A DNA stretch of 64,000 nucleotides from an uncultured Alphaproteobacteria bacterium (lineage in GTDB: Bacteria; Pseudomonadota; Alphaproteobacteria; MPNO01; UBA2964), in the NCBI GenBank assembly GCA_951812775.1, contig OX638326.1:3483391-3547390 (forward strand). Direction: 5' to 3'. The notes beneath the pieces were generated by a model, which saw only the letters and a program-made list of their open reading frames with translations, did no database searches and had not been told where the DNA came from. Shown one piece after another: positions 1 to 64,000 of the stretch (position 1 is its first letter; each line of letters begins with the position of its first letter). A program made the position numbers and the translations under genes.

Positions 1-1755
1 CAGATAAAGCAGCCGGGTGATCAGCGCCTTCATCGGTTGTGAGAGTTCACCCAGCGCCGTTTCAAGTATGGCGGCGGCATCATGCAGCTCATCAATCGGG
101 GGTGCGGCATCGGCTTCGAGGTCATAGGGCGTGTTCGGGTCCTTGGCGCGGGCATAGACCTGTTTGCGCACCAGCGCGAGAAATCCTTCCGCCGGGCCGC
201 GGGGTCGCTCGCCATCTGCCAGCCGGGCTGCCCATCCAGCCTGCGGCAAACAAAGCGCGGCTTGTTTTACGGCTTCCAGAGTCTCCGCTGTGGCTGGGTC
301 AGCGGCGGTCAAATCCTCAATCCGGCGTTGCAGACCACGGGCTCTGCTGCGGCCGCCGCCTTCGGCCCCGAGCAACCAACGGCGTAATTCAACACCCTGT
401 CGTCCGGACAGCTCGGCAGAAAAAGCGCTATCGGCGGAATCAAACAGATGATGCCCTTCATCAAACACCATGCGGGTCGGCACATTGCCGTCATCCAGCC
501 CGCCGAGTGCGGCCTGGGTCATCACCAGCGCATGGTTGGCGACAACGATGTCGGCGCGGCGCGGCTGTCGCACGGTACGCTCGATAAAGCACTTACTATA
601 ATGGCTGCAGGCGGAGTAGATGCATTCGCCCCGTCGGTCGGCATGGGCGAGGGTGTCGCGGAACCCGACAAGATCAGTAAGCCAGGTCGGGAAATCGCCA
701 CCGACAATATCGCCAGAGCGCGTTCTCGCTGCCCAGCGTGCCAGTAGCCCCAGTCCAACGGCGCTCGCAGGACGGGTCGGGCTGCGACCAACCGCTTCTT
801 CCATATTCAGAAGGCAGAGATAATTTTCCCGCCCTTTGCGAATAACAACATGGCGCGCCTTGACGTCGGGGTTCGGGTGCAGCCGGTTCAGCTCGTCGTC
901 GATCTGGCGTTGCAGGTTTCTGGTAAAGGTGCTGATCCATACCGCGCCGCCATTTTTCTCCGACCACACGCTGGCGGGCGCGATATAGCCCAGTGTCTTG
1001 CCAACACCAGTGCCAGCCTCCGCGATCACCACGTTAGGCGTATCGGCGACAGCGCGCGGCGCGAAGGCAGCAGAAACCGCGGACGCATAATCCGCCTGTT
1101 GGGGCCGCGGCTCGGCGTTTGCGCCGACCAGTTCTATGAGGCGGGCGCGGGCCTCGGCATCCGTAACCTCGTGGGTTTCGGGCGGTGGTTCCGGGGCAAA
1201 TTCGGCCCAGCTGTGCAGGCCCATCCAGACATCCAGACCGCGTCGGGGGCGTGGCATTTCTTCCAGATCAGCGAGGTGTTGCAAGCTGGCGGTGACCATT
1301 GGACCCCATCCCCAGCCACCATCCTGCATCGCCTGCGCGACTGGCAAAGCGTCTGGTTCGTCACGGTCATCAAACTCGTTTAACTCTGTTAGCAATATTT
1401 CAACTGCCAGCCTTAGGAAACGCGCCTGTTCTTCCAGGGTTTGGGGCTTGTCGAGATCGAGTGTCGTGGCAATGCCTGAAGGCGTCGGCAGACAAAACTG
1501 TGCCGGTCGGGTAAAGGCAAAGAGTTCCAGAATATCCAGGGACGCGAAGGGGGATAATCGCAAACGCCGCGCTACCGTTGGGGCATGGCACAATATTGGC
1601 GGCGAGATTGTTTTTAAGGTCGCCGCCGCCTCGGCCTGGGTTATGTGGCGCGCCTCTCCCCCGGGTGACAGGATGACAGCGTCAGTTAGCCCCGAGACGA
1701 GGACATGTCGTGCATGCGCCGGTTCTGTTGCCTGAAGAGGGAGGGGTGTATCCAT
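1..1755 (-). CDS. DinG-family ATP-dependent DNA helicase, 3' end outside window
   Basis: The frame is open from the ATG at 1755 to the window edge (585 codons), so the C-terminal part is missing. It is a superfamily 2 helicase of the XPD/DinG type, which unwinds DNA 5'-3' in repair or R-loop removal. The N-terminal ~230 residues are the extension typical of alphaproteobacterial members. Walker A (EAGTGVGKT) lies at about residues 247-254 with K253. Four cysteines at 314, 378, 383 and 389 form the pattern of the 4Fe-4S domain. The Walker B-type box is DEGH at 432-435. The gene is divergent from lysK across ~130 bp, so the two promoters share that gap. Family assignment is firm. Whether it should be called dinG proper is not decidable here. 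Confidence 0.9.
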   Translation of the reverse strand, partial: MDTPLPLQATEPAHARHVLVSGLTDAVILSPGGEARHITQAEAAATLKTISPPILCHAPTVARRLRLSPFASLDILELFAFTRPAQFCLPTPSGIATTLDLDKPQTLEEQARFLRLAVEILLTELNEFDDRDEPDALPVAQAMQDGGWGWGPMVTASLQHLADLEEMPRPRRGLDVWMGLHSWAEFAPEPPPETHEVTDAEARARLIELVGANAEPRPQQADYASAVSAAFAPRAVADTPNVVIAEAGTGVGKTLGYIAPASVWSEKNGGAVWISTFTRNLQRQIDDELNRLHPNPDVKARHVVIRKGRENYLCLLNMEEAVGRSPTRPASAVGLGLLARWAARTRSGDIVGGDFPTWLTDLVGFRDTLAHADRRGECIYSACSHYSKCFIERTVRQPRRADIVVANHALVMTQAALGGLDDGNVPTRMVFDEGHHLFDSADSAFSAELSGRQGVELRRWLLGAEGGGRSRARGLQRRIEDLTAADPATAETLEAVKQAALCLPQAGWAARLADGERPRGPAEGFLALVRKQVYARAKDPNTPYDLEADAAPPIDELHDAAAILETALGELSQPMKALITRLLYL

Positions 1756-1883
1756 GGCAGGATTATACATTGTCAGTCGGATTCGGGCGCAATACCAACT
1801 GCGGTGAACGACTTTCCTCATTGACGTGAGGCGTTGCCGCGCCTACGTTCGCGCGCGTTTTAGAAAATTCGAGCCGGTTGATT

Positions 1884-3470
1884 ATGGATACGATACGGAA
1901 CTTCGCGGAGGATGCTCGTGCCTGGCCCTTTGAAGAGGCCCGCAAGCTGCTATCGCGCATCAATGGCCAGGCGCCCGAAAAGGGCTACGTGCTGTTTGAA
2001 ACCGGCTATGGACCTTCCGGTTTGCCCCATATCGGGACCTTTGGTGAGGTGGTTCGGACCACGATGGTGCGGCAGGCCTTTACCGCGCTCACAGATATCC
2101 CGTCGCGCCTGTTTGCATTTTCCGATGACATGGATGGGCTGCGCAGTGTTCCGGACAATGTTCCCAACAAGGAAATGTTGGCGGAACATCTCGGCAAGCC
2201 GCTTTCGGTGGTGCCCGATCCGTTTGGCACGCATGAGAGCTTTGGCTACCACAATAACGCCCGTCTCCGAGAATTCCTCGATACGTTCGGATTTGAGTAC
2301 GAATTTCAAAGCGCGACCGAATGCTACAAAGAGGGCCGGTTCGACGCGACCTTGTTACATCTTCTGAAAAATCTGGAAGCCGTCACCCAGGTTATTTTGC
2401 CGACCCTTGGTCCCGATCGCCGGGCCACCTATTGTCCATTTCTGCCAATATGCCCGGATACAGGTGTGGTTCTCCAAATACCCGCAATTGCGCATGATGT
2501 TGATGCCGGAACGGTGACGTTTAAGAAGGATGACGGCAAAAATCTGGAAGTGCCTGTCACTGGCGGTCATTGCAAGCTGCAATGGAAGGCTGATTGGGCA
2601 ATGCGCTGGACGGCCCTTGGCGTGGATTATGAGATGTCGGGCAAGGACCTGATCGATTCCGTCAGATTGTCATCGCGGATTTGCAAGATACTTGGTGGTC
2701 GTGCGCCGGAGGGATTTACCTACGAGCTGTTCCTTGATGACAAAGGGGAGAAAATCTCCAAATCACGGGGCAATGGGCTGACCGTCGACGAGTGGCTGCG
2801 CTATGCGCCCGCGGAAAGTCTGCAGCTCTATATGTTCAATTCGCCGCGCAAGGCAAAGCGACTTTATTTCGATGTGATTCCGCGACATGTCGATGACTAT
2901 CTGACCTTTCTTGGAAAATATGCCGACGAAGAAGATCCCAAAAAGTTGGAGAATCCCGCCTGGCATATTCACAACGGCGCCCCACCGCAGGAAGACGGTC
3001 ATGTGACGTTCGGGCTTTTGCTGAATCTGGCCTCGGCCTGCAACACGGACGACAAATCTGTGCTGTGGGGATTCATTTCTCGCTATGCACCAGAAGCGAC
3101 ACCGGAAACGGCGCCAATTCTTGATCGCTTGGTTGAGCATGCAATCCATTACTATCAAGATTTTGTGAAGCCTGGGAAAACCTATCGCTCCCCGAACGAT
3201 CAGGAACGCGGGGCGTTGGAAGATCTGGCGAGCAGATTAGAAGACATGGACGTTGCTCTTGAGGCCAGCGAAATTCAGAACGAGGTCTATGCGGTCGGCA
3301 AAGAGCATGGCTTTGAAAATTTGCGCGACTGGTTCAAAGCGCTTTATGAGACCATGCTAGGCCGCGAACAGGGTCCTCGTATGGGTTCTTTCATCGCGCT
3401 CTATGGGGTTAATGAGACCTTAACCCTGATCCGCCGGGTTCTCGCCGGAGAAGACATATCTGACGGCTAA
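1884..3470 (+). CDS. lysK: Class I lysyl-tRNA synthetase
   Basis: Charges tRNA-Lys with lysine in the cytoplasm. It belongs to the archaeal-type class I LysRS family, which replaces the class II enzyme in many alphaproteobacteria. The HIGH-type signature PSGLPHIG lies at residues 44-51 and the KMSKS-type signature KISKS at 290-294, both in a Rossmann-type catalytic domain; the helical anticodon-binding region follows. The length of 528 residues is normal. A TTG at 1878 in the same frame would add two residues, but the ATG at 1884 is preferred. No second lysyl-tRNA synthetase is seen in the window. A terminator-like hairpin follows directly. Confidence 0.95.
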
Positions 3471-3477
3471 TTGGCAG

Positions 3478-3520
3478 GGGAAGCGGTATTTGTTTAGTGT
3501 CGCTTCCCGTTAATTTTCTC
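3478..3520 (+). terminator. Probable rho-independent terminator of lysK
   Basis: An 8-bp perfect stem (GGGAAGCG at 3478-3485 with CGCTTCCC at 3501-3508) has a 15-nt loop and a T-rich tail (GTTAATTTTCTC). It begins 7 bp after the lysK stop codon. The loop is rather long and the T-run is interrupted, so strength is uncertain. Confidence 0.6.
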
Positions 3521-3603
3521 TATATCCGCGCAATTTTGGCAAGGCATTAGTAACACTTCTCCCCTAGTCTTACTGCCTATCGACCGCAATTTTCCGCAAC
3601 GCG

Positions 3604-3909
3604 TTGATACATATTCTGTATCGACCGGAAAATGTGGGTGATGGGAAGGTTGGAGATGCGTGGGAGATCGCAAAATGGATTGCGAAACGGGAGTTTCCAA
3701 AACGCAGAAACAAGACCAGCACAGACCCTTCGTATGACCCGGAGGATTGGGTCTTCAATATTGCGAGAAGGTCTATTGCGAAGAAGTTGAGGAAGGAAGA
3801 CCCAGTAGAGTTCCATAAGCAGAGGAAAACCCTACAATCCCGTGTTGGTCGGTATATGCGAGCAGCAGACAAACACTTGGATAATGTGTGTAAGGGTCAG
3901 TTCCCGTAA
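3604..3909 (+). CDS. Hypothetical basic protein, 101 aa
   Basis: I do not recognise this ORF. It needs a TTG start (an internal GTG at 3634 is an alternative) and has no clear ribosome binding site. The product is strongly basic and has a central DPSYDPEDWVFNIARRS stretch. The DNA coding that stretch, 3730-3773, is repeated exactly at 4513-4556 in a different coding context, so this ORF lies in a mosaic of duplicated segments. The DNA is markedly more AT-rich than lysK. It may be a real accessory gene or a rearranged fragment. Confidence 0.35.
   Translation: MIHILYRPENVGDGKVGDAWEIAKWIAKREFPKRRNKTSTDPSYDPEDWVFNIARRSIAKKLRKEDPVEFHKQRKTLQSRVGRYMRAADKHLDNVCKGQFP
3730..3773 (+). repeat. 44-bp direct repeat, copy A
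   Basis: Identical to 4513-4556 in the same orientation. It begins TCGTATGACCCGGAGG and ends GAGAAGGTC. Sequence diverges completely on both sides. This copy is inside the 3604-3909 ORF. Confidence 0.85.
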
Positions 3910-4109
3910 AAATAGCGGGGTGTATTTTTCACAGGGAAGTTTCACACATACCCCTTCCAGTTTTAGGGAGGTGTTTGAGATTTCTTACTGGATACTATCG
4001 TGGTTTATAGATTGCGATTTGGTTGTGAGTTTTGATGGGGCAACATATTAAATTGACCTAAATTGTTTTTGTGGGTAAGTTCTTGTGGGTATAATTTCTG
4101 GAGGGTAAA

Positions 4110-4340
4110 ATGCGCCTTTTTTCCGTGTCTATCATCGCAGTAAGTTTATTGACAATATCAAGCGGTAGTTTTGCTCAAACATCTTGGCAAAACAGTCCTA
4201 ATAATTATAATAGTAAAAATGGTGTTTATAACAATAATGGTAACCGCACGGGATATTCTGTACAGAGGCGGGACGGAAGCGGCACAAATATATACGATAA
4301 TCAAGGGAATAGGACCGGTTATACTAATAGAAAAAGATAG
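4110..4340 (+). CDS. Small secreted Asn-rich protein with GNRTGY repeats
   Basis: A 76-residue protein with an N-terminal signal peptide (MRLFSVSIIAVSLLTISSGSF) and a probable signal peptidase I cleavage after SFA. The mature ~53 residues are Asn/Gly/Tyr-rich and contain two imperfect repeats, NGVYNNNGNRTGYS and TNIYDNQGNRTGYT, which suggests a short beta-strand repeat in the periplasm or outside the cell. A purine-rich GGAGGG precedes the ATG by 5 nt and is a good ribosome binding site. A truncated copy of the 5' end, including this ribosome binding site, lies at 5416-5506. Function unknown. Confidence 0.6.
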   Translation: MRLFSVSIIAVSLLTISSGSFAQTSWQNSPNNYNSKNGVYNNNGNRTGYSVQRRDGSGTNIYDNQGNRTGYTNRKR

Positions 4341-4512
4341 GTTTCCTAACATTCCAGCGGCAAGCGGCGGGCAGATGGTGACGCGAGCGGTGTAATCAGG
4401 GAAGTCTGGCACGGGTTGAGGTCTAATCGTCACCCTCAAACGCAAAGTAATCAGCATACCCGACCATTTCCCATACGACATCAAAGGGTAGTCGTAACTC
4501 TCGCATCGTCTC

Positions 4513-4556
4513 TCGTATGACCCGGAGGATTGGGTCTTCAATATTGCGAGAAGGTC
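4513..4556 (+). repeat. 44-bp direct repeat, copy B
   Basis: Exact copy of 3730-3773. It sits at the left edge of the recombinase remnant: the last bases (GAGAAGGTC) supply its first three codons. This marks a recombination junction in the 313-bp interval 4341-4653, which otherwise holds only that remnant. Confidence 0.85.
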
Positions 4557-4643
4557 AAGGAACTGCGTGATAGTGGTTTAGGGGCGTCAGCAATAGCAAA
4601 AGAGATGGGCATAGGTCGGGCGAGTGTTTATCGGGCCCTCGGT
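4548..4643 (+). pseudogene. Serine recombinase (resolvase) C-terminal HTH remnant
   Basis: Thirty-two codons read EKVKELRDSGLGASAIAKEM followed by GIGRASVYRALG. This is the helix-turn-helix that ends Tn3/Hin-type serine recombinases. There is no catalytic domain upstream: the frame joins the 44-bp repeat. Downstream the frame reads on into the antisense of the Sel1 gene. It is the broken 3' end of a resolvase/invertase gene and indicates past mobile-element activity here. The remainder of 4341-4653 shows no other gene. Confidence 0.7.
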
Positions 4644-4653
4644 TGGATTCTAC

Positions 4654-5355
4654 TCAACACCCCTTGTATTTCTTACGGACACATTCACGGGCAAGTTTCT
4701 GTGCAGCAGAGATGTCGGCGGGGGTCATTTTCTTCTCAACGAAATCTCTCAACACCGTACCTAACTTATTTCCATTCGTCGCAGCGATATTTGCCCACAT
4801 ATGGGCACGGACATAATCTTTTAGTACTCCCTTTCCAAGGGCATACATATATCCCACATCGAACTGGGCACGGACATTCCCCTGTTCGGCAGCAAGTCTG
4901 TACCACTTCACCGCAGTCTTGTAATCCCGGGGAACACCCCGTCCTTTTTCGTACATCCCAGCCAGATTGATCTGGGCACGGACATAATCCTGTTCGGCAG
5001 TAAGTATGTACCACTTCATCGCAGTCTTATAATCCCGGGGAACACCCCGTCCTTTTTCGTACATATATCCCAGATTGTTCTGGGCAAAGGCATACCCCTG
5101 TTCGGCAGCAAGTTTCCACCACTTCACCGCAGTCTTGTCATCCTGGGGAACACCTTGTCCTTTTTCGTACATCACACCCAGATCGTACTGGGCACGGGCA
5201 TGCCCCTGTTCGGCAAGAGGTTCCCATTCACGCAGAGCAGTTGCGTAGTCACCACTCTCGTATGCGGCAGCACCCTTTTGGTGATCAGCGGAGAACGCAG
5301 ATGTTCCCACCAACAGGGTCAGGAGCAGGACAGAAAGGATGAGTAATCTGTTCAT
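4654..5355 (-). CDS. Sel1-repeat (SLR/TPR-like) exported protein
   Basis: A 233-residue protein with an N-terminal signal peptide (residues 1-23, cleavage near SAFSA). About four 36-residue Sel1 repeats follow between residues ~35 and 190, recognisable by W..LAEQG.A.AQ..LG.MYE.G.GV...Y. The C-terminal ~40 residues contain two cysteines (RECVRKKYKGC). Sel1 solenoids act as protein-binding scaffolds, usually in the periplasm. The partner is unknown. The repeats are visible in DNA as ~108-bp near-tandem units (for example around 4909, 5017 and 5125) with a conserved AATCCCGGGGAACACCCCGT core, suggesting recent expansion. Confidence 0.85.
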   Translation of the reverse strand: MNRLLILSVLLLTLLVGTSAFSADHQKGAAAYESGDYATALREWEPLAEQGHARAQYDLGVMYEKGQGVPQDDKTAVKWWKLAAEQGYAFAQNNLGYMYEKGRGVPRDYKTAMKWYILTAEQDYVRAQINLAGMYEKGRGVPRDYKTAVKWYRLAAEQGNVRAQFDVGYMYALGKGVLKDYVRAHMWANIAATNGNKLGTVLRDFVEKKMTPADISAAQKLARECVRKKYKGC

Positions 5356-5425
5356 ACGGAAAGTCTAGCAGAGAATGTCCGGAATGGGTAGAGAGAATGG
5401 GGTGTGATGGTTTTGGGAGGGTAAA

Positions 5426-5506
5426 ATGCGCCTTTTTTCCGTGTCTATCATCTTTTCCGTGTCTATCATCGCAGTAAGTTTATTGACAATATCAAGGTCA
5501 CAATGA
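5426..5506 (+). pseudogene. Truncated duplicate of the small secreted protein gene
   Basis: From the ribosome binding site (GGAGGGTAAAATG) this stretch copies the 5' end of the gene at 4110. It carries an extra in-frame 18-bp tandem duplication (TTTTCCGTGTCTATCATC twice), then diverges after ATATCAAG and stops at 5504-5506. It encodes only 26 residues with a hydrophobic signal-like stretch. It lies 20 bp left of the transposon end and is best read as a duplication fragment, although a short membrane peptide could still be made. Confidence 0.7.
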
Positions 5507-5525
5507 AATTTTTGGGAATTATATA

Positions 5526-5538
5526 CAATAGTGCCCAA
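5526..5538 (+). repeat. Terminal inverted repeat, left end of the IS1595-type element
   Basis: CAATAGTGCCCAA, reading inward. It matches the right end at 12 of 13 positions. It lies 18 bp beyond the stop codon of the last passenger ORF. Confidence 0.7.
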
Positions 5539-5555
5539 ACCTCGCGCCCTATCCC

Positions 5556-5717
5556 TTATTCTTCGCGGCGTTTCGCGCCGCCCTTGAGCGTCGCCTGGGC
5601 CAACCGCTTAGGCGTGACTGAAACGCTCACGTCTCGCTTCATGTCCTGCTTTGTCGGCCTATAGAACCGGTCCAATACAGTGCCGTAATTGGTGGTCTGT
5701 TTGGTCTTGCTGGTCAT
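5556..5717 (-). CDS. Small basic protein of the restriction-modification operon, 53 aa
   Basis: An ORF of 54 codons. Its ATG (5715-5717) overlaps the stop codon of the endonuclease reading frame as ATGA, the usual sign of translational coupling, and it ends 18 bp before the transposon end. The product begins MTSKTKQTTNYG and ends GGAKRREE. It is rich in Lys/Arg/Thr, with no membrane segment or recognised domain. The tight coupling and position make it a probable third component of the R-M module (control, stability or accessory function unknown). I do not recognise a family. Confidence 0.6.
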   Translation of the reverse strand: MTSKTKQTTNYGTVLDRFYRPTKQDMKRDVSVSVTPKRLAQATLKGGAKRREE

Positions 5718-6794
5718 GTTGCGTCATCCCCGTTGATGTTTGATAGAAGATCATGCCATGCACGCCGGTGGCGATGGTCTCCACGCCTATCCAGTTCCTT
5801 CCCTATTTCGCGCAGAAGTGTCGGCTGCCACTCTTCGGCGAGCAAGGCGAACCCCGCATTGGCGAGGTCCACGATGTCGATTTGACTGATATTCAGACCG
5901 GACGCCCAAGCCGCCTCCATGTTCTCGCGAATTGCGTTTTGCTCATCCTCTTGGATATGCGGTGCTGCGAACAGTAGACTTCTCAGCGGATCGTTTGACG
6001 CCCTCGCCTTCCTTGTTGAACTGCGAACATCCGCCAAGGTCAAGGCACGATCCTTGACCTCGACAGCCAAAACCATTTCGCCATTGTTATCCAGGCACAC
6101 CACATCGCCTGGGGCGCCTGTAGAAGAATCCGCCTCGTTCAGTCCTTGCGACGAGACTTCTGCGAAGATCGAAAACGCTTGGCCCAATACGGCCATCATC
6201 GCCGCCGTTACAGCCAACGGGCGTAAGCCGCCGCTCGGTTCCGCGATGAATTTCTCTAAAGCGCGGAGCATCTGAGGCAGGCTGACACGAAGCGGGACTT
6301 GATATCTGAAAGATTGGGCCGACAACCGCCGCGCCACGCTTTTTAAGCAACGACCGAACGCGGCTTCTAGTTCGCCTCGAGAGGCCGAGTCCAGGGGCAG
6401 CAGGAAGCAGACCAGGGCGTCCCATTCTTCCCTGTAGCGCAATTGGTCCGTTCCATCATCCAACCGAGGTCGGCGTAACGGGTTGTTGACATAAGGATCC
6501 GGGCTGCTCCCTAGAACATCGTGATTGTCCGGCTACCCACGGCACGATGACCGCCGAGCAGAAGCTCCGTGCATCCCATGTGCCAGGCGTTTTTCCGGTT
6601 CCCATCTGAAGGAACAACAGACTTCGGTGTTGGTTGGCAATCTTTCCCAAAATTTGGGTCAAGATCGCGTACCGAATAGACAGCACATTGGAATTCACAA
6701 GGCGGTCAATCTCGGTATCCGGGTCTCCCGGTTCATCTTCCAAAACCTGACGCCATGTGTCAGCGAGCCATTGACGGGCTTCTGAGTTGTCCAT
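5714..6794 (-). pseudogene. SacI-family type II restriction endonuclease, frameshifted
   Basis: Two reading frames together give one ~360-residue protein. The first frame (6794 to about 6530) ends in SFCSAVIVPWVA. Removing one base in the GCCGG at ~6529-6533 lets the second frame continue as DNHDVLGSSPDPYVNNPLRR and on through the ORF whose ATG is at 6463. The second part contains a PD-(D/E)xK-type nuclease core: GD (D120 of that ORF), then AVEVK (E135, K137). I recognise the whole as the SacI restriction endonuclease family, whose founding member cuts GAGCTC; the target here is unknown. Its start is 3 bp after the methyltransferase stop. As read, it would give two fragments and probably no active enzyme, unless the extra base is a sequencing error. 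Confidence 0.7.
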
Positions 6795-6797
6795 GGC

Positions 6798-7667
6798 TTA
6801 GAAGTTCAGCCAAGCCGATTCTTGGCGGGGCGTTCTCACGGAGTGGCAGTTTCGTTCTTCAGCATCCACGCGCCGCCATTTCCTATAGAGCCTGTCGTAA
6901 AGGTCCGTTCGATACCCAGACAGCACCACCCGCGCCCGCACGCTGTTCAACACCTCGGCAAGGTTTTCATGGTCCTTGTCGGTCATTTCATAGCCGTAGG
7001 CGGCTGAGTCGCCCCGTGCGGAATGCACATAGGGCGGATCAACATAAAACACCGTGAACGGCGTGTCGTACCGCTGGATGACTTCCGTTGCCGGGGCGTT
7101 CTCAATCTGCACCCGCTGTAGCCGCTGCGTAATTTCCGACAAACCCTCCACGGAACCGAGCCACCGAGAGACCGCGCCAGACATACCGGCGCGTGAGGTC
7201 AGAACGCAATGCGCCCATCGGCCCTCGCTACTTGTCTGCGCCAACCCTGTGCGGGTCTGTCGGGCACGAATATAGAACCGCCGGGCACGCTCCAACTTCG
7301 ACAACCCTCCTTCCAGGGTGCAGGCGCGGACAAGTTCCGCACGGGAGAAGGGCGTCAGGCCAATGGCCTTAATGAGCTTCGGCCCCCGGTTGCGCAACGC
7401 CTCGAAAAAATTTACGAGTTCCGAATCCAGGTCGTTATAGGTCTCTACCTGATAGGGTTCGATGTTCAGTAAAACCGCTGCCGACCCGCCAAATACATCG
7501 CAGAAGTGTGTGGCGTCATCCGGTATCAGCAGTAGAAGGAAATCAAGATGCGAAAACTTACCGCCATACCAGCCAAAGGCTATCCGCCGCTTCGAGCGTT
7601 TTTGTGCGATCCGTCGGCCTGTCCCCGTAGCATTGACCGTTGGGGCAAGAGCGTTTGTCGTAACCAT
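6798..7667 (-). CDS. D12-class (Dam-like) DNA adenine-N6 methyltransferase
   Basis: A 289-residue SAM-dependent methyltransferase of the D12/alpha class, which methylates adenine at N6 in DNA. Motif X (FGWYGGKF) is at residues 31-38, motif I (DVFGGSAAV) at 57-65 and the catalytic motif IV (DPPY) at 210-213. Its ATG overlaps the transposase stop codon by one base (TAATG). The endonuclease gene starts 3 bp after its stop, so it should protect the host from that endonuclease. The frame is intact although the endonuclease and transposase frames are broken, which fits loss of restriction before loss of modification. Confidence 0.9.
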   Translation of the reverse strand: MVTTNALAPTVNATGTGRRIAQKRSKRRIAFGWYGGKFSHLDFLLLLIPDDATHFCDVFGGSAAVLLNIEPYQVETYNDLDSELVNFFEALRNRGPKLIKAIGLTPFSRAELVRACTLEGGLSKLERARRFYIRARQTRTGLAQTSSEGRWAHCVLTSRAGMSGAVSRWLGSVEGLSEITQRLQRVQIENAPATEVIQRYDTPFTVFYVDPPYVHSARGDSAAYGYEMTDKDHENLAEVLNSVRARVVLSGYRTDLYDRLYRKWRRVDAEERNCHSVRTPRQESAWLNF

Positions 7668-8659
7668 TAGCTTCGCGCCCCGGAATCCAGTCCATTGTCG
7701 GCAATCAGGTCGCGGTAGCGAAGCCGCTTGCCATGCATCCCGGTGACAACCCGCGCCATCGGTTCCTTCGTGTCCGCGTTCCGGCTGTTATGCCGCCCTT
7801 CAAACTCTTTGACGTAGCGGTCCAGGTGCTTCGGGGACAGCTTGTGAAACGTGCCCTTGTGAGCGCGTTTCAGACCGGCCCGGAAAGATTCGATTTCGTT
7901 GGTATGCGCCATCAAGCGGACGTATTCGCCAGATGAGTGCCGCCCCGCTACATGGGTGCGCAGGATGCCCCTGTAGGCCGTCGCGTCGTCCGTGTAGACC
8001 TGCGCGCCCTCCTGGGACCGTGCCTCGACGAAACCCCGCAGGGTCTCCCCCACGGTATCACGGACCACGTTGGCGGCGACCTGATTGGTCTCACGGTCCT
8101 TAACGCCTGCCACGGCGGTCTTGCCAACGGCTCCGCGCCCCGTGAGGCCCTTCCGCCTGGATTTAGGCATGGTTCTCTTACGGACGCCGCCGAAGTACGT
8201 CTCATCGGCCTCTACCGGCCCCGCAAAAGGCAGGCTCACGCCATCATCCTCAAGCGCCTTGTGCGCAGCCGCATGGCAAGGTGCCAAGCGGCCTTCCGGG
8301 TAATATCCAGATCGCGGTGAAGTCTCATGCTCGATATTCCCTTAAGGCTCGTGGACATGAGGTGGATGGCGATGGCCCAAGTCTGAAAGCCGAGGTTTAG
8401 AGGCTTCCATGCATGTCCCGGTACGAACTGAAAAACGCTTGCGACATGCTTTCTCACGGCAACGGTAAGGCATGATCTTGTGCGCCGCGCCGGACAGCAC
8501 GTTGATCGATCCGCAATGTGGGCAATGCGGGCTATCGGTCCAACGTTCCTTGGTAAACCACTTCTCAGCGGCTTCGTCGTTAGGGAACATCTTGAACAGC
8601 TTTACGAGGCTGATGCCTTCACGATAGTGCTTGCCGGGTGCTTTCTGTGCCATGCTCAT
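7667..8659 (-). pseudogene. IS1595/ISXO2-family transposase, two frameshifts
   Basis: Three frames combine into one ~330-residue transposase. N-terminal frame (8659 down to about 8398): zinc ribbon CPHCGS...YRCREKACRKRFSVRTGT. Middle frame: MEAS-N-LGFQTWAIAIHLM through RKAAWHLAMRLR. C-terminal frame (from about 8265): HKALEDDG, then the ISXO2 catalytic domain with VEADETYFGG, YTDDATAY and NEIESFRAGLKR. One extra base near 8394-8400 and one indel near 8262-8268 break it. This family normally uses one continuous frame without programmed frameshifting, so the gene is probably inactive. The stop codon overlaps the methyltransferase start. Confidence 0.85.
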
Positions 8660-8670
8660 CTCCCTTGATC

Positions 8671-8683
8671 TTGGGCACTATCG
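8671..8683 (-). repeat. Terminal inverted repeat, right end of the IS1595-type element
   Basis: Reads CGATAGTGCCCAA inward on the minus strand, 12 bp upstream of the transposase start codon. Beyond it (8684 onward) the cheZ-like reading frame resumes. Confidence 0.7.
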
Positions 8684-8934
8684 AATCATTAGCGGCCCAG
8701 GGCGTCAAGACCTTTCGGGACCTCACCGGTCAGCGCGTAACCCAGCTTTCGAAATCTGTAGGCTATGTTGAAGAACGCGTATCAGCACTGCATGAATTGT
8801 GGGGCAAAGACGCGCTCGACAAAATTGAACCGGAGCCTGAAAAAGAACTATCCGAGGATGAAAAGCTCCTCAACGGTCCACAGGCCAAAGCCGAAGCTTT
8901 AAATCAGGCTGATATCGACGCAATGTTTGACTGA
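8684..8934 (+). pseudogene. CheZ-like chemotaxis phosphatase, C-terminal remnant
   Basis: About 83 codons remain. TFRDLTGQRV at the left corresponds to the DLTGQ motif that CheZ-type phosphatases use on CheY-P. It is followed by YVEERVSALHELWG and the conserved tail LLNGPQ...LNQADIDAMFD. The tail is the CheY-binding end of the family. The 5' half of the gene is absent: the reading frame begins at the edge of the transposon, and no 5' part is found at the other side (5525). No promoter or start belonging to the gene remains, so it is a fossil. It shows the ancestor had a chemotaxis/CheY pathway gene at this site. Confidence 0.7.
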
Positions 8935-8953
8935 TAGTGTCGCGTCGGCTGGC

Positions 8954-9775
8954 TTAGGATAGTTTCCAGCCCAGCCCCAGGCGGGCATAGTTCGGTACCT
9001 GCAATATTCCGTCTGCAACAAAGGGCTGCCAGGCGGCAATGACGGCATCTTTCAGGGATGCAAATTCAGCCTCGCTCAGGTTCTCGGTTTGCTTTACAAA
9101 ACTGCGTTTAAGATTGCGGGTAACGTAATCGTCGATGTCGTCGACTTGGTTCTGGTATCGAAGTTCCCGCTCTTCCACGTTTGATAGCCCGGCTTTCTGC
9201 AAAATGCTTGTTAGGGTTCCGGGCGTGCTCATGCTATGGCGTGCAGGGACCGGCCCTTCTTCCGTCCCAAAGTAATCCGCAACCGCTCGGCGAGAGACAT
9301 AAAAGGGCGGGTTTTCTTCATAGGCGCCCCACACGACATAGGCGACACGCCCGCCTGACTTCAGAACCCGATCTGCTTCTCGTGCTGCGGCGACCTTGTC
9401 GTCTGGAAACATAATTCCAAATCGACAGGTAACGGCGTCAAATAGGCTATCGTCAAAGGGAAGAGCTGTCATATTGGCTGCGGTGAACCGCATAATTTCC
9501 AAATCGAGATTATTGGTGCGCTCTCTTGCCGTTTGAAGCATTAGCGGTGTGAGGTCAGTACAGACGACATCACCCTCCCCGTTCATTGAATGGGCAATAC
9601 TGACGGCAGGGTTTCCTGTTCCGGAAGCCAGGTCGAGAATTTTTTCTCCGGTTTGAATACCTGCTTCCGCAATGATCATCTGGTTGAACGTGTCATCGGC
9701 GGAAATGCCCTGGACGGCGGTTGCGGCCCAAGCCTTGCTACGCTGCTGCCAATCATTCCTGGCGTTTGACGTCAT
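8954..9775 (-). CDS. Class I SAM-dependent methyltransferase (paralogue 1)
   Basis: A 273-residue UbiE/methyltransf_11-type enzyme. SAM-binding motif I is LDLASGTGNPAVSIA at about residues 47-61. FPDDKVAAAREADRVLKSGG is the post-II/III region typical of small-molecule methyltransferases. The substrate cannot be read from sequence. It is clearly homologous along its whole length to the next gene (shared ASGTG-P-, FGIMFPDDKVA / NGLMFPDDKVA, VWG-EENP / VWGPIEDNP), so the two arose by tandem duplication. The genes are 8 bp apart. It is the last gene of the sufE-regulator-methyltransferase run. Confidence 0.85.
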   Translation of the reverse strand: MTSNARNDWQQRSKAWAATAVQGISADDTFNQMIIAEAGIQTGEKILDLASGTGNPAVSIAHSMNGEGDVVCTDLTPLMLQTARERTNNLDLEIMRFTAANMTALPFDDSLFDAVTCRFGIMFPDDKVAAAREADRVLKSGGRVAYVVWGAYEENPPFYVSRRAVADYFGTEEGPVPARHSMSTPGTLTSILQKAGLSNVEERELRYQNQVDDIDDYVTRNLKRSFVKQTENLSEAEFASLKDAVIAAWQPFVADGILQVPNYARLGLGWKLS

Positions 9776-9783
9776 TTTGTCTC

Positions 9784-10665
9784 CTATGATCCAGCAGTAC
9801 CGATGCCAAGCCGAGCGACGATTGGCATTTTATATATGTCCCCGTCTTTGTATGCAGCACAGTTGTTCTGCACGATTTTTAAAAGTGCGGCCCAATCCGT
9901 TTCTGACAGGTTCGAAACACGGTGGGGTACAGTGCGGGCGACGGCACGACGAAAATAGTCATCGTCGGGTTTTAGAGGACGTTCCTGCTTCAACTTGATT
10001 TCTTTGGCGGTCGTGAAACCGGCCTCGGCGATAACGTCACTGAGCAGTCCAGGGGCACCGAGAGTGTGACGGATCCTCCTTGGTGGAAACTTTTCGCCGA
10101 AGAATTCTTCGAGGCCGGCATTGACGGCGAGAAAAGTTGGATTGTCCTCTATCGGCCCCCAAACCATCCAGCCTGCTGTGCCACCAGGTTTCAAGACCCG
10201 CAGCGCTTCCTTTGCACAGGCTACCTTATCATCGGGAAACATCAGCCCATTGCGATTCGTAACGGCATCGAATGTACGATCAGGAAACGGGAGTGAGATC
10301 ATATTGCCGGCAGTAATACGCAGATTTCCGATCGATAGCTTCCTGGCGCGTGCGCCCGCGACCGCCAGCATTTCGGATGTCATATCGCAGGCGGTAACAG
10401 TGCCCGTCGTGAGGTGTCCCGCGATGGTAATGGCAGGGTCGCCCGTCCCTGAAGCGACGTCCAGGACATCCATAGCCGAGGTAAGCCTAACTTCTTCTAT
10501 CAGCCGGAGGTTAAATGTATCGTCGCTGGGTTTCGCTGCCGTAGCCGCTTCGGTCCAGCCTGGGCTGCGGTTTTTCCAGTAATCTGTTCCGTTCTCAGTG
10601 TCGCTGGCAGGGTCTGTCACCAGTTCGCCTGTTACTGACTCGCCCAAACGATCCGGTGCATCCAC
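9784..10665 (-). CDS. Class I SAM-dependent methyltransferase (paralogue 2)
   Basis: A 293-residue paralogue of the downstream gene with a longer N-terminus. Motif I is LDVASGTGDPAITIA and the NGLMFPDDKVACAKEALRVL block is conserved. The ATG at 10665 lies 34 bp inside the 3' end of the regulator gene; a GTG at 10620 would avoid the overlap and remove 15 residues that precede the conserved part. The substrate is unknown. Tandem pairs of this type may modify successive positions of one metabolite or a quinone/lipid, but nothing here shows that. Confidence 0.8.
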   Translation of the reverse strand: MDAPDRLGESVTGELVTDPASDTENGTDYWKNRSPGWTEAATAAKPSDDTFNLRLIEEVRLTSAMDVLDVASGTGDPAITIAGHLTTGTVTACDMTSEMLAVAGARARKLSIGNLRITAGNMISLPFPDRTFDAVTNRNGLMFPDDKVACAKEALRVLKPGGTAGWMVWGPIEDNPTFLAVNAGLEEFFGEKFPPRRIRHTLGAPGLLSDVIAEAGFTTAKEIKLKQERPLKPDDDYFRRAVARTVPHRVSNLSETDWAALLKIVQNNCAAYKDGDIYKMPIVARLGIGTAGS

Positions 10666-11264
10666 ATTATTTCCGAAATTCGGAAAACTGGATCATGGTG
10701 CTCCTCGTTGACTGACCTTAACTCGATTTCGCGTTTGGTGTGGCGGACAAGTTCCTTTGCCATAACCTGTTCATCAACTGTCTTCACAATGACCCTGTCA
10801 CCGCGCTGACCCTGGGAAGTTGGTGAAACAATGACAATGTCGCCAGGTCGAAAGACCGGCATCATACTGTCACCTGTAATTTCAAGCGCATAAGCTCCAT
10901 CGTCACCGACATCGGGGCCCTCAACTGCCGTCCAACCACTGCCCGTTGGGAATCCCGCATCATCAAAAAAACCACCACCACCGGCTTTGGCCAATCCGAT
11001 GAGAGGGTATCGTCGCGCTTTTCCGGCACCTGCCCCGGCACCGGCGAACGTGACAAAATCCGACAAAGTGAGGTCCGTAACTTCCAGAACTTTTGCGATG
11101 CTCTCGGTTGTCGGCCAGCGTGGTTTGCCTTGCGGATTCACGCGCTTGCTCTTGTTAAAACTGGTGGGGTCCAGCCCCGCCCGGCGTGCGAGGCCTGACG
11201 CTGAATACCCCTTGGCCTTGGCTACTCGGTCCAGGGCATCCCAGATATCTTTGTGTCTTAACAT
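10632..11264 (-). CDS. HTH/S24-family transcriptional regulator (LexA/CI-like)
   Basis: The start is taken at the ATG at 11264 (MLRHKDIWDALDRV); the frame extends upstream but the extension is not domain-like. This gives 210 residues. The N-terminal ~75 residues are an XRE-type helix-turn-helix (GYSASGLARRAGLDPTSFNK). The C-terminal half is a peptidase S24 fold with the serine in GDSMMP and the lysine in VMAKEL, the dyad of LexA-type self-cleaving repressors. An Ala-Gly pair (LAKAGGGG) sits where such proteins cleave. It is probably a stress- or damage-responsive repressor. Position between sufE and the methyltransferases, overlapping the latter, suggests co-transcription. Confidence 0.85.
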   Translation of the reverse strand: MLRHKDIWDALDRVAKAKGYSASGLARRAGLDPTSFNKSKRVNPQGKPRWPTTESIAKVLEVTDLTLSDFVTFAGAGAGAGKARRYPLIGLAKAGGGGFFDDAGFPTGSGWTAVEGPDVGDDGAYALEITGDSMMPVFRPGDIVIVSPTSQGQRGDRVIVKTVDEQVMAKELVRHTKREIELRSVNEEHHDPVFRISEIMWMHRIVWASQ

Positions 11265-11295
11265 GCTTTGAGTTTTTCCTATTTGGGACGTGCTG

Positions 11296-11730
11296 TCACG
11301 TACCATCCTTAAATGACTGAGCGTAGGCGTGGATGTGATTGACCATTGCATGGAGTCCGTTCGCACGGTTGCCGCTCAAATGTGATCCAAGCTCGATAGC
11401 ATCAAAAAAGTCGGGGGGTGTCGTAAGAATCTCATCGGGCAGGCGCCCGGAATATACCCGAAGCAACAGGGCAACAAGACCGCGCACGATCATGGCATCG
11501 CTATCAGCTTCGTAAACGATCCGTCCGTCACTGTCGTGGGCCCGGAACCATACCTGGGATTGGCACCCCTTCACCTTAAATTGTTCGGTGTGACACTCTT
11601 CCGGGAGGCCATCGAGACCCTTGCCGAGTTCGATTATATATTCGTACCGATCGACCCAATCATCGAACAGGCTGAATTCGTCAATAATGCTTTGTTTTGC
11701 TTCCGCAATGGTCACAAATATATTATTCAT
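11296..11730 (-). CDS. sufE: SufE-like sulfur acceptor for cysteine desulfurase
   Basis: A 144-residue SufE-family protein. SufE takes the persulfide sulfur from a SufS-type cysteine desulfurase and passes it to the Fe-S scaffold. The acceptor cysteine is in the conserved FKVKGCQSQVW. The body (DDWVDRYEYIIELG, VALLLRVYSGRLPDEI, GLHAMVNHIHAYA) matches the family over its full length. It is the first gene of a minus-strand run with the S24 regulator 31 bp downstream, and is divergent from pyrD. Confidence 0.92.
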   Translation of the reverse strand: MNNIFVTIAEAKQSIIDEFSLFDDWVDRYEYIIELGKGLDGLPEECHTEQFKVKGCQSQVWFRAHDSDGRIVYEADSDAMIVRGLVALLLRVYSGRLPDEILTTPPDFFDAIELGSHLSGNRANGLHAMVNHIHAYAQSFKDGT

Positions 11731-11893
11731 TTCAAGGACTTAATATTTAACCTTGTCTCTATTCCGTTTGGTATATAGACAGCCCGCCAGGTGATCAATC
11801 CTCATCCGTAAATCAGTCTCTCTGGTGAGCCAGTCCTCGCTGCGAATCAGGCTGTGTTTTATGGTCAGATCATAACTGACGGAAAGCAGGTTT

Positions 11894-13018
11894 ATGTCGA
11901 GTGCGGGTATATCCGCTGCAGCCCCTCGCGCCGCACAAAAGCGGTCAGCATCGGGATTCGACATTTTGAAAAGTGGCACAGCGTTTCTAAGATTATTGCC
12001 ACCAAATTTCGCCCATAAAACCGCTGTTAAAACTCTTAAATATGGGCTGGTTCCAAAACTGTCGGGGCCAGATGATCCGGTTTTATCGATCAAGCTTTGG
12101 GACATCGAGTTTTCAAATCCCATTGGGATGTCAGCCGGGTTCGATAAAAACGCCGAAGGTGTCGATGGGATCATGAATCTCGGGTTTGGGTTTGCGGAAG
12201 CTGGAACGGTAACGCCGTTACCCCAGCCCGGAAATCCAAAGCCAAACCTGTTTCGTCTGACGGAAGATGACGCGCTGATTAACCGCCTCGGGTTTCCAAG
12301 CGAAGGTGTTGATGTTTTCGCCGCGAATATGGAGAGCCGTCGAGAAGGCGCGACCGGCATTGTCGGAATTAATGTTGGCATTAACACCGGAACCGCAGAC
12401 GCCGCCGGGGACATTGAGATTTGCCTGCAACGTCTTGCGCCCTATGCGAGCTATGTGACGATTAATGTGTCCTGTCCAAATACCCCCGGTTTATGCGCAT
12501 GGCAGGCGGGCGACAAGCTGGCGGAAATGGTCGGACGTGCAAAGGCAGTGTTGGCTAAAGGTTCAGATGATCGAACGCCACCTTTGCTGGTTAAAATTGG
12601 TCCCGAGTTGGATGGGGATGGTCTTTCGGCCGTCGCCGACGTTGCGATGTCTGAAGATATTGATGGCTTGATTGCCTGCAACACGACCTCTGAGAGACCT
12701 GCGACATTGAGAAATATCAATGCAAGCGAAACCGGCGGGTTAAGTGGACCGCCCTTGCGGTGCCAGGCAACCAAGGTCCTATCGGACCTGTTCGTGATGA
12801 CCCAGGGAAAAATTCCGTTAATTGGCTGCGGCGGCATTTCGACGGCAGACGATGCTTATGAACGAATTAGAGCCGGCGCGTCTCTGCTGCAGCTCTATAC
12901 AGCGCTGATCTATGGCGGGCCGGGTTTGGTAGCTGATATCAAGGCAGGCCTTGCGTCGCGTCTTAGGGCCGATGGTTATAAAAAACTATCTGATGCGGTG
13001 GGGACGAACCATCTCTAA
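11894..13018 (+). CDS. pyrD: Dihydroorotate dehydrogenase (quinone), class 2
   Basis: Oxidises dihydroorotate to orotate in pyrimidine synthesis, passing electrons to membrane quinones. At 374 residues it has the N-terminal extension that in class 2 enzymes forms the membrane/quinone-binding helices (DILKSGTAFLRLLPPNFAHKT), then GMSAGFDKNAE (FMN), NLFRLTEDDALINRLGF, and LIGCGGISTADDAYE near the end. An odd point: the catalytic loop reads NVSCPNTPGLCAW with Cys194 where class 2 enzymes normally have serine (NxSSPNTPGLR), and Cys in place of the following Arg. The gene stands alone; a small hairpin follows. Confidence 0.93.
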   Translation: MSSAGISAAAPRAAQKRSASGFDILKSGTAFLRLLPPNFAHKTAVKTLKYGLVPKLSGPDDPVLSIKLWDIEFSNPIGMSAGFDKNAEGVDGIMNLGFGFAEAGTVTPLPQPGNPKPNLFRLTEDDALINRLGFPSEGVDVFAANMESRREGATGIVGINVGINTGTADAAGDIEICLQRLAPYASYVTINVSCPNTPGLCAWQAGDKLAEMVGRAKAVLAKGSDDRTPPLLVKIGPELDGDGLSAVADVAMSEDIDGLIACNTTSERPATLRNINASETGGLSGPPLRCQATKVLSDLFVMTQGKIPLIGCGGISTADDAYERIRAGASLLQLYTALIYGGPGLVADIKAGLASRLRADGYKKLSDAVGTNHL

Positions 13019-13036
13019 CCCAAAAGGGTTTTGTTA
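13017..13036 (+). terminator. Possible short terminator after pyrD
   Basis: AACCC (13017-13021), loop AAAA, GGGTT (13026-13030), then TTGTTAACC. The 5-bp stem starts at the pyrD stop codon. It is small but correctly placed before a T-rich run. Confidence 0.4.
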
Positions 13037-13094
13037 ACCATAATTCAATAGGTTGGCGCCAAATTATAGACTGGTTCCGTAATTCAGACGGTCT

Positions 13095-14335
13095 ATGGTG
13101 TTTCTTTATCACATCCTCATCGCGGCGGTTTATACCCTCATTGCTGGTGCGACCGTGATCGGGTTACCGCAGCCATTCCCCGAAATCGGCTCTGCAATGG
13201 GTGCTATTCCAGGTGTTGTTCTCCCAGTTGGCTGTACGGTTTTACACGAGTCTTTTGCAAGGCAAGAAATACAGGCAAATCTGGCTGACGAGTTGGGCCA
13301 CCTTCGCAATCGTAATGCGGAGCTTCAAATTACCCTTGATCGGGTTGAGCGCGAGACTGAAATCCTCAAAGGAGCCGTAAAGAAAATTGCCGAAAACGGC
13401 GCAACGGTAAAGAATACAAGTAAGAAGAACGTGGATTCTGTTATCGCTGAGGTCAAGGTCCTGCAGCGGCTGGTCAAGCAATTGTCGCCAGTGAGGGCGC
13501 AGTCGTTGCGCCTAAAGGCAGTACACCCCCCGCGCCGGTATCGAATACCCCGCGACCCATTCCCGGGCAGGCGCCAGGTATGTCGGGTTTGGATGACGAT
13601 AGCATTCCTGAAATTGTCCGTGATGGGTTGGAGCAAAATCGCGTCGACCTCGTATTGCAGCCGATTGTTCAGCTGCCTCAGCGCAAACGCGTATTCTATG
13701 AAGCCTTTACCCGCATTCGGGATGAAAAAGGCGATAATCTGGTTCCAGAGCAATATATCGGGATTGCCGAACGGGAAGGTTTGGTCCCGGCGATTGATAA
13801 CATGTTGCTATTTCGCTGTGTGCAGCCGGTGCGCCGAACGCAGAACAGTAAGCAGGATATCGGCTTTTTCTGTAATATTTCCGCGCACAGTCTCACCGAT
13901 CGGCATTTTTTCAGTGATTTCGTCGAGTTTATGGCTGACAACGCCCGTTTGGCACCGAACCTGATTTTTGAATTTCCCTATGCGACAGTGGTTAATCGTG
14001 ACCACGATATCGAACAACATCTGAAACAGTTGCCGTCGCTTGGATTCCAGCTTTCAGTGGATCAAGTCTCGAGCATTAACATCGATTGCGATGACTTGAT
14101 CAAACATCGTTTTAAATATGTCAAACTCGATGCTGAGATTTTATTGGATGAAGTACGAAATCCGACCGGCCCCATTGCCATTGAAGATGTCAAACGGGTC
14201 TTTAATCGGCAGGGTATGGATCTGATTGTTGAAAAAATAGAGAGCGAGCCTCAATTGCTTGATCTCCTCGATCCTAAAATCGACTTCGGACAAGGTTATC
14301 TCTTTGGAGAACCCGGACTGGCCCGCGTAGAGTAG
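13095..14335 (+). pseudogene. Membrane coiled-coil EAL-domain protein, frameshifted and catalytically degenerate
   Basis: Frame 1 (from 13095) encodes two N-terminal membrane segments (residues ~4-24 and ~30-50) and a coiled coil (RNRNAELQITLDRVERETEI and on to ~residue 130). Near 13485-13492 the frame must gain one base to continue as SEGAVVAPKGSTPPAPVSNT, linking into the second frame, which holds an EAL domain up to 14335. In that domain the EAL motif reads EAF (YEAFTRIRDE), the DDFGTG loop reads DQVSSI, and only the QGYLFGEP end is canonical. The intact ancestor was probably a membrane c-di-GMP sensor or effector rather than an active phosphodiesterase. As read it yields two fragments: 290 aa (half out of frame) and 251 aa. 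Confidence 0.7.
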
Positions 14336-14382
14336 ATCCTGCCTCTTTCCAATTCCGGTGCGCCGTGGCACAATCCGTCATC

Positions 14383-15267
14383 ATGACGGATTCAATCCCT
14401 ATTCTTTCCGGCATTTCCGAGTTAGCCGACGAATTTGACGCCTGTATTATCGATCTGTGGGGGGTCATTCATGATGGCGTGACCCTGTATCCTGGTGTGC
14501 TCAATTGCCTCAGGAAAATTGCGGCAACTGGAAAACCCTATGCAATGCTCACAAACGCGCCGCGCCGCTCTGACGCAGTCAGACGGGGGATGGATGGTAT
14601 GGGTGTTGCGGACGAGCTATGTCCGATCATCATGTCCTCCGGAGAGGCGACGTATCTCGGCCTGTCCGAACGCAGGGAAGCCTGGTTTGAGGGTGTCAAA
14701 CCGTCTTATATGCATATCGGCCCTGACCGCGATGACGGATTGTTCGACAATTTGGATTTACAAAAAATTGAGTCCGTCTCCAACGCAGGGCTGATCGTCA
14801 ATACCGGCCCCTGGGGCGATGAAGAAACCGTTGCTGACTATGAAGAGCTTCTGCAGGAAGGCGCTGCAGCCGACGTGAAGATGGTTTGTGCCAACCCCGA
14901 CCTTGAGGTTATCCGGGGCGGACACCGCATCATATGTGCTGGTGCCTTGGCCAAACGATATGAAGAGCTCGGCGGGGATGTCCTTTACTACGGCAAACCC
15001 TATCGGCCAATTTATGAAAGCTGTCTACACCGTATGGGAAATCCAGATTCTGCCCGTGTTCTGGCGATTGGGGATTCCCTTAAAACCGATATTGCGGGTG
15101 CCCGAAATATTGGCATGCATTCGGTGTTGGTGATTGGTGGCATTCATGGTGATGCATTCGCAGTTGATCCTGGCGACTATTCCGTCGAAGCAGGAAAGCG
15201 TATCGCAGAGATATGTGCGCCAGAGGGTGTCTTTCCCGACGCCGCTATCCAGATTTTTAGCTGGTAA
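14383..15267 (+). CDS. HAD-superfamily class IIA hydrolase (TIGR01459-type)
   Basis: A 294-residue HAD phosphatase of the NagD/PGP-like class IIA group. Motif I reads DLWGVIHDG (nucleophile Asp in IIDLWG), motif II is MLTNAPRR, and motif IV is AIGDSLKTDIAGA, which co-ordinates Mg2+. The substrate is not known for this alphaproteobacterial subfamily. An in-frame ATG at 14365 would add six residues; neither start has a strong ribosome binding site. It begins 47 bp after the EAL gene and may be co-transcribed with it. Confidence 0.85.
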   Translation: MTDSIPILSGISELADEFDACIIDLWGVIHDGVTLYPGVLNCLRKIAATGKPYAMLTNAPRRSDAVRRGMDGMGVADELCPIIMSSGEATYLGLSERREAWFEGVKPSYMHIGPDRDDGLFDNLDLQKIESVSNAGLIVNTGPWGDEETVADYEELLQEGAAADVKMVCANPDLEVIRGGHRIICAGALAKRYEELGGDVLYYGKPYRPIYESCLHRMGNPDSARVLAIGDSLKTDIAGARNIGMHSVLVIGGIHGDAFAVDPGDYSVEAGKRIAEICAPEGVFPDAAIQIFSW

Positions 15268-15308
15268 TAAGTTTCTCTCGGAATCCGTCCTGTCCTTGGT
15301 ACGAATCA

Positions 15309-15865
15309 TTGGGCTTGGCTATGATTTTCCATTGGTTGAGGAGTGTTTTGCCAACGATGCCGACGGGTATCCACGGCAAAATTTTCCTGAATTTTCTTGG
15401 GCGGGGTCGGGTCCTAAATGACACCGTAGATGCACTTCGCGCTGATCTCCGGCGCTTAACCCATCCGTCCGAAGATTCAGAAGAGCGGATCCAGGAGGTT
15501 GCCGATTCACTGCGTCGTCAAGCGCAGGAACTCTCCACCGTCTCAGAACGTGCGGTGTCCCAGGCCCAATATCTTCACGATGGTCTGCATAGACAAACCG
15601 AACAACTTGACGTGGTCGCGGGCAAGCTTTCGGAACGGGCCAGCGCGGTGCAGCAGTCAGTCGAAAAACAGGTCCATGAGCTTGAAACGGTTTCCAATGC
15701 CGTATTGGGCAAGCTCGAAGGAACTGGTCAGGCATTTGCGGCGCAGATCGAAGCGTTAGGGCCGGGAGCTGAAGAAGCGGCTGATCGCGTTCGGGCGGCA
15801 GCCGATACCGTGCACAATCATACAGATGGTGTGCTCAGTAACTTTGGCAAATTACCGTTGGGAGC
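15309..15865 (+). pseudogene. N-terminal part of a large coiled-coil protein (before a frameshift)
   Basis: From the ATG at 15309 (an ATG at 15321 is an alternative) the frame encodes a short hydrophobic start and ~150 residues of heptad-rich, Ala/Gln/Glu-rich helix (DSLRRQAQELSTVSERAVSQ, HRQTEQLDVVAGKL). At about 15845-15865 (SNFGKLPLGA) the coiled coil continues in another frame (GSDDTGERLRRQAEQLGEQS), which is blocked upstream by a stop at 15839-15841. So one gene has been split by a one-base indel. The protein resembles the long apolipoprotein-like coiled-coil proteins of Rhodospirillales, whose role is unknown. Confidence 0.6.
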
Positions 15866-15883
15866 GATGATACCGGCGAACGG

Positions 15884-18676
15884 TTGCGCCGCCAGGCGGA
15901 GCAACTCGGAGAGCAATCGGACATGGCGATTGCCAAGGTCAATGAAGTCAGGGAGAGCCTCGAGGCACAAGCAGCAGGCCTCAATAGCACGGCAAAGCAG
16001 GCATTGGAACGCGCATGGCAATTGGGCGATACGTTCCGCCAGCAGTCGGTTACGTTGATATCGGGTCTAAAACAGGCGGTGAACAGCGTCGACGATGTAT
16101 CGGAGAATTTCCGGCAACGAACCGAACAGCTGATGACGGGTGCGCGCGCGACGGTTGGACAGGTTCATGAAACCGTAGAGGCTTTTCGCGAAGAGGCATC
16201 ATCGCTTGGCGATGGCGCGGAACAAACAGTTTCGCGGATCAAACTTGCCGGCGATGAGATCAAAAGGGCGGGGACCGAGTTTGCTGGACAGGCGGATTGC
16301 CTTTCCGAAGTGGCCGCTCAAAAAATTGCCGATGCGGGCAATACTCTAATCCGACAAGGAGAAAGCATTTCCGCTACAGCGGACCGGTCCATCGAACAGG
16401 CTCGTGCGCAGATGGACGAAATCGCACAATCGCTGTCGGCGCATGCTATCGAATTGGCACAAGAACAAGAGAGTGCAAAGCAACGGGCTCGGGAGGATAT
16501 CGAGAGCCTGACCGCTGAGCTGCGCAATCAGGCGGCTGAAATGAATGAGATCGCTGCCAATGCCGGTGGTGTGGCGATTGAAAAAATTGGTGGCGCATTT
16601 CGCCAACAATCAGAACGAATGGCGGAAGATGCGGAACGGACATCCCTCCTGGTTGAAGCAAGAACTCGGGAGGTCGCCGCCATTCTCCAGCAGCAAGGCG
16701 AGGCTCTTAATGCTGCATCTGAGGCTGCCGCTGATGTGACAACCGTTATAAGTGCGCTGAAAGATGAATCAGGTGCTTTGGAAACCTCCGCCAGTGTGGC
16801 GGAAGAACGCGTTGAGAGTATCGGCAGGGTTTTCCGCGCCGAGACTCAGGAACTTGCTTCCGCATCCGAACATGCCTCCCGACAGGTGGATTCAGTCAGA
16901 CAATCGCTGCAACGCCATTCCAGCGAGATGACCAGCGCGTTGGATCGTGCAGCGGATCAAGCCACGCAGATAGGTGCGGTGTTCGCGGAACAGGCTGGCG
17001 AACTTGTCGAGGCGTCAGATCTCGCAGAGAAACAAGCCAAGCTGGTACGCCAGAACAGCTTCGATGCGCGCTGCGATATGTTCCTGCGGGCATCGCGCTT
17101 CATCATTGAAGATTTGAATTCGACGGCTATCGATCTTAATCGCTTGCTCGATGAGGTCGGGTCACAAAAGCTATGGCCACGGCTGGCACGAGGTGAAAAA
17201 GGAATTTTTGTTCGCTCCATGTTGCAGGACGATGCCCGACATGCCCGCGATGTCATCAAGGGTAAATTTGACGATGACGATAATTTTCGAAAATATGTTC
17301 AGCGCTATCTTGATCATTTTGAACGACTGCTCAACGAAGCCAATGAAAGTGATCCCGAAAATCTGCTAAGTTCGACCTTCCTGTCTGCAGATATCGGCAA
17401 GCTTTATCTCGTTCCTGCTCGGTCAGTCGGCAGACTAAACTGGAAATTCGAACGACCGGACAGCGTCCCGGTTTCTGACGGAGCCCTTCTTTTGCATGCG
17501 CTGCTGCTGACAATATTTATTGATACGGTGGGATTTGGCATTGTTTTGCCGCTCCTCCCGTTCTTCGCTGAAAGATTTGGTGCCAGCCCGCTTGAGGTTA
17601 CGCTTCTGGCGACCGTCTTTTCCTTTTCCCAATTCGTATTTGCCCCGATTTGGGGACGGTTAAGCGACCGCATCGGACGCCGTCCCGTCATCCTGTTTAC
17701 GCTTGCTGGCATGTTTGGCGGCTATCTGGCAATGACCGTTACAGATTCCCTGCTTATGCTATTTCTGGCGCGCGCTTTTATTGGATCAATGGCCGCAAAT
17801 GCCGGTGTTATCCAGGCATTTATGGCAGACGTTACCAGCACGGCCGCGCGGGCAGGTGCGATGGCAAAAGTCGGCGCTGCTCATGGTTTAGGGTTTATCG
17901 TTGGTCCGGCGATCGGCGGTTTGTTTGCGGGCTCTGATCCCGCCAACCCCAACCTGGCATTGCCTTTTATTATCGCCGCGGCTTTGTCTGGAATAGCGTT
18001 TTGCATAGCCTGTTTTCAGGTACGCGAGACGGTCGCCGCGGAAATCCGCGAAGAGGCTGCAAAAGGTCAACGGTCGCTTGGCCGCGTATTTCTCGAGGCG
18101 ATACGCATTCCCCAACTTGCTCTCCTATTCGTAGTCGTGACCATGACACCCTTCGTATTCTCTGGTGTGGAAACGACCTTTGTACTGTGGTCCGAGAGGA
18201 TGCTTGGTTGGGGTCCCTGGCAGAACGGCCAGATCTATACCTTTATGGGCATTACAGCGGCAGCAACTCAGTGGTTTTTGGTCGGAAGATTGACCAGACG
18301 ATTTGGTGAACATCGCTTGATTTCTGTTGGTGCCGCGATGATCTTTATCGGGGTGCTTTTACTTCCGAATATGACCGGAACGGTCGGTCTATGTGTTTCC
18401 TTTGCGTTTATCGTTTTTGGCGTCAGCATCAATAACCCCTCGCTTTCAAGTCTGGTGTCCAAATATGCCCATTCAGGTGAGCGAGGGAGTTTGCTGGGAT
18501 TGTCGCAATCTTGCTCGGCGATGGCTCGCATTACCGGTCCTGCCTGGGCTGGCTTTGCCTTTGGGACCTATGGGCCGGAATGGCCGTTTTTATCGGGTGC
18601 CGTCGTGATGGTTGTGATGTTTTTGCTGGCAATTCAGGTGAAACCTGCTGCGGAATCCCGGAATGCCGGGAAATAG
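15884..18676 (+). CDS. Coiled-coil protein fused in frame to an MFS drug-efflux-type transporter
   Basis: A 930-residue frame. Residues 1-~400 are a long coiled coil of ~14-residue units. Residues ~400-525 are a globular end (SFDARCDMFLRASRFIIEDL, YVQRYLDHFERLLNEANESD, LSADIGKLYLV) that in related coiled-coil proteins is the C-terminus. From about residue 535 (17488 on) comes a complete 12-TM MFS transporter: IDTVGFGIVLPLLPFFAERF and the loop 2-3 motif GRLSDRIGRRPV. A TTG at 17492 with GGAG upstream could be a native MFS start. Either the two genes are really fused, or an indel has removed the stop codon between them (a stop lies just off-frame in GCAGACTAA). The N-terminal part of the coiled coil is in another frame upstream. 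Confidence 0.7.
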   Translation: MRRQAEQLGEQSDMAIAKVNEVRESLEAQAAGLNSTAKQALERAWQLGDTFRQQSVTLISGLKQAVNSVDDVSENFRQRTEQLMTGARATVGQVHETVEAFREEASSLGDGAEQTVSRIKLAGDEIKRAGTEFAGQADCLSEVAAQKIADAGNTLIRQGESISATADRSIEQARAQMDEIAQSLSAHAIELAQEQESAKQRAREDIESLTAELRNQAAEMNEIAANAGGVAIEKIGGAFRQQSERMAEDAERTSLLVEARTREVAAILQQQGEALNAASEAAADVTTVISALKDESGALETSASVAEERVESIGRVFRAETQELASASEHASRQVDSVRQSLQRHSSEMTSALDRAADQATQIGAVFAEQAGELVEASDLAEKQAKLVRQNSFDARCDMFLRASRFIIEDLNSTAIDLNRLLDEVGSQKLWPRLARGEKGIFVRSMLQDDARHARDVIKGKFDDDDNFRKYVQRYLDHFERLLNEANESDPENLLSSTFLSADIGKLYLVPARSVGRLNWKFERPDSVPVSDGALLLHALLLTIFIDTVGFGIVLPLLPFFAERFGASPLEVTLLATVFSFSQFVFAPIWGRLSDRIGRRPVILFTLAGMFGGYLAMTVTDSLLMLFLARAFIGSMAANAGVIQAFMADVTSTAARAGAMAKVGAAHGLGFIVGPAIGGLFAGSDPANPNLALPFIIAAALSGIAFCIACFQVRETVAAEIREEAAKGQRSLGRVFLEAIRIPQLALLFVVVTMTPFVFSGVETTFVLWSERMLGWGPWQNGQIYTFMGITAAATQWFLVGRLTRRFGEHRLISVGAAMIFIGVLLLPNMTGTVGLCVSFAFIVFGVSINNPSLSSLVSKYAHSGERGSLLGLSQSCSAMARITGPAWAGFAFGTYGPEWPFLSGAVVMVVMFLLAIQVKPAAESRNAGK

Positions 18677-18805
18677 CTCTAAATACGGTGTTTCATGCTG
18701 ATTTTAGATAGCCTTTCTCCTTGACGTAGAGCGTTGACATTATTAAAAAGCGCGGTCCCTGACGGAATGTCAGGTCCATTTAATTTATCTGTCCGGACAA
18801 AGAAT

Positions 18806-19102
18806 ATGTCACGTCGATGCAGTATTTCAGGCAAGGGTGTCCTTGCCGGTAACAACGTAAGCCACGCGCACAATAAAACGCGGCGGCGTTTTTTGCCCAA
18901 TATTCAGGTGTCATCGATGCCGTCAGAAGCTTTGGGCCGGTCCGTAAAACTTAAGCTGTCGACGCAAACGATCCGCACGATTGAGAAAAATGGTGGCATC
19001 GACGCTTATCTTTTATCGACGTCAAACAGCAAATTGACAGATGAAGCTCAGCGTCTGAAACGGAAAATTCGCATCGCGACTGAGGCAGCCGCAGCGAGCT
19101 AA
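18806..19102 (+). CDS. rpmB: 50S ribosomal protein L28
   Basis: A 98-residue L28 beginning [20 protein letters not shown], with the family signature [18 protein letters not shown] and the alphaproteobacterial C-terminal extension ([16 protein letters not shown]). The longer frame upstream (from 18734) is unlikely to be translated because family members begin at MSRRC. AAAGAAT before the ATG is a weak ribosome binding site. It stands alone, convergent with the J-domain gene. Confidence 0.95.
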
Positions 19103-19150
19103 TTTCTGCTCTGCCGGAACTTCTTGAAATTTTAAAGTTGAAGGACGGCG

Positions 19151-19735
19151 TTAGATGTCGTCGCACGCCATCAATGTCGAATAGGCCCGGTTGATAATCT
19201 TTAGCCGTTCCTCAGCCTTGCGGTCTCCACCGTGCGTATCCGGATGATTTTGTTTCACTAACGATTTATATCGTTCCTTGATATCGTCTTTGGTGACTGG
19301 ACCATCCATATCAAGTACCGCCATCGCCTCTGATTCCGGTGACCCCGGACGGGGACGCCAACCATCCTCCTGCGGTGCCGCTGCCCTTACTCTGTCTCTT
19401 TCCCGGTTGTCAGCACCAAACACGCCAAAATCGATGTTTGGTGAATCGCCGGTTCCTGGTCTGCTGCCGAGGGGCCAAGTCGGACGCCACCAGGTAGTGT
19501 CAGCCCGTAACTGTTTTTCGATATCACCCTGGGACAAACCAGCATAATAATTCCAGCGAGAGTTATAGGCGCGTATATGCTCCATACAGAACCAGAAGTA
19601 ATCGTTTAGATCTTCCCGCGATTTAGGCGCGCGAAATTCGCCGCGCTCGCAACACTCAGGAGCATCGCACATGCGAACACCTTCCTCAATGCGGGGTGCA
19701 CTCAGGACTTCCAGTATTTGGTCGCGTTTTTTCAC
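19151..19735 (-). CDS. J-domain (DnaJ-like) protein
   Basis: A 194-residue protein with the J domain at its C-terminus (about residues 138-190): DIKERYKSLVKQNHPDTHGG, with the invariant HPD that stimulates DnaK ATPase. The N-terminal ~130 residues have a cysteine-bearing segment (MCDAPECCERGEFRAP) and Trp/Tyr-rich motifs conserved in alphaproteobacterial members. It is a DnaK co-chaperone of unknown client, not DnaJ itself (no Gly/Phe region or zinc-finger domain). It ends convergently with rpmB. Confidence 0.88.
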   Translation of the reverse strand: MKKRDQILEVLSAPRIEEGVRMCDAPECCERGEFRAPKSREDLNDYFWFCMEHIRAYNSRWNYYAGLSQGDIEKQLRADTTWWRPTWPLGSRPGTGDSPNIDFGVFGADNRERDRVRAAAPQEDGWRPRPGSPESEAMAVLDMDGPVTKDDIKERYKSLVKQNHPDTHGGDRKAEERLKIINRAYSTLMACDDI

Positions 19736-19792
19736 CTTGGCAGTATGGGGAGGCTATTCTTTACATACAAGAAAATTGGAGGGATTCCTGTT

Positions 19793-20350
19793 TCAAGATG
19801 CGCCCGTATAAAGGTGTGGCCATCTTTCCTTAACAAGCTCACCGTCGCTTGCCATGGCATGGCAGTTGTTGATTTGGTACGGCATGTCATCGGATTTTTG
19901 GGTCGGTGCCTCATGTCGCTGTGCAGCTTCGCGCTTGACTGTTTTATAGCCAATCGTACCAACCGGCCGTAGCAGGTCGACCATGTGAATACAGCCCTGA
20001 GCGCCGCCGAGAAGTTCACGAACGCGGCGGTTCCAGCCCCTCCCGATATGCTCACCCTTGAGTTTCTGAAATGCCGCGGTGACGCCGGGGCAGATGGCAT
20101 AGGGTGTACCATCCATCGCGGCATCGACTGCCGTGATCATAATTTCCTCATTCAGCGTTAATCGAAGCCACATGTCATGGATCGGGACCCCGGGCTCAAT
20201 CGTTCCACGATACTGATTTTCAAATGGGTAAGCCGAAGTGTCGGTCAAATGTCCTTCGACATCCCATTGTCCATCAGCTCGACGATAGCTGGTAACTTCA
20301 ATGGCACGGGATTGGACAGGCTCACGGTCAGCGGATGGGGCAAGCGGCAT
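19793..20350 (-). CDS. DUF2889 family protein
   Basis: A 185-residue protein matching DUF2889: SYRRADGQWDVEGHLTDT near the start, IHDMWLRLTLNEEIMITAVD, YAICPGVTAAFQKLKG and LLGGAQGCIHMVDLLRPVGT. The conserved D/H/C residues suggest a small metal-binding or enzymatic fold, but the function is unknown. It lies between the CorC transporter and the J-domain gene, all on the minus strand. Confidence 0.85.
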   Translation of the reverse strand: MPLAPSADREPVQSRAIEVTSYRRADGQWDVEGHLTDTSAYPFENQYRGTIEPGVPIHDMWLRLTLNEEIMITAVDAAMDGTPYAICPGVTAAFQKLKGEHIGRGWNRRVRELLGGAQGCIHMVDLLRPVGTIGYKTVKREAAQRHEAPTQKSDDMPYQINNCHAMASDGELVKERWPHLYTGAS

Positions 20351-20395
20351 TAGAATTCTCTCATGTTTGGCAATCTGTTCCGGAGAGCCGGTTTG

Positions 20396-21697
20396 TTATT
20401 CCAGTTCGATTTCTTTCTTGTCATCTTCTGGCTGGCTGGGTGGCGTGATGTGAATCATCGCCAAACGGTTTTTGCGGCGGCTGGCGACCTGAAAACGGTA
20501 GCCTTCAAAAGTGAAGATTTGCCCTTCTTCCGGAATGACGCGACCTATCTGGATGACCAGCCCGGCAATTGTAGCAGCATCATCGTCAGGAAGTTCCCAG
20601 TTGAGACGACGGTTGAGATCGCGGATCGTGACACGGCCATCGACAAGATACGTTCCGTCGTTTTGGCGCCGGACACCGACCGGAATTTCGTCATGTTCAT
20701 CTGCAATATCACCGACAATTTCTTCGAGGATATCTTCTAGGGTGACAACACCCATGAGGGACCCATATTCATCGACAACTAATGCGAAATGCTCATGTCG
20801 GCGACGAAATGCCTGGAGTTGATCATGCAGAGACGTCGATTCCGGAATAAACCAGGGTGGCGTTGAAACGGAATCAATGTCGATCAGGTCCAGGTTGCCC
20901 TGGTTTTCGTGGACATGCAGCAATAGAACCTTGGCATGGATGACGCCGACAATATTGTCTGGTTCTCCACGCCATAGCGGAATCCTTGTATAGGGGCTGC
21001 TGACAACCTGATTGACGATATCGCTTGCGGGCAGGTCGGCATCAATCATCACAATGTCCTGACGATGGTGCATGACCTCGCCGACATTGACATCCGATAA
21101 ATCGAGAATGGAGCGCAGCATGACCCGTTCACGCTGAACGGCAGGCCTGTCCCCCATATGCAGATCAATTGCGCCCCGTAAGGTTTCTTGCGCGGCTGTA
21201 AACTCCTCTTCGGTGTTAAATTTGACGCCAAACGGTCGCAATGTTGCCGTGATGAGAAGATTGATCGTATGGGTGATGGGCGAAAGCAGCACAACGACAT
21301 AGCGAAACATCGGAGCGATCAGAAGCGCTACTCTGTCGGCATTGTGGAAGGCGTATGTTTTCGGCATCACCTCGCCAAAAATCAGCACGAGGATGGTCAT
21401 GGCCACGGTGGCGTAGATAACACCTGTTTCGCCGAAGAACCCGATCAATAGGCTGGTTGCCAGGGCCGATGCCAGAATATTGACGAGATTATTCCCGAGC
21501 AGGATCGCGCCAATGAGTTTCTCGCGTCGTGAAAACAGCTTGGTCACGATACCAGCACGTTTATTGCCCCTTTTCTGAAGCAAGTGCATACGCGGGCGTG
21601 ACGCGGCTGTCAGCGCGGTTTCCGAGCCTGAGAAAACCCCCGACAATATGAGAAGAACAGCTATGCCACCGATTGTGGCAAGAGTTTCAGTTTCCAT
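20396..21697 (-). CDS. HlyC/CorC (CNNM-CBS) family membrane protein
   Basis: A 433-residue protein with the three-part CorC/CNNM layout: a DUF21 membrane domain (residues ~1-180, with FSGSETALTAASRPR and LLGNNLVNILASALAT), a tandem CBS pair (~200-325, FALVVDEYGSLMGVVTLEDI) and the CorC_HlyC C-terminal domain (~345-420). The family is linked to Mg2+/Co2+ efflux; CBS domains sense nucleotides. It is downstream of aroB in the same direction, a conserved alphaproteobacterial neighbourhood. Confidence 0.92.
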   Translation of the reverse strand: METETLATIGGIAVLLILSGVFSGSETALTAASRPRMHLLQKRGNKRAGIVTKLFSRREKLIGAILLGNNLVNILASALATSLLIGFFGETGVIYATVAMTILVLIFGEVMPKTYAFHNADRVALLIAPMFRYVVVLLSPITHTINLLITATLRPFGVKFNTEEEFTAAQETLRGAIDLHMGDRPAVQRERVMLRSILDLSDVNVGEVMHHRQDIVMIDADLPASDIVNQVVSSPYTRIPLWRGEPDNIVGVIHAKVLLLHVHENQGNLDLIDIDSVSTPPWFIPESTSLHDQLQAFRRRHEHFALVVDEYGSLMGVVTLEDILEEIVGDIADEHDEIPVGVRRQNDGTYLVDGRVTIRDLNRRLNWELPDDDAATIAGLVIQIGRVIPEEGQIFTFEGYRFQVASRRKNRLAMIHITPPSQPEDDKKEIELE

Positions 21698-21754
21698 TCT
21701 TTGCGTTGTCCTAACGCGGGTAATTCATGTTGTTACGTACCATTGATTGCTGCG

Positions 21755-22870
21755 TCACGCGGCAATTGCCCTATCCAGCATCGTCTCCACATCGTCAATA
21801 TCAACATCTGACGTAATGAAGGCATCCCCAATTCCGTGGGTCAGAATGAAAGTTATTTTGCCATTCTGGACTTTTTTATCTTGTGCCATGTGACCGATGA
21901 GTGAAGTGCTTTGCCATGCCTGGCCAGCGACGTCTGTGGGTTGAATGGGTAATCCAATCGACTGAAGATGCGTTCTGACACGGGTGGCGTCTTCTGCAGG
22001 GCATATCCCCATCTGGACTGATAAATCGAACGCCATCATCATGCCGATCGCGACGGCTTCACCGTGCAGCAATCTGTCACTAAACCCTGTTTCTGCTTCC
22101 AGAGCATGTCCAAATGTGTGCCCAAGGTTCAAAAGGGCTCGATCGCCCGCTTCTTTCTCGTCACGGCTGACAATATCGGCCTTGGCACGGCAACTCGTCA
22201 TAACCGCCTGTTGCCGTATTGCCATATCGCCCTCAATCACGGCTTTGCCATTTTTTTCAAGCCATTCGAAAAACCCTTTGTCACCGAGAAGCCCGTACTT
22301 GGCCACTTCAGCATATCCAGCCAGGAGTTCACGTCGTGGCAAAGTGTCGAGGACACCGGTATCGGCCAGAACAAGCCGCGGCTGGTAAAAACTCCCAACC
22401 AAATTCTTTCCGTGCCGCGTATTGATACCTGTTTTGCCCCCAACCGAACTATCGACTTGCGCCAGCAAGGTGGTCGGAACCTGGATAAAATGTATGCCGC
22501 GCAGAATGACACTGGCCGCAAATCCGGTGATGTCGCCTATAACACCGCCCCCCAGTGCGATGAGCGTAGATCGGCGTTCGGGCCCCGTATCCAGTATGGC
22601 GTTTACAAGGTTCCGGAAGCCGTCATAGCCCTTGGTATTCTCGCCAGCGGGAAGTGTAATTACCGTGCTGGAGATACCAGCTGACTGCAGGGATGCGCTG
22701 AAATTTTCGAGATGATGTTTTGATACATTGTCGTCGGTGATGACGATTACCGGTTCATGGTCAATCACGGGGGCGACCAGTTTCCCCGCATTGCTGATCA
22801 CGTCGGGACCAGAAACCATGTCGTAGCTCCGATCACCGAGTGAAACGGAAAGAGTTTCAAAATCGCTCAT
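21755..22870 (-). CDS. aroB: 3-dehydroquinate synthase
   Basis: A 371-residue enzyme converting DAHP to 3-dehydroquinate, step 2 of the shikimate pathway; NAD+ and Zn2+/Co2+ dependent. The nucleotide-binding and metal regions are plain: LIALGGGVIGDITGFAAS, IQVPTTLLAQVDSSVGGKTG and LNLGHTFGHALE. The start overlaps the aroK stop codon as ATGA, so the pair is translationally coupled. Confidence 0.96.
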   Translation of the reverse strand: MSDFETLSVSLGDRSYDMVSGPDVISNAGKLVAPVIDHEPVIVITDDNVSKHHLENFSASLQSAGISSTVITLPAGENTKGYDGFRNLVNAILDTGPERRSTLIALGGGVIGDITGFAASVILRGIHFIQVPTTLLAQVDSSVGGKTGINTRHGKNLVGSFYQPRLVLADTGVLDTLPRRELLAGYAEVAKYGLLGDKGFFEWLEKNGKAVIEGDMAIRQQAVMTSCRAKADIVSRDEKEAGDRALLNLGHTFGHALEAETGFSDRLLHGEAVAIGMMMAFDLSVQMGICPAEDATRVRTHLQSIGLPIQPTDVAGQAWQSTSLIGHMAQDKKVQNGKITFILTHGIGDAFITSDVDIDDVETMLDRAIAA

Positions 22871-23439
22871 TGCGTTGCCTCCGCAATGACGCTGTCAGAT
22901 GATGGCAACAACTTCTCCAGAGCTTCGATTGCCTGATCCACAGTAACGTCCGGCGATTCATGGCCGCTTTCGATAACGATATCTGCTTGCTCATAGGCTG
23001 GGTGCCGTTCTTCGATTAACTTTTCCAGTTTTTTGCGAGGATCGGTATTTTGAAGCAGCGGCCGTGTATTGCGTCGAGCTGTCCGGTTAAGCAGGAGTTC
23101 AATATCTGCCCGAATCCAGATCGATGTCGCTGTTTCCTTTATTCGTGCGCGCGTATGCGCATCGACAAAGGCACCACCACCAGTTGCTAAAACCTGGACT
23201 GGTTCGTTCAGCAACCGATCAATGACTCGCCTTTCGCCATCCCGAAATGCTGGTTCGCCATAAAGTTCAAATATATCAGGGATTGAACAGCCTGCGGCCT
23301 TCTCAATTTCGTCGTCAGCGTCAACGAAAGTCAGTCCCAGGCGTTTGGCCAATCTCTTGCCAATACATGTCTTGCCGGCGCCCATCAGCCCCACCAGGAC
23401 GATGGTTTTCGGTATATGTAACTGCTTATTCGCGCTCAT
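22867..23439 (-). CDS. aroK: Shikimate kinase
   Basis: A 190-residue P-loop kinase phosphorylating shikimate at O3. Walker A is GLMGAGKTCIGKRLAKRLG near residue 18, followed by the shikimate-binding DADDEIE, the FRDGERRVI segment and the GGGAF loop (LATGGGAFVD). It is the first gene of the aroK-aroB-CorC run, divergent from the envelope protein pair at 23680. Confidence 0.95.
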   Translation of the reverse strand: MSANKQLHIPKTIVLVGLMGAGKTCIGKRLAKRLGLTFVDADDEIEKAAGCSIPDIFELYGEPAFRDGERRVIDRLLNEPVQVLATGGGAFVDAHTRARIKETATSIWIRADIELLLNRTARRNTRPLLQNTDPRKKLEKLIEERHPAYEQADIVIESGHESPDVTVDQAIEALEKLLPSSDSVIAEATQ

Positions 23440-23679
23440 TTTTCGGTCGACATTATGTGAGCCGGTGACCCCATTTTATTGAAAATCCTTGGTCCGGCCG
23501 GTAGATTGCCCAAAATTCGCCATGATTAGACGCTATCTACCCTATGATCGATGAATATATGACGGTTTCTGCGTCATGTCGCGTGGAATTATATGGCGTC
23601 GATTCACTGCGGCGTGATACAGAAAATAAGGTAATGGCGGGATTGTAGCCTAACCCCGAAACCCTGCGCGGCGTTGAAG

Positions 23680-23817
23680 ATGCGAGTAACCGTTATTCTA
23701 TTGATGTTTTTGGCCGTCCTGATAATTGGTGGGGGCGGATTCCTGGCGATGTGGGATATTCCTGCTCCTTCATCCACAATTGAAAAGACACTTCCCGATG
23801 ACCGTTTCCCGCGTTAA
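23680..23817 (+). CDS. Small single-span membrane protein, 45 aa
   Basis: Forty-five residues starting MRVTVILLMFLAVLIIGGGG: one N-terminal membrane segment followed by a short outer tail (MWDIPAPSSTIEKTLPDDRF). I recall similar short WDIPAP...LPDDRFP proteins in related alphaproteobacteria, but cannot check that. Its last 20 bp overlap the start of the next gene (ATG at 23798), which suggests translational coupling. Function unknown; probably a membrane or periplasmic partner of the following exported protein. Confidence 0.65.
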   Translation: MRVTVILLMFLAVLIIGGGGFLAMWDIPAPSSTIEKTLPDDRFPR

Positions 23818-25708
23818 TCCCACTCTTGCCGCCACGATCTTCGTGGGGGTGCTAGGTATGGGGGCACCCGCTAGCACTATATCTTTGAACGGTCTGCAGT
23901 TAGCGCAGGCCTCGACGCCTGAAACCTCGAAACCCGCAGGGGAACTCTCAACACCCTCGCAATCATCACCTCAGGTGGCTCCGGCTGAAAGCGCCAGGCC
24001 GGTGAAAAGAGTCGCACCGGTTCGTTTAGGACCCCGCCGCTCTGTAATCGGGGACACGACCTCTTCGGGGGCGGCCACGACAGCGCCACCGGCGTACAAA
24101 CCTGTATCGCCGTCAAATGGTAGCGATGGAGCCGTGGTTATTCAGACTTTAACTGAACTTGATCCAGATTCTGTCGGCGTCATCGATGATTCAAGCGGCG
24201 GTCTCGGTGTGGAAATGTGGCAGGGTACAAGCAGGTCCCTTGTTGCACGTGCCATTGCGGCGCTACCAGCGCGCGTGCGTTCTCCGACCATGCGCCGACT
24301 GTTACAACGATTGCTTCTGACACAGGCGGTCGCGCCAAAGGGAGAAAAAACCGAGCCAGGGTTGTTTCAGTTGCGTGTCAAAGCGTTATTTGCCTCTGGA
24401 GACATTAAATCTGCCCTGTCACTTATTTCTTCTGCCCCGCCCGGCGCGCGGGAAGAATATTTGGTGCGCTATGGCATTGATGGCGAATTTTTTCAAAACA
24501 ACATAGCGGGCGCCTGCCACCGGGTACGGGCCTATAGCGATGAGTTTAAGGGCCCCTATTGGCAGCAGGTTGCTGCCTTTTGTCTCGCCATGGCCGGGAA
24601 AAGGGATGAGGCGGCGCTATTGTCGGACGTCTTGGCCGAACGAACTGATGCCATTCACCCAGCGTTTTTTGCGGCCATGGAAAGGCTGTCCGGCGCCACG
24701 CCTCCGCAAATCGCGAGCCTTACCGGCCCTTCTGCGTTACACCTGAGTTTAATGCGTTCCGCAGGACTGGCTCTGCCTGATGATGCGACTGAGCAGGCTT
24801 CTCCCGCGGCGTTGCGCGCGATAGCGTTAAGTCCGAATGCGGCGCTTGATTTAAGACTTGTCGCGGCGGAGAAAGCCGCCGAAATCGGCGTACTTGATGG
24901 TAAGGTTTTGGCGGAGATTTATGGTGCGGTCGCCTTTGATCCAGCCGTTGTTAAGCAGGCCGTCAGCCAGGCGGCTACGACCTGGGGCCCGGGAGGGCGT
25001 GCACTCTTGGTGCAAGCGGCCCTGAAAGCCAATACTGCTGCAGAGCGCCTTAAAATTATCCAATCCGCAATCCAATTAGCCCGGCAAAAAGGAGGTTGGC
25101 GTGTTACCGCGCTTGCATTGGGTCCCATGGTCTCTGCGCTGACGCCATCCGCCCAAACAGCAGGGTTTGCAGGGGGGGCTGCCCGTATCCTCATCGCGGT
25201 CGGCGATATTGCTGGCGCGCGCAAGTGGCTGGCAAATGCCGATGCGCAAGATTTGAAAGGCCCGAAGAAATTTGATCTCTGGCCGCTACAAATATTCATG
25301 AGTGAAGGCGGCGTTCTCAACGTAGCTCCCAAAGAGATTACGGCCTGGTGGAAAGATCGAACGGCTGCCGGTGTGGATGCAGCTGTTCAGGCAAAAACAC
25401 TGTTTAGTCTGTTGAGCGCGATGGGGGTTCAGATCCCGTCTGAACTTTGGGCGAAACTTATCGATGGCGAGTCTGGCTCTCAGGCATTTGTTCCAGGCCC
25501 TGCCGTACGAAATGCGTTGTCACGCGCCGCGCTTACCGGTAGTCGGGGCGGGACAATAGCAATGGCACTTGTCGCTCTTGGAGAACGCGGCGCTGGTGTG
25601 GAAAACTTATCAGCGGTCGAAATGGCTGTATCCGCTTTGAAGAAAATCGAGTTTCAATCGGAGGCACATGCCATAGCGTTGGAGGCAGCCGTTGCAGCAG
25701 GGCTCTAG
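23798..25708 (+). CDS. Large exported protein of unknown function upstream of xerD
   Basis: The start is taken at 23798 (MTVSRVNPTLAATIFVGVLG), which gives a signal-peptide-like N-terminus; an upstream in-frame ATG at 23726 would bury it. The protein has 636 residues. After the signal comes a ~90-residue low-complexity Pro/Ser/Thr linker, then an Ala-rich helical body without recognised catalytic motifs, which looks like an all-alpha, TPR-like solenoid (many A..A..AA.. helices). It is probably periplasmic or envelope-associated. It overlaps the small membrane gene upstream and xerD downstream (17 bp), so the three appear to be one transcript. No function is assigned. Confidence 0.75.
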   Translation: MTVSRVNPTLAATIFVGVLGMGAPASTISLNGLQLAQASTPETSKPAGELSTPSQSSPQVAPAESARPVKRVAPVRLGPRRSVIGDTTSSGAATTAPPAYKPVSPSNGSDGAVVIQTLTELDPDSVGVIDDSSGGLGVEMWQGTSRSLVARAIAALPARVRSPTMRRLLQRLLLTQAVAPKGEKTEPGLFQLRVKALFASGDIKSALSLISSAPPGAREEYLVRYGIDGEFFQNNIAGACHRVRAYSDEFKGPYWQQVAAFCLAMAGKRDEAALLSDVLAERTDAIHPAFFAAMERLSGATPPQIASLTGPSALHLSLMRSAGLALPDDATEQASPAALRAIALSPNAALDLRLVAAEKAAEIGVLDGKVLAEIYGAVAFDPAVVKQAVSQAATTWGPGGRALLVQAALKANTAAERLKIIQSAIQLARQKGGWRVTALALGPMVSALTPSAQTAGFAGGAARILIAVGDIAGARKWLANADAQDLKGPKKFDLWPLQIFMSEGGVLNVAPKEITAWWKDRTAAGVDAAVQAKTLFSLLSAMGVQIPSELWAKLIDGESGSQAFVPGPAVRNALSRAALTGSRGGTIAMALVALGERGAGVENLSAVEMAVSALKKIEFQSEAHAIALEAAVAAGL

Positions 25709-26660
25709 GCGATCTTTTACCCAACGTGAAACGATATCGCTTTCGCGTCGCGCCGAAGCCTTTCTGGAAATGCTTGCTGTTGAACGCGGGGCCTCTCCAG
25801 GAACAGTCGACTCCTACCGAAATGATTTAAAGTCATTTGAAAAATTTGTGACCAAACTTGGTGAGCAGTCATTCGAAACGTCCACCGGCACGGTGCGTGG
25901 CTTTATGGCATCGATGGGCGGTGCGGGAATGGCCCCAACGACGATGTCACGCCGCTTGTCGGCATTGCGACAGTATTTTGGTTTTCTGGTCGCGGAAGGT
26001 GTCCGTAATGATGATCCGACGGAAGCCATCGAAAGTCCACGACGTGGCAGACCTTTGCCCAAAGTGTTGTCAGAAAGCGATGTCGAGAAGCTCCTCGCTG
26101 GTGCTCATGCGGTTCAGGCCCCCCGGGGGGCCAGGTTGATTGCCATGGTTGAGCTGCTTTATGCGACGGGTTTGCGTGTATCGGAACTGGTCGGGTTACC
26201 TCTCGGTGCTCTGGCACGCGATCGCTCCGTGGTGACGGTGCGTGGCAAGGGTGGTCGCGAACGCATAGTACCTCTCAGCCTTCCAGCGCGGGAGGCCATA
26301 GAGGCCTGGATCTCGGTACGGTCTCGATTTATAGAAAAAAATAAGACGTCGCCTTGGTTGTTTCCCTCCAAGAGCGCCAGGGAAGGTCACTTGACCCGAG
26401 GGATGTTTGCGCAGCTTCTTAAAGAACTGGCCGTTGGCGCCGGGCTTCCGGCGTCGTCGGTGTCTCCGCATGTTTTGCGACATGCCTTTGCCAGCCATCT
26501 ATTGGCGCATGATGCGGATTTGCGGTCTGTTCAGCAGATGCTGGGTCATGCGGATATTTCGACAACACAGATCTATACACATGTTCTGGATGAGCGGTTA
26601 AAATCACTTGTCCGAAATTACCATCCACTGTCAGGCAATATGGCCAGTGGTACAGTTTAA
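25692..26660 (+). CDS. xerD: Tyrosine recombinase XerD
   Basis: A 322-residue site-specific recombinase that with XerC resolves chromosome dimers at dif. It has an N-terminal SAM-like core-binding domain (~residues 20-105) and a catalytic domain with Arg in ATGLRVSEL, HxxR in SPHVLRHAFASHLL, His in LGHADISTTQ and the Tyr nucleophile in QIYTHV. There is no ATG in the right place: the start is the TTG at 25692, within the 3' end of the preceding gene. XerD is preferred to XerC from overall resemblance and from the aroK-aroB neighbourhood. Confidence 0.88.
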   Translation: MQQGSRRSFTQRETISLSRRAEAFLEMLAVERGASPGTVDSYRNDLKSFEKFVTKLGEQSFETSTGTVRGFMASMGGAGMAPTTMSRRLSALRQYFGFLVAEGVRNDDPTEAIESPRRGRPLPKVLSESDVEKLLAGAHAVQAPRGARLIAMVELLYATGLRVSELVGLPLGALARDRSVVTVRGKGGRERIVPLSLPAREAIEAWISVRSRFIEKNKTSPWLFPSKSAREGHLTRGMFAQLLKELAVGAGLPASSVSPHVLRHAFASHLLAHDADLRSVQQMLGHADISTTQIYTHVLDERLKSLVRNYHPLSGNMASGTV

Positions 26661-26687
26661 AATGATTGGTAGCGTTTAGAGGAAATC

Positions 26688-27647
26688 ATGACGAGTTTTC
26701 TGGAATTTGAAAAACCGGTCGCCGAGCTCGAAGGCAAGATGGAGGAACTCCGTCACATGTCGGATATCGGTGATATAAAAATCGCTGATGAGTTATCCAG
26801 GCTTCAGGGACGGATTGATAAATCCCTCACCCAGATCTACACGAAGCTGTCCCCCTGGCAGACCGTCATGGTGGCGCGCCACCCGGATCGACCACATTGT
26901 GTGGATTACATTTCATCCTTGATAGACGAGTTTACGTCGCTTGCCGGGGACCGCGTCTATGCCGAAGACGCCGCAATTTTGGGTGGCCTCGGGAGATTCC
27001 GTGGCCGGTCCGTTGTCGTTATGGGACAGGAAAAGGGCAACGATACAGAATCCCGGGTTAAACATAATTTTGGTATGGCACGGCCGGAAGGGTATCGGAA
27101 AGCCCAGCGCCTGATGCAGCTTGCTGAGCAGTTCTCTCTGCCGATTATAACGCTTGTTGATACCCCAGGTGCCTATCCGGGGATCGGAGCGGAAGAACGC
27201 GGGCAGGCGGAAGCCATAGCGCGGTCAATCGAAGTTTGCCTTGGCTTAACTGTTCCGGTGGTCAGTGTTGTTATTGGCGAGGGTGGTAGTGGCGGTGCCA
27301 TCGCCATAGCTGCTGCCAACCGTGTTCTTATGATGGAGCATTCGGTCTATTCCGTTATATCGCCTGAAGGCTGTGCGTCGATATTGTGGCGCAGCGCTGA
27401 TCACGCAGAAGAAGCTGCAGGCGCCTTGAAAATGACTGCCAAAGATTTACTGCGTCTAGGGGTGATTGATGCGATTATTCCGGAACCGCTTGGCGCGGCG
27501 CATCGGAATCGTGACGATACGATAAAGCGTGTCGGCGACGGTATCGATGAGGCATTGAAAGAAATCGACGACCTCGACGGCGCAGCCCTTAAGGCGCAAC
27601 GACGTGAACGGTTTATTACACTCGGGAACGACGTTTTGTCATCGTAA
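26688..27647 (+). CDS. accA: Acetyl-CoA carboxylase carboxyltransferase, alpha subunit
   Basis: A 319-residue AccA. With AccD it forms the carboxyltransferase that moves CO2 from biotin to acetyl-CoA for fatty-acid synthesis. Diagnostic regions: [18 protein letters not shown] at the N-terminus, [38 protein letters not shown] and the oxyanion Gly-rich loop [11 protein letters not shown]. Twenty-seven bp after xerD; convergent with secA. Confidence 0.97.
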
Positions 27648-27670
27648 GAGCAGGGTAGAGCGGTGTGACG

Positions 27671-30481
27671 CTATACCCGGCCGTGGCAAAGCTTGAATTT
27701 TTTCCCTGACCCACAAGGACAGGCTGCGTTGCGTGGCACTTTGCCCCAGCTTTCCGGTTCTTCCGGATCGATCCATCGGCCCAGCGGTTCATGAAGTCGC
27801 CACCCTGGAGGGACGTCGGCAGGATCAGTGCCTGCCGGATACACTTTGGGTCCCTGCACCATTGATTGAACCTGAGCGGCCGGGTGAAGTTCGTCCGGCA
27901 ATGCGGCCATGCCTGGATCTTCGTCGAAGGCGGGGTCGTTGCGGGTTTCTTCCATTTCACCCATTTCGTAATCCATTAACCCGTCCGGGTCTTCGTCGGA
28001 TATTTCCATGTGACAAAGAACCTGTGTCACGGTTTCGCGCAACATCGCCAGCATCTGATCAAACAGATCAAAAGCTTCATGTTTATATTCGTTCAATGGG
28101 TCTTTTTGCGCGTACGCGCGCAGCCCTATCCCCTGGCGCAAATGGTCTAGCGCCAGCAAATGCTCTTTCCAAATCTGATCGAGGACTTGCAGCAGAACGC
28201 TCTTTTCGGCGAGTCGCATCATTTCGGGGCCGTAATTCGCCACTTTTTCCGCCATGCGCCGGTTTGCAGCATCCGTCAGGCGTTCGCGAATTTCCTCATC
28301 CGCAATGCCTTCCTCTTTTGACCAATCGGCAACCGGTAGATCGAGGCCAGTAATGCGCAGCACTTCTTCGTGCAAAGAATCTGTATCCCATTGTTCTGCA
28401 TAGGCTTTTTCAGGAATACATTTTGCAACAATGTCGTCGATAACCTGCCGCCGCATATCATTCACGGTGTTGGAGACATCATCGACCTCCATCAACTCGC
28501 GACGTTGTTCATAGATCACCTTGCGCTGATCATTCATGACGTCATCGAACTGCAGCAGATTTTTCCGGATTTCGAAGTTGCGCTCTTCGACCTTGCGCTG
28601 AGCTTTTTCCAACGCTTTGTTGATCCAGGGATGGACGATAGCTTCACCTTCTTCAAGGCCAAGCTTTTGTAGCATGGTATCGATGCGTTCAGAGCCAAAT
28701 ATCCGCATCAAATCATCTTCCAGAGACAGGAAGAATTTGGATGCGCCGGGGTCACCCTGACGTCCGGAACGTCCACGGAGCTGATTGTCGATCCGTCGGG
28801 ATTCATGACGTTCGGTGCAGATGATGTATAGCCCGCCAGCTTCTATGACAACATCGCGCGCCGCTTCGATTTCCGCCTCTATTCGGGCCCGGATTTCGGG
28901 TTCCTGTGCATCGCGTTTTTTCTGATCCTTGATTTTGGACAACTCTTCCATGACCTGCATGTCGACATTGCCGCCGAGCTGAATGTCGGTTCCGCGGCCT
29001 GCCATATTGGTAGAAATGGTGACCTGTCCGGGTTTGCCGGCCTGGGCGACAATAAAGGCTTCCTGTTCATGGAAGCGCGCATTAAGCACGTTGTGTTCGA
29101 TTTTGCGCTTCTTCAGAAATGCCGCGAGCTGCTCAGATTTTTCAATCGAGATTGTGCCAACCAAAGCCGGTTGGTTACGGGCCCGGCATTCTTCGATCAA
29201 GGCAAGCACTGCTTCGTTCTTTTCGTCAGCGGTGCGGTAAACCTCATCATCAAGATCTTCCCGCAGACAGGGCTTGTGAGTCGGGATTTCAACAACGTCC
29301 AGCCCATAAATATCGCCGAACTCTCCAGCTTCGGTCATCGCCGTACCGGTCATGCCGGCCAGTTTGGGATAGAGCCGGAAATAATTCTGGAAGGTAATGG
29401 AAGCCAGAGTCTGGTTCTCATTCTGAACCTCGACATGTTCTTTGGCCTCAAGGGCTTGATGCAGCCCTTCTGAATACCGCCGACCTTCCATCATACGACC
29501 GGTAAATTCATCGATGATGATCACCTGATTGTCCTTCACGATATAGTCGGTATCGATCTGGAACATGGTGTGGGCTTTGAGAGCCTGGTTGACGTGATGG
29601 ACGACAGCAATGTTGTTGATGTCGTACAACGACGACCCACTCATCAGGTCTGACCCGGCGAGTAATTCTTCTGTTTTTTCGACACCGGATTCGGTAAGCG
29701 CGACAGTCTTTTGCTTTTCGTCTTTCTCGTAATGTTCTTTATCAAGGTTGGGGATCAGCTCATTGATCCGGCGATACATTTCAGATGAATCTTCTGTAGG
29801 ACCTGAAATGATAAGCGGCGTTCTGGCTTCATCGATCAGAATACTGTCGACTTCGTCAACAATCGCGAAATTGAATTTTCGCTGAACCATGTCCTCCAGA
29901 CGAAACTTCATGTTGTCGCGAAGATAGTCAAAGCCATATTCGTTGTTGGTGCCGTACGTAACATCTGCGGCATAAGCTTGCTGCCGCTCTACGTCGTCCA
30001 GCCCATGAACAATGCAGCCAACGGTCAGTCCTAAAAATTCATAGACTTGCCCCATCCAGCCGGCATCGCGTTGAGCCAAGTAGTCATTAACGGTAACAAC
30101 ATGCACGCCTTTGCCGGAAAGGGCGTTGAGATAAACCGGCAGGGTGGCGACCAGCGTTTTACCTTCACCGGTCTTCATTTCAGAGATGGCGCCCTCGTGG
30201 AGAACCATGCCACCCAGCATCTGGACGTCAAAATGACGCTGTCCCAATGTCCGTTTGGCAGCTTCGCGCACGGTGGCGAAGGCATCACACAATAGATCGT
30301 CGAGAGTTTCGCCCGCCTCATGTCGCGCGCGCAGCTCGGCCGTACGTGCTTTCAGGGCATCGTCGTCGAGCACCTCGAGCGCAGGCTCAAGGGCATTGAT
30401 CTCTTCTACTCTTTTTTCAAGTCGTTTCAGATAGCGACCATTGGCGCTTCCGAAAACGCTCTCTGCCAACGCAGCGAACAT
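27671..30481 (-). CDS. secA: Preprotein translocase ATPase SecA
   Basis: A 936-residue motor of the Sec pathway. Walker A is MKTGEGKTL near residue 105 and the DEAD-type box is DEVDS near 212. The preprotein cross-linking domain, the second RecA fold ([13 protein letters not shown]), the helical wing and the C-terminal zinc motif [14 protein letters not shown], which binds SecB and phospholipid, are all present. The length is normal. Divergent from argJ across a 240-bp promoter region. Confidence 0.98.
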
Positions 30482-30721
30482 TTAGCCTCTCTTATATGCG
30501 GATTTCCTTGCAGGCTCCGCAATTTAGCATTAAGCGGGTGGCAGACACATAGGTACCTACCGCGTCTCTGTCAACGATTAGGGATATAGCGCTTTGAACC
30601 ATTATTTGCACCGTAATCTTGCATGTAATGTAGCATAGACCGTTATAGTCCAAAATTGTGGCAAAACTGCGAACATTTAGTTACCTGCCTACGATATATT
30701 TGCGAATACGAAATTGACGTC

Positions 30722-31951
30722 ATGACAACCATCTCACCCCTTGCTCCCAAACGGTTTCCAACCCTTCCCGAGATACCCGGCGTTACGCTCGCTGCTGGGG
30801 CCTGTGGTCTGCGATATAAGGGGCGGAGCGACGTGATGTTGGCGGAACTGGCATCCGGTACGGCGGTAGCCGGCGTTTTTACCCGCTCATTGACCGCCGC
30901 CGCGCCCATTGATTGGTGCCGTTCCGCGCTCAAAACGGGTCGGGCGCGGGCAATTGTTGTGAATTCTGGCAATGCGAATGCGTTTACCGGGCGGGTGGGT
31001 GAACTCGCTGTGACGGATACTGTAAAGGAAGTCGCTAAAGTCGTTGGCTGCCCAAAAAATCAGATTTTTGTGTCTTCTACAGGTGTAATCGGTGAACCCT
31101 TGCCGGTCGAACGGCTAACCAAAGCATTGCCCCTGTTGCACAAGAAACTTTCTGCAAAATCATGGAAAGCAGCGGCCAGTGCCATCATGACGACGGATAC
31201 GTTTGCCAAGGGTGCGACACGGACGACGCAGATCGATGGCGTGCCCGTGACACTAAATGGGTTTGCGAAGGGGTCAGGCATGATCGCGCCGGATATGGCG
31301 ACAATGCTGGGGTATGTTTTCACCGACGCCAAAATTGCCCCGCCGGTTCTACAGAAAGCACTAAAAGCCGCGACCGAGAAATCCTTCAACGCCATCACTG
31401 TTGATAGTGATACCTCGACCAGCGACACCGTTTTGTTATGTGCGACCGGAAAAGCCCGGCACAAAGCCGTTACAAGTTTAAGCGATCCGCGCTTTAAGGA
31501 TTTCCGACAGGCACTTGAGTCGCTGATGATTGATCTCGCGCAGCAAATTGTTCGCGATGGTGAAGGGGCGAGCAAATTCATCGAGGTCACGGTGACGGGG
31601 GCTGCGTCAACATCGGCAGCAAAAACAATTGCCCTCACCGTTGCAAATTCCCCACTCGTGAAAACCGCGATTGCCGGTGAAGACGCCAATTGGGGCCGGA
31701 TTGTTATGGCTGTCGGTAAAGCCGGTGAGAAAGCGGATCGTGATGCGCTCGATATAAAAATCGGTGGCGTCCAGGTCACGATGGATGGTTTACGCAAACC
31801 GGGTTATGACGAAACGCCGGTGGCGCGACACATGAAAGGCGATGAGATCGACATCTCTGTTGATGTCGGTGTGGGGCGCGGCAAAGCAACGGTTTGGACC
31901 TGCGATCTGACGCATGGCTATATCGATATTAACGCTGACTACCGGACCTGA
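30722..31951 (+). CDS. argJ: Bifunctional ornithine acetyltransferase / N-acetylglutamate synthase
   Basis: A 409-residue ArgJ transferring acetyl from N-acetylornithine to glutamate in arginine synthesis. The precursor self-cleaves before a threonine in the sequence KGSGMIAPDMATMLGYVFTD, giving alpha and beta chains. NSGNANAFTG near residue 80 and the C-terminal EDANWGRIVMAVGKAG are typical. The start at 30722 (MTTISPLAPKRFP) is preferred to an upstream in-frame ATG at 30656. mutT follows 8 bp later. Confidence 0.95.
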   Translation: MTTISPLAPKRFPTLPEIPGVTLAAGACGLRYKGRSDVMLAELASGTAVAGVFTRSLTAAAPIDWCRSALKTGRARAIVVNSGNANAFTGRVGELAVTDTVKEVAKVVGCPKNQIFVSSTGVIGEPLPVERLTKALPLLHKKLSAKSWKAAASAIMTTDTFAKGATRTTQIDGVPVTLNGFAKGSGMIAPDMATMLGYVFTDAKIAPPVLQKALKAATEKSFNAITVDSDTSTSDTVLLCATGKARHKAVTSLSDPRFKDFRQALESLMIDLAQQIVRDGEGASKFIEVTVTGAASTSAAKTIALTVANSPLVKTAIAGEDANWGRIVMAVGKAGEKADRDALDIKIGGVQVTMDGLRKPGYDETPVARHMKGDEIDISVDVGVGRGKATVWTCDLTHGYIDINADYRT

Positions 31952-31959
31952 GTTTCACC

Positions 31960-32370
31960 GTGGCTGAAAATGGTCCCATCATTTTGGTTGTTGCCGTTGC
32001 GCTGGTTGATGTTGATGGTCGGGTTCTCATTGCACAGCGTCCAGAGGGAAAATCGATGGCCGGATTGTGGGAATTTCCGGGCGGAAAGGTAGAAGAAGGC
32101 GAACAACCCGAAGCCGCTCTGATCCGAGAGCTCGGAGAAGAGCTTGGCATCGACATCACCAAGAATTGTCTGGCCCCCTTTACCTTCGCATCGCACAGCT
32201 ATGATGATTTTCACCTGTTGATGCCCCTATATGTCTGCCGTGTTTGGGAAGGCACTGTGACTCCCAAAGAGGGGCAAACCCTCAAATGGGTGCGACCGCT
32301 GCAGCTTAAAGATTATCCAATGCCGCCGGCGGATGTGCCGTTGGTCGCTATGTTGCGCGATCTCCTGTAG
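31960..32370 (+). CDS. mutT: MutT-type (8-oxo-dGTP) Nudix hydrolase
   Basis: A 136-residue Nudix hydrolase, starting at a GTG. The Nudix box GGKVEEGEQPEAALIRELGE followed by ELGI matches Gx5Ex7REUxEExGU exactly. RPEGKSMAGLWEFPGG before it and FASHSYDDFHLLMPLY after it are the MutT pattern, so 8-oxo-dGTP clean-up is the likely role. Coupled closely to argJ (8 bp) and to the next MFS gene (9 bp), as is common in alphaproteobacteria. Confidence 0.9.
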   Translation: MAENGPIILVVAVALVDVDGRVLIAQRPEGKSMAGLWEFPGGKVEEGEQPEAALIRELGEELGIDITKNCLAPFTFASHSYDDFHLLMPLYVCRVWEGTVTPKEGQTLKWVRPLQLKDYPMPPADVPLVAMLRDLL

Positions 32371-32379
32371 AATCTCCTG

Positions 32380-33645
32380 ATGTTTCTATCCATGATCCGT
32401 TCCAATCCGCGCGGTTGGCTTATTGTCACGGTAATTTTTTTCACCGTAAGCTTTTCGTTTGCCGCCCGGATGTCATTGCCGGTTCTTATCCCTGTTTGGG
32501 AGAAGGAGTTCGAATGGTCACGGACTTTTCTGACATCTGGCGCAGCACTGATCATGATCGTCATGGGGAGTGTCGCGCCCTATGCCGGCCATTTATTAGA
32601 TAAGTTCGGCCCGCGCTATCTTGTCTCTGGCGGCACAATTCTAAGCGGATTTTGCGTCATTCTTGGCGCCATGATGGACTCTTCCTCTCTCTTTTTGTCG
32701 CCAGTTTGGGTCTTTATCGCGGTTTACTGCATTCTATCTGCGGTCGGGTATGGCATGGTCAGTCTGCCGGTGGCGACGGCGACGATCACCCGTGAGTTTG
32801 TCGAAAATCGTGGGCTTGCGACATCGATTGGCACTTCTGGTGTTGGGGGTGGGCCGTTGATGTTTATTCCCCTTATGGCATGGGCCATCACCGTAGCAGG
32901 CTGGCGGCCAACCCTGATCGTTTTCGGGTCCCTTATCATTGCGATAGGGGTACTCGCCTTTATATTGTTGCCGGGTGAACGAACGGATGCTGCTGAAAAG
33001 AAGGACGTTGGTGACGGTTCCAAATCGTTTTTGGCCAAGTTCAGTTTACTGATTCGCAGCCCGGTTTTCTGGCTGCTGGGCGGGGCCTATTTTATTTGTG
33101 GTTTCACCACCGCGGGCATCGTCAAAGTTCATCTCATTCCCTACGCCGCATCATGTGGCTTCACCCTTACCACCGGGGCGGCAGCAACTGGTGTCCTTGC
33201 CGGGTTTGATATGGTGGGGATGGTGATCGCGGGTTATCTCACGGATAAATTCAGTCGGCCTGTATTGTTGGGCAGTGTGTATTTCCTGCGGGCTCTTACT
33301 TTTATTATGCTGTTCTTTATCACCGACAATTACGCGCTGTTGTTCATTTTTGCGATTCTGTTCGGCACTCTCGATTTTGCGACGGTACCGCCAACAGCTG
33401 GGCTTATTGCCAGCCATCTCGGTGTCAGCACGATGGGCTTCAATATGGGGATTTTGTTCCTCGGACATTCAATCGGCGGTGCCTTGGGAGCGGTCGCCGG
33501 GGGCGCTCTGTTTGATTTGTTCCAGACCTATGATTGGACCTGGATCGCCGGATTGACGCTGGCCCTTATTGCAGCGGTCCTTGCCTGGTCGGTGCCTGAA
33601 AAACGCGACGAAACCCCTGCCGGTGCGGAGCCGGTTGCCGCCTGA
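32380..33645 (+). CDS. Major facilitator superfamily transporter
   Basis: A 421-residue protein with about 12 membrane segments. The first begins at WLIVTVIFFTVSFSFAARMS; LLDKFGPRYLVSGG matches the cytoplasmic loop 2-3 motif of the superfamily. The pattern resembles monocarboxylate/oxalate-formate-type MFS members, but the substrate cannot be read from sequence. Third gene of the argJ-mutT run; it ends 2 bp from the convergent methyltransferase gene. Confidence 0.85.
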   Translation: MFLSMIRSNPRGWLIVTVIFFTVSFSFAARMSLPVLIPVWEKEFEWSRTFLTSGAALIMIVMGSVAPYAGHLLDKFGPRYLVSGGTILSGFCVILGAMMDSSSLFLSPVWVFIAVYCILSAVGYGMVSLPVATATITREFVENRGLATSIGTSGVGGGPLMFIPLMAWAITVAGWRPTLIVFGSLIIAIGVLAFILLPGERTDAAEKKDVGDGSKSFLAKFSLLIRSPVFWLLGGAYFICGFTTAGIVKVHLIPYAASCGFTLTTGAAATGVLAGFDMVGMVIAGYLTDKFSRPVLLGSVYFLRALTFIMLFFITDNYALLFIFAILFGTLDFATVPPTAGLIASHLGVSTMGFNMGILFLGHSIGGALGAVAGGALFDLFQTYDWTWIAGLTLALIAAVLAWSVPEKRDETPAGAEPVAA

Positions 33646-33647
33646 TC

Positions 33648-34568
33648 TTATGTCTTTTTCGCTGGTCCTGCTTTTTCGCCAGCCGATTGCTCTTCGCTTT
33701 CCAAGGCCTCGGCGAGACTGGCTGTCGCACTGCCGGGTCGTAACGGCTGTTGCTGCGACGCATCAGGCGCCCAGCCGGTGAGATACAGGATCTGAAAGCT
33801 CGCCGGAATCCGACCATCTTTATCGCCAAAGAGCTCCGCATAGCGTTCGGCCACACGCAAAAACAGTTCCCTTTTGGAAAAACTCCTTGGTCTGGCGAGT
33901 ACAGCATTGGTTTCACCCATACCTCTTAAATCACGCATTAAGGCAAATACATCTGGGTAGGTAACGGTGATCATATCGCTATCGGCGACCGGTAGATTAA
34001 ATCCGGCGCGCTGGAGCAGTGATGCCGTATCAGCAAGTTCGGCGAAAGGGGATACGCGGGGCGATACGCCGCCAGAGATTTCGGCCTCGACCTCCATCAT
34101 TATCTGCCTGAGTTCGGTCAGTGTTTCCCCGCCAAGTATGGCAGCCATAAACAATCCATCCGGCTTTAAAGCCTGACGGCACTGTATCAGCGTACCGGGC
34201 ACATCATTGGTCCAGTGGAGCACTAAATTGCTGACAATGAGATCCGAGCAGGAGGGTGATATCGCCAGGGTTTCCTCATCGCCAACAAAGCTGTATTCCG
34301 TTTCTTTTCGGGTGAGACCCATTTCATAAATGGTCCCAATTGATGAATTCTTGGCAAGAAGCTGTTTCAGGTCGTGACCGCGTGCACCGAGATCAATAAC
34401 GAGGGGGAACTTCCGTTTTACATCCGCCACGCGGTCAACGAGACGCTCGGCGACCTCACGAAATAGAAAGTCATGATCTTTAAAAGTCGGGGCGGCGCGT
34501 TCCCGTTGGCGACGGACAGCCATTCGGTCAAAAATGATCGCGCTATTTTCGGGCTCACCTGTGGGCAT
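33648..34568 (-). CDS. NDUFAF5/BioC-like SAM-dependent protein
   Basis: A 306-residue class I methyltransferase-fold protein. The sequence FLFREVAERLVDRVADVKRK followed by FPLVIDLGARGHDL, and SNLVLHWTNDVPGTLIQCRQ, match the bacterial relatives of mitochondrial NDUFAF5, which hydroxylates an arginine of a complex I subunit; BioC is a more distant alternative. The motif I glycines are altered (DLGARGHDL instead of DxGxGxG), as is tolerated in this group. The C-terminal ~40 residues are low-complexity. The role in complex I assembly is inferred from family only. Confidence 0.75.
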   Translation of the reverse strand: MPTGEPENSAIIFDRMAVRRQRERAAPTFKDHDFLFREVAERLVDRVADVKRKFPLVIDLGARGHDLKQLLAKNSSIGTIYEMGLTRKETEYSFVGDEETLAISPSCSDLIVSNLVLHWTNDVPGTLIQCRQALKPDGLFMAAILGGETLTELRQIMMEVEAEISGGVSPRVSPFAELADTASLLQRAGFNLPVADSDMITVTYPDVFALMRDLRGMGETNAVLARPRSFSKRELFLRVAERYAELFGDKDGRIPASFQILYLTGWAPDASQQQPLRPGSATASLAEALESEEQSAGEKAGPAKKT

Positions 34569-34661
34569 GTGCAGACTATGCCATGAGGGTTGGACGGTTG
34601 AAAGCGGGTCGGTTGTCCGTGGAACCGCCGTCGCCTAGAATACGCAAAATTTTACATCTGA

Positions 34662-36275
34662 ATGAGTTTTAGTTTCGTCATGACCAATCAAATTTCTCCC
34701 GCAGACCTCCGTAACTGGCTTCTAGATGATAAGGAGTTGGCTCTTCTTGATGTCAGGGAAGAGGGGGTGTTCGGCGCCGACGGGCATTTGCTGTTTGCTG
34801 TCTGTTTACCAATGAGCCGGTTGGAGCTGGACATCCTGTCGTTAGTACCACGAAAATCTGTCCGGCTGGTTTTGTGCGATGGCGGCGATGGGCTCGCCGA
34901 GCGTGCCGCCGCTAAAATTGATGATTGGGGTTACGAGAATATCTCTGTCCTCGCCGGTGGTGTTCCAGCGTGGGAAGCCGCTGGCAATGTCGTGTTTCGC
35001 GGGGTGAATGTCCCGTCGAAGGCTTTTAGTGAGTTTGTTGAGATTGAATCCGATACACCGAACGTGTCGGCCGATGAGTTGAAGGCGATGATGGATGGCG
35101 GCGAGAACATGGTTGTGCTCGATAGCCGCCCCTGGGTCGAATACCGCCGAATGAATATTCCCACCGGTATCGATTGCCCTGGCGCGGAACTGGCCTATCG
35201 GGTTCACGATATTGTTGATGATCCGGAACGGACGGTTGTGGTCAACTGCGCTGGCCGTACGCGGAGCATCATAGGCGCCCAATCGCTTATTAATGCTGGC
35301 GTGACGAATAAGGTTTTTGCCCTAAGGAACGGCACAATGGGCTGGGCGTTGGCTGGATATGATCTTGAGACGGGTAGTGATCGTAATTTCCTGCCTGTAA
35401 GTGATGCCGGTCTGAATGATGCTCTTGAATGTGCTGAACGGGTTGCCAAGCGATTTGGTGTACAAACCATCAATCACGCCACCTTAGAGAAATGGCAATC
35501 AGAAACCGAGACAAGCTCGCTCTACCTGCTTGATGTCCGTAATCCCGATGAATATGCCGCGGGCCATTTGCCGGGCTCACTTTCGGCGCCCGGCGGCCAA
35601 CTTGTACAGGCGACCGACAAATGGGCCGGAACTTATAGAAGCCGGCTGGTATTAATCGATGATACCGGAGTACGCGCGACGATGACGGCGTCCTGGCTTA
35701 TTCAGATGGGGTGGCCAAATGTATTTGTGCTCAAAGGCGGCCTCGACGATACAGCACTCGAAAGTGGGGCTCAGCAAGCGCCGATGATCCCAGTCGAAAA
35801 TAATGTCGAGAAAATTTCTGTTGAGGATTTAAAGCAGCAACTTGATGACGGATCAGCAACCGTTGTCGATGTCGCTACCAGTCTGGAATATAAAGCCGGT
35901 CATATTCCGGGTGCCTGGTGGGCGGTACGCTCCCGCCTGGGTGACTCTCTCGCAAAGATCGAAGGTGAAGGGACCCTTATCTTTACATCGCCCGATAGCG
36001 TTCTCGCGGCCTATGCCGCGTCGGATGCAGTTGGTCTGACTGATCGTTCGGTAAAATTGCTGGAAGGCGGCACCGCCGCCTGGAAAGCGGACGGGATGCC
36101 TGAGACACAGGGTTTTGAGAATATGGCTGATCAGAATAATGATATTCAGTACAAGGCCTATGATCATGACGATAATATCGAGTTTCACATGCAGGAATAT
36201 CTGAGCTGGGAAACTGGTCTGGTGGAACAGGTAGAGCGCGACGGCACCGCTCGATTTAAACATTTTCCCGTCTAA
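34662..36275 (+). CDS. Four-module rhodanese-related sulfurtransferase
   Basis: A 537-residue cytoplasmic protein made of four rhodanese modules (about residues 5-115, 130-245, 270-375 and 385-495). Active-loop cysteines are present in module 1 (LVLCDGGDGLAERA) and module 2 (VVNCAGRTRS); module 3 has LIDDTGVRA and module 4 FTSPDSVLA, both without cysteine, so these are probably structural. A ~40-residue tail rich in Asp/His follows. An ATG at 34680 (MTNQISPADLR) is an alternative start. The stop overlaps the comF start (TAATG). The sulfur acceptor is unknown. Confidence 0.85.
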   Translation: MSFSFVMTNQISPADLRNWLLDDKELALLDVREEGVFGADGHLLFAVCLPMSRLELDILSLVPRKSVRLVLCDGGDGLAERAAAKIDDWGYENISVLAGGVPAWEAAGNVVFRGVNVPSKAFSEFVEIESDTPNVSADELKAMMDGGENMVVLDSRPWVEYRRMNIPTGIDCPGAELAYRVHDIVDDPERTVVVNCAGRTRSIIGAQSLINAGVTNKVFALRNGTMGWALAGYDLETGSDRNFLPVSDAGLNDALECAERVAKRFGVQTINHATLEKWQSETETSSLYLLDVRNPDEYAAGHLPGSLSAPGGQLVQATDKWAGTYRSRLVLIDDTGVRATMTASWLIQMGWPNVFVLKGGLDDTALESGAQQAPMIPVENNVEKISVEDLKQQLDDGSATVVDVATSLEYKAGHIPGAWWAVRSRLGDSLAKIEGEGTLIFTSPDSVLAAYAASDAVGLTDRSVKLLEGGTAAWKADGMPETQGFENMADQNNDIQYKAYDHDDNIEFHMQEYLSWETGLVEQVERDGTARFKHFPV

Positions 36276-37051
36276 TGTCTGCAGTTCGGAAACCTTCTTC
36301 ATCGGCGGTTTCCAACGCAATATCGCGCGGCGTCGCCGCTGTTGCTGACCTTCTGTTGCCGCGGCGCTGCATTTCCTGTGGCACAGTTGTTGAAGGCGAA
36401 GGCGCGCTTTGTGCCAGCTGCTGGCCGGATGTCCGGTTTTTATCGCAACCGCATTGCGCCGCCTGTGGTTTTCCTTTTGAGTTCGATCACGGGGCCGATG
36501 CCTTATGTGCCGCCTGCTATCGGGATATACCGCTTTATGAGCGGGCGCGCGCTGTATTTCGATATGATGATGCCAGCCGACAGGCGCTGCTGGCGTTCAA
36601 ACATTCCGACCGTACGGATGTTGCGCCGGCCTTTGCCGGAATGATGGCACAGGCTGGTCGTGAACTCCTCGCTGAGGCTGATCTGATTGTTCCGGTTCCG
36701 CTGCACAAAAGACGTTTATTGGCACGACGCTATAATCAGTCGGCTTTGTTAGCTTTGGCGCTCTCCAAGATTGCGGGTGTAATCGCGGCGCCTGATCTCC
36801 TGGAGCGCACTCGAGCAACGCCATCGCAGGGTGGGCTTGGTGCGAAAGCCCGAGAAAGAAATGTCGCTGGCGCCTTTGCGGTCCGGCCAAAGCGTAAGCC
36901 ACAACTGGCTGAACGGCGTGTGTTGCTCATCGATGATGTTTTAACGACCGGAGCAACGGTATCCGCTTGTACGAAGACGCTATTGCGGGGAGGTGCTCGC
37001 GCGGTCGATGTGTTGACGCTTGCCCGCGTTGTCAGGCCTGCGCAGGAATAA
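36275..37051 (+). CDS. comF: ComF-family amidophosphoribosyltransferase-like protein
   Basis: A 258-residue ComF-like protein. The N-terminal zinc-binding double zinc ribbon has pairs CISCG, CASC, CAACGF and CAAC. The C-terminal phosphoribosyltransferase fold has VPVPLHKRRLLARRYNQS and the PRPP loop LLIDDVLTTGATV. Implicated in DNA uptake in competent bacteria, but widespread also in non-competent ones. Translationally coupled to the rhodanese gene by a one-base stop/start overlap. Confidence 0.9.
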   Translation: MSAVRKPSSSAVSNAISRGVAAVADLLLPRRCISCGTVVEGEGALCASCWPDVRFLSQPHCAACGFPFEFDHGADALCAACYRDIPLYERARAVFRYDDASRQALLAFKHSDRTDVAPAFAGMMAQAGRELLAEADLIVPVPLHKRRLLARRYNQSALLALALSKIAGVIAAPDLLERTRATPSQGGLGAKARERNVAGAFAVRPKRKPQLAERRVLLIDDVLTTGATVSACTKTLLRGGARAVDVLTLARVVRPAQE

Positions 37052-37123
37052 CAGGTCTCGCCAACGCGCCCCATTGATCCTATATAGGATGCGGTTGTTA
37101 AATCTGATCCGAGCAGGTGTTTT

Positions 37124-37390
37124 GTGCCCAATATTGAAGTTTATTCATCTCTTTTTTGTCCTTACTGCGCTCGTGCCAAGAACCTTTTGAAAAAGAAGGG
37201 TGTCGAATTCACGGAAATCGACGTCGATGGCGATCCGGCGGTCCGGGAAGCCATGATCGAAAGGGCCCAGGGTCGTACGTCGGTACCTCAGATTTTCTTT
37301 GATGATAAGTTGATCGGTGGTTCCGACGACCTCATGGCGCTCGAAGTGTCCGGCGAACTGGATCAAATGCTTCAGGCCACTGGTGAGTGA
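37124..37390 (+). CDS. grxC: Glutaredoxin 3
   Basis: An 88-residue dithiol glutaredoxin, GTG start. The active site is FCPYC near residue 11-14; the TSVPQIFFDDKLIGGSDDL region with cis-Pro and the glutathione-binding GG-D is intact. Reduces disulfides with glutathione in the cytosol. The last 8 bp overlap the nitrilase-type gene. Confidence 0.96.
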   Translation: MPNIEVYSSLFCPYCARAKNLLKKKGVEFTEIDVDGDPAVREAMIERAQGRTSVPQIFFDDKLIGGSDDLMALEVSGELDQMLQATGE

Positions 37391-38213
37391 GGCCTTTAAA
37401 CTTGCCTGTATTCAGGTAAACGCCAGCGATAATCTGGCGGACAACCTCGATAACGCAGAGAATTTGGCTCGTCGCGTCCAGGCGGATGGTGCTGATTTCA
37501 TCTGTTTCCCTGAATGTGTTTCGATGATGGCGTATGGTCGCGATGCAGTGCACCGAAATGCCTACGAGGAAACAGAGCACCCTGCACTCGAAAGATTCTG
37601 CACAATCGCGAAAGAGTTAAAACGTTGGTTTCTGGTTGGATCATTGTCAGTGAAAATAGAACCGGAACGCGTCGCCAATCGCAGTTACTTGATAGATGCC
37701 GCAGGTAACGTCGTTACGTTTTACGACAAAATTCATATGTTCGATGTTGAGCTCGAGAATGGGGAGACATATCGCGAGTCTGAAACGTATAGGGCAGGAA
37801 ATGATGCCGTCCTGGCCGAAACCCCATGGGGCCGTCTTGGTATGACGGTTTGCTACGATTTACGATTTCCACATATTTATCGCGACCTTGCTCGGCAAGG
37901 CGCGATGATGATGTCTGTGCCCTCAGCTTTTACCCGGCCAACTGGCGAAGCGCATTGGGAAGTGCTGTTGCGAGCGCGGGCTATCGAATGTGGGGCTTAT
38001 ATTTTCGCGCCCGCGCAATGTGGCATCCATGCCGGCGACAGAAAGACCTATGGGCATTCGCTAATTATTGATCCCTGGGGCCGCGTCCTTGCTGATGGCG
38101 GTGAAGAGCCTGGTTACATTATGGCCGATATTACGCCGGGCTATGTAGATGAGGTCCGGCGATCGCTGCCGTCGCTGCAACACGACCGTGACTATATCAA
38201 ACCGACTATATAA
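37383..38213 (+). CDS. Nitrilase-superfamily amidohydrolase, probable deaminated-glutathione amidase (Nit1-like)
   Basis: A 276-residue C-N hydrolase. The start is the GTG at 37383, inside grxC (MSEAFKLACIQVNAS after Met initiation). Catalytic triad: Glu in FICFPECVS, Lys in FYDKIHMFDVEL, Cys in TVCYDLRFPHIYRDL. The combination DKIHMFDVEL and CYDLRFPxxYRxL is that of class 10 Nit1 enzymes, which hydrolyse deaminated glutathione. Overlap with grxC supports a shared glutathione-related role. Converges with a methyltransferase gene (8-bp overlap of 3' ends). Confidence 0.88.
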   Translation: MSEAFKLACIQVNASDNLADNLDNAENLARRVQADGADFICFPECVSMMAYGRDAVHRNAYEETEHPALERFCTIAKELKRWFLVGSLSVKIEPERVANRSYLIDAAGNVVTFYDKIHMFDVELENGETYRESETYRAGNDAVLAETPWGRLGMTVCYDLRFPHIYRDLARQGAMMMSVPSAFTRPTGEAHWEVLLRARAIECGAYIFAPAQCGIHAGDRKTYGHSLIIDPWGRVLADGGEEPGYIMADITPGYVDEVRRSLPSLQHDRDYIKPTI

Positions 38214-38757
38214 GGGCGGGTTTGCCAAAGTGAGGTCTGTTAACCGCACAGAGCCGTTGTTTCACGGCGGGCGCGGGATCGTTTTCGAGACCTTCTTCAT
38301 AGGCGACAATTCTGAGATGCTCCGAGCAGACTTTTAAAAGCTCGCCTGGTTTGAGTAGAAAGTCGGGATTGGACGGGCGACTAAATTCTTCATTGCCCAG
38401 GCTAAAGGTCTCATAAATAAGGACACCGTCTTCCCTGAGGGACGCCAAAATTGTCGGAAATAACGGGCGGTGCAGGTAATTGGTCACAACGATGCCGTCA
38501 AATTGACGGCCAGCGAGAGGCCACGGTCTCCCATCTTCGAGGTCGGCTTCAATCAGCTCTAACCTATCAGCCTGTTCTGCCTTCGATATCGCGGTGGTGT
38601 TGCGATCTACGGCCGTCATGGAGAAATCTAACTCCGCGAGAAAGAAGGTGTGCCGTCCATTGCCGCAAGCGAGGTCGAGAACTGTGCCTCCTGAGGAGAT
38701 CAGGGGCGCAAATCGGGTGACCCATTTTAGTGGTTTATCGGGCAGATGGTTTTTCAT
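38206..38757 (-). CDS. Class I SAM-dependent methyltransferase
   Basis: A 183-residue small methyltransferase. Motif I is VLDLACGNGRHTFFLAELDF near residue 26, with acidic motif II around TAVDRN. The short form with DGIVVTNYLHRPLFP resembles TehB-like or tellurite/thiopurine-type methyltransferases, but the substrate is not determinable. It overlaps the 3' end of the convergent nitrilase gene by 8 bp. Confidence 0.82.
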   Translation of the reverse strand: MKNHLPDKPLKWVTRFAPLISSGGTVLDLACGNGRHTFFLAELDFSMTAVDRNTTAISKAEQADRLELIEADLEDGRPWPLAGRQFDGIVVTNYLHRPLFPTILASLREDGVLIYETFSLGNEEFSRPSNPDFLLKPGELLKVCSEHLRIVAYEEGLENDPAPAVKQRLCAVNRPHFGKPALI

Positions 38758-38854
38758 GTTCGGCTTGATAATCGTTAACGCTTGATTTAATAAACATCCG
38801 CATCATTTAATTGTAATCTGGTTGCAACACTCTGGTGGCGGTAATTTCGGTACA

Positions 38855-39292
38855 ATGATCGTCTTTGACTTAAAATGCAGCAACGACCACGAATTCGAAA
38901 CGTGGTTTGCGAACAGTGACGCTTTTGAGAAGCAGCGCAAAGCTAAAAAGGTCGAATGCCCGGTTTGTGGTGATACAAAAATCGATAAAGCGTTGATGGC
39001 CCCCTCGGTCTCTGGCACCAAGAAAAAGGGTGAAAAGACTGTTCATCTGTCCTCAAAGGCGGAGGAGCAGATGGGCAAGTACATGGCCGCGCTCAAAGAA
39101 GTCCGCGACCACGTTGAAAATAACAGCGATTATGTCGGCGATAAATTTCCCGAAGAAGCGCGCAAGATCCATTATGGAGAGACCGAAGAACGCAGTATTC
39201 ATGGTGAGGCCAGAGAGGAAGAGGCTGCCGAGCTGAATGAAGAAGGCATTGAAGTCCAACGCATTCCGTGGGTCCCGACCCACGACGCCTAA
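38855..39292 (+). CDS. DUF1178 family protein
   Basis: A 145-residue protein typical of alpha- and beta-proteobacteria. The start at 38855 (MIVFDLKCSNDHEFE) is the family start; an in-frame ATG at 38822 is upstream. A zinc-ribbon-like pair, C in DLKCSNDHEFE and CPVCG, is followed by KIDKALMAPSVSG and an acidic C-terminus (HYGETEERSIHGEAREEEAA). Function unknown. Confidence 0.9.
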   Translation: MIVFDLKCSNDHEFETWFANSDAFEKQRKAKKVECPVCGDTKIDKALMAPSVSGTKKKGEKTVHLSSKAEEQMGKYMAALKEVRDHVENNSDYVGDKFPEEARKIHYGETEERSIHGEAREEEAAELNEEGIEVQRIPWVPTHDA

Positions 39293-39297
39293 AAGCG

Positions 39298-39795
39298 TTA
39301 CAAATCTTTTTCTCTGATCAAACCAAGTAAGTCGAGCTGCGGCGGAATCATACCCGTCTGACTGAGCATATCGTGCACCTGCCCGCGATGGTGGGTCTGG
39401 TGATTGAAGAAATGATCGCGGCGGGGCGCCATAGGCGTAACAAACGCTTTGCCGGCTGTGTTGCTGTAGTGCAAAGAGCTTGCGAGGCTGTCTGCATCAA
39501 AGCCACTGATCGTCGAGATTATCCGTTGATCTTCAGAAGCTCTTGCAGTTCGCAATGAATCAAAATCGTTGTACAGGATTGCATTTAACTGATCAGGCGC
39601 CTCGCCATCACCTGTAAATCTTTTAAGCCAGATGCGGTCCCCTACGAGAATATGGTTGAGCGTCCCGTGAATGGAATTGAAGAAACCTTTTTGATTTTCG
39701 AAATAGGCATCCTGATCGATTGTTGCGACGGCATCATATAACAGATTATTTGCCCATTGGTTGTAGTCTGCCATCATCCTGAAATGTTTCAGCAT
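39298..39795 (-). CDS. DinB/DUF664-family putative metal-dependent hydrolase
   Basis: A 165-residue four-helix-bundle protein of the DinB superfamily. The three metal-ligand histidines are visible in HGTLNHILVGDRIW and in FFNHQTHHRGQVHDML. Relatives act as thiol-dependent transferases or hydrolases; the substrate is unknown. Ten bp downstream of ubiG on the same strand. Confidence 0.87.
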   Translation of the reverse strand: MLKHFRMMADYNQWANNLLYDAVATIDQDAYFENQKGFFNSIHGTLNHILVGDRIWLKRFTGDGEAPDQLNAILYNDFDSLRTARASEDQRIISTISGFDADSLASSLHYSNTAGKAFVTPMAPRRDHFFNHQTHHRGQVHDMLSQTGMIPPQLDLLGLIREKDL

Positions 39796-39805
39796 TCTGA
39801 TCCGC

Positions 39806-40558
39806 CTACAATTTTTCGGCGCACATCATATAGTTAACGGCGACATCCTTAGAGAGTTGCCAGTCGTCATTTAAAGGGCTGTAGGTCACACCTGATATAT
39901 CAACGATATTCGCGTTGTTATTATCTAGCGATAGCGCAAGTTCAGAAGGTTTTACGAACTTATTCCACTGATGTGTTCCGCGCGGCATCCAACGCAACAC
40001 GTATTCTGCGCCGACAATCGCTAGCGCAAAAGATTTGACTGTCCGGTTCAGGGTCGCAACGAACAGTAAACCGCCGGGTTTGGTCAGCGCTGCAGAGGAT
40101 TCAACAAAAAGATCGATGTCGGCGACATGTTCGATAATTTCCAGGGCCAATACGATGTCGAATTGTTTCTGTTCTGCGGCCAGTGTTTCCGCTGCGGCAG
40201 CACGGTATTCGATGTCTAGCCCAGCTTGTTCGGCATGGAAGCTAGCCACACCAATATTCTTATCAGACGCATCTATTGCCGCCGCTTTCGCCCCCATCCT
40301 AGCAATCGGTTCCGTAACAAGCCCGCCGCCGCAGCCGATATCAAGTGCCGAGAGCCCCTCCAAAGGCCGCAGGCTCCGTATGTCCCGGTTAAAATGATTG
40401 CAGATGTGATCACGTATATAGCCGAGCCGGGTTGGATTGAACCGATGCAAGGGCCTGAAATCGCCTTCAGGGTCCCACCAGGCGTCGGCAAGAGCGGAAA
40501 ATCGAGCTACTTCGGCTGAATCGACCGTATTTCCGCCTATTTCTTCGGCTGTTGTCAT
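39806..40558 (-). CDS. ubiG: Ubiquinone biosynthesis O-methyltransferase
   Basis: A 250-residue UbiG that carries out both O-methylations of the ubiquinone ring. SAM motif I is LDIGCGGGLVTEPIARMGA. The N-terminal VARFSALADAWWDPEGDFRP LHRFNP region and the VATLNRT and WMPRGTHQWNKFV motifs are diagnostic. Divergent from lysC across ~170 bp. Confidence 0.95.
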   Translation of the reverse strand: MTTAEEIGGNTVDSAEVARFSALADAWWDPEGDFRPLHRFNPTRLGYIRDHICNHFNRDIRSLRPLEGLSALDIGCGGGLVTEPIARMGAKAAAIDASDKNIGVASFHAEQAGLDIEYRAAAAETLAAEQKQFDIVLALEIIEHVADIDLFVESSAALTKPGGLLFVATLNRTVKSFALAIVGAEYVLRWMPRGTHQWNKFVKPSELALSLDNNNANIVDISGVTYSPLNDDWQLSKDVAVNYMMCAEKL

Positions 40559-40730
40559 CTTTTCTTCACGTAGCTTGATTTATATCGGGACCCGAATTAC
40601 TTGCCACTCAACAGAGATATAGAGTAAGAAAACGCCCGCTGCACACAGGATCATGACATTTTCGCTGTTTCCCGGACCGGAATAACAGGCTGGAATCGGA
40701 CGCAGGCGTATTATTCGGGTGGAATTTGAG

Positions 40731-41951
40731 ATGACACGGGTTGTCCAAAAATTTGGTGGCACGTCAGTAGCTGATATTGACCGGATTAAGGCTGTGGCCC
40801 AACGCGTCAAAGCTGAGGTTGATCAAGGTAGCGAGGTTGCCGTTGTCGTTTCTGCGATGTCGGGCACGACAAATCAGCTCGTTGACTGGACTGTCCATGC
40901 CGCACCTTTGCACGATGCGAGGGAGTACGACACTGTTGTTGCGGCTGGAGAGCAGATTACCGTCGGCCTTCTCGCTTTGTCTTTGCAGTCAATTGGTGTC
41001 GATGCACGATCCTGGCTCGGGTGGCAAATTCCACTCAAAACGGACGATGCGCACGGCAAAGCGCGGATTGTGGATATCGAAACGGATATGCTCTCGGAAC
41101 GTCTTTCGACAGGACAGGTTGCCGTCGTTGCAGGTTTTCAGGGCATCGGATCCGATAACCGGATAACAACACTTGGCCGGGGCGGTTCTGATACCTCGGC
41201 TGTAGCTCTTGCCGCGGCGCTTGGTGCTGATCGATGTGATATCTTTACCGATGTGGATGGTGTTTATACCACAGACCCCAGGATCGTCGGAAAAGCACGC
41301 AAACTGGATCGGATCACTTACGAAGAAATGCTTGAAATGGCGTCTCTTGGGGCAAAGGTGCTACAAACCCGATCTGTTGAATTGGCCATGAACCATAATG
41401 TTCGGGTTCAGGTACGGTCGTCTTTTTCGGATGCCGAAGGAACATTGGTTGTAGATGAGGGTGAAATCGTGGAACAGGAAGTTGTCAGTGGCATTGCCTA
41501 TAGCAAGGATGAAGCCAAAATCACCTTAGTCCGAGTTGCCGACCAGCCCGGTGTCGCCGCAGCGATTTTCGGACCGCTTTCCGATGCCAGCGTCAATGTC
41601 GATATGATTGTCCAGAATGTTTCGGAAGACGGTAAGGCCACAGATATGACCTTCACCGTAGTGAAAGAAGATTTCGAACGGGCGACAGCTATTCTGGAAT
41701 CTAACAAGGCGTCGCTCGGCTATGAACGACTCGTTTCGGATTCGAATGTCGTAAAGATTTCCGTGATCGGTGTGGGTATGCGCAGCCATGCAGGCGTCGC
41801 GCAGCGCATGTTCACGGCGCTGGCAGATAAGGGTATCAATATTCAGGTTATCTCTACTTCCGAAATCAAAGTCAGTGTTTTGGTTTCAGAAGATTATACC
41901 GAGCTCGCCTTGCGGGCTTTGCACACGGCGTACGGATTGGACGCCGCGTAG
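40731..41951 (+). CDS. lysC: Aspartate kinase
   Basis: A 406-residue aspartokinase for Lys/Thr/Met/DAP synthesis. VVQKFGGTSVADIDRIK at the N-terminus, TTLGRGGSDTSAVALAAALG and FTDVDGVYTTDPRIV define the kinase domain (to ~residue 245). Two ACT domains follow (ITLVRVADQPGVAAAIF and ISVIGVGMRSHAGVAQRMF) for feedback control. A GTG at 40719 would add four residues; the ATG at 40731 matches the family. Confidence 0.96.
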   Translation: MTRVVQKFGGTSVADIDRIKAVAQRVKAEVDQGSEVAVVVSAMSGTTNQLVDWTVHAAPLHDAREYDTVVAAGEQITVGLLALSLQSIGVDARSWLGWQIPLKTDDAHGKARIVDIETDMLSERLSTGQVAVVAGFQGIGSDNRITTLGRGGSDTSAVALAAALGADRCDIFTDVDGVYTTDPRIVGKARKLDRITYEEMLEMASLGAKVLQTRSVELAMNHNVRVQVRSSFSDAEGTLVVDEGEIVEQEVVSGIAYSKDEAKITLVRVADQPGVAAAIFGPLSDASVNVDMIVQNVSEDGKATDMTFTVVKEDFERATAILESNKASLGYERLVSDSNVVKISVIGVGMRSHAGVAQRMFTALADKGINIQVISTSEIKVSVLVSEDYTELALRALHTAYGLDAA

Positions 41952-41991
41952 TTTACGCGCTGCCAAGAGGGCGGCGAGACAGTGACGGGTA

Positions 41992-44298
41992 ATGGCGCAA
42001 ACGGTTAGCACAGCGATACGGCCGCTTCTTCGGCGTGTTCAGGGCGTAATGTCCGGTCAAGGCACGTCACAGGAACGTCTGGATGAACTGGTCAAGGTGA
42101 TCGCTGCGGAGGCGGCTGCAGAAGTCTGTACAGTTTACGTCATGCGCGCCGGTGAAGTGCTGGAGCTATTCGCGACTCACGGGCTTAATCCATTGGCTGT
42201 TCATAAAACGCGCTTGCGGGTTGATGAAGGATTGATCGGTGATATCGCGGCCCATGCCAGGGTTTTGAACCTCGCCGACGCGCAAGCACATCCCAAATTC
42301 GCTTATCGCCCGGAAACCGGCGAAGAGATTTACAAATCTTTTCTCGGTGTTCCCATTCTGCGGGGTGGGCGTGTGCGCGGGGTTCTCGCAATTCAGAACC
42401 AGGCGAAACGCGAATATACCGAAGAAGAAGTCGAAGCGCTGGAAATGATTGTGGTGGTGCTCGCTGAACTTATAGCGGGCGGTGACCTGGTTGGACCAAG
42501 CGAACAGATTACGGCGGAAGGCAATGCTATCCTGCCGTTGCGGATGACCGGTATTCGAATTAATTCCGGTATCGCGGTTGGTGAGGCCGTCTTGCATCAG
42601 CCGCGCGTTGAAATTCCCGCGATGTTTGCCGATGATCCCGATGCGGAAGAGAAGAGGCTGAATGCCGCGCTCAGTGAAATGCAGGACGCCATTGAGGATT
42701 TGTTTTCGGCGTCCGAGCTTTCCGAGCGAGGAGAGCACCGCGAAGTTCTCGAGACGTATCATTTATTGGCGCGTGATGCTGGTTGGTTAAGACGTTTGCG
42801 AGAGGCAATCGCCAGTGGCTTGACGGCTGAGGCTTCGGTGCAAAAGGTTCAGGACGACATCCGTATCCGAATGAATATGGCAAGCGACCCGTATATTCGA
42901 GAGCGGATGCATGATTTCGAAGATCTCGCGCGACGTCTTCAGCAACATCTGAGTAAGACGCCGCTGACGGCTGCTGGTGATGAAACATTGCCCGAAGATG
43001 TCGTGTTGCTTGCCGTAAATATGGGGCCAGCAGAACTGCTCGATTATGAGCCGCATCGGTTGCGGGCGCTGCTGCTCGAAGAAGGGTCCGCGACCGCACA
43101 TGTGGCGATTGTCGCGCGGGCGCTCGATATCCCTGTTGTAGGTCGGATCACTGATTTATTAGCGCGCATTGATCCCCATGATCCGGTAATCGTCGATGGG
43201 GATAATGCTCAGGTCTTTGTACGTCCCAGTGAGGACATTCAGCAGATGGTTGGCGATACCATTCAGGTAAAAACTGAACGGCAACGCCTCTATGCATCAT
43301 TGCGCGACGAAGAGCCTGTTACTCTCGATGGCCAGCGTATTTCACTTAATCTGAATGCTGGCCTCCTGCTCGATGTGCAGCAACTCAATGAAACAGGTGC
43401 GGACGGCGTTGGCCTTTACCGAACCGAGATTCCGTTCATGGTCCGAGCTGAATTTCCCGGTGTGGATGGTCAGACTGAGCTTTATAGCAAAGTCTATGAA
43501 ATCGCAGATGGCAAGCCGGTCATGTTCCGGACACTGGATATCGGCGGCGACAAACAGTTGCCCTATTTTCACGACGTCGCTGAGGAAAATCCGAATATGG
43601 GGTGGCGCGCGGTGCGTGTGGCTCTAGATAGGCCGTCAATGCTACGGCAGCAGTTACGGGCTTTGATACGGGCGGCCAATGGCCGTGCCCTGTCGATTAT
43701 GTTTCCGATGGTTGCTGAGGTCGCTGAGTTCGAGGCAGCCAAAGAAATTCTGGACAAGGAAATTAGACGCGAGCAACAACGCGGTGGAGCGATTCCGGAA
43801 AAACTACGCGTTGGGGTGATGCTGGAAGTACCGGGATTGATGTGGCAGCTATCGCCTTTGTTGGAGCGTGTTGATTTTATCTCTGTGGGCAGTAACGATT
43901 TATTTCAGTTCTTGTTTGCGAGTGATCGCGGCAATCCGAGAGTGGCAGGCCGATATGACGTTCTGTCTCCCGGTTTGCTATCAATGCTTCGGCACCTTGT
44001 TCGGGCAGCGAATGCCGCCAACGTCGATATCTCTCTGTGTGGTGAAATGGCGGGGAGCCCTGTCGAGGCAATGACGTTAATAGGGCTTGGATTTCGAACG
44101 ATTTCAATGGCGCCGGTTCGGATCGGCGGCGTTCGTGCCATGCTGCGATCAGTCGACGCGTCTGCGTTGGCGAATTACGTGGATAGTTTGATAGATCTTC
44201 CGGATCACAGTGTTCGTCAGAAACTTGTAGCGTATGCGCGTGATCATAATATTGCTATCGCCACCGCCAAGTTTACGACCAGGTCAAGAAACCGTTGA
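41992..44298 (+). CDS. ptsP: Phosphoenolpyruvate-protein phosphotransferase PtsP (EI-Ntr)
   Basis: A 768-residue enzyme I of the nitrogen PTS. N-terminal GAF domain (residues ~17-160) with GDIAAHARVLNLADAQAHPK, then the EI N-domain, the phospho-histidine loop EGSATAHVAIVARALDIPVV, and the PEP-binding barrel with RTEIPFM, TLDIGGDKQLPY and CGEMAGSP. It phosphorylates NPr from PEP, signalling N/C status. lysC-ptsP adjacency is a recurrent alphaproteobacterial arrangement. Confidence 0.96.
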   Translation: MAQTVSTAIRPLLRRVQGVMSGQGTSQERLDELVKVIAAEAAAEVCTVYVMRAGEVLELFATHGLNPLAVHKTRLRVDEGLIGDIAAHARVLNLADAQAHPKFAYRPETGEEIYKSFLGVPILRGGRVRGVLAIQNQAKREYTEEEVEALEMIVVVLAELIAGGDLVGPSEQITAEGNAILPLRMTGIRINSGIAVGEAVLHQPRVEIPAMFADDPDAEEKRLNAALSEMQDAIEDLFSASELSERGEHREVLETYHLLARDAGWLRRLREAIASGLTAEASVQKVQDDIRIRMNMASDPYIRERMHDFEDLARRLQQHLSKTPLTAAGDETLPEDVVLLAVNMGPAELLDYEPHRLRALLLEEGSATAHVAIVARALDIPVVGRITDLLARIDPHDPVIVDGDNAQVFVRPSEDIQQMVGDTIQVKTERQRLYASLRDEEPVTLDGQRISLNLNAGLLLDVQQLNETGADGVGLYRTEIPFMVRAEFPGVDGQTELYSKVYEIADGKPVMFRTLDIGGDKQLPYFHDVAEENPNMGWRAVRVALDRPSMLRQQLRALIRAANGRALSIMFPMVAEVAEFEAAKEILDKEIRREQQRGGAIPEKLRVGVMLEVPGLMWQLSPLLERVDFISVGSNDLFQFLFASDRGNPRVAGRYDVLSPGLLSMLRHLVRAANAANVDISLCGEMAGSPVEAMTLIGLGFRTISMAPVRIGGVRAMLRSVDASALANYVDSLIDLPDHSVRQKLVAYARDHNIAIATAKFTTRSRNR

Positions 44299-44380
44299 TT
44301 TTGAAAGATGAATTCTGTTACTAACGGCGCATACCGCCTGTTGACTTAGCGGTATTCAAGCAGGAATTGAGAGTAGAGCA

Positions 44381-45556
44381 TTGGCAGAGTCTGGGACTGT
44401 GACAGGGCCTGAATCGTCCACCGCTGATACGACGTCGGTGGAATTTGGCGCAGCGATGCGCGATATGCGAAAAGCGCATAATCGCGAATTGTCTGATGTC
44501 GCCAACGCTCTTCGAATTCGCCAAACCTATTTGCAAGCTATTGAGGACGGCCGGTTCGATGATTTGCCCGGTCCAACATATGCCGCCGGTTTTGTACGAG
44601 CCTACGCGGATTATCTCGGTCTGGACCTTGATGAGGTAATGCGGTGCTACCGTTCGGCGACAAGCGATATCCCGGTGCAAACGCCTTTGGTACCATCATC
44701 CCCGATGACCGAAGCCCGACTGCCAACAGGCTTTATTCTGCTGATCGCGGCGGTCATGGCCGTCGCAGCTTATGGCGGCTGGTACTACCTGACAATTCAT
44801 GGCCAAAGCCCCACAGAGGTCGTGTCAGCATTGCCCAAGAAAATTTCAGATGCTGCAGGTTTAGGCCAAAGCAACGACGTAAAATCTGGTTCCACAGCCG
44901 TAGGGCCCGCGCCAGCGACACCCGTATCCAAGCCGCCGGAGACATCTTCGGTCGCGCAGCTGCCGAGTAAGGCAGAACCGGAACCCGCAAATATCGTAAC
45001 AAAGACAGACACCGCTGCAGTGCCTGCTCCGACGGTGTCACCTAGTGATTCTGCTCCGGTTGTCGAAAAGACGCCGCCAGTTGAAAATAGTCCGGATCAA
45101 GCGGGAACGAACGCGCCATTGAGTGCAGCGACTCCCGTCGTGACTGCGCCTTCACAAACCTCTGTTACACCAGCCATACAGGAAAACGTTCCAACGAACA
45201 CAGCTGAGAACGTTGACGTTGCCAAGAAGCCGGTAGAAGCAGATGTTCCACAGGTCGCGGCCGTTCCCGCGACGCAGAAGTTGGAAAGTCGAGTGGTTCT
45301 ACGTGCGACAGTAACCTCGTGGGTAGAGCTTCGCGACGCCGATGGAAAACGCCTCCTTTCGAGACTTTTAAAGGCGGGGGAAACCTATAGGGTTCCAGGC
45401 CAGTCTGGCATCTTGTTTACCACGGGCAATGCCGGTGGTGTCGATATTCTAGTGGACGGACAGACGATTGCGGCGCTGGGCCCTGTTGGAGCGGTGCGGC
45501 GCGACATTCCGATGGATCCAGAAACACTCCTCACCCGCAAACCCGGACAGCGTTAG
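44381..45556 (+). CDS. RodZ-like membrane HTH protein
   Basis: A 391-residue bitopic protein; the start codon appears to be TTG at 44381. The N-terminal HTH_25 domain (~22-95: FGAAMRDMRKAHNRELSDVA, LRIRQTYLQAIEDGRF) faces the cytoplasm. One membrane helix is at ~115-137. A long Pro/Ala/Thr periplasmic linker follows, then the DUF4115 beta domain near the C-terminus (VVLRATVTSWVELRDADGKR). This is the layout of RodZ, the MreB-linked cell-shape protein. hisS follows after 6 bp. Confidence 0.85.
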   Translation: MAESGTVTGPESSTADTTSVEFGAAMRDMRKAHNRELSDVANALRIRQTYLQAIEDGRFDDLPGPTYAAGFVRAYADYLGLDLDEVMRCYRSATSDIPVQTPLVPSSPMTEARLPTGFILLIAAVMAVAAYGGWYYLTIHGQSPTEVVSALPKKISDAAGLGQSNDVKSGSTAVGPAPATPVSKPPETSSVAQLPSKAEPEPANIVTKTDTAAVPAPTVSPSDSAPVVEKTPPVENSPDQAGTNAPLSAATPVVTAPSQTSVTPAIQENVPTNTAENVDVAKKPVEADVPQVAAVPATQKLESRVVLRATVTSWVELRDADGKRLLSRLLKAGETYRVPGQSGILFTTGNAGGVDILVDGQTIAALGPVGAVRRDIPMDPETLLTRKPGQR

Positions 45557-45562
45557 CGTCAG

Positions 45563-46807
45563 ATGGCTGGTCTACAACCTGTTCGCGGGACGCGCGACAT
45601 TTTACCTGATGAGCGCTGGCGGCACCGCTTTATTGAAGAGACGGCGCTTGGGGTGGCTGCGCGTTATGGCTACTCCGAAATAGCGACACCTATCTTCGAA
45701 TTCTCCGACGTTTTCAAACGAACGCTTGGTGATACGTCAGATATTGTCACGAAGGAAATGTACACCTTCACGGACAAAGGAGGAGATGAGGTTACTTTAC
45801 GCCCCGAGGGTACGGCCGGTGTTGCCCGAATGCTGATTTCAGGAGGGTTGGCTCAAGATCTTCCGCTTAAATATTTTTATCGTGGCCCCATGTTTAGGTA
45901 TGAACGGCCGCAAAAAGGCCGTTTCCGTCAGTTTCATCAAACGGGTGTGGAGTTGCTTGGCGTTGCTGAACCACTGGGCGATATCGAAGTTATTGCCCTT
46001 GGCGCAGAAATATTGGAGGGGCTTGGAATCCTTTCGAAGTCGACGCTTGAGCTCAACACGCTTGGTAACGCCGAAAGCCGCTCAGCCTATCGTGAGGAAC
46101 TGATAAAATATTTCAACGATTTCCGAGCAGAATTGTCAGAGGACAGTCAGGATCGTCTGGAACGAAACCCGCTGAGAATATTGGATTCCAAAAATAAACG
46201 AGATCGTGAGATTGTCGCGAACGCGCCTGAATTCGCCGATAGCCTGGATACAGAGTCGACAGAGTTCTTTGCGGCGGTAACGGAAGGTCTCGACGCTTTG
46301 TCAATTTCCTACCAACTGAATTCACGGCTCGTGCGCGGCCTCGATTACTATTGCCATACGGCATTTGAATTTACGACCGAGGGGCTTGGCGCCCAGGGGA
46401 CAGTCCTTGCAGGTGGACGATATGACGGTTTGGTCGAACAGATGGGCGGCACTGCGACAGCAGGGGTCGGATGGGCGGCTGGTATCGAACGTTTGGCGAT
46501 GCTCGCACAAAACGTACCGGGTGTGGAACGATCGATCGCCATAATCCCGGTGGTCCCTGAACTTCAAAACAAGGCTATTTCTCTAGCCCATGATCTACGT
46601 TCTCGTGGCTTCACCATTGAGTTAGGGTATCGGGGAAATATGAGTCGACGTTTGAAACGGGCGAATAAATTGAACGCGAAAGCATCGATCATTCTTGGAC
46701 CTGACGAACTAGAGCGTGGCGCCGCGACGGTGCGCAATCTTGATACGGGGAATCAGGAAGAAGTGTCGCTGGAAACGCTCGCGGATCATCTGAAACAGCA
46801 TAATTAG
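45563..46807 (+). CDS. hisS: Histidyl-tRNA synthetase
   Basis: A 414-residue class II synthetase. Motif 2 includes YFYRGPMFRYERPQKGRFRQ. The histidine signatures are VRGLDYYCHTAFEF and LAGGRYDGLVEQMGG. The C-terminal anticodon-binding domain ends with the GNQEEVSLETLADHL strand. First of a hisS-hemA-prfA-prmC run with junctions of 6 bp, 4-bp overlap and 4-bp overlap. Confidence 0.97.
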   Translation: MAGLQPVRGTRDILPDERWRHRFIEETALGVAARYGYSEIATPIFEFSDVFKRTLGDTSDIVTKEMYTFTDKGGDEVTLRPEGTAGVARMLISGGLAQDLPLKYFYRGPMFRYERPQKGRFRQFHQTGVELLGVAEPLGDIEVIALGAEILEGLGILSKSTLELNTLGNAESRSAYREELIKYFNDFRAELSEDSQDRLERNPLRILDSKNKRDREIVANAPEFADSLDTESTEFFAAVTEGLDALSISYQLNSRLVRGLDYYCHTAFEFTTEGLGAQGTVLAGGRYDGLVEQMGGTATAGVGWAAGIERLAMLAQNVPGVERSIAIIPVVPELQNKAISLAHDLRSRGFTIELGYRGNMSRRLKRANKLNAKASIILGPDELERGAATVRNLDTGNQEEVSLETLADHLKQHN

Positions 46808-46813
46808 CCAGTC

Positions 46814-48103
46814 ATGACTGCAGCCATGGGCCTACCCCGGCTGCTCGTGGTCGGGGCCAATCAGCGTAGTAGTAGCGTCTCCCTGCGAGAGCGCTTGTTC
46901 CTTGAACCTGAAGAAATATCCGGATTTCTTGCGACAATACGGAATGCCGGCATCTCCAACGGGTGTCTGCTGTCGACATGCGATCGGGTTGAAATGGTAA
47001 TGACGCACGATGATCCTGATGCGGCATGTGACATTGTGATTGATGCGTTTGCGGATCGTGTCGGTGTTTCCACCGCGGCCTTATCGGAAGAGTGTGTCCG
47101 GCTTGAGGGTATCGCGGCTGTGCAGCACATATTTGAGGTCTCCGCATCGCTCGATAGTCTGGTTGTTGGTGAGCCTCAGGTCCTTGGTCAGGTTAAGGAT
47201 GCACATCGCCTCGCCCGTGATAAGGATATGGTCGATACAGCGCTCAATGCGCTGTTTGAAGCGTCTTATAGAGCTGCTAAACGGGTACGGACAGAAACGG
47301 CAATTGGTGAAAGGCCTGTCTCTATTGCCGCGGCCGCTGAGAAACTCGCGCTAAACATCCATGGGCCGCTATCCGAGATTGGCGCGCTTATCATTGGCGC
47401 CGGCGAAATGGGCGAGCTTATTGCTGAGCACTTGCGAAACCGCGGTCTCGCGAGATTGACGGCGACCGCTCGGATAGAGGTGCAAGCGACGACACTGGCA
47501 AATCGCTTGGGAGGACATCACGCGCCAATAGATGAGATGGAAACCTGTCTTCGGGACGCAGATATCGTGATTGCGGCCGTTGGGGCAGGACGCCACGTTG
47601 TCTCAACCGAGACCATGGAAAAGGTCCTGCTGGCCCGGCGGCGTAAGCCGGTCTTTCTGATCGATACGGGAGTCCCCGCAGACATTCCACCGCAGATCAA
47701 CGAGCTTGATAGCGCTTTTGTGTATGATCTTGGTGATTTAGAAAATGTCGCGACCGAAGGTCGTGCGGGTCGCGATGAAGAAGCCATTCTTGCGGTGCGC
47801 ATTATTCATGAAGAGGTGGAGTCCTTTTTTAAAGTTCGGGCAGGTCGGGAAGCCAGCGCTGCGGTATCGGCCTTGCGGCACCATTTTGAGGAAATTCGAG
47901 AGGAGATCCTTGCAGAGAATCCTGTTGATTCAGACGCAGCAACCCGTTTGCTTGTTAACAAGTTGTTGCATACGCCGTCGGAAATATTACGCAAGGTTGC
48001 CGAAAATAATTCTGCTGAACTGCCAGAATTTGAGGCATCAATCATTCGGTTGTTTGGTTTGGCAGATGAACCCGATGATGACGAGGAAGGAGAGAAAGCG
48101 TGA
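46814..48103 (+). CDS. hemA: Glutamyl-tRNA reductase
   Basis: A 429-residue enzyme reducing Glu-tRNA to glutamate-1-semialdehyde (C5 tetrapyrrole route). The nucleophile cysteine is in [10 protein letters not shown] (usual consensus STCNRxE; here Asp replaces Asn). NADPH-binding region: [19 protein letters not shown]. The C-terminal dimerisation helix bears [20 protein letters not shown]. The presence of this enzyme in an alphaproteobacterium is notable, since many members use 5-aminolevulinate synthase instead. prfA starts within its stop codon (GTGA). Confidence 0.92.
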
Positions 48104-49182
48104 ATTTTGATGATAAGCTCGACGTTCTCGTCGCCCGTCGTGACGAACTTACACAGCTGATGTCGGGAGATCAAAGCGTCGATGCGGACGAGTTTGTTCG
48201 ATTGTCCAAAGAATATGCCGAGCTGACACCGGTTGTGGAATGTATTGATGAGCTTCGGTCTTTGCAGAATGAAATCGCGGATCTCGGTGGGATGGTGGCG
48301 GACACTGAGTCCGATGCAGAAATGCGGAGCCTCGCAGAGGAAGAAATGCGCGAAGCCCGCGAACGTCTTCCCGAAATAGAGCAACGGCTGCAGCTGCTTT
48401 TGCTGCCGAAAGACGCAGCGGACGAAAAGAACGCTATCCTGGAGGTTCGCGCTGGTACTGGTGGTGATGAGGCCGCCCTTTTCGCTGCCGACCTGTTTCG
48501 GATGTATCAGCGCTATTCAGAACGACAGGGGTGGCGCTTTGATACTATGCAGCTTTCTGACACCGGTATCGGTGGGCTGAAGGAGGCTGTCGCCGAGATT
48601 ACCGGCAAGGGTGTTTTTGCCCGTCTTAAATTTGAATCCGGGGTGCATCGTGTGCAACGAATTCCTGAGACGGAATCCGGGGGGCGGATCCATACTTCCG
48701 CTGCGACGGTTGCTGTATTGCCTGAGGCGGAGGAGGTCGATGTGGTCATCGAAGATAAAGATCTCCGCATTGATACCTATCGGTCCCAGGGGGCCGGCGG
48801 TCAGCATGTGAATACGACGGACAGCGCCGTTCGGATTACCCATTTGCCGACCGGTGTCGTCGTGACTCAGCAAGATGAGAAATCGCAACATAAAAATCGG
48901 GCGAAAGCGATGAAGGTTTTGCGGTCCCGGATTTATGAAGCTCAACGGGAAGCCGCAGCCGCAGATCGGGCAGAAACGCGCAAAGGTCAGGTGGGCTCAG
49001 GTGATCGCTCAGAACGCATTCGAACCTATAACTTTCCACAGGGTCGTGTAACGGATCATCGCATCGGCTTGACCCTTCACAAGCTGGATCGCGTGATGGA
49101 AGGTGAGGCACTTGATGAGGTTGTCGACGCGCTGACGGCAGAGGATCAGGCTTCGCAACTCGCGGAATTTTCTGACCAGTGA
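48100..49182 (+). CDS. prfA: Peptide chain release factor 1
   Basis: A 360-residue RF1 that reads UAA/UAG. The GGQ motif, methylated by PrmC, is at residues 233-235 ([20 protein letters not shown]). [20 protein letters not shown] is the usual RF1 stretch. GTG start overlapping the hemA stop, and stop overlapping the GTG of prmC, whose product modifies it. Confidence 0.97.
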
Positions 49183-50030
49183 GCGGGACGTCGATTGCCG
49201 CCGCGCTAAAGACAGCAATTGGCAAGTTGTCGAAGGCAGGTGTCGAAAATCCGGTCTTCGAGGCGCGGTTACTTTTGCGTCACTGCGCGCAGCTGGTCCT
49301 TTCAGATATCATTACAGACCCCGGTCGAATCCTGGATGACGAGTCTCTGGATCGTTTTACGGCCTTGATGGAACGCCGGGCGAAGCGGGAGCCGGTTTCG
49401 CATCTGGTCGGGCAACGCGAGTTTTGGAGTCTTCCTTTCGTGGTGACCCCGGATGTCCTGGACCCGCGACCCGTCAGTGAAACGCTTGTCGAGGTTGCCC
49501 TGGATCACATCAAACCGAGCACCGGCAACATCACGGTTATGGATCTGGGGACAGGAAGCGGGTGTCTGCTCATTGCGGTTTTGTCCGAGTTGTCGCAAGC
49601 ACGTGGCGTTGGCGTGGATATATCTGAAGCGGCCCTGATGATCGCGCAGCGAAATGCCCAAATAAATTCGGTTGATGATCGAACGGCATTTTTGACGTCT
49701 TCTTGGGGTTGCGATGTGACCGACAGCTTTGATCTCATTTTGAGCAACCCGCCTTACATTGCAGAAACTGAACATGGTGACCTTGAACCGGAAGTGTCGG
49801 TTTACGAGCCGGCAACAGCGCTGTTTGCGGGTGAAGATGGCCTTTCTGCCTATCGTGAAATTGCGCCGGAGATATTTCGATTATTGAATGACGAGGGAGC
49901 CGCCGTCATTGAATGCGGGCACCGGCAGATGTGGGCTGTGATAGAAATTTTTGCACAGGCCGGTTTACGTCATGTCGAATTCCGGAAAGACCTTGAGGGG
50001 ATCGAAAGGTGCGGCGTTTTTCGGCGTTAA
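49179..50030 (+). CDS. prmC: Release factor glutamine methyltransferase
   Basis: A 283-residue PrmC/HemK that N5-methylates the Gln of the GGQ in RF1 and RF2. N-terminal helical RF-binding domain, SAM motif [17 protein letters not shown] and catalytic NPPY at 190-193. GTG start inside the prfA stop codon. The tail [17 protein letters not shown] is typical. Confidence 0.95.
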
Positions 50031-50066
50031 AGGGTTAAAAATAACTTGAAAAAAAGGGTTGGAAAG

Positions 50067-50173
50067 GTGGGTCATCCCCACTAGTGTGCAACACGGGCGA
50101 ACGAGGAAGGCCACAGGCACCTCGCCCAAAAGTTCCTGAAAAGGCTGCGAAAGCAGAACCACGGCGACCGTGG
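50067..50173 (+). other. Structured leader or small RNA candidate upstream of DUF4167
   Basis: The 240-bp gap between prmC and DUF4167 contains four consecutive GC-rich hairpins: GTGGG-TCATC-CCCAC (50067-50081); a branched GGGC...GCCC stem (50095-50127) enclosing GAGG...CCTC; CTGC-GAAA-GCAG with a GNRA tetraloop (50145-50156); and CCACGG-CGA-CCGTGG (50159-50173). Such density of perfect stems with a stable tetraloop is typical of a functional RNA rather than spacer. It does not match tmRNA, SRP or RNase P RNA as I know them. It could be a 5' leader of the DUF4167 mRNA or an independent RNA. Confidence 0.45.
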
Positions 50174-50270
50174 AAGTGCGGTTGCAAAGATGGAGCGCGG
50201 TTGTCAGGAAGACACCGTGCAATTCGCAAGCCATTCGGGGGTTAGTGAAACAATAACCGGATTAGAATTG

Positions 50271-50807
50271 ATGAGATCAGGTCCTAATAACCGGCGCCAG
50301 CGGGGTCGGGGTAACTCGGGACGCGGCAACAACCGGTCGCAACGCAACAATAATGTGGACAGTAACGGGCCCGACGTTAAAGTCCGGGGTTCCGTCCAGC
50401 AAGTTGTCGATAAATACCAGGCCCTTGCCCGAGAAGCGACGACAGCCGGTGATCCGGTTAGAGCCGAAAACTACTATCAGCATGCAGAGCATTATTTTCG
50501 TGTCTTGAGCGCAAATGCCGCAAATCAGGAAAAGCAGCAGCGCGACAACCGAAATGATCGAAATAATGGTGCTGCCCAACAGAATGCGACGAATGGGGCG
50601 GAAGTAAACGGTAACAATGCCAACGGAAAAAATGGCAATGGTGCTGCTAACGTCGAAACACCCGAAGTAGCGACGAATGGTGATGCTGAAGCCAAAAAAG
50701 TGGACTCAGCTGGTGACACCGCGGAGGCCAATGAAGCCGTCGTAGAGCGCATTGAAGTCGTACAAGAGTCTGTCGCTGAAGAATCCGAGGAAGCTACACC
50801 AGCCTGA
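50271..50807 (+). CDS. DUF4167 family, RNA-binding-like basic/disordered protein
   Basis: A 178-residue protein. The start at 50271 (MRSGPNNRRQRGRG) is the family start. The N-terminus is RG/N-rich (RRQRGRGNSGRGNNRSQRNN), the DUF4167 core is VDSNGPDVKVRGSVQQVVDK then ENYYQHAEHYFRVLSAN (to ~residue 90), and the rest is low-complexity Asn/Gly then acidic. The arginine-glycine segment suggests RNA binding, which would fit the structured leader just upstream, but the function is unknown. A terminator follows. Confidence 0.88.
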   Translation: MRSGPNNRRQRGRGNSGRGNNRSQRNNNVDSNGPDVKVRGSVQQVVDKYQALAREATTAGDPVRAENYYQHAEHYFRVLSANAANQEKQQRDNRNDRNNGAAQQNATNGAEVNGNNANGKNGNGAANVETPEVATNGDAEAKKVDSAGDTAEANEAVVERIEVVQESVAEESEEATPA

Positions 50808-50810
50808 TCC

Positions 50811-50840
50811 GTTGACGACATTTCGTCAACCTTTCCTTTA
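50811..50840 (+). terminator. Rho-independent terminator after the DUF4167 gene
   Basis: GTTGACGA (50811-50818), CATT loop, TCGTCAAC (50823-50830), then CTTTCCTTTA: an 8-bp perfect stem with a tetraloop and a pyrimidine tail, 3 bp after the stop codon. It separates DUF4167 from clpB. Confidence 0.7.
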
Positions 50841-51042
50841 AGAGATTTTGCCAGAATTTCGCGTTCGGGAGTGCATGCGCATGTATTCTTGCCGAAGTCG
50901 TTACCATTATGGCGTCACCTCTTGTGGGATTTGGTCTCCATAACCATATCTCTGTCAGGACGCCAGTAACGGGTCCTGTAAGAAAGGCTCGCCGGAATCC
51001 GGGGGCAGATTTACGCAATGTCTCTTAAGGGAGTTGCCTGAT

Positions 51043-53637
51043 ATGGAATTCGAGAAATATTCCGACCGTTCGCGCGGTTTTGTTCAGTCGGCGGTGACGC
51101 TTGCCAATAACAGCCAGCACCAGCGACTGGAACCAACACATCTACTGAAAGTCTTACTGGACGATAAGGAAGGCCTTGCGGCCAACCTCATAAAGGCGGC
51201 TGGTGGTGACGCCGCAAAAGCATCCAGCGCGACCGAAAACGCTTTAAGTAAAATTCCCAAAGTTGCTGGTAGCGGTGCAGGCGATGTGCGTTTGTCATCC
51301 GACATCGGTCGACTCTTCGAACGTGCGGAGGAGATTGCCGAGAAAGCAGGTGACAGTTACGTAACCGTGGAAAGATTGCTACTCGCACTGGCAATGTCAT
51401 CTGGCACAGAAGTTGGCGATCTGTTGGCCAGCGCCGGCGTGACGCCCCAAGCGCTAAACGCGGCGATTGAAGATGTTCGCAAGGGCCGGAAGGCCGATAG
51501 CGCGTCAGCCGAAGATAATTTCGATGCGCTTGAAAAATATGCCGTAGATGTTACTGAGCAAGCGCGGAACGGAAAACTTGACCCTGTGATCGGACGCGAT
51601 GAAGAGGTGCGTCGTACCGTTCAGGTCTTGGCACGTCGGACAAAAAACAACCCGGTTCTGATTGGCGAGCCCGGCGTTGGTAAGACCGCGATCGTTGAAG
51701 GATTGGCGCAACGGATCGTTAACGGCGATGTCCCTGAAGGTCTCCGCAGTAAACAGCTGATGCTGCTCGATTTGGGCGCTTTGATTGCAGGCTCGAAATT
51801 TCGGGGTGAATTTGAAGAACGCCTTAAAGCCGTCTTGCAGGAAATTGATGCGTGTGACGGCGAGATCATTTTGTTTATTGACGAGCTCCATACGCTGGTC
51901 GGCGTCGGCGGCGCTGATGGCGCGATGGATGCATCGAATATGTTGAAGCCTGCACTGGCCCGTGGTGCCCTGCATTGCATCGGCGCTACGACGTTGGATG
52001 AGTATCGCAAACATATTGAGAAAGATGCCGCCCTCGCCAGACGTTTTCAGACTGTCTTTGTTGCGGAGCCCTCGGTTGAGGATACAATTTCGATCTTGCG
52101 GGGTCTCAAGGAAAAATACGAATTGCATCACGGTGTTCGTATTACAGATAGTGCGATTGTTTCGGCGGCAACGCTTGCCAATCGCTATATCACTGACAGG
52201 TTCCTGCCTGACAAGGCAATCGATCTTGTTGATGAAGCCGCCTCGCGATTGCGAATGGAAGTTGATTCCAAACCAGAAGAAATTGATGAGCTTGATCGCC
52301 GGATCATTCAGCTAAAAATAGAGCGGGAAGCCTTGAACAAAGAAGCTGATGCCGCCTCCCAGGACAGGCTGGAGAAGCTGGAAGCTGATCTTGCCGAGCT
52401 CGAAGAACGGCAGGACGAGCTGACAGGTATCTGGCAATCAGAAAAAGAAAAAATTGCCGGATCGCAGAAGGTCAACGAGGATCTCGACCAAGCGCGTAGC
52501 GAACTTGAACGGGCACAACGGGACGGTGACCTCGCGCGGGCTGGCGAACTTATGTATGGCGTTATTCCCGAGTTGGAACAGCGGATGTCCGAACCGCAGG
52601 AAGAAACGGATCAAACCCAAATGCTTCGGGAAGAGGTCAAGGATTCCGATATCGCTTCTATTGTCTCACGCTGGACCGGTATTCCGGTTGATAAAATGCT
52701 GGAAGGCGAGCGTGAAAAACTTCTCAAAATGGAAGAAGCGCTGGGGAGCCGTGTGGTCGGTCAGGAAGAAGCAATCTCTGCGATCAGCAATGCGACACGC
52801 CGCGCGCGTGCAGGGTTGCAAGACCCCAATCGTCCAATTGGCTCATTTCTGTTCCTCGGACCGACAGGGGTCGGGAAGACAGAATTAACCAAAGCGCTGG
52901 CAGTATTTTTGTTTGATGATGACAGGGCAATGGTCCGTATCGATATGTCGGAGTTTATGGAGAAACATTCCGTCGCTCGGCTCATCGGTGCCCCTCCCGG
53001 CTATGTCGGGTATGAAGAGGGCGGCGCTTTGACGGAAGCTGTCCGGCGTCGGCCCTATCAGGTGATCTTGTTTGACGAGATAGAGAAAGCACATCCAGAT
53101 GTTTTCAATGTGCTGCTTCAGGTGCTTGATGATGGCAGGCTGACTGATGGGCAGGGTCGCACTGTTGATTTCCGGAATACCATGATCGTGCTGACATCGA
53201 ACCTTGGTAGTGAAATTCTCGCTTCTCAGGAGGAGGGCGCGGAGTCAGACGAGGTCCGGGATCAGGTCTTGGCCGTCGTACGCAATGCCTTTCGTCCGGA
53301 GTTTCTCAACCGTTTGGATGATATGTTGCTCTTCCATCGGTTGGTCCGAAGCCACATGGCGACGATCGTTGATATTCAGCTCAAACATCTCACAACGATG
53401 CTTGAAGATCGAAAGATCACCCTGAAGATGGATGAGAGCGGACGCCACTGGTTGGCAGAAGCCGGATATGATCCTGTATATGGGGCACGACCTCTTAAAC
53501 GGGTCATTCAGAACCATTTGCAAAACCCGTTGGCGACGATGTTGCTCGACGGCACGATACAGGATGGTGAGACTGTCCAGGTATCCGCTGGAAATGGTGG
53601 GTTGTTGTTGAATGGAGTGCAGCCCATCGCTGCGTAA
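51043..53637 (+). CDS. clpB: ClpB disaggregase
   Basis: An 864-residue Hsp100 chaperone that with DnaK/DnaJ extracts proteins from aggregates. N domain (1-~150), NBD1 with Walker A GEPGVGKT at 208-215, coiled-coil middle domain (~400-520), NBD2 with Walker A GPTGVGKT at 606-613. The start is the ATG at 51043 ([13 protein letters not shown]) with AAGGGAG upstream; a TTG at 51034 is in frame. The ~200 bp upstream between the terminator and the start should hold its own promoter; I could not identify a sigma-32 box with confidence. Confidence 0.97.
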
Positions 53638-53723
53638 AGGTTGCTTTTCTGGCGATTGTCGCTTTGATCTCTCTCCGCTATAAGATGCGCCACGAATAAC
53701 GTGAAACGCAGGGAGTTGAAGTC

Positions 53724-54593
53724 ATGATGAATGTCGGATTTGTGGGCGTTGGTGCCATGGGTAACCACATGGCAGGCCATTGTTTGAAAAGCGGAAAGTT
53801 TGAAGACGTCTATGCCTATGATTTGAGCAAGGCCGCCATAAAAAAAATGGTGAAAATGGGGGCGAAGGCATCGCCGACTTTGAAACATCTTGGCGGCGTT
53901 TGTGACGTCATCATCATTATGGTCGGTTATGATGAACAGGTCCGGCAGGTTGTGACGGATCTGGCAAACAGCAAACCTAAAAAAGGGAGCGTTCTGGTCA
54001 TTACCGCGACCAGCCATCCCGACATGATCCTGGAAGCAGCTGCCATTGCCAAAAAGGGTGGGATCAAAGTTGTTGATGCGCCGGTCTGTTTTGGTCTGGG
54101 TGGCGCCCGCAATGGGACACTGGCCTCAATGGTTGGCGGTTCCAAAGGGGATGTCAAAAAGGTGACCCCCGTTCTCGAATGCTATTCGCGTGCGGTACAC
54201 CATCTTGGCGCGCTTGGTTGCGGTGAAATTGGCAAGACGGTCAACAACATGTTGCATTGGGTGCATAGCCTCTCCAATCAGGAAGCTATTTTGCTGGCCA
54301 AATGTTACGGCATTGATCCCCAGAAAATGCGTGAAACCCTGCTCCAGGCACCGGGCCGTAATGGAACGCTGGAGGAATGGGATGGCACGCGTTTTACCTG
54401 GCATGAGAAAGACATGGATATCGCGATGGATCTCGCGCAGGCGCGTGATTTACCAATGCCGCTCTTTGGTCAGGTCGATCAGCTGATCAAGTTTTCTCAT
54501 TGGAATCACATCAAGGAATTGCTCTATAGCAAGACGATTTCATTCCTGGGTCGAAAACTGAAAGCGGCGCCTCCCGGCAAATCCACGCGCTAA
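53724..54593 (+). CDS. Beta-hydroxyacid dehydrogenase family (3-hydroxyisobutyrate dehydrogenase-like)
   Basis: A 289-residue NAD(P)-dependent dehydrogenase. The N-terminal Rossmann motif VGFVGVGAMGNHMAGHCLKS, the substrate-binding DAPVCFGLGGARNGTLASMV (equivalent of DAPVSGG) and the catalytic lysine in GEIGKTVNNMLHW identify the 3-HIBADH/6PGDH-like family. The altered VCFGLGGA loop suggests a substrate other than 3-hydroxyisobutyrate. The gene stands alone with an 86-bp gap from clpB. Confidence 0.85.
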   Translation: MMNVGFVGVGAMGNHMAGHCLKSGKFEDVYAYDLSKAAIKKMVKMGAKASPTLKHLGGVCDVIIIMVGYDEQVRQVVTDLANSKPKKGSVLVITATSHPDMILEAAAIAKKGGIKVVDAPVCFGLGGARNGTLASMVGGSKGDVKKVTPVLECYSRAVHHLGALGCGEIGKTVNNMLHWVHSLSNQEAILLAKCYGIDPQKMRETLLQAPGRNGTLEEWDGTRFTWHEKDMDIAMDLAQARDLPMPLFGQVDQLIKFSHWNHIKELLYSKTISFLGRKLKAAPPGKSTR

Positions 54594-54676
54594 AATTGGC
54601 CATCATTTTAGGATTGCGACCAGGCCTTTTTTGGGTGTAGCAAACGCTCGCCAAAATTTAAGAGGAGACATCTACG

Positions 54677-55102
54677 ATGAGCGAAACACCGGCCAAATCA
54701 AAGGCAAAGTCTTCACCGAAAGAAAGTACGGCGAAAACATCCTCCGATGGCGGTTCTGCAGCGACTACTAAATCATCTACCGAAAAATCAAAATCCGGTA
54801 AGGATTCAATGGGTGGGTCGGCCGCTGTTCATTATGGTTTTTTCAGCAACGTCAAAACACCAGAATACCGCTCAGGTTGGGATGACATTTGGTCCAAAAA
54901 GAAAACGCCTGCAAAACGCCGTGCCCGTAAAGCGAAGGCCCCTGTCACTATTGAAATTACCTTTGACGATTTACCCAAAGCGGTTCAAGACGGACTCGCA
55001 GATGCAGCGCGCGTCGAGTTGAAGAAGTCACGGGTGAACTACGATAACCGGGCCAAAAAAGGCGTGATCAGCTGGCAGGTTTCCTGCGACGTGAAGCGTT
55101 AA
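54677..55102 (+). CDS. Conserved hypothetical protein with Lys/Ser-rich N-terminus
   Basis: A 141-residue protein. Residues 1-~45 are Lys/Ser/Thr-rich and disordered. The middle (AVHYGFFSNVKTPEYRSGWD) and a compact C-terminal part (VTIEITFDDLPKAVQDGLAD through NYDNRAKKGVISWQVSCDVK) look folded. AAGAGGAGA before the ATG is a good ribosome binding site. I recognise no domain. Convergent with the membrane protein gene. Confidence 0.65.
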   Translation: MSETPAKSKAKSSPKESTAKTSSDGGSAATTKSSTEKSKSGKDSMGGSAAVHYGFFSNVKTPEYRSGWDDIWSKKKTPAKRRARKAKAPVTIEITFDDLPKAVQDGLADAARVELKKSRVNYDNRAKKGVISWQVSCDVKR

Positions 55103-55108
55103 TATTCG

Positions 55109-56506
55109 CTACGGGGAATTTCTGTTTCGGGCGCCAATGGTCAACCCAAACCGGAAATAGATCCATAGGGCGAATGTGAGTTGCAGGAGCGTTCCGGTCA
55201 TTAACGAAAAATTCGATGCTGGATAAACCAGCGGAAAAATTATTGCGGCACCGACGACAAACTCTAAAGATGTCATCTCCCGGCGATTAAAAATTGCGGA
55301 CATGAGTGCTAGGAACGCGCCCACTAACGTCATGCCTAGAAGAACGCCCACGCGGCCAAAATTGGCATACATTTCGACAATCCACGGGACATTGATTGAC
55401 GTTACCTTGTCTTGGGGCGATAAAAACTCGTAACGATGCCCAAAGGCCTGATCTGTATTTTCAAATGGTTTGTCCGGCCAGAAAATTCGGGGGACAAAGT
55501 TTGTCAGGATTGGTCTGTATGTCTCGCCATACCAATACGGAATTTCAGAGGGAGTCTTGTCGACGACCTTGGTCATGATTCCATATCCTGAAAACCGTCT
55601 TAGCATTGGGTGAACCGTAGATCGGAAAACAAAATCAGGGTGCAGCGTCCAGGGTTTTACGGCTTCCTCGGCTAGGATAGCTACGTGATCAGTTAAGGTA
55701 AGATCAGTTGTATCTTTGTTCCAGGTTTGACTTCTGTAACCCGCAATTCCTGGATAAATAGCGATGACCGCCAAAACGGGAACTACACCGATGAGCCATG
55801 CGTATCTGATTTTGGCGTATATAAGAATTACCATGAGGAAGCCGCAGAGAAGAACGACGCTCGTCAATAGGCCCGAAATTACGCCCTGCAACAACATAAT
55901 AGGCAATGCGATGCCAACTGCTAAAATTGCCTCGGGTCTCTTGAGCTTACTCTGACAAAACAACAAAAGTAGCAAACCTATGCCGAGTATTCCGGCGGGT
56001 TGTATAAACTGTCCGATTGACGGCAATTCTCGGACGGAGGGGAGTCCCTGCCACAAAATACCGGCAAGGACGAGTGGCCAGATTAAAAAGCTAAGGCGAG
56101 TAGAGGAATAATTTCGGGGTAAACGGAAATGAGGAATTGATTTGTTTAGACGATGCCGTAACGCCGTATATGTCCCGATCATCAGAATGAGGCCCAGCAA
56201 GGTATAAAGCTGCGCGTCGACATTTATTGTAGCGATTTGTGTCCCATACCTCGGGATCGGACTTATGGGGAGAAATAAAAATACCGAAAACGCAAAAAAT
56301 ACAGCGTAATAACAGCAAGTTAGCGCCAAGAACGGCATTGGCTCGCGGGTCTTTGACTGAAAATAGGATAGTAAAGGGACGGCGCATACCCAGAGCGTTG
56401 CTAGGGCGAGGGCCGCGTTTACAGGCGTTACAATGGGCGACCTAACGATCCATAGAAAAACACTTAATGTGACGCCGAGAGCAATTAGAATTCTGAGGGG
56501 TGTCAT
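55109..56506 (-). CDS. Polytopic membrane protein, Wzy/O-antigen-polymerase-like
   Basis: A 465-residue inner-membrane protein with about 11-12 hydrophobic segments and one large soluble loop (~residues 265-375: LAEEAVKPWTLHPDFVFRST, PILTNFVPRIFWPDKPFENT). The loop FVPRxxWPDKP and the topology resemble polysaccharide polymerases (Wzy/EpsG-like). No other polysaccharide gene is adjacent, so this is an orphan. The gene is lower in GC than its neighbours, suggesting horizontal origin. Assignment is tentative. Confidence 0.6.
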   Translation of the reverse strand: MTPLRILIALGVTLSVFLWIVRSPIVTPVNAALALATLWVCAVPLLSYFQSKTREPMPFLALTCCYYAVFFAFSVFLFLPISPIPRYGTQIATINVDAQLYTLLGLILMIGTYTALRHRLNKSIPHFRLPRNYSSTRLSFLIWPLVLAGILWQGLPSVRELPSIGQFIQPAGILGIGLLLLLFCQSKLKRPEAILAVGIALPIMLLQGVISGLLTSVVLLCGFLMVILIYAKIRYAWLIGVVPVLAVIAIYPGIAGYRSQTWNKDTTDLTLTDHVAILAEEAVKPWTLHPDFVFRSTVHPMLRRFSGYGIMTKVVDKTPSEIPYWYGETYRPILTNFVPRIFWPDKPFENTDQAFGHRYEFLSPQDKVTSINVPWIVEMYANFGRVGVLLGMTLVGAFLALMSAIFNRREMTSLEFVVGAAIIFPLVYPASNFSLMTGTLLQLTFALWIYFRFGLTIGARNRNSP

Positions 56507-56518
56507 AATGGTATTGGT

Positions 56519-57862
56519 CTAGCGATGTGTCACGCGGGTGTCGGGTTTCAGGTCCAGTGTAGCAAGACGACCGTCCAACCCAGCCCGAATTTTTGCAAAC
56601 CGCCCAAGCTCTTTTCCTTTTAGCTTGCGGCCTGATGGAAGTCTGAGACGCAGCGGATTTGTTTGTCGACCATTTACATGAATTTCATAGTGCAGGTGAG
56701 GTCCGGTTGAACGACCCGTTGATCCGACATACCCAATGACCTGACCTTGTGTCACGCGGCGACCCTTGCGTATGCCTCGCTTAAACCCATGCAGATGCGC
56801 GTAAGCCGTTGAATAGCGTCCATTATGCCGTATGCGGATATACTTGCCGTAACCGCCCTGGTGGCCTGCATAGGTAATTGTTCCGTTGCCGGCCGCATAG
56901 ATCGGCGTTCCCCGTGGTGCGGCAAAGTCGACACCGCGATGCATGCGGGTATATCCCAAAATCGGATGCCGACGTTTTCCAAAACGTGACGACAGGCGGG
57001 CGCCATTGATCGGTGTCTTCATCAGCGCTTTTTGAGCACTGCGGCCTTTCTCGTCGAAGTATTCGACTCCATGATGCCTGGATTCGTAGCGATACAACCG
57101 TACGGGTTTGCCACTAAGGACGAGCTCCGCGTAGAGAATTTTCCCCCAGCGGGCGAAGTCACCGTTCTTTTGGTGAAGCCTTTCAACCATGACATCGAAT
57201 TTATCGTTCTTCTGAATATCGCGTTGAAAATCGACGTCCCAGCTAAAGAGACGGATTAAATCCACCAGGGTGGAGGCGGCAAGCCCGGCTTTTGTTGCAG
57301 AAACATACAGGCTGGATTGAATGGATCCGGTTATCCGGACATCCTTACGGTCCAGAATTCTTTTAATTTTTTTTGCCGAAAATCGTCCGTTCTCAAGGCG
57401 ACTGACCTTGATGGTTTCTTCTGCTGTCGGGTTGAATTCATAACTCTCGAAGTCACCGGTCTTCACACCCCACGAAATCGGTTTCAGCGTGACGGCGATT
57501 TTCTGACCACGCTTCAAATAGCGCGGGTGAAAGGTTTTGCGCATTGCGCGAATAGCGGAGTGAGCCGACAAACGATCCGCTCCTGCTTTGACCAGCAGCT
57601 TCATAAAAGTATCGCCGGAACCGGCCTTGACGGTTTTGATAATTCCCGGCGGCGGCGGTGGCAGCTGAAATACCGGCACAGGACCCGTAACCGCAGTCGC
57701 GGGCAAGGGCGTCGGCAATTCTTCTTTCGAGGTGACCGTGGGGGATTTTGTTGTCTGGGTCTCGGGGGCATAGGTTGTTAGTCCAAATACGAGCAGTGCC
57801 GCTATCGCGACGATGCCAACGATTTGAACAGCAACGGATTTGTTACTATTTGGAAATTTCAA
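56519..57862 (-). CDS. M23-family peptidoglycan endopeptidase (LytM-type)
   Basis: A 447-residue envelope protein anchored by one N-terminal segment (VQIVGIVAIAALLVFGLTTY), followed by a Pro/Thr linker and a LysM/OapA-like region (TVKAGSGDTFMKLLVKAGAD). The C-terminal M23 domain has metal ligands in MHRGVDF (H308, D312) and HLHYE (H389, H391), so it should be an active zinc metallopeptidase cleaving peptide cross-links. Divergent from the hydroxycinnamate operon. Confidence 0.92.
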   Translation of the reverse strand: MKFPNSNKSVAVQIVGIVAIAALLVFGLTTYAPETQTTKSPTVTSKEELPTPLPATAVTGPVPVFQLPPPPPGIIKTVKAGSGDTFMKLLVKAGADRLSAHSAIRAMRKTFHPRYLKRGQKIAVTLKPISWGVKTGDFESYEFNPTAEETIKVSRLENGRFSAKKIKRILDRKDVRITGSIQSSLYVSATKAGLAASTLVDLIRLFSWDVDFQRDIQKNDKFDVMVERLHQKNGDFARWGKILYAELVLSGKPVRLYRYESRHHGVEYFDEKGRSAQKALMKTPINGARLSSRFGKRRHPILGYTRMHRGVDFAAPRGTPIYAAGNGTITYAGHQGGYGKYIRIRHNGRYSTAYAHLHGFKRGIRKGRRVTQGQVIGYVGSTGRSTGPHLHYEIHVNGRQTNPLRLRLPSGRKLKGKELGRFAKIRAGLDGRLATLDLKPDTRVTHR

Positions 57863-57986
57863 TCCCGGTTACTCTGTCGACTCCGGCTATGAGGTAATTT
57901 CATAGCCATTCCCTATCGAACCACTCATGGTTAATGCCCGCAGCACGATGCTGGAATGTGATTCGCTTGTCAAGAAAAAGCCCTTT

Positions 57987-58018
57987 GAATCAAACTGTTT
58001 ACGAATCAAACTGTTTAC
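57987..58018 (+). repeat. Perfect 16-bp tandem repeat in the promoter region of the CoA-ligase operon
   Basis: GAATCAAACTGTTTAC occurs twice head to tail (57987-58002 and 58003-58018), ~120 bp upstream of the operon start. It could be a pair of regulator sites or a replication slippage product. No other gene lies between 57863 and 58139. Confidence 0.6.
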
Positions 58019-58139
58019 AGCCAAATCCTCGCGATTGAACCTTTTGCTCGGGTAAAGAATCTTTCGACCTCGGTTGACGCCATCGGGGATCGGTAATTTA
58101 CTGTCCGAACAATAAATAAATCCAGACGAGCGGGGAGCC

Positions 58140-60218
58140 GTGTTTCATTCAGCAGAACCTTTTTTCCGGCCTAAGACGGTCGCTATCGTTGGTGCATCTG
58201 AATCCGGCGGCGGCGGTTGGCCACGGGCCATTTACGAGAATCTCGAATTTGCTGATTTTCCCGCAGAGGTCTATCTGGTTAATCCAAGACGCGAAGAGCT
58301 GTGGGGTCGCAAGGTTTATCCAGATTTTGCTTCGCTGCCTGCCCAAATAGATCTTGCCCTCACTGTCATTCCGGCGGAATTCATTCCTGATGTGTTGAAA
58401 GACGGTGCAGATAACGGTCTTAAATCCGCCCTGATTTATGCAGCCCGGTTTGGCGAGGGCGGCGACGATGTCGGCGCGAAAAGGGCCGATCAGCTCCGTG
58501 ATCTGTGCGATGAAACGGGCCTGGTGGTCTGTGGTCCCAATTGCATGGGGGCGATGTCGTTTCCCTCCAACATGTTGTTCTATCCGGCTACGCGAATACG
58601 AGGTCTACCGGTCGGATCAACCGGAGTCGTGTTTCAGTCTGGTGGCACGTTTATGTTCTGGCTGCAACGCGCTGCCGAACGCGGGCTCGGATTTTCTTAC
58701 GCGGTCTCCAGTGGCAACGAGCTGAATCTCGATTTGGCGGATTACATAAACTTCCTCGTCGATGACAAAGACACCAAGATGATTGCCTGCATGGTAGAAG
58801 GCATCCGGCGACCTGAAGCTTTTATGGAAGCGGCCCGTCGGGCGCTCGAAGCCGAAAAACCTATCGTCATGATCAAGGTCGGGCGCAGCGATGCGGGTAA
58901 AGAAGCAGCACAAAGCCATACCGGCGCGCTGGCGAGTGATGATGCTATATTGCAGGCGGTGTGCCGCAAATATGGTGTCGTGCGGTGCTATTCCCTGGAT
59001 GAGATGATGGAGACCTGCCTGCTTCTCAATCAGCGTCGTTGGCCGAAGGGCCCGAATATCGGCATGGCGGGTTTTTCAGGTGGTGGTAAAGGCCTGTTCC
59101 TCGATTATGCGGCGGATGAGGGCGCGGTGATGGGGCGGCTGTCGGATGAAACAGTTGCGTTGATTGACCCGATTATTGATCCGGGGCTGAGTGGTCAGAA
59201 TCCGATTGATTGCGGCGCCGGCATCGCATATCGCCAGCAGGATTACAGCCTTGTTTGCAAACATCTGGCCGCTGATAACGGCGTCGATATTGTTGCTATG
59301 CAAGGCCAGTTGCCAACGTCTGCAGAGGATACGACGGATGCAACGATCTTTTCGAACGTGTTTGACGCGACGGATAAGCCGGTGATGGCTTATGTCCGGG
59401 TTTCCCAGAATGTGAGCGCTGCCGGTCTTGAGTTTCAAAAGGCAACCAAAGTCCCCTTTGTCCAGGGATTGCCGCAGGCGGTGCGCGCGATCCAGGGCCT
59501 GGTAAAATACACTGAGGCAATGAACAAGGGTGTCCTGCCTTTGCCGGAGGCGAGTGGGAAAAAGGAGAGTCTTGAAGGCGACGCTTTTGAAGCGCTGTTA
59601 AATGACAACGGTTTGACGCCACCAGCCAGCGGTTTCGGTGCGACAGCGCAGGAAGCAGCAAGTGCCGCAGCGGAAACGGGTTTCCCGGTTGTTCTGAAAA
59701 TCGTCTCACCGCAGGCCAGCCACAAAACGGAAGTTGGCGGCGTGGCCCTCGGGCTGGAAGATGAAGCCTCAGTGGTTGCAGCGGCGGAAGAGATGACAGC
59801 ACGGCTCAAGGCCGTTGATCCAAAGGCTGAGATCGAAGAGTTCCTGGTGCAGGAGATGGTATCGGGTACCGAAGTTATTCTCGGCGTTCGGGAAGATCTT
59901 CAATTTGGACCGTTTATGGTCGTCGGATTGGGCGGAATTCTCGTAGAAGCCGTGCGCGATGTTTCGTTCCGAATGCTCCCGGTCTCCCCGGACGATGCGC
60001 AGGAAATGCTCGACGAGTTGCGGGGTAAATCCATTCTTGGTGCGTTCCGTGGTGCCGCCCCTCGCGATATTGATGCGTTGGTCAAGGCGATCTGTGGCCT
60101 GTCTGACATTTTTGCTTCTCATCGCAATCATCTGGCTGATCTAGAAGTTAACCCTCTCATTGTTGGCGCGGAGGGTGAAGGCGTGCGCGCCGTCGATGTT
60201 CGCCCGGTTTGGCGCTAA
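58140..60218 (+). CDS. ADP-forming acyl-CoA synthetase, probable hydroxycinnamate (feruloyl)-CoA ligase
   Basis: A 692-residue single-chain acetate-CoA ligase (NDP-forming) superfamily enzyme; GTG start with GCGGGGAG upstream. The alpha part (1-~450) has the CoA-binding fold VAIVGASESGGGGWPRA, CGPNCMGAM and the phospho-His loop SHTGALASDD with H260. The beta part (~490-692) is an ATP-grasp domain (FPVVLKIVSPQASHKTEVGG). Members include the ferulate-CoA ligase FerA of sphingomonads, and the two genes that follow support a hydroxycinnamate substrate. Substrate is inferred from context. Confidence 0.85.
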   Translation: MFHSAEPFFRPKTVAIVGASESGGGGWPRAIYENLEFADFPAEVYLVNPRREELWGRKVYPDFASLPAQIDLALTVIPAEFIPDVLKDGADNGLKSALIYAARFGEGGDDVGAKRADQLRDLCDETGLVVCGPNCMGAMSFPSNMLFYPATRIRGLPVGSTGVVFQSGGTFMFWLQRAAERGLGFSYAVSSGNELNLDLADYINFLVDDKDTKMIACMVEGIRRPEAFMEAARRALEAEKPIVMIKVGRSDAGKEAAQSHTGALASDDAILQAVCRKYGVVRCYSLDEMMETCLLLNQRRWPKGPNIGMAGFSGGGKGLFLDYAADEGAVMGRLSDETVALIDPIIDPGLSGQNPIDCGAGIAYRQQDYSLVCKHLAADNGVDIVAMQGQLPTSAEDTTDATIFSNVFDATDKPVMAYVRVSQNVSAAGLEFQKATKVPFVQGLPQAVRAIQGLVKYTEAMNKGVLPLPEASGKKESLEGDAFEALLNDNGLTPPASGFGATAQEAASAAAETGFPVVLKIVSPQASHKTEVGGVALGLEDEASVVAAAEEMTARLKAVDPKAEIEEFLVQEMVSGTEVILGVREDLQFGPFMVVGLGGILVEAVRDVSFRMLPVSPDDAQEMLDELRGKSILGAFRGAAPRDIDALVKAICGLSDIFASHRNHLADLEVNPLIVGAEGEGVRAVDVRPVWR

Positions 60219-60238
60219 CCCGTTTCGGAGAACTCACT

Positions 60239-61396
60239 ATGGATTACGAACTTCCCGAAGAACTCCGCATGCTCAAAGAGACGCTGCGCCGGTTTGTTGA
60301 TCGCGAGATCATCCCGATCGAACGGGAGGCGTATGAAGGTCATCAACTCAAACCCGAGGTTCGCGCCTCGCTTGAGGATAAAGCCAAGGAGCTTGGTCTC
60401 TGGAAGTTTGATGTGCCCGAAGAATATGGCGGTATGGGTATGAACCTGTTGGCCAAATGCGTTGTTTGGGAAGAGATGGGGCGTACAATCGCGATCCCGA
60501 CGCGGGGCGGTCATATTTTCGGTCCCGCTGTCAGTCCCATTCTTTACTTCCTCAATGACGAGCAAAAAGAAAAATACCTGTTTCCGGTTTTGAACGGTGA
60601 GAAGAAATGTACTTTTGCCCAGTCGGAGCCAGATGCGGGCGGTGATCCCGGCGGTATGCGCACGACAGCGGTTCGTGATGGCGACCACTACGTTATAAAC
60701 GGCTATAAACGGTTTATTACCGGGGCTGATAAGGCTGATTTTATTCAACTTCAGGCCGCAACTGATCGGTCCAAAGGGTCTCGGGGCGGAATCTCAACCT
60801 TTTTGATTGATGTCGATACGCCGGGTGTGGAACTGGTGCGGTATCAACAGATGATGATGGATGATCGGCCCTGGGAAATCGCCTTGCAGGACGTCCGCGT
60901 GCCCGTTGAAAATATGATTGGCGAAGAGGGCGAAGGCTTCAAGTTCGGTCAGACCTGGATTACCGCCGGTCGTATGCGTCATGCCGCACGCGGTATCGGC
61001 GTTGCGGAACGCTGTATGGAACTAACGGGTTCCTATACCAACCAACGCGAGACCTTTGGCAAGAAGCTCTCGGCCCGCCAGGCCGTGCAGTTCGGATTGG
61101 TTGATAGCTGGATGGACACCAAAATGTTGCGCCTGTTCGTCTACAATGTTGCTGCTAAATGCGATGCTGGCGAAGACATCCGCTACGAATCCTACATGGC
61201 GAAGGTCAAAGGCGACGAACATGCCTTTAAGGTCTGCGATCAGGCGTTGCAATTCCATGGCGGCATCGGATTAACAACAGATTTGCCGATCGAAAAACTG
61301 TGGCGTGATAGCCGCTCAATGGTCATCACTGAAGGACCCCCCGAAATTCTGCGCATGGTAATTGCGCGGGCGTTTTATCGTGAATATGGCGATTAG
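60239..61396 (+). CDS. Acyl-CoA dehydrogenase
   Basis: A 385-residue FAD enzyme of the ACAD family. CTFAQSEPDAGGDPGGMRTT and YKRFITGADKADF are the flavin/substrate loops; FGKKLSARQAVQF and the catalytic-base region ITEGPPEILRMVIARAFYRE lie in the C-terminal helical domain. In this operon it would oxidise a phenylpropanoyl-CoA (dihydrocinnamoyl type) to the enoyl-CoA used by the next enzyme. The start is the ATG at 60239 with CGGAG upstream, 20 bp after the ligase stop; the in-frame ATG at 60209 overlaps that gene. Confidence 0.93.
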   Translation: MDYELPEELRMLKETLRRFVDREIIPIEREAYEGHQLKPEVRASLEDKAKELGLWKFDVPEEYGGMGMNLLAKCVVWEEMGRTIAIPTRGGHIFGPAVSPILYFLNDEQKEKYLFPVLNGEKKCTFAQSEPDAGGDPGGMRTTAVRDGDHYVINGYKRFITGADKADFIQLQAATDRSKGSRGGISTFLIDVDTPGVELVRYQQMMMDDRPWEIALQDVRVPVENMIGEEGEGFKFGQTWITAGRMRHAARGIGVAERCMELTGSYTNQRETFGKKLSARQAVQFGLVDSWMDTKMLRLFVYNVAAKCDAGEDIRYESYMAKVKGDEHAFKVCDQALQFHGGIGLTTDLPIEKLWRDSRSMVITEGPPEILRMVIARAFYREYGD

Positions 61397-61444
61397 ACTA
61401 ACCACCTGTACCTATCTTTTAAATCGAACATTGGGAGACAGTTA

Positions 61445-62371
61445 ATGGCGTTGAAGAAAATGAAGTGCGTAAAGGTCGAGAAGAAAGGCGGTATTGCCTG
61501 GGTTTGGCTGAACCGGCCTGAAAAACGAAATGCGATGAGCCCGCAGCTCCACTTTGAAATGGATGAGACATTGAAGTTTCTGGAGACTGATCCGGCAACG
61601 CGTGTCGTGGTGATTGCCGGCGCCGGCGGATATTTCAGTGCCGGTCAGGACCTCAAGGAATTCTTCCGCGCCAATGAAAACAACCCGGCGGGCCGCAAGG
61701 CAGCGGCGGAAGCTGCCAACCGCTGGCGTTGGGAACGTTTGTACAAATATGACAAACCAACCATTGCCATGGTTGAAGGATACTGCGTCGGTGGTGCTTT
61801 TATGCAGCTTTGCGCGACGGATTTCGCGGTTGCCGCCGATGACACCGTGTTCTCTCTTTCCGAAGTGAACTGGGGAATTCTGCCGGGCGCATTGGTGTCG
61901 AAGGTTGTGTCCGACACCATCATGCCCCGCAAGGCGCTGTATTATTGCTGCCTGGGCGAGGCGTTTGATGGTGTTGAAGCCGAAAAGATTGGTTTTGTGA
62001 ACTTTGCAGTGCCGAAGGAAGAGCTTGTTAACAAGACCATCGAGTTGGCTCAGAAACTTATGGCGAAAAGCCCGGCAGTGCTGCGCGCAACCAAACATGC
62101 GGTTCGTCAGGTACGCACGATGGACTTTGATCAGTCCTATGATTACCTGGCCGCAAAAGGGCAGGCGATCAAGGTCGGCGATGCGCAGGATTCCTATAAT
62201 ACCGGGTTGAGCCAGTTCCTTGATAAGAAGGCCTACAAGCCGACCTTCGAACCTTTTGCGTTAAAGAAAGGGGCAAAGAAAGCGGCAAAGAAAGCGGCCA
62301 AGAAGAAAGCCACTAAGAAACAGGCACCGGCTAAGAAGAAGGCAGCTAAGAAAACCGCCCGGCGAAAATAA
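61445..62371 (+). CDS. Hydroxycinnamoyl-CoA hydratase-lyase (HCHL/FerB-like) with histone-like Lys-rich tail
   Basis: A 308-residue crotonase. Residues 1-~270 match hydroxycinnamoyl-CoA hydratase-lyase: NRPEKRNAMSPQLHFEMDE, the oxyanion loop SAGQDLKEFF, YDKPTIAMVEGYCVGGAF, LSEVNWGILPGALVSKVVSD with E140 as the likely catalytic Glu, and QFLDKKAYKP near the end. It would turn feruloyl-/coumaroyl-CoA into vanillin or 4-hydroxybenzaldehyde plus acetyl-CoA. Residues 273-308 are an odd extension, about half lysine with alanine in KKAAKK units ending TARRK, like histone H1 or bacterial AlgP-type tails. The frame is continuous. Confidence 0.85.
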   Translation: MALKKMKCVKVEKKGGIAWVWLNRPEKRNAMSPQLHFEMDETLKFLETDPATRVVVIAGAGGYFSAGQDLKEFFRANENNPAGRKAAAEAANRWRWERLYKYDKPTIAMVEGYCVGGAFMQLCATDFAVAADDTVFSLSEVNWGILPGALVSKVVSDTIMPRKALYYCCLGEAFDGVEAEKIGFVNFAVPKEELVNKTIELAQKLMAKSPAVLRATKHAVRQVRTMDFDQSYDYLAAKGQAIKVGDAQDSYNTGLSQFLDKKAYKPTFEPFALKKGAKKAAKKAAKKKATKKQAPAKKKAAKKTARRK

Positions 62372-62397
62372 CGTCCGGTACTAAGTGAGAATAATGG

Positions 62398-62430
62398 AAC
62401 GGCCTCTCAATTGAGGGGCCGTTTTCATTT
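62398..62430 (+). terminator. Rho-independent terminator of the CoA-ligase/dehydrogenase/hydratase operon
   Basis: AACGGCCTCTCAA paired with TTGAGGGGCCGTT (62398-62423, one G-T wobble) followed by TTCATTT. A strong hairpin 26 bp after the stop codon. It marks the boundary to the AT-richer reverse-transcriptase region. Confidence 0.85.
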
Positions 62431-62535
62431 GCAACTGATGATTCTTGAATTAGAGAAGTAAATCCCTACATCTAGTGTCCACACTTCTCACCGCAGAAGT
62501 CTGGGCGCGAGATACAGTGTTTTCGTTGGATTTGA

Positions 62536-62654
62536 GAGTGACAGGCGCCGATCAAGGGGTCGAGTTGCTCGATTTTCCGGTCTCGGTGCAAATGCATGAC
62601 CGTTTCGCGGTACGTCAGGAACACTTCCTGAAGTGCATGCGCAGTGGATACAGC
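62536..62654 (+). repeat. 119-bp direct repeat, copy 1 (upstream of the reverse transcriptase)
   Basis: Identical to 62911-63029 except for one base (T at the position before GGATACAGC, C in copy 2). Begins GAGTGACAGGCGCCGATC. It contains short self-complementary stretches (CACTTC-CT-GAAGTG; ACCG-TTTCG-CGGT). It is open in the same frame as copy 2 (start-to-start spacing 375 bp). Confidence 0.9.
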
Positions 62655-62711
62655 TTTGTTCCAGGTCGGACAAATTCGGGGCCTCCGTACCCAATAAACG
62701 TTGAGGAGGTT

Positions 62712-63110
62712 ATGAGGCATTTTATCGAGACGGGTCGGGCTGCGGTCGTGAGAATGGCGCGAACATTGCGTGTTGAGTACATAATAATAGTTGTATTCGC
62801 GGCTCTAGCGTGTTATAATGTGTTAGGGCTTGGTGGTTTCGAATTTCGATTGAAGGCAAAAGTCACTGTCGAAGTCGAAAGCAGTTCTGTCGCTTCCGAT
62901 AATACTTCCGGAGTGACAGGCGCCGATCAAGGGGTCGAGTTGCTCGATTTTCCGGTCTCGGTGCAAATGCATGACCGTTTCGCGGTACGTCAGGAACACT
63001 TCCTGAAGTGCATGCGCAGCGGATACAGCCCAGTTCTCAGTGCAGGGTACATTTTCAATGAGCCTGAGAAAGAGAGAAAATGTCCGATGCTAACTACCCA
63101 CGTCCTGTAA
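62712..63110 (+). CDS. Putative small membrane protein overlapping the reverse transcriptase start
   Basis: An ORF of 132 residues from ATG 62712, preceded by GAGGAGG at only 2 nt spacing (an internal ATG at 62757 is an alternative). A basic N-terminus (MRHFIETGRAAVVRMARTLR) leads into one membrane segment (EYIIIVVFAALACYNVLGLG), then a short strand-like region (FRLKAKVTVEVESSSVAS). The C-terminal ~65 residues are encoded largely by repeat copy 2 and run 31 bp into the reverse-transcriptase gene. The frame stays open upstream to 62475 through copy 1. Whether the repeat is translated is doubtful. Function unknown. Confidence 0.35.
   Translation: MRHFIETGRAAVVRMARTLRVEYIIIVVFAALACYNVLGLGGFEFRLKAKVTVEVESSSVASDNTSGVTGADQGVELLDFPVSVQMHDRFAVRQEHFLKCMRSGYSPVLSAGYIFNEPEKERKCPMLTTHVL
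62911..63029 (+). repeat. 119-bp direct repeat, copy 2 (upstream of the reverse transcriptase)
   Basis: Near-perfect copy of 62536-62654 ending 50 bp before the reverse-transcriptase start codon. The 256 bp between copies encode the membrane segment of the small ORF. Confidence 0.9.
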
Positions 63111-64000
63111 AATTAGCGTCAATCGACAAAATCAGATCTGTTTGGTCGGAATCGCGAGACTCTTTGCGCATTTCTTCGACTCCAGGAGTAGATGGTAAAA
63201 CGCTAAAAAATTTCCGGAATCACCTTGATCGTAACCTTCGAAACATTAGCAAGCTGTTGATTTCGGGAGACTACGAATTTAGTAGTCTGAAAGCTATTCC
63301 ACTTGAAAAAGATGACGGCTCTTATCGCATTATTTGCGTTCCGACCGTTGCGGATAAACTTGTACAGCGTTGGTTATGTTGGTGTTTGATTTCGGGTCAT
63401 CATGATAAGCTCGCTGTTCGAAACCAAGTCAGTTACGGTTTTATTCAAGGGAGTCAACGGGGCGTAAAAGCGGCGTTAAAGAAAGCTCGAAATCTGCGGT
63501 CGAGCTATCCCTATGCGTTAAAATCCGACATTCAATCATTCTTTGATAGAATTGACAGAAACCAATTGCGAACTCGTTTGGAGAAACGATTAGGGAATGC
63601 GAGCGTAATTCCCTACCTGTCCGCTGCGATCGGTTGCGAGATCGATCTATCTGAACCAGGGGTGCAATCAGTGACTACAAACCAAGGTATTCAAAAAGGA
63701 ATTGGATTAAGGCAGGGTATGCCAATTTCACCCCTACTATCCAACTTTGTACTCAAAGACTTTGATCGATACTTCGAAAAAGTGGGTGCAAAACTGATCA
63801 GGTATGCGGACGATTTCGTGATATTTTCTAGAACTCCTGAGGAATGCGTAGAGTATTTTCACAAAGCTAAAATGATTTTAGAAAAACTAGGGCATCAAAT
63901 CCCAGAAATCGGTGCCAATAGCAAATCTGCAATTTATGAGCCCCAAGAATCGGTAGAGTTTTTAGGCTGTAGCATCGCCCTAAAAACAAATGAAAGAGAC
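63080..64000 (+). CDS. Reverse transcriptase, non-LTR bacterial type, 3' end outside window
   Basis: From the ATG at 63080 (AGAGAGAA upstream) 307 codons are open to the window end. All core RT motifs are in order: TPGVDG (~residues 35-40); RT1/2 IPLEKDDGSYRIICVPTVAD, KLVQRW and QVSYGFIQG; RT3 YALKSDIQSFFDRIDR with D150; RT4 GLRQGMPISPLLSNFVL; RT5 IRYADDFVIFSR with YADD at 242-245; RT6/7 KSAIYEPQESVEFLGCS. QGMPISPLLSN sets it apart from diversity-generating RTs (which have SQ) and from most group II intron RTs (QGG). It fits retron-like or UG/Abi/DRT defence-type RTs, but I cannot place it in a group, and the diagnostic C-terminus is missing. Confidence 0.9.
   Translation, partial: MSDANYPRPVKLASIDKIRSVWSESRDSLRISSTPGVDGKTLKNFRNHLDRNLRNISKLLISGDYEFSSLKAIPLEKDDGSYRIICVPTVADKLVQRWLCWCLISGHHDKLAVRNQVSYGFIQGSQRGVKAALKKARNLRSSYPYALKSDIQSFFDRIDRNQLRTRLEKRLGNASVIPYLSAAIGCEIDLSEPGVQSVTTNQGIQKGIGLRQGMPISPLLSNFVLKDFDRYFEKVGAKLIRYADDFVIFSRTPEECVEYFHKAKMILEKLGHQIPEIGANSKSAIYEPQESVEFLGCSIALKTNERD

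What the first reader, a model, noticed from the sequence alone, without database searches (positions are those of the whole stretch)
5526..8683. Restriction-modification module carried as passenger of an IS1595/ISXO2-type transposon
Matching 13-bp terminal repeats enclose transposase, adenine methyltransferase, SacI-type endonuclease and a small ORF, all in one direction with overlapping or near-overlapping junctions. The methyltransferase ATG overlaps the transposase stop (TAATG). IS1595-family elements with passenger genes are known. An R-M cargo fused translationally to the transposase would give both mobility and post-segregational retention.
Basis: partly seen in the sequence, partly recalled or inferred. 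Interest (0 to 1): 0.75.

Follow-up and report, generated by a model that had tools for sequence, protein, structure and literature searches.

The report
Jumping gene carrying restriction-modification genes
This is the broken remnant of a transposon that carried a DNA-restriction system as cargo, and intact relatives in the same genome show that this kind of transposon can pick up and move several different restriction systems, each placed directly behind its transposase gene.

Summary
The cargo claim holds; the stated boundaries and the intactness do not. The locus is an IS1595/ISXO2-family element carrying a D12 adenine methyltransferase, a SacI-type endonuclease and a small ORF on the minus strand. 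The true cargo-side end is the inverted repeat GGGAATTATATACAATAGTGCCCAAA at 5514-5539. The copy is dead: transposase and endonuclease are frameshifted, the methyltransferase is intact. A relative (L043, 78% methyltransferase identity) has near-perfect repeats enclosing a decayed transposase plus the same R-M genes. In the same genome a different IS1595 element (transposase + N4/N6 methyltransferase + BglII-like endonuclease, 2748 bp) exists in five copies; the four uninterrupted ones are identical and two keep matching 8-bp target duplications, so R-M-carrying IS1595 elements do move. Six of nine IS1595 lineages in this genome are followed by a DNA methyltransferase gene, starting at or near the transposase stop. 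I rate it a new variant of a known kind: a transporter IS with R-M cargo, recurrent and often stop/start-overlapping.

The parts
5514..5539 (+). Outer terminal inverted repeat at the cargo (distal) end: GGGAATTATATACAATAGTGCCCAAA
   Evidence: Matches the family end GGG(G/A)ATTATATAC...AGTGCC of intact elements with 8-bp duplications; only GGGAATTATA in the window; 10 exact genome-wide hits to GGGAATTATATAC, several of them at the ends of the IS1595 copies studied here
5506..5513 (.). Presumed 8-bp target sequence AAATTTTT flanking the distal end; its partner is lost
   Evidence: Position relative to the end; A+T-rich like the targets of intact copies, e.g. AATTTTAA
5556..5717 (-). Small 53-aa ORF with Y(Q/R)P(S/T)K motif, start overlaps the endonuclease stop (ATGA)
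   Evidence: Same motif just inside the distal repeat of L043, L138 and L139 and after the endonuclease in L035; no Pfam match
5714..6794 (-). SacI-type restriction endonuclease gene, inactivated by a +1 indel near 6532
   Evidence: PF09566 in both halves; indel against L032, L033, L034 and L037
6798..7667 (-). D12-class adenine-specific DNA methyltransferase, 289 aa, intact
   Evidence: PF02086, PADLOC type II MTase 1e-45; no indels against relatives
7667..8659 (-). IS1595/ISXO2 transposase gene, disrupted by +1 (near 8399) and +2 (near 8263) indels; its TAA overlaps the methyltransferase ATG
   Evidence: PF12762, PF12760, NF033547; indels against L137, L138 and L143
8671..8681 (-).
   Evidence: Same place in six relatives; motif covaries with the outer repeat
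8680..8708 (-). Transposase promoter-like sequence TTGACG-N17-TTCGAT
   Evidence: Lines up with TTGAA/TTGTC...ATGATT/TCATAG of L137, L138 and L143
8713..8934 (+). 3' remnant of cheZ; the element boundary at 8712/8713 is a deletion junction
   Evidence: PF04344; intact cheZ between lysK and two methyltransferase genes in sister genomes; cheZ residues 1-109 otherwise absent from the genome apart from a 32% paralogue

Best explanation
The locus is a truncated, inactivated copy of an IS1595-family transporter IS: a transposon whose transposase gene is followed, inside the terminal repeats, by a type II R-M module and a small accessory ORF. Shown: gene content, distal end, lost proximal end, frameshifts, absence from eight genus-mates, and an enclosed relative. 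Inferred life cycle: one promoter makes a polycistronic message (transposase, methyltransferase, endonuclease, small ORF); the stop/start overlaps couple methyltransferase translation to transposase translation; the internal copy of the end motif lets transposase bind and repress its own promoter; DDE transposition moves the block with 8-bp duplications; methylation is installed wherever it lands and restriction makes loss of the block costly. Here, after insertion beside or in cheZ, a deletion removed the proximal repeat and the 5' part of cheZ; transposase and endonuclease decayed while the methyltransferase stayed open.
For: Domains. Ends and 8-bp duplications in intact relatives L137, L138, L139, L142, L145, L168. 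L043: 23/23-bp inverted repeats enclose transposase remnant, D12 methyltransferase, SacI-type endonuclease and small ORF, flanks agree 6/8. Five copies of a 2748-bp IS1595 element carrying N4/N6 methyltransferase + BglII-like endonuclease in the same genome; the four uninterrupted copies have 0 mismatches in 2746 bp; removing element plus one 8-bp copy gives a continuous ORF across both sites tested. Different methyltransferases overlap the transposase stop in L136, L143, L145 and L200. The window methyltransferase is absent from 8 genus-mates, while its closest relatives (up to 92% identity) lie in other proteobacteria and a Dadabacteria MAG, and all transposase-linked relatives fall in one 18-row clade (98/92). 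Sister genomes have intact cheZ without the element.
Against: This copy lacks the proximal repeat and any target duplication, so its own transposition cannot be shown directly. Most of the 80 nearest methyltransferase relatives have no transposase nearby, so the module does not need the IS. Coupling, autorepression and restriction-based retention are inferred. The frameshifts could in principle be assembly errors, although 2746 bp are identical in four copies of the other element.
Confidence: 0.88

Rival explanations
1. One reading: a complete IS1595 transposon bounded by the repeats at 5526 and 8683 that is still mobile and addictive.
For: The 11-bp repeat is exact and rare.
Against: Family ends lie further out, the right copy is internal, the proximal end is deleted, and transposase and endonuclease are frameshifted.
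Confidence: 0.04
2. Chance neighbourhood: an IS1595 copy landed next to a resident R-M operon, a common event in defence islands; the enclosure is coincidental.
For: R-M genes and IS elements often cluster; most module relatives lack the transposase; two insertion sites of the five-copy element are themselves in AIPR and Beta_protein genes.
Against: The enclosing repeats of L043 and of the five-copy element, repeated stop/start overlap with unrelated methyltransferases, and the module's absence from genus-mates. Control IS family PF01609: none of 10 first downstream ORFs is a methyltransferase.
Confidence: 0.06
3. An add-on to the best explanation rather than an alternative to it: the retained module is now a domesticated solitary methyltransferase (regulatory or protective), with the transposase remnant serving as a translated leader.
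For: Only the methyltransferase is intact; in L032, L033, L034, L035 and L097 internally deleted transposase ORFs still read into the methyltransferase overlap, and L037 keeps a short leader.
Against: Decay may simply be incomplete; L043 and L044 remnants do not keep the frame; no expression data.
Confidence: 0.3

Closest known systems
IS1595 family transporter elements (tIS), e.g. ISNha5 with a transcription-regulator passenger, tISCpe8 and MTnSag1 (PMC11891212, PMC5704250)
   Same: IS1595-type DDE transposase, passenger genes inside the terminal repeats
   Different: Cargo is a complete R-M system whose methyltransferase start overlaps or lies close to the transposase stop; several unrelated R-M types carried in one genome
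IS with methyltransferase passenger, IS220 of the IS1380 family (PMC11891212)
   Same: IS carrying a methyltransferase as passenger
   Different: Different transposase family; whether it also carries an endonuclease was not examined here
IS-linked movement of PaeR7I R-M in E. coli (PMC3031569)
   Same: IS and R-M move together, with restriction favouring cells that keep the joint unit
   Different: There the R-M was on a plasmid that integrated mostly at chromosomal IS1 or IS5 copies; here the R-M is a resident gene block within one element

Membership tests
IS1595 family (ISXO2-like) | ISXO2-like DDE transposase domain with N-terminal zinc ribbon | tested here: met
   PF12762 6.8e-34, PF12760 2e-7, NF033547 7.2e-34 above cut-off; gene disrupted
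IS1595 family (ISXO2-like) | Terminal inverted repeats at both ends of this copy | tested here: not met
   Distal repeat present at 5514-5539; proximal outer repeat deleted. Both ends are present in relatives, so this is a truncated derivative of the family, not a complete member
IS1595 family (ISXO2-like) | 8-bp target-site duplication | tested here: inconclusive
   Cannot exist in the window copy (one end lost); exact in L137, L138, L139, L142, L145, L168
Transporter IS (tIS) | Passenger genes without transposition function between the terminal repeats | tested here: met
   R-M genes lie between transposase and the distal repeat here; fully enclosed in L043 and in the five-copy element
Type II restriction-modification system | Methyltransferase gene plus adjacent endonuclease gene | tested here: met
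   PF02086 + PF09566; pair kept in most of the 80 relatives
Type II restriction-modification system | Intact endonuclease in this copy | tested here: not met
   +1 indel near 6532 against four relatives
Type II restriction-modification system | Methylation and cleavage at a shared recognition site | not testable with these tools
   Needs methylome or enzyme assay; GAGCTC is not avoided in the window (10 observed, 10.1 expected), but the site of this enzyme is unknown
IS220-like elements (IS1380 family) | IS1380-type transposase | tested here: not met
   The transposase here is the IS1595 type

The most novel reading that the evidence does not exclude
One branch of the IS1595 family is a recurrent, specialised vehicle for R-M systems: a docking point just behind the transposase stop repeatedly captures unrelated methyltransferase-led modules (types II and III, amino- and C5-methyltransferases), with translation coupled to the transposase, giving self-spreading, self-retaining defence transposons.
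Probability: 0.35. Interest if true: 0.75.

Novelty: new variant of a known kind. Interest (0 to 1): 0.52.

Why it matters
R-M systems are known to move between genomes on plasmids, prophages, ICEs, integrons and IS/transposons (PMC4176335, PMC3031569). A small, apparently autonomous transposon that carries a whole R-M system, present in five copies in one genome with matching target duplications, makes the 'selfish R-M plus mobile element' partnership directly testable in a 2.7-kb unit. It also suggests a simple expression device, with the methyltransferase starting at the transposase stop.

Tried and rejected
The 11-bp repeat pair as element ends: rejected once six relatives showed the true outer repeats and an internal motif copy. 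Inversion or translocation of cheZ: rejected, its first 109 residues are not elsewhere in the genome except in a 32% paralogue. Two further ATAGTGCCCAA hits in the genome: they lie in unrelated sequence without a neighbouring IS1595 copy. Plasmid search: no match. End repeats in the other D12/SacI relatives: L032 shows a proximal repeat only; none found in L033, L034, L035 and L044. GAGCTC avoidance: none seen. Claim that R-M cargo is the norm for IS1595: rejected; outside this genome about 2 of some 47 sampled transposases are followed by a methyltransferase. Literature: three full-text searches for IS1595 with R-M or methyltransferase passengers showed no such report in their hit lists (not every hit was read), and the founding IS1595 paper (Siguier 2009) did not appear in the library, nor is the FEMS 2014 IS review held.

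Full report
What is in the sequence. On the minus strand, from about 8712 down to 5514, lie a promoter-like sequence, an ISXO2/IS1595-type transposase gene, a D12 adenine methyltransferase, a SacI-type endonuclease and a 53-aa ORF. Transposase stop and methyltransferase start overlap as TAATG; the endonuclease start is 3 nt after the methyltransferase stop; endonuclease stop and small-ORF start overlap as ATGA.

Where the ends are. Intact relatives start and end with GGG(G/A)ATTATA... followed in most by an AGTGCC or AGTCAC motif, and have exact 8-bp duplications: L137 CTTCTTTT, L138 AAACGAAA, L139 TATCGAAG, L142 CTTCGATA, L145 AATTTTAA, L168 TTTTTTTA. The window has this end only at 5514-5539. 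In the relatives a second copy of the inner motif sits just upstream of the transposase start, behind a promoter-like sequence, and it changes together with the outer repeat (GTGCC in both places in L137, L138 and L143; GTCAC in both in L136, L139 and L140). Such covariation is what transposase autoregulation would give; that step is inference.

What happened to this copy. Sister genomes G002, G003, G004 and G007 have lysK, then cheZ, then two methyltransferase genes, with no element. In the window lysK ends at 3470, about 2 kb of other sequence follows, then the element, and cheZ resumes only at 8713 with its 3' part. The first 109 residues are not elsewhere in the genome except in a 32% paralogue. 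So the proximal end and the 5' part of cheZ were deleted. The transposase has +1 and +2 indels, the endonuclease +1, the methyltransferase none. The copy cannot move by itself and probably cannot restrict; its methyltransferase may still work.

Is the R-M module really cargo? Of 80 methyltransferase relatives in species genomes, most keep the endonuclease next door, and eight have recognisable IS1595 transposase remnants upstream. The seven of these with the remnant directly upstream, plus the window, fall in one well-supported 18-row clade (98/92) with Alpha- and Gammaproteobacteria and a Dadabacteria MAG, while eight genus-mates of the window genome lack the gene. This fits one capture by an IS1595 element followed by horizontal spread and repeated loss of the transposase. 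In L043 (a chromosome-level MAG) the terminal repeats survive: 23 of 23 bp at 5490 and near 8128 enclose transposase remnant, methyltransferase, endonuclease and small ORF, with 6 of 8 flank bases agreeing.

The wider pattern in the same genome. Five copies of another IS1595 element (2748 bp) carry an N4/N6 methyltransferase (PF01555, 5.7e-51), starting on the transposase stop (ATGA), and a BglII-type endonuclease (PF09195, 1.7e-32). Four copies are identical over 2746 bp; the fifth is interrupted by another insertion. L145 and L168 keep matching 8-bp duplications; in L146 and L166 the flanks are exchanged (the right flank of L146 equals the left flank of L166), a sign of recombination between copies. 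Removing the element plus one 8-bp copy gives a continuous ORF at both sites, within an AIPR-domain and a Beta_protein-domain gene. Other IS1595 copies in this genome are followed by an N6/N4 methyltransferase fused to HNH, with a PIN gene further on (L136), type III mod and res (L147), C5 methyltransferases (L161) and a methyltransferase with a weakly Mrr-like gene in two copies (L163, L164). Distinct lineages with a methyltransferase next to the transposase: 6 of 9 here. Outside this genome only L140/L176 and L200 among about 47 sampled, plus L143 met separately. Among first downstream ORFs of a control transposase family (PF01609) none of 10 is a methyltransferase; that control is small.

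Mechanism. Best reading: one message from the transposase promoter, with methyltransferase translation coupled at the overlapping stop/start. Several internally deleted transposases (L032, L033, L034, L035, L097) still read in frame into the methyltransferase overlap, and L037 keeps a short leader, while L043 and L044 do not. This hints at selection for coupling but is not proof. Methylation wherever the block lands, and restriction-dependent retention, follow from general R-M biology and from the IS-linked PaeR7I experiment (PMC3031569); neither was tested here.

Comparison with the known. IS1595 elements with passengers are established as transporter IS: a regulator in ISNha5, lincomycin resistance in tISCpe8, and MTnSag1; a methyltransferase passenger is reported for IS220 of the IS1380 family (PMC11891212, PMC5704250). 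I found no report of IS1595 elements carrying complete R-M systems among the hits of the searches made, but the founding IS1595 paper was not available, so the absence is weak evidence. Hence: new variant of a known kind.

Noticed in passing
G000:C1:1035486-1038233 (L145), L146, L166, L168; L167 interrupted: Five copies of a complete R-M IS1595 element, four identical over 2746 bp; flank sequences swapped between L146 and L166, so copies have recombined with each other.
   Followed up: partly
L147:2993-8001 (G000:C1 about 1116000-1121000): IS1595 transposase followed by type III mod (apparently split) and res genes; the distal end was not located with confidence.
   Followed up: partly
L136:3012-7370 (G000:C1:3393011-3397369): IS1595 element with a methyltransferase-HNH fusion, a 313-aa protein and a PIN-domain protein; L162 also has an unknown protein plus a weak PIN match behind an IS1595 transposase.
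   Followed up: partly
window 5556-5717; L043 7966; L138 5376; L139 1601; L035 5649: Small ORF with motif Y(Q/R)P(S/T)K at the cargo-side end of several IS1595 elements whatever the cargo; a possible accessory protein with no Pfam match.
   Followed up: partly
window 4095-4162 and 5411-5496; 3730-3773 and 4513-4556: Near-exact and exact 42-44-bp direct repeats between lysK and the element; the element's left flank is a second copy of the start of the small secreted-protein ORF at 4110, suggesting a local duplication before or at insertion.
   Followed up: no
own-genome loci pooled with the window, 180 kb: GGATCC is scarcer than a Markov estimate (16 against 55) and AGATCT 23 against 46; the sample is not independent and contains repeated copies, but it might reflect a BglII/BstYI-like activity.
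   Followed up: no
L145 and L168 insertion sites: Two copies of the R-M element sit inside AIPR-domain and Beta_protein-domain genes.
   Followed up: partly
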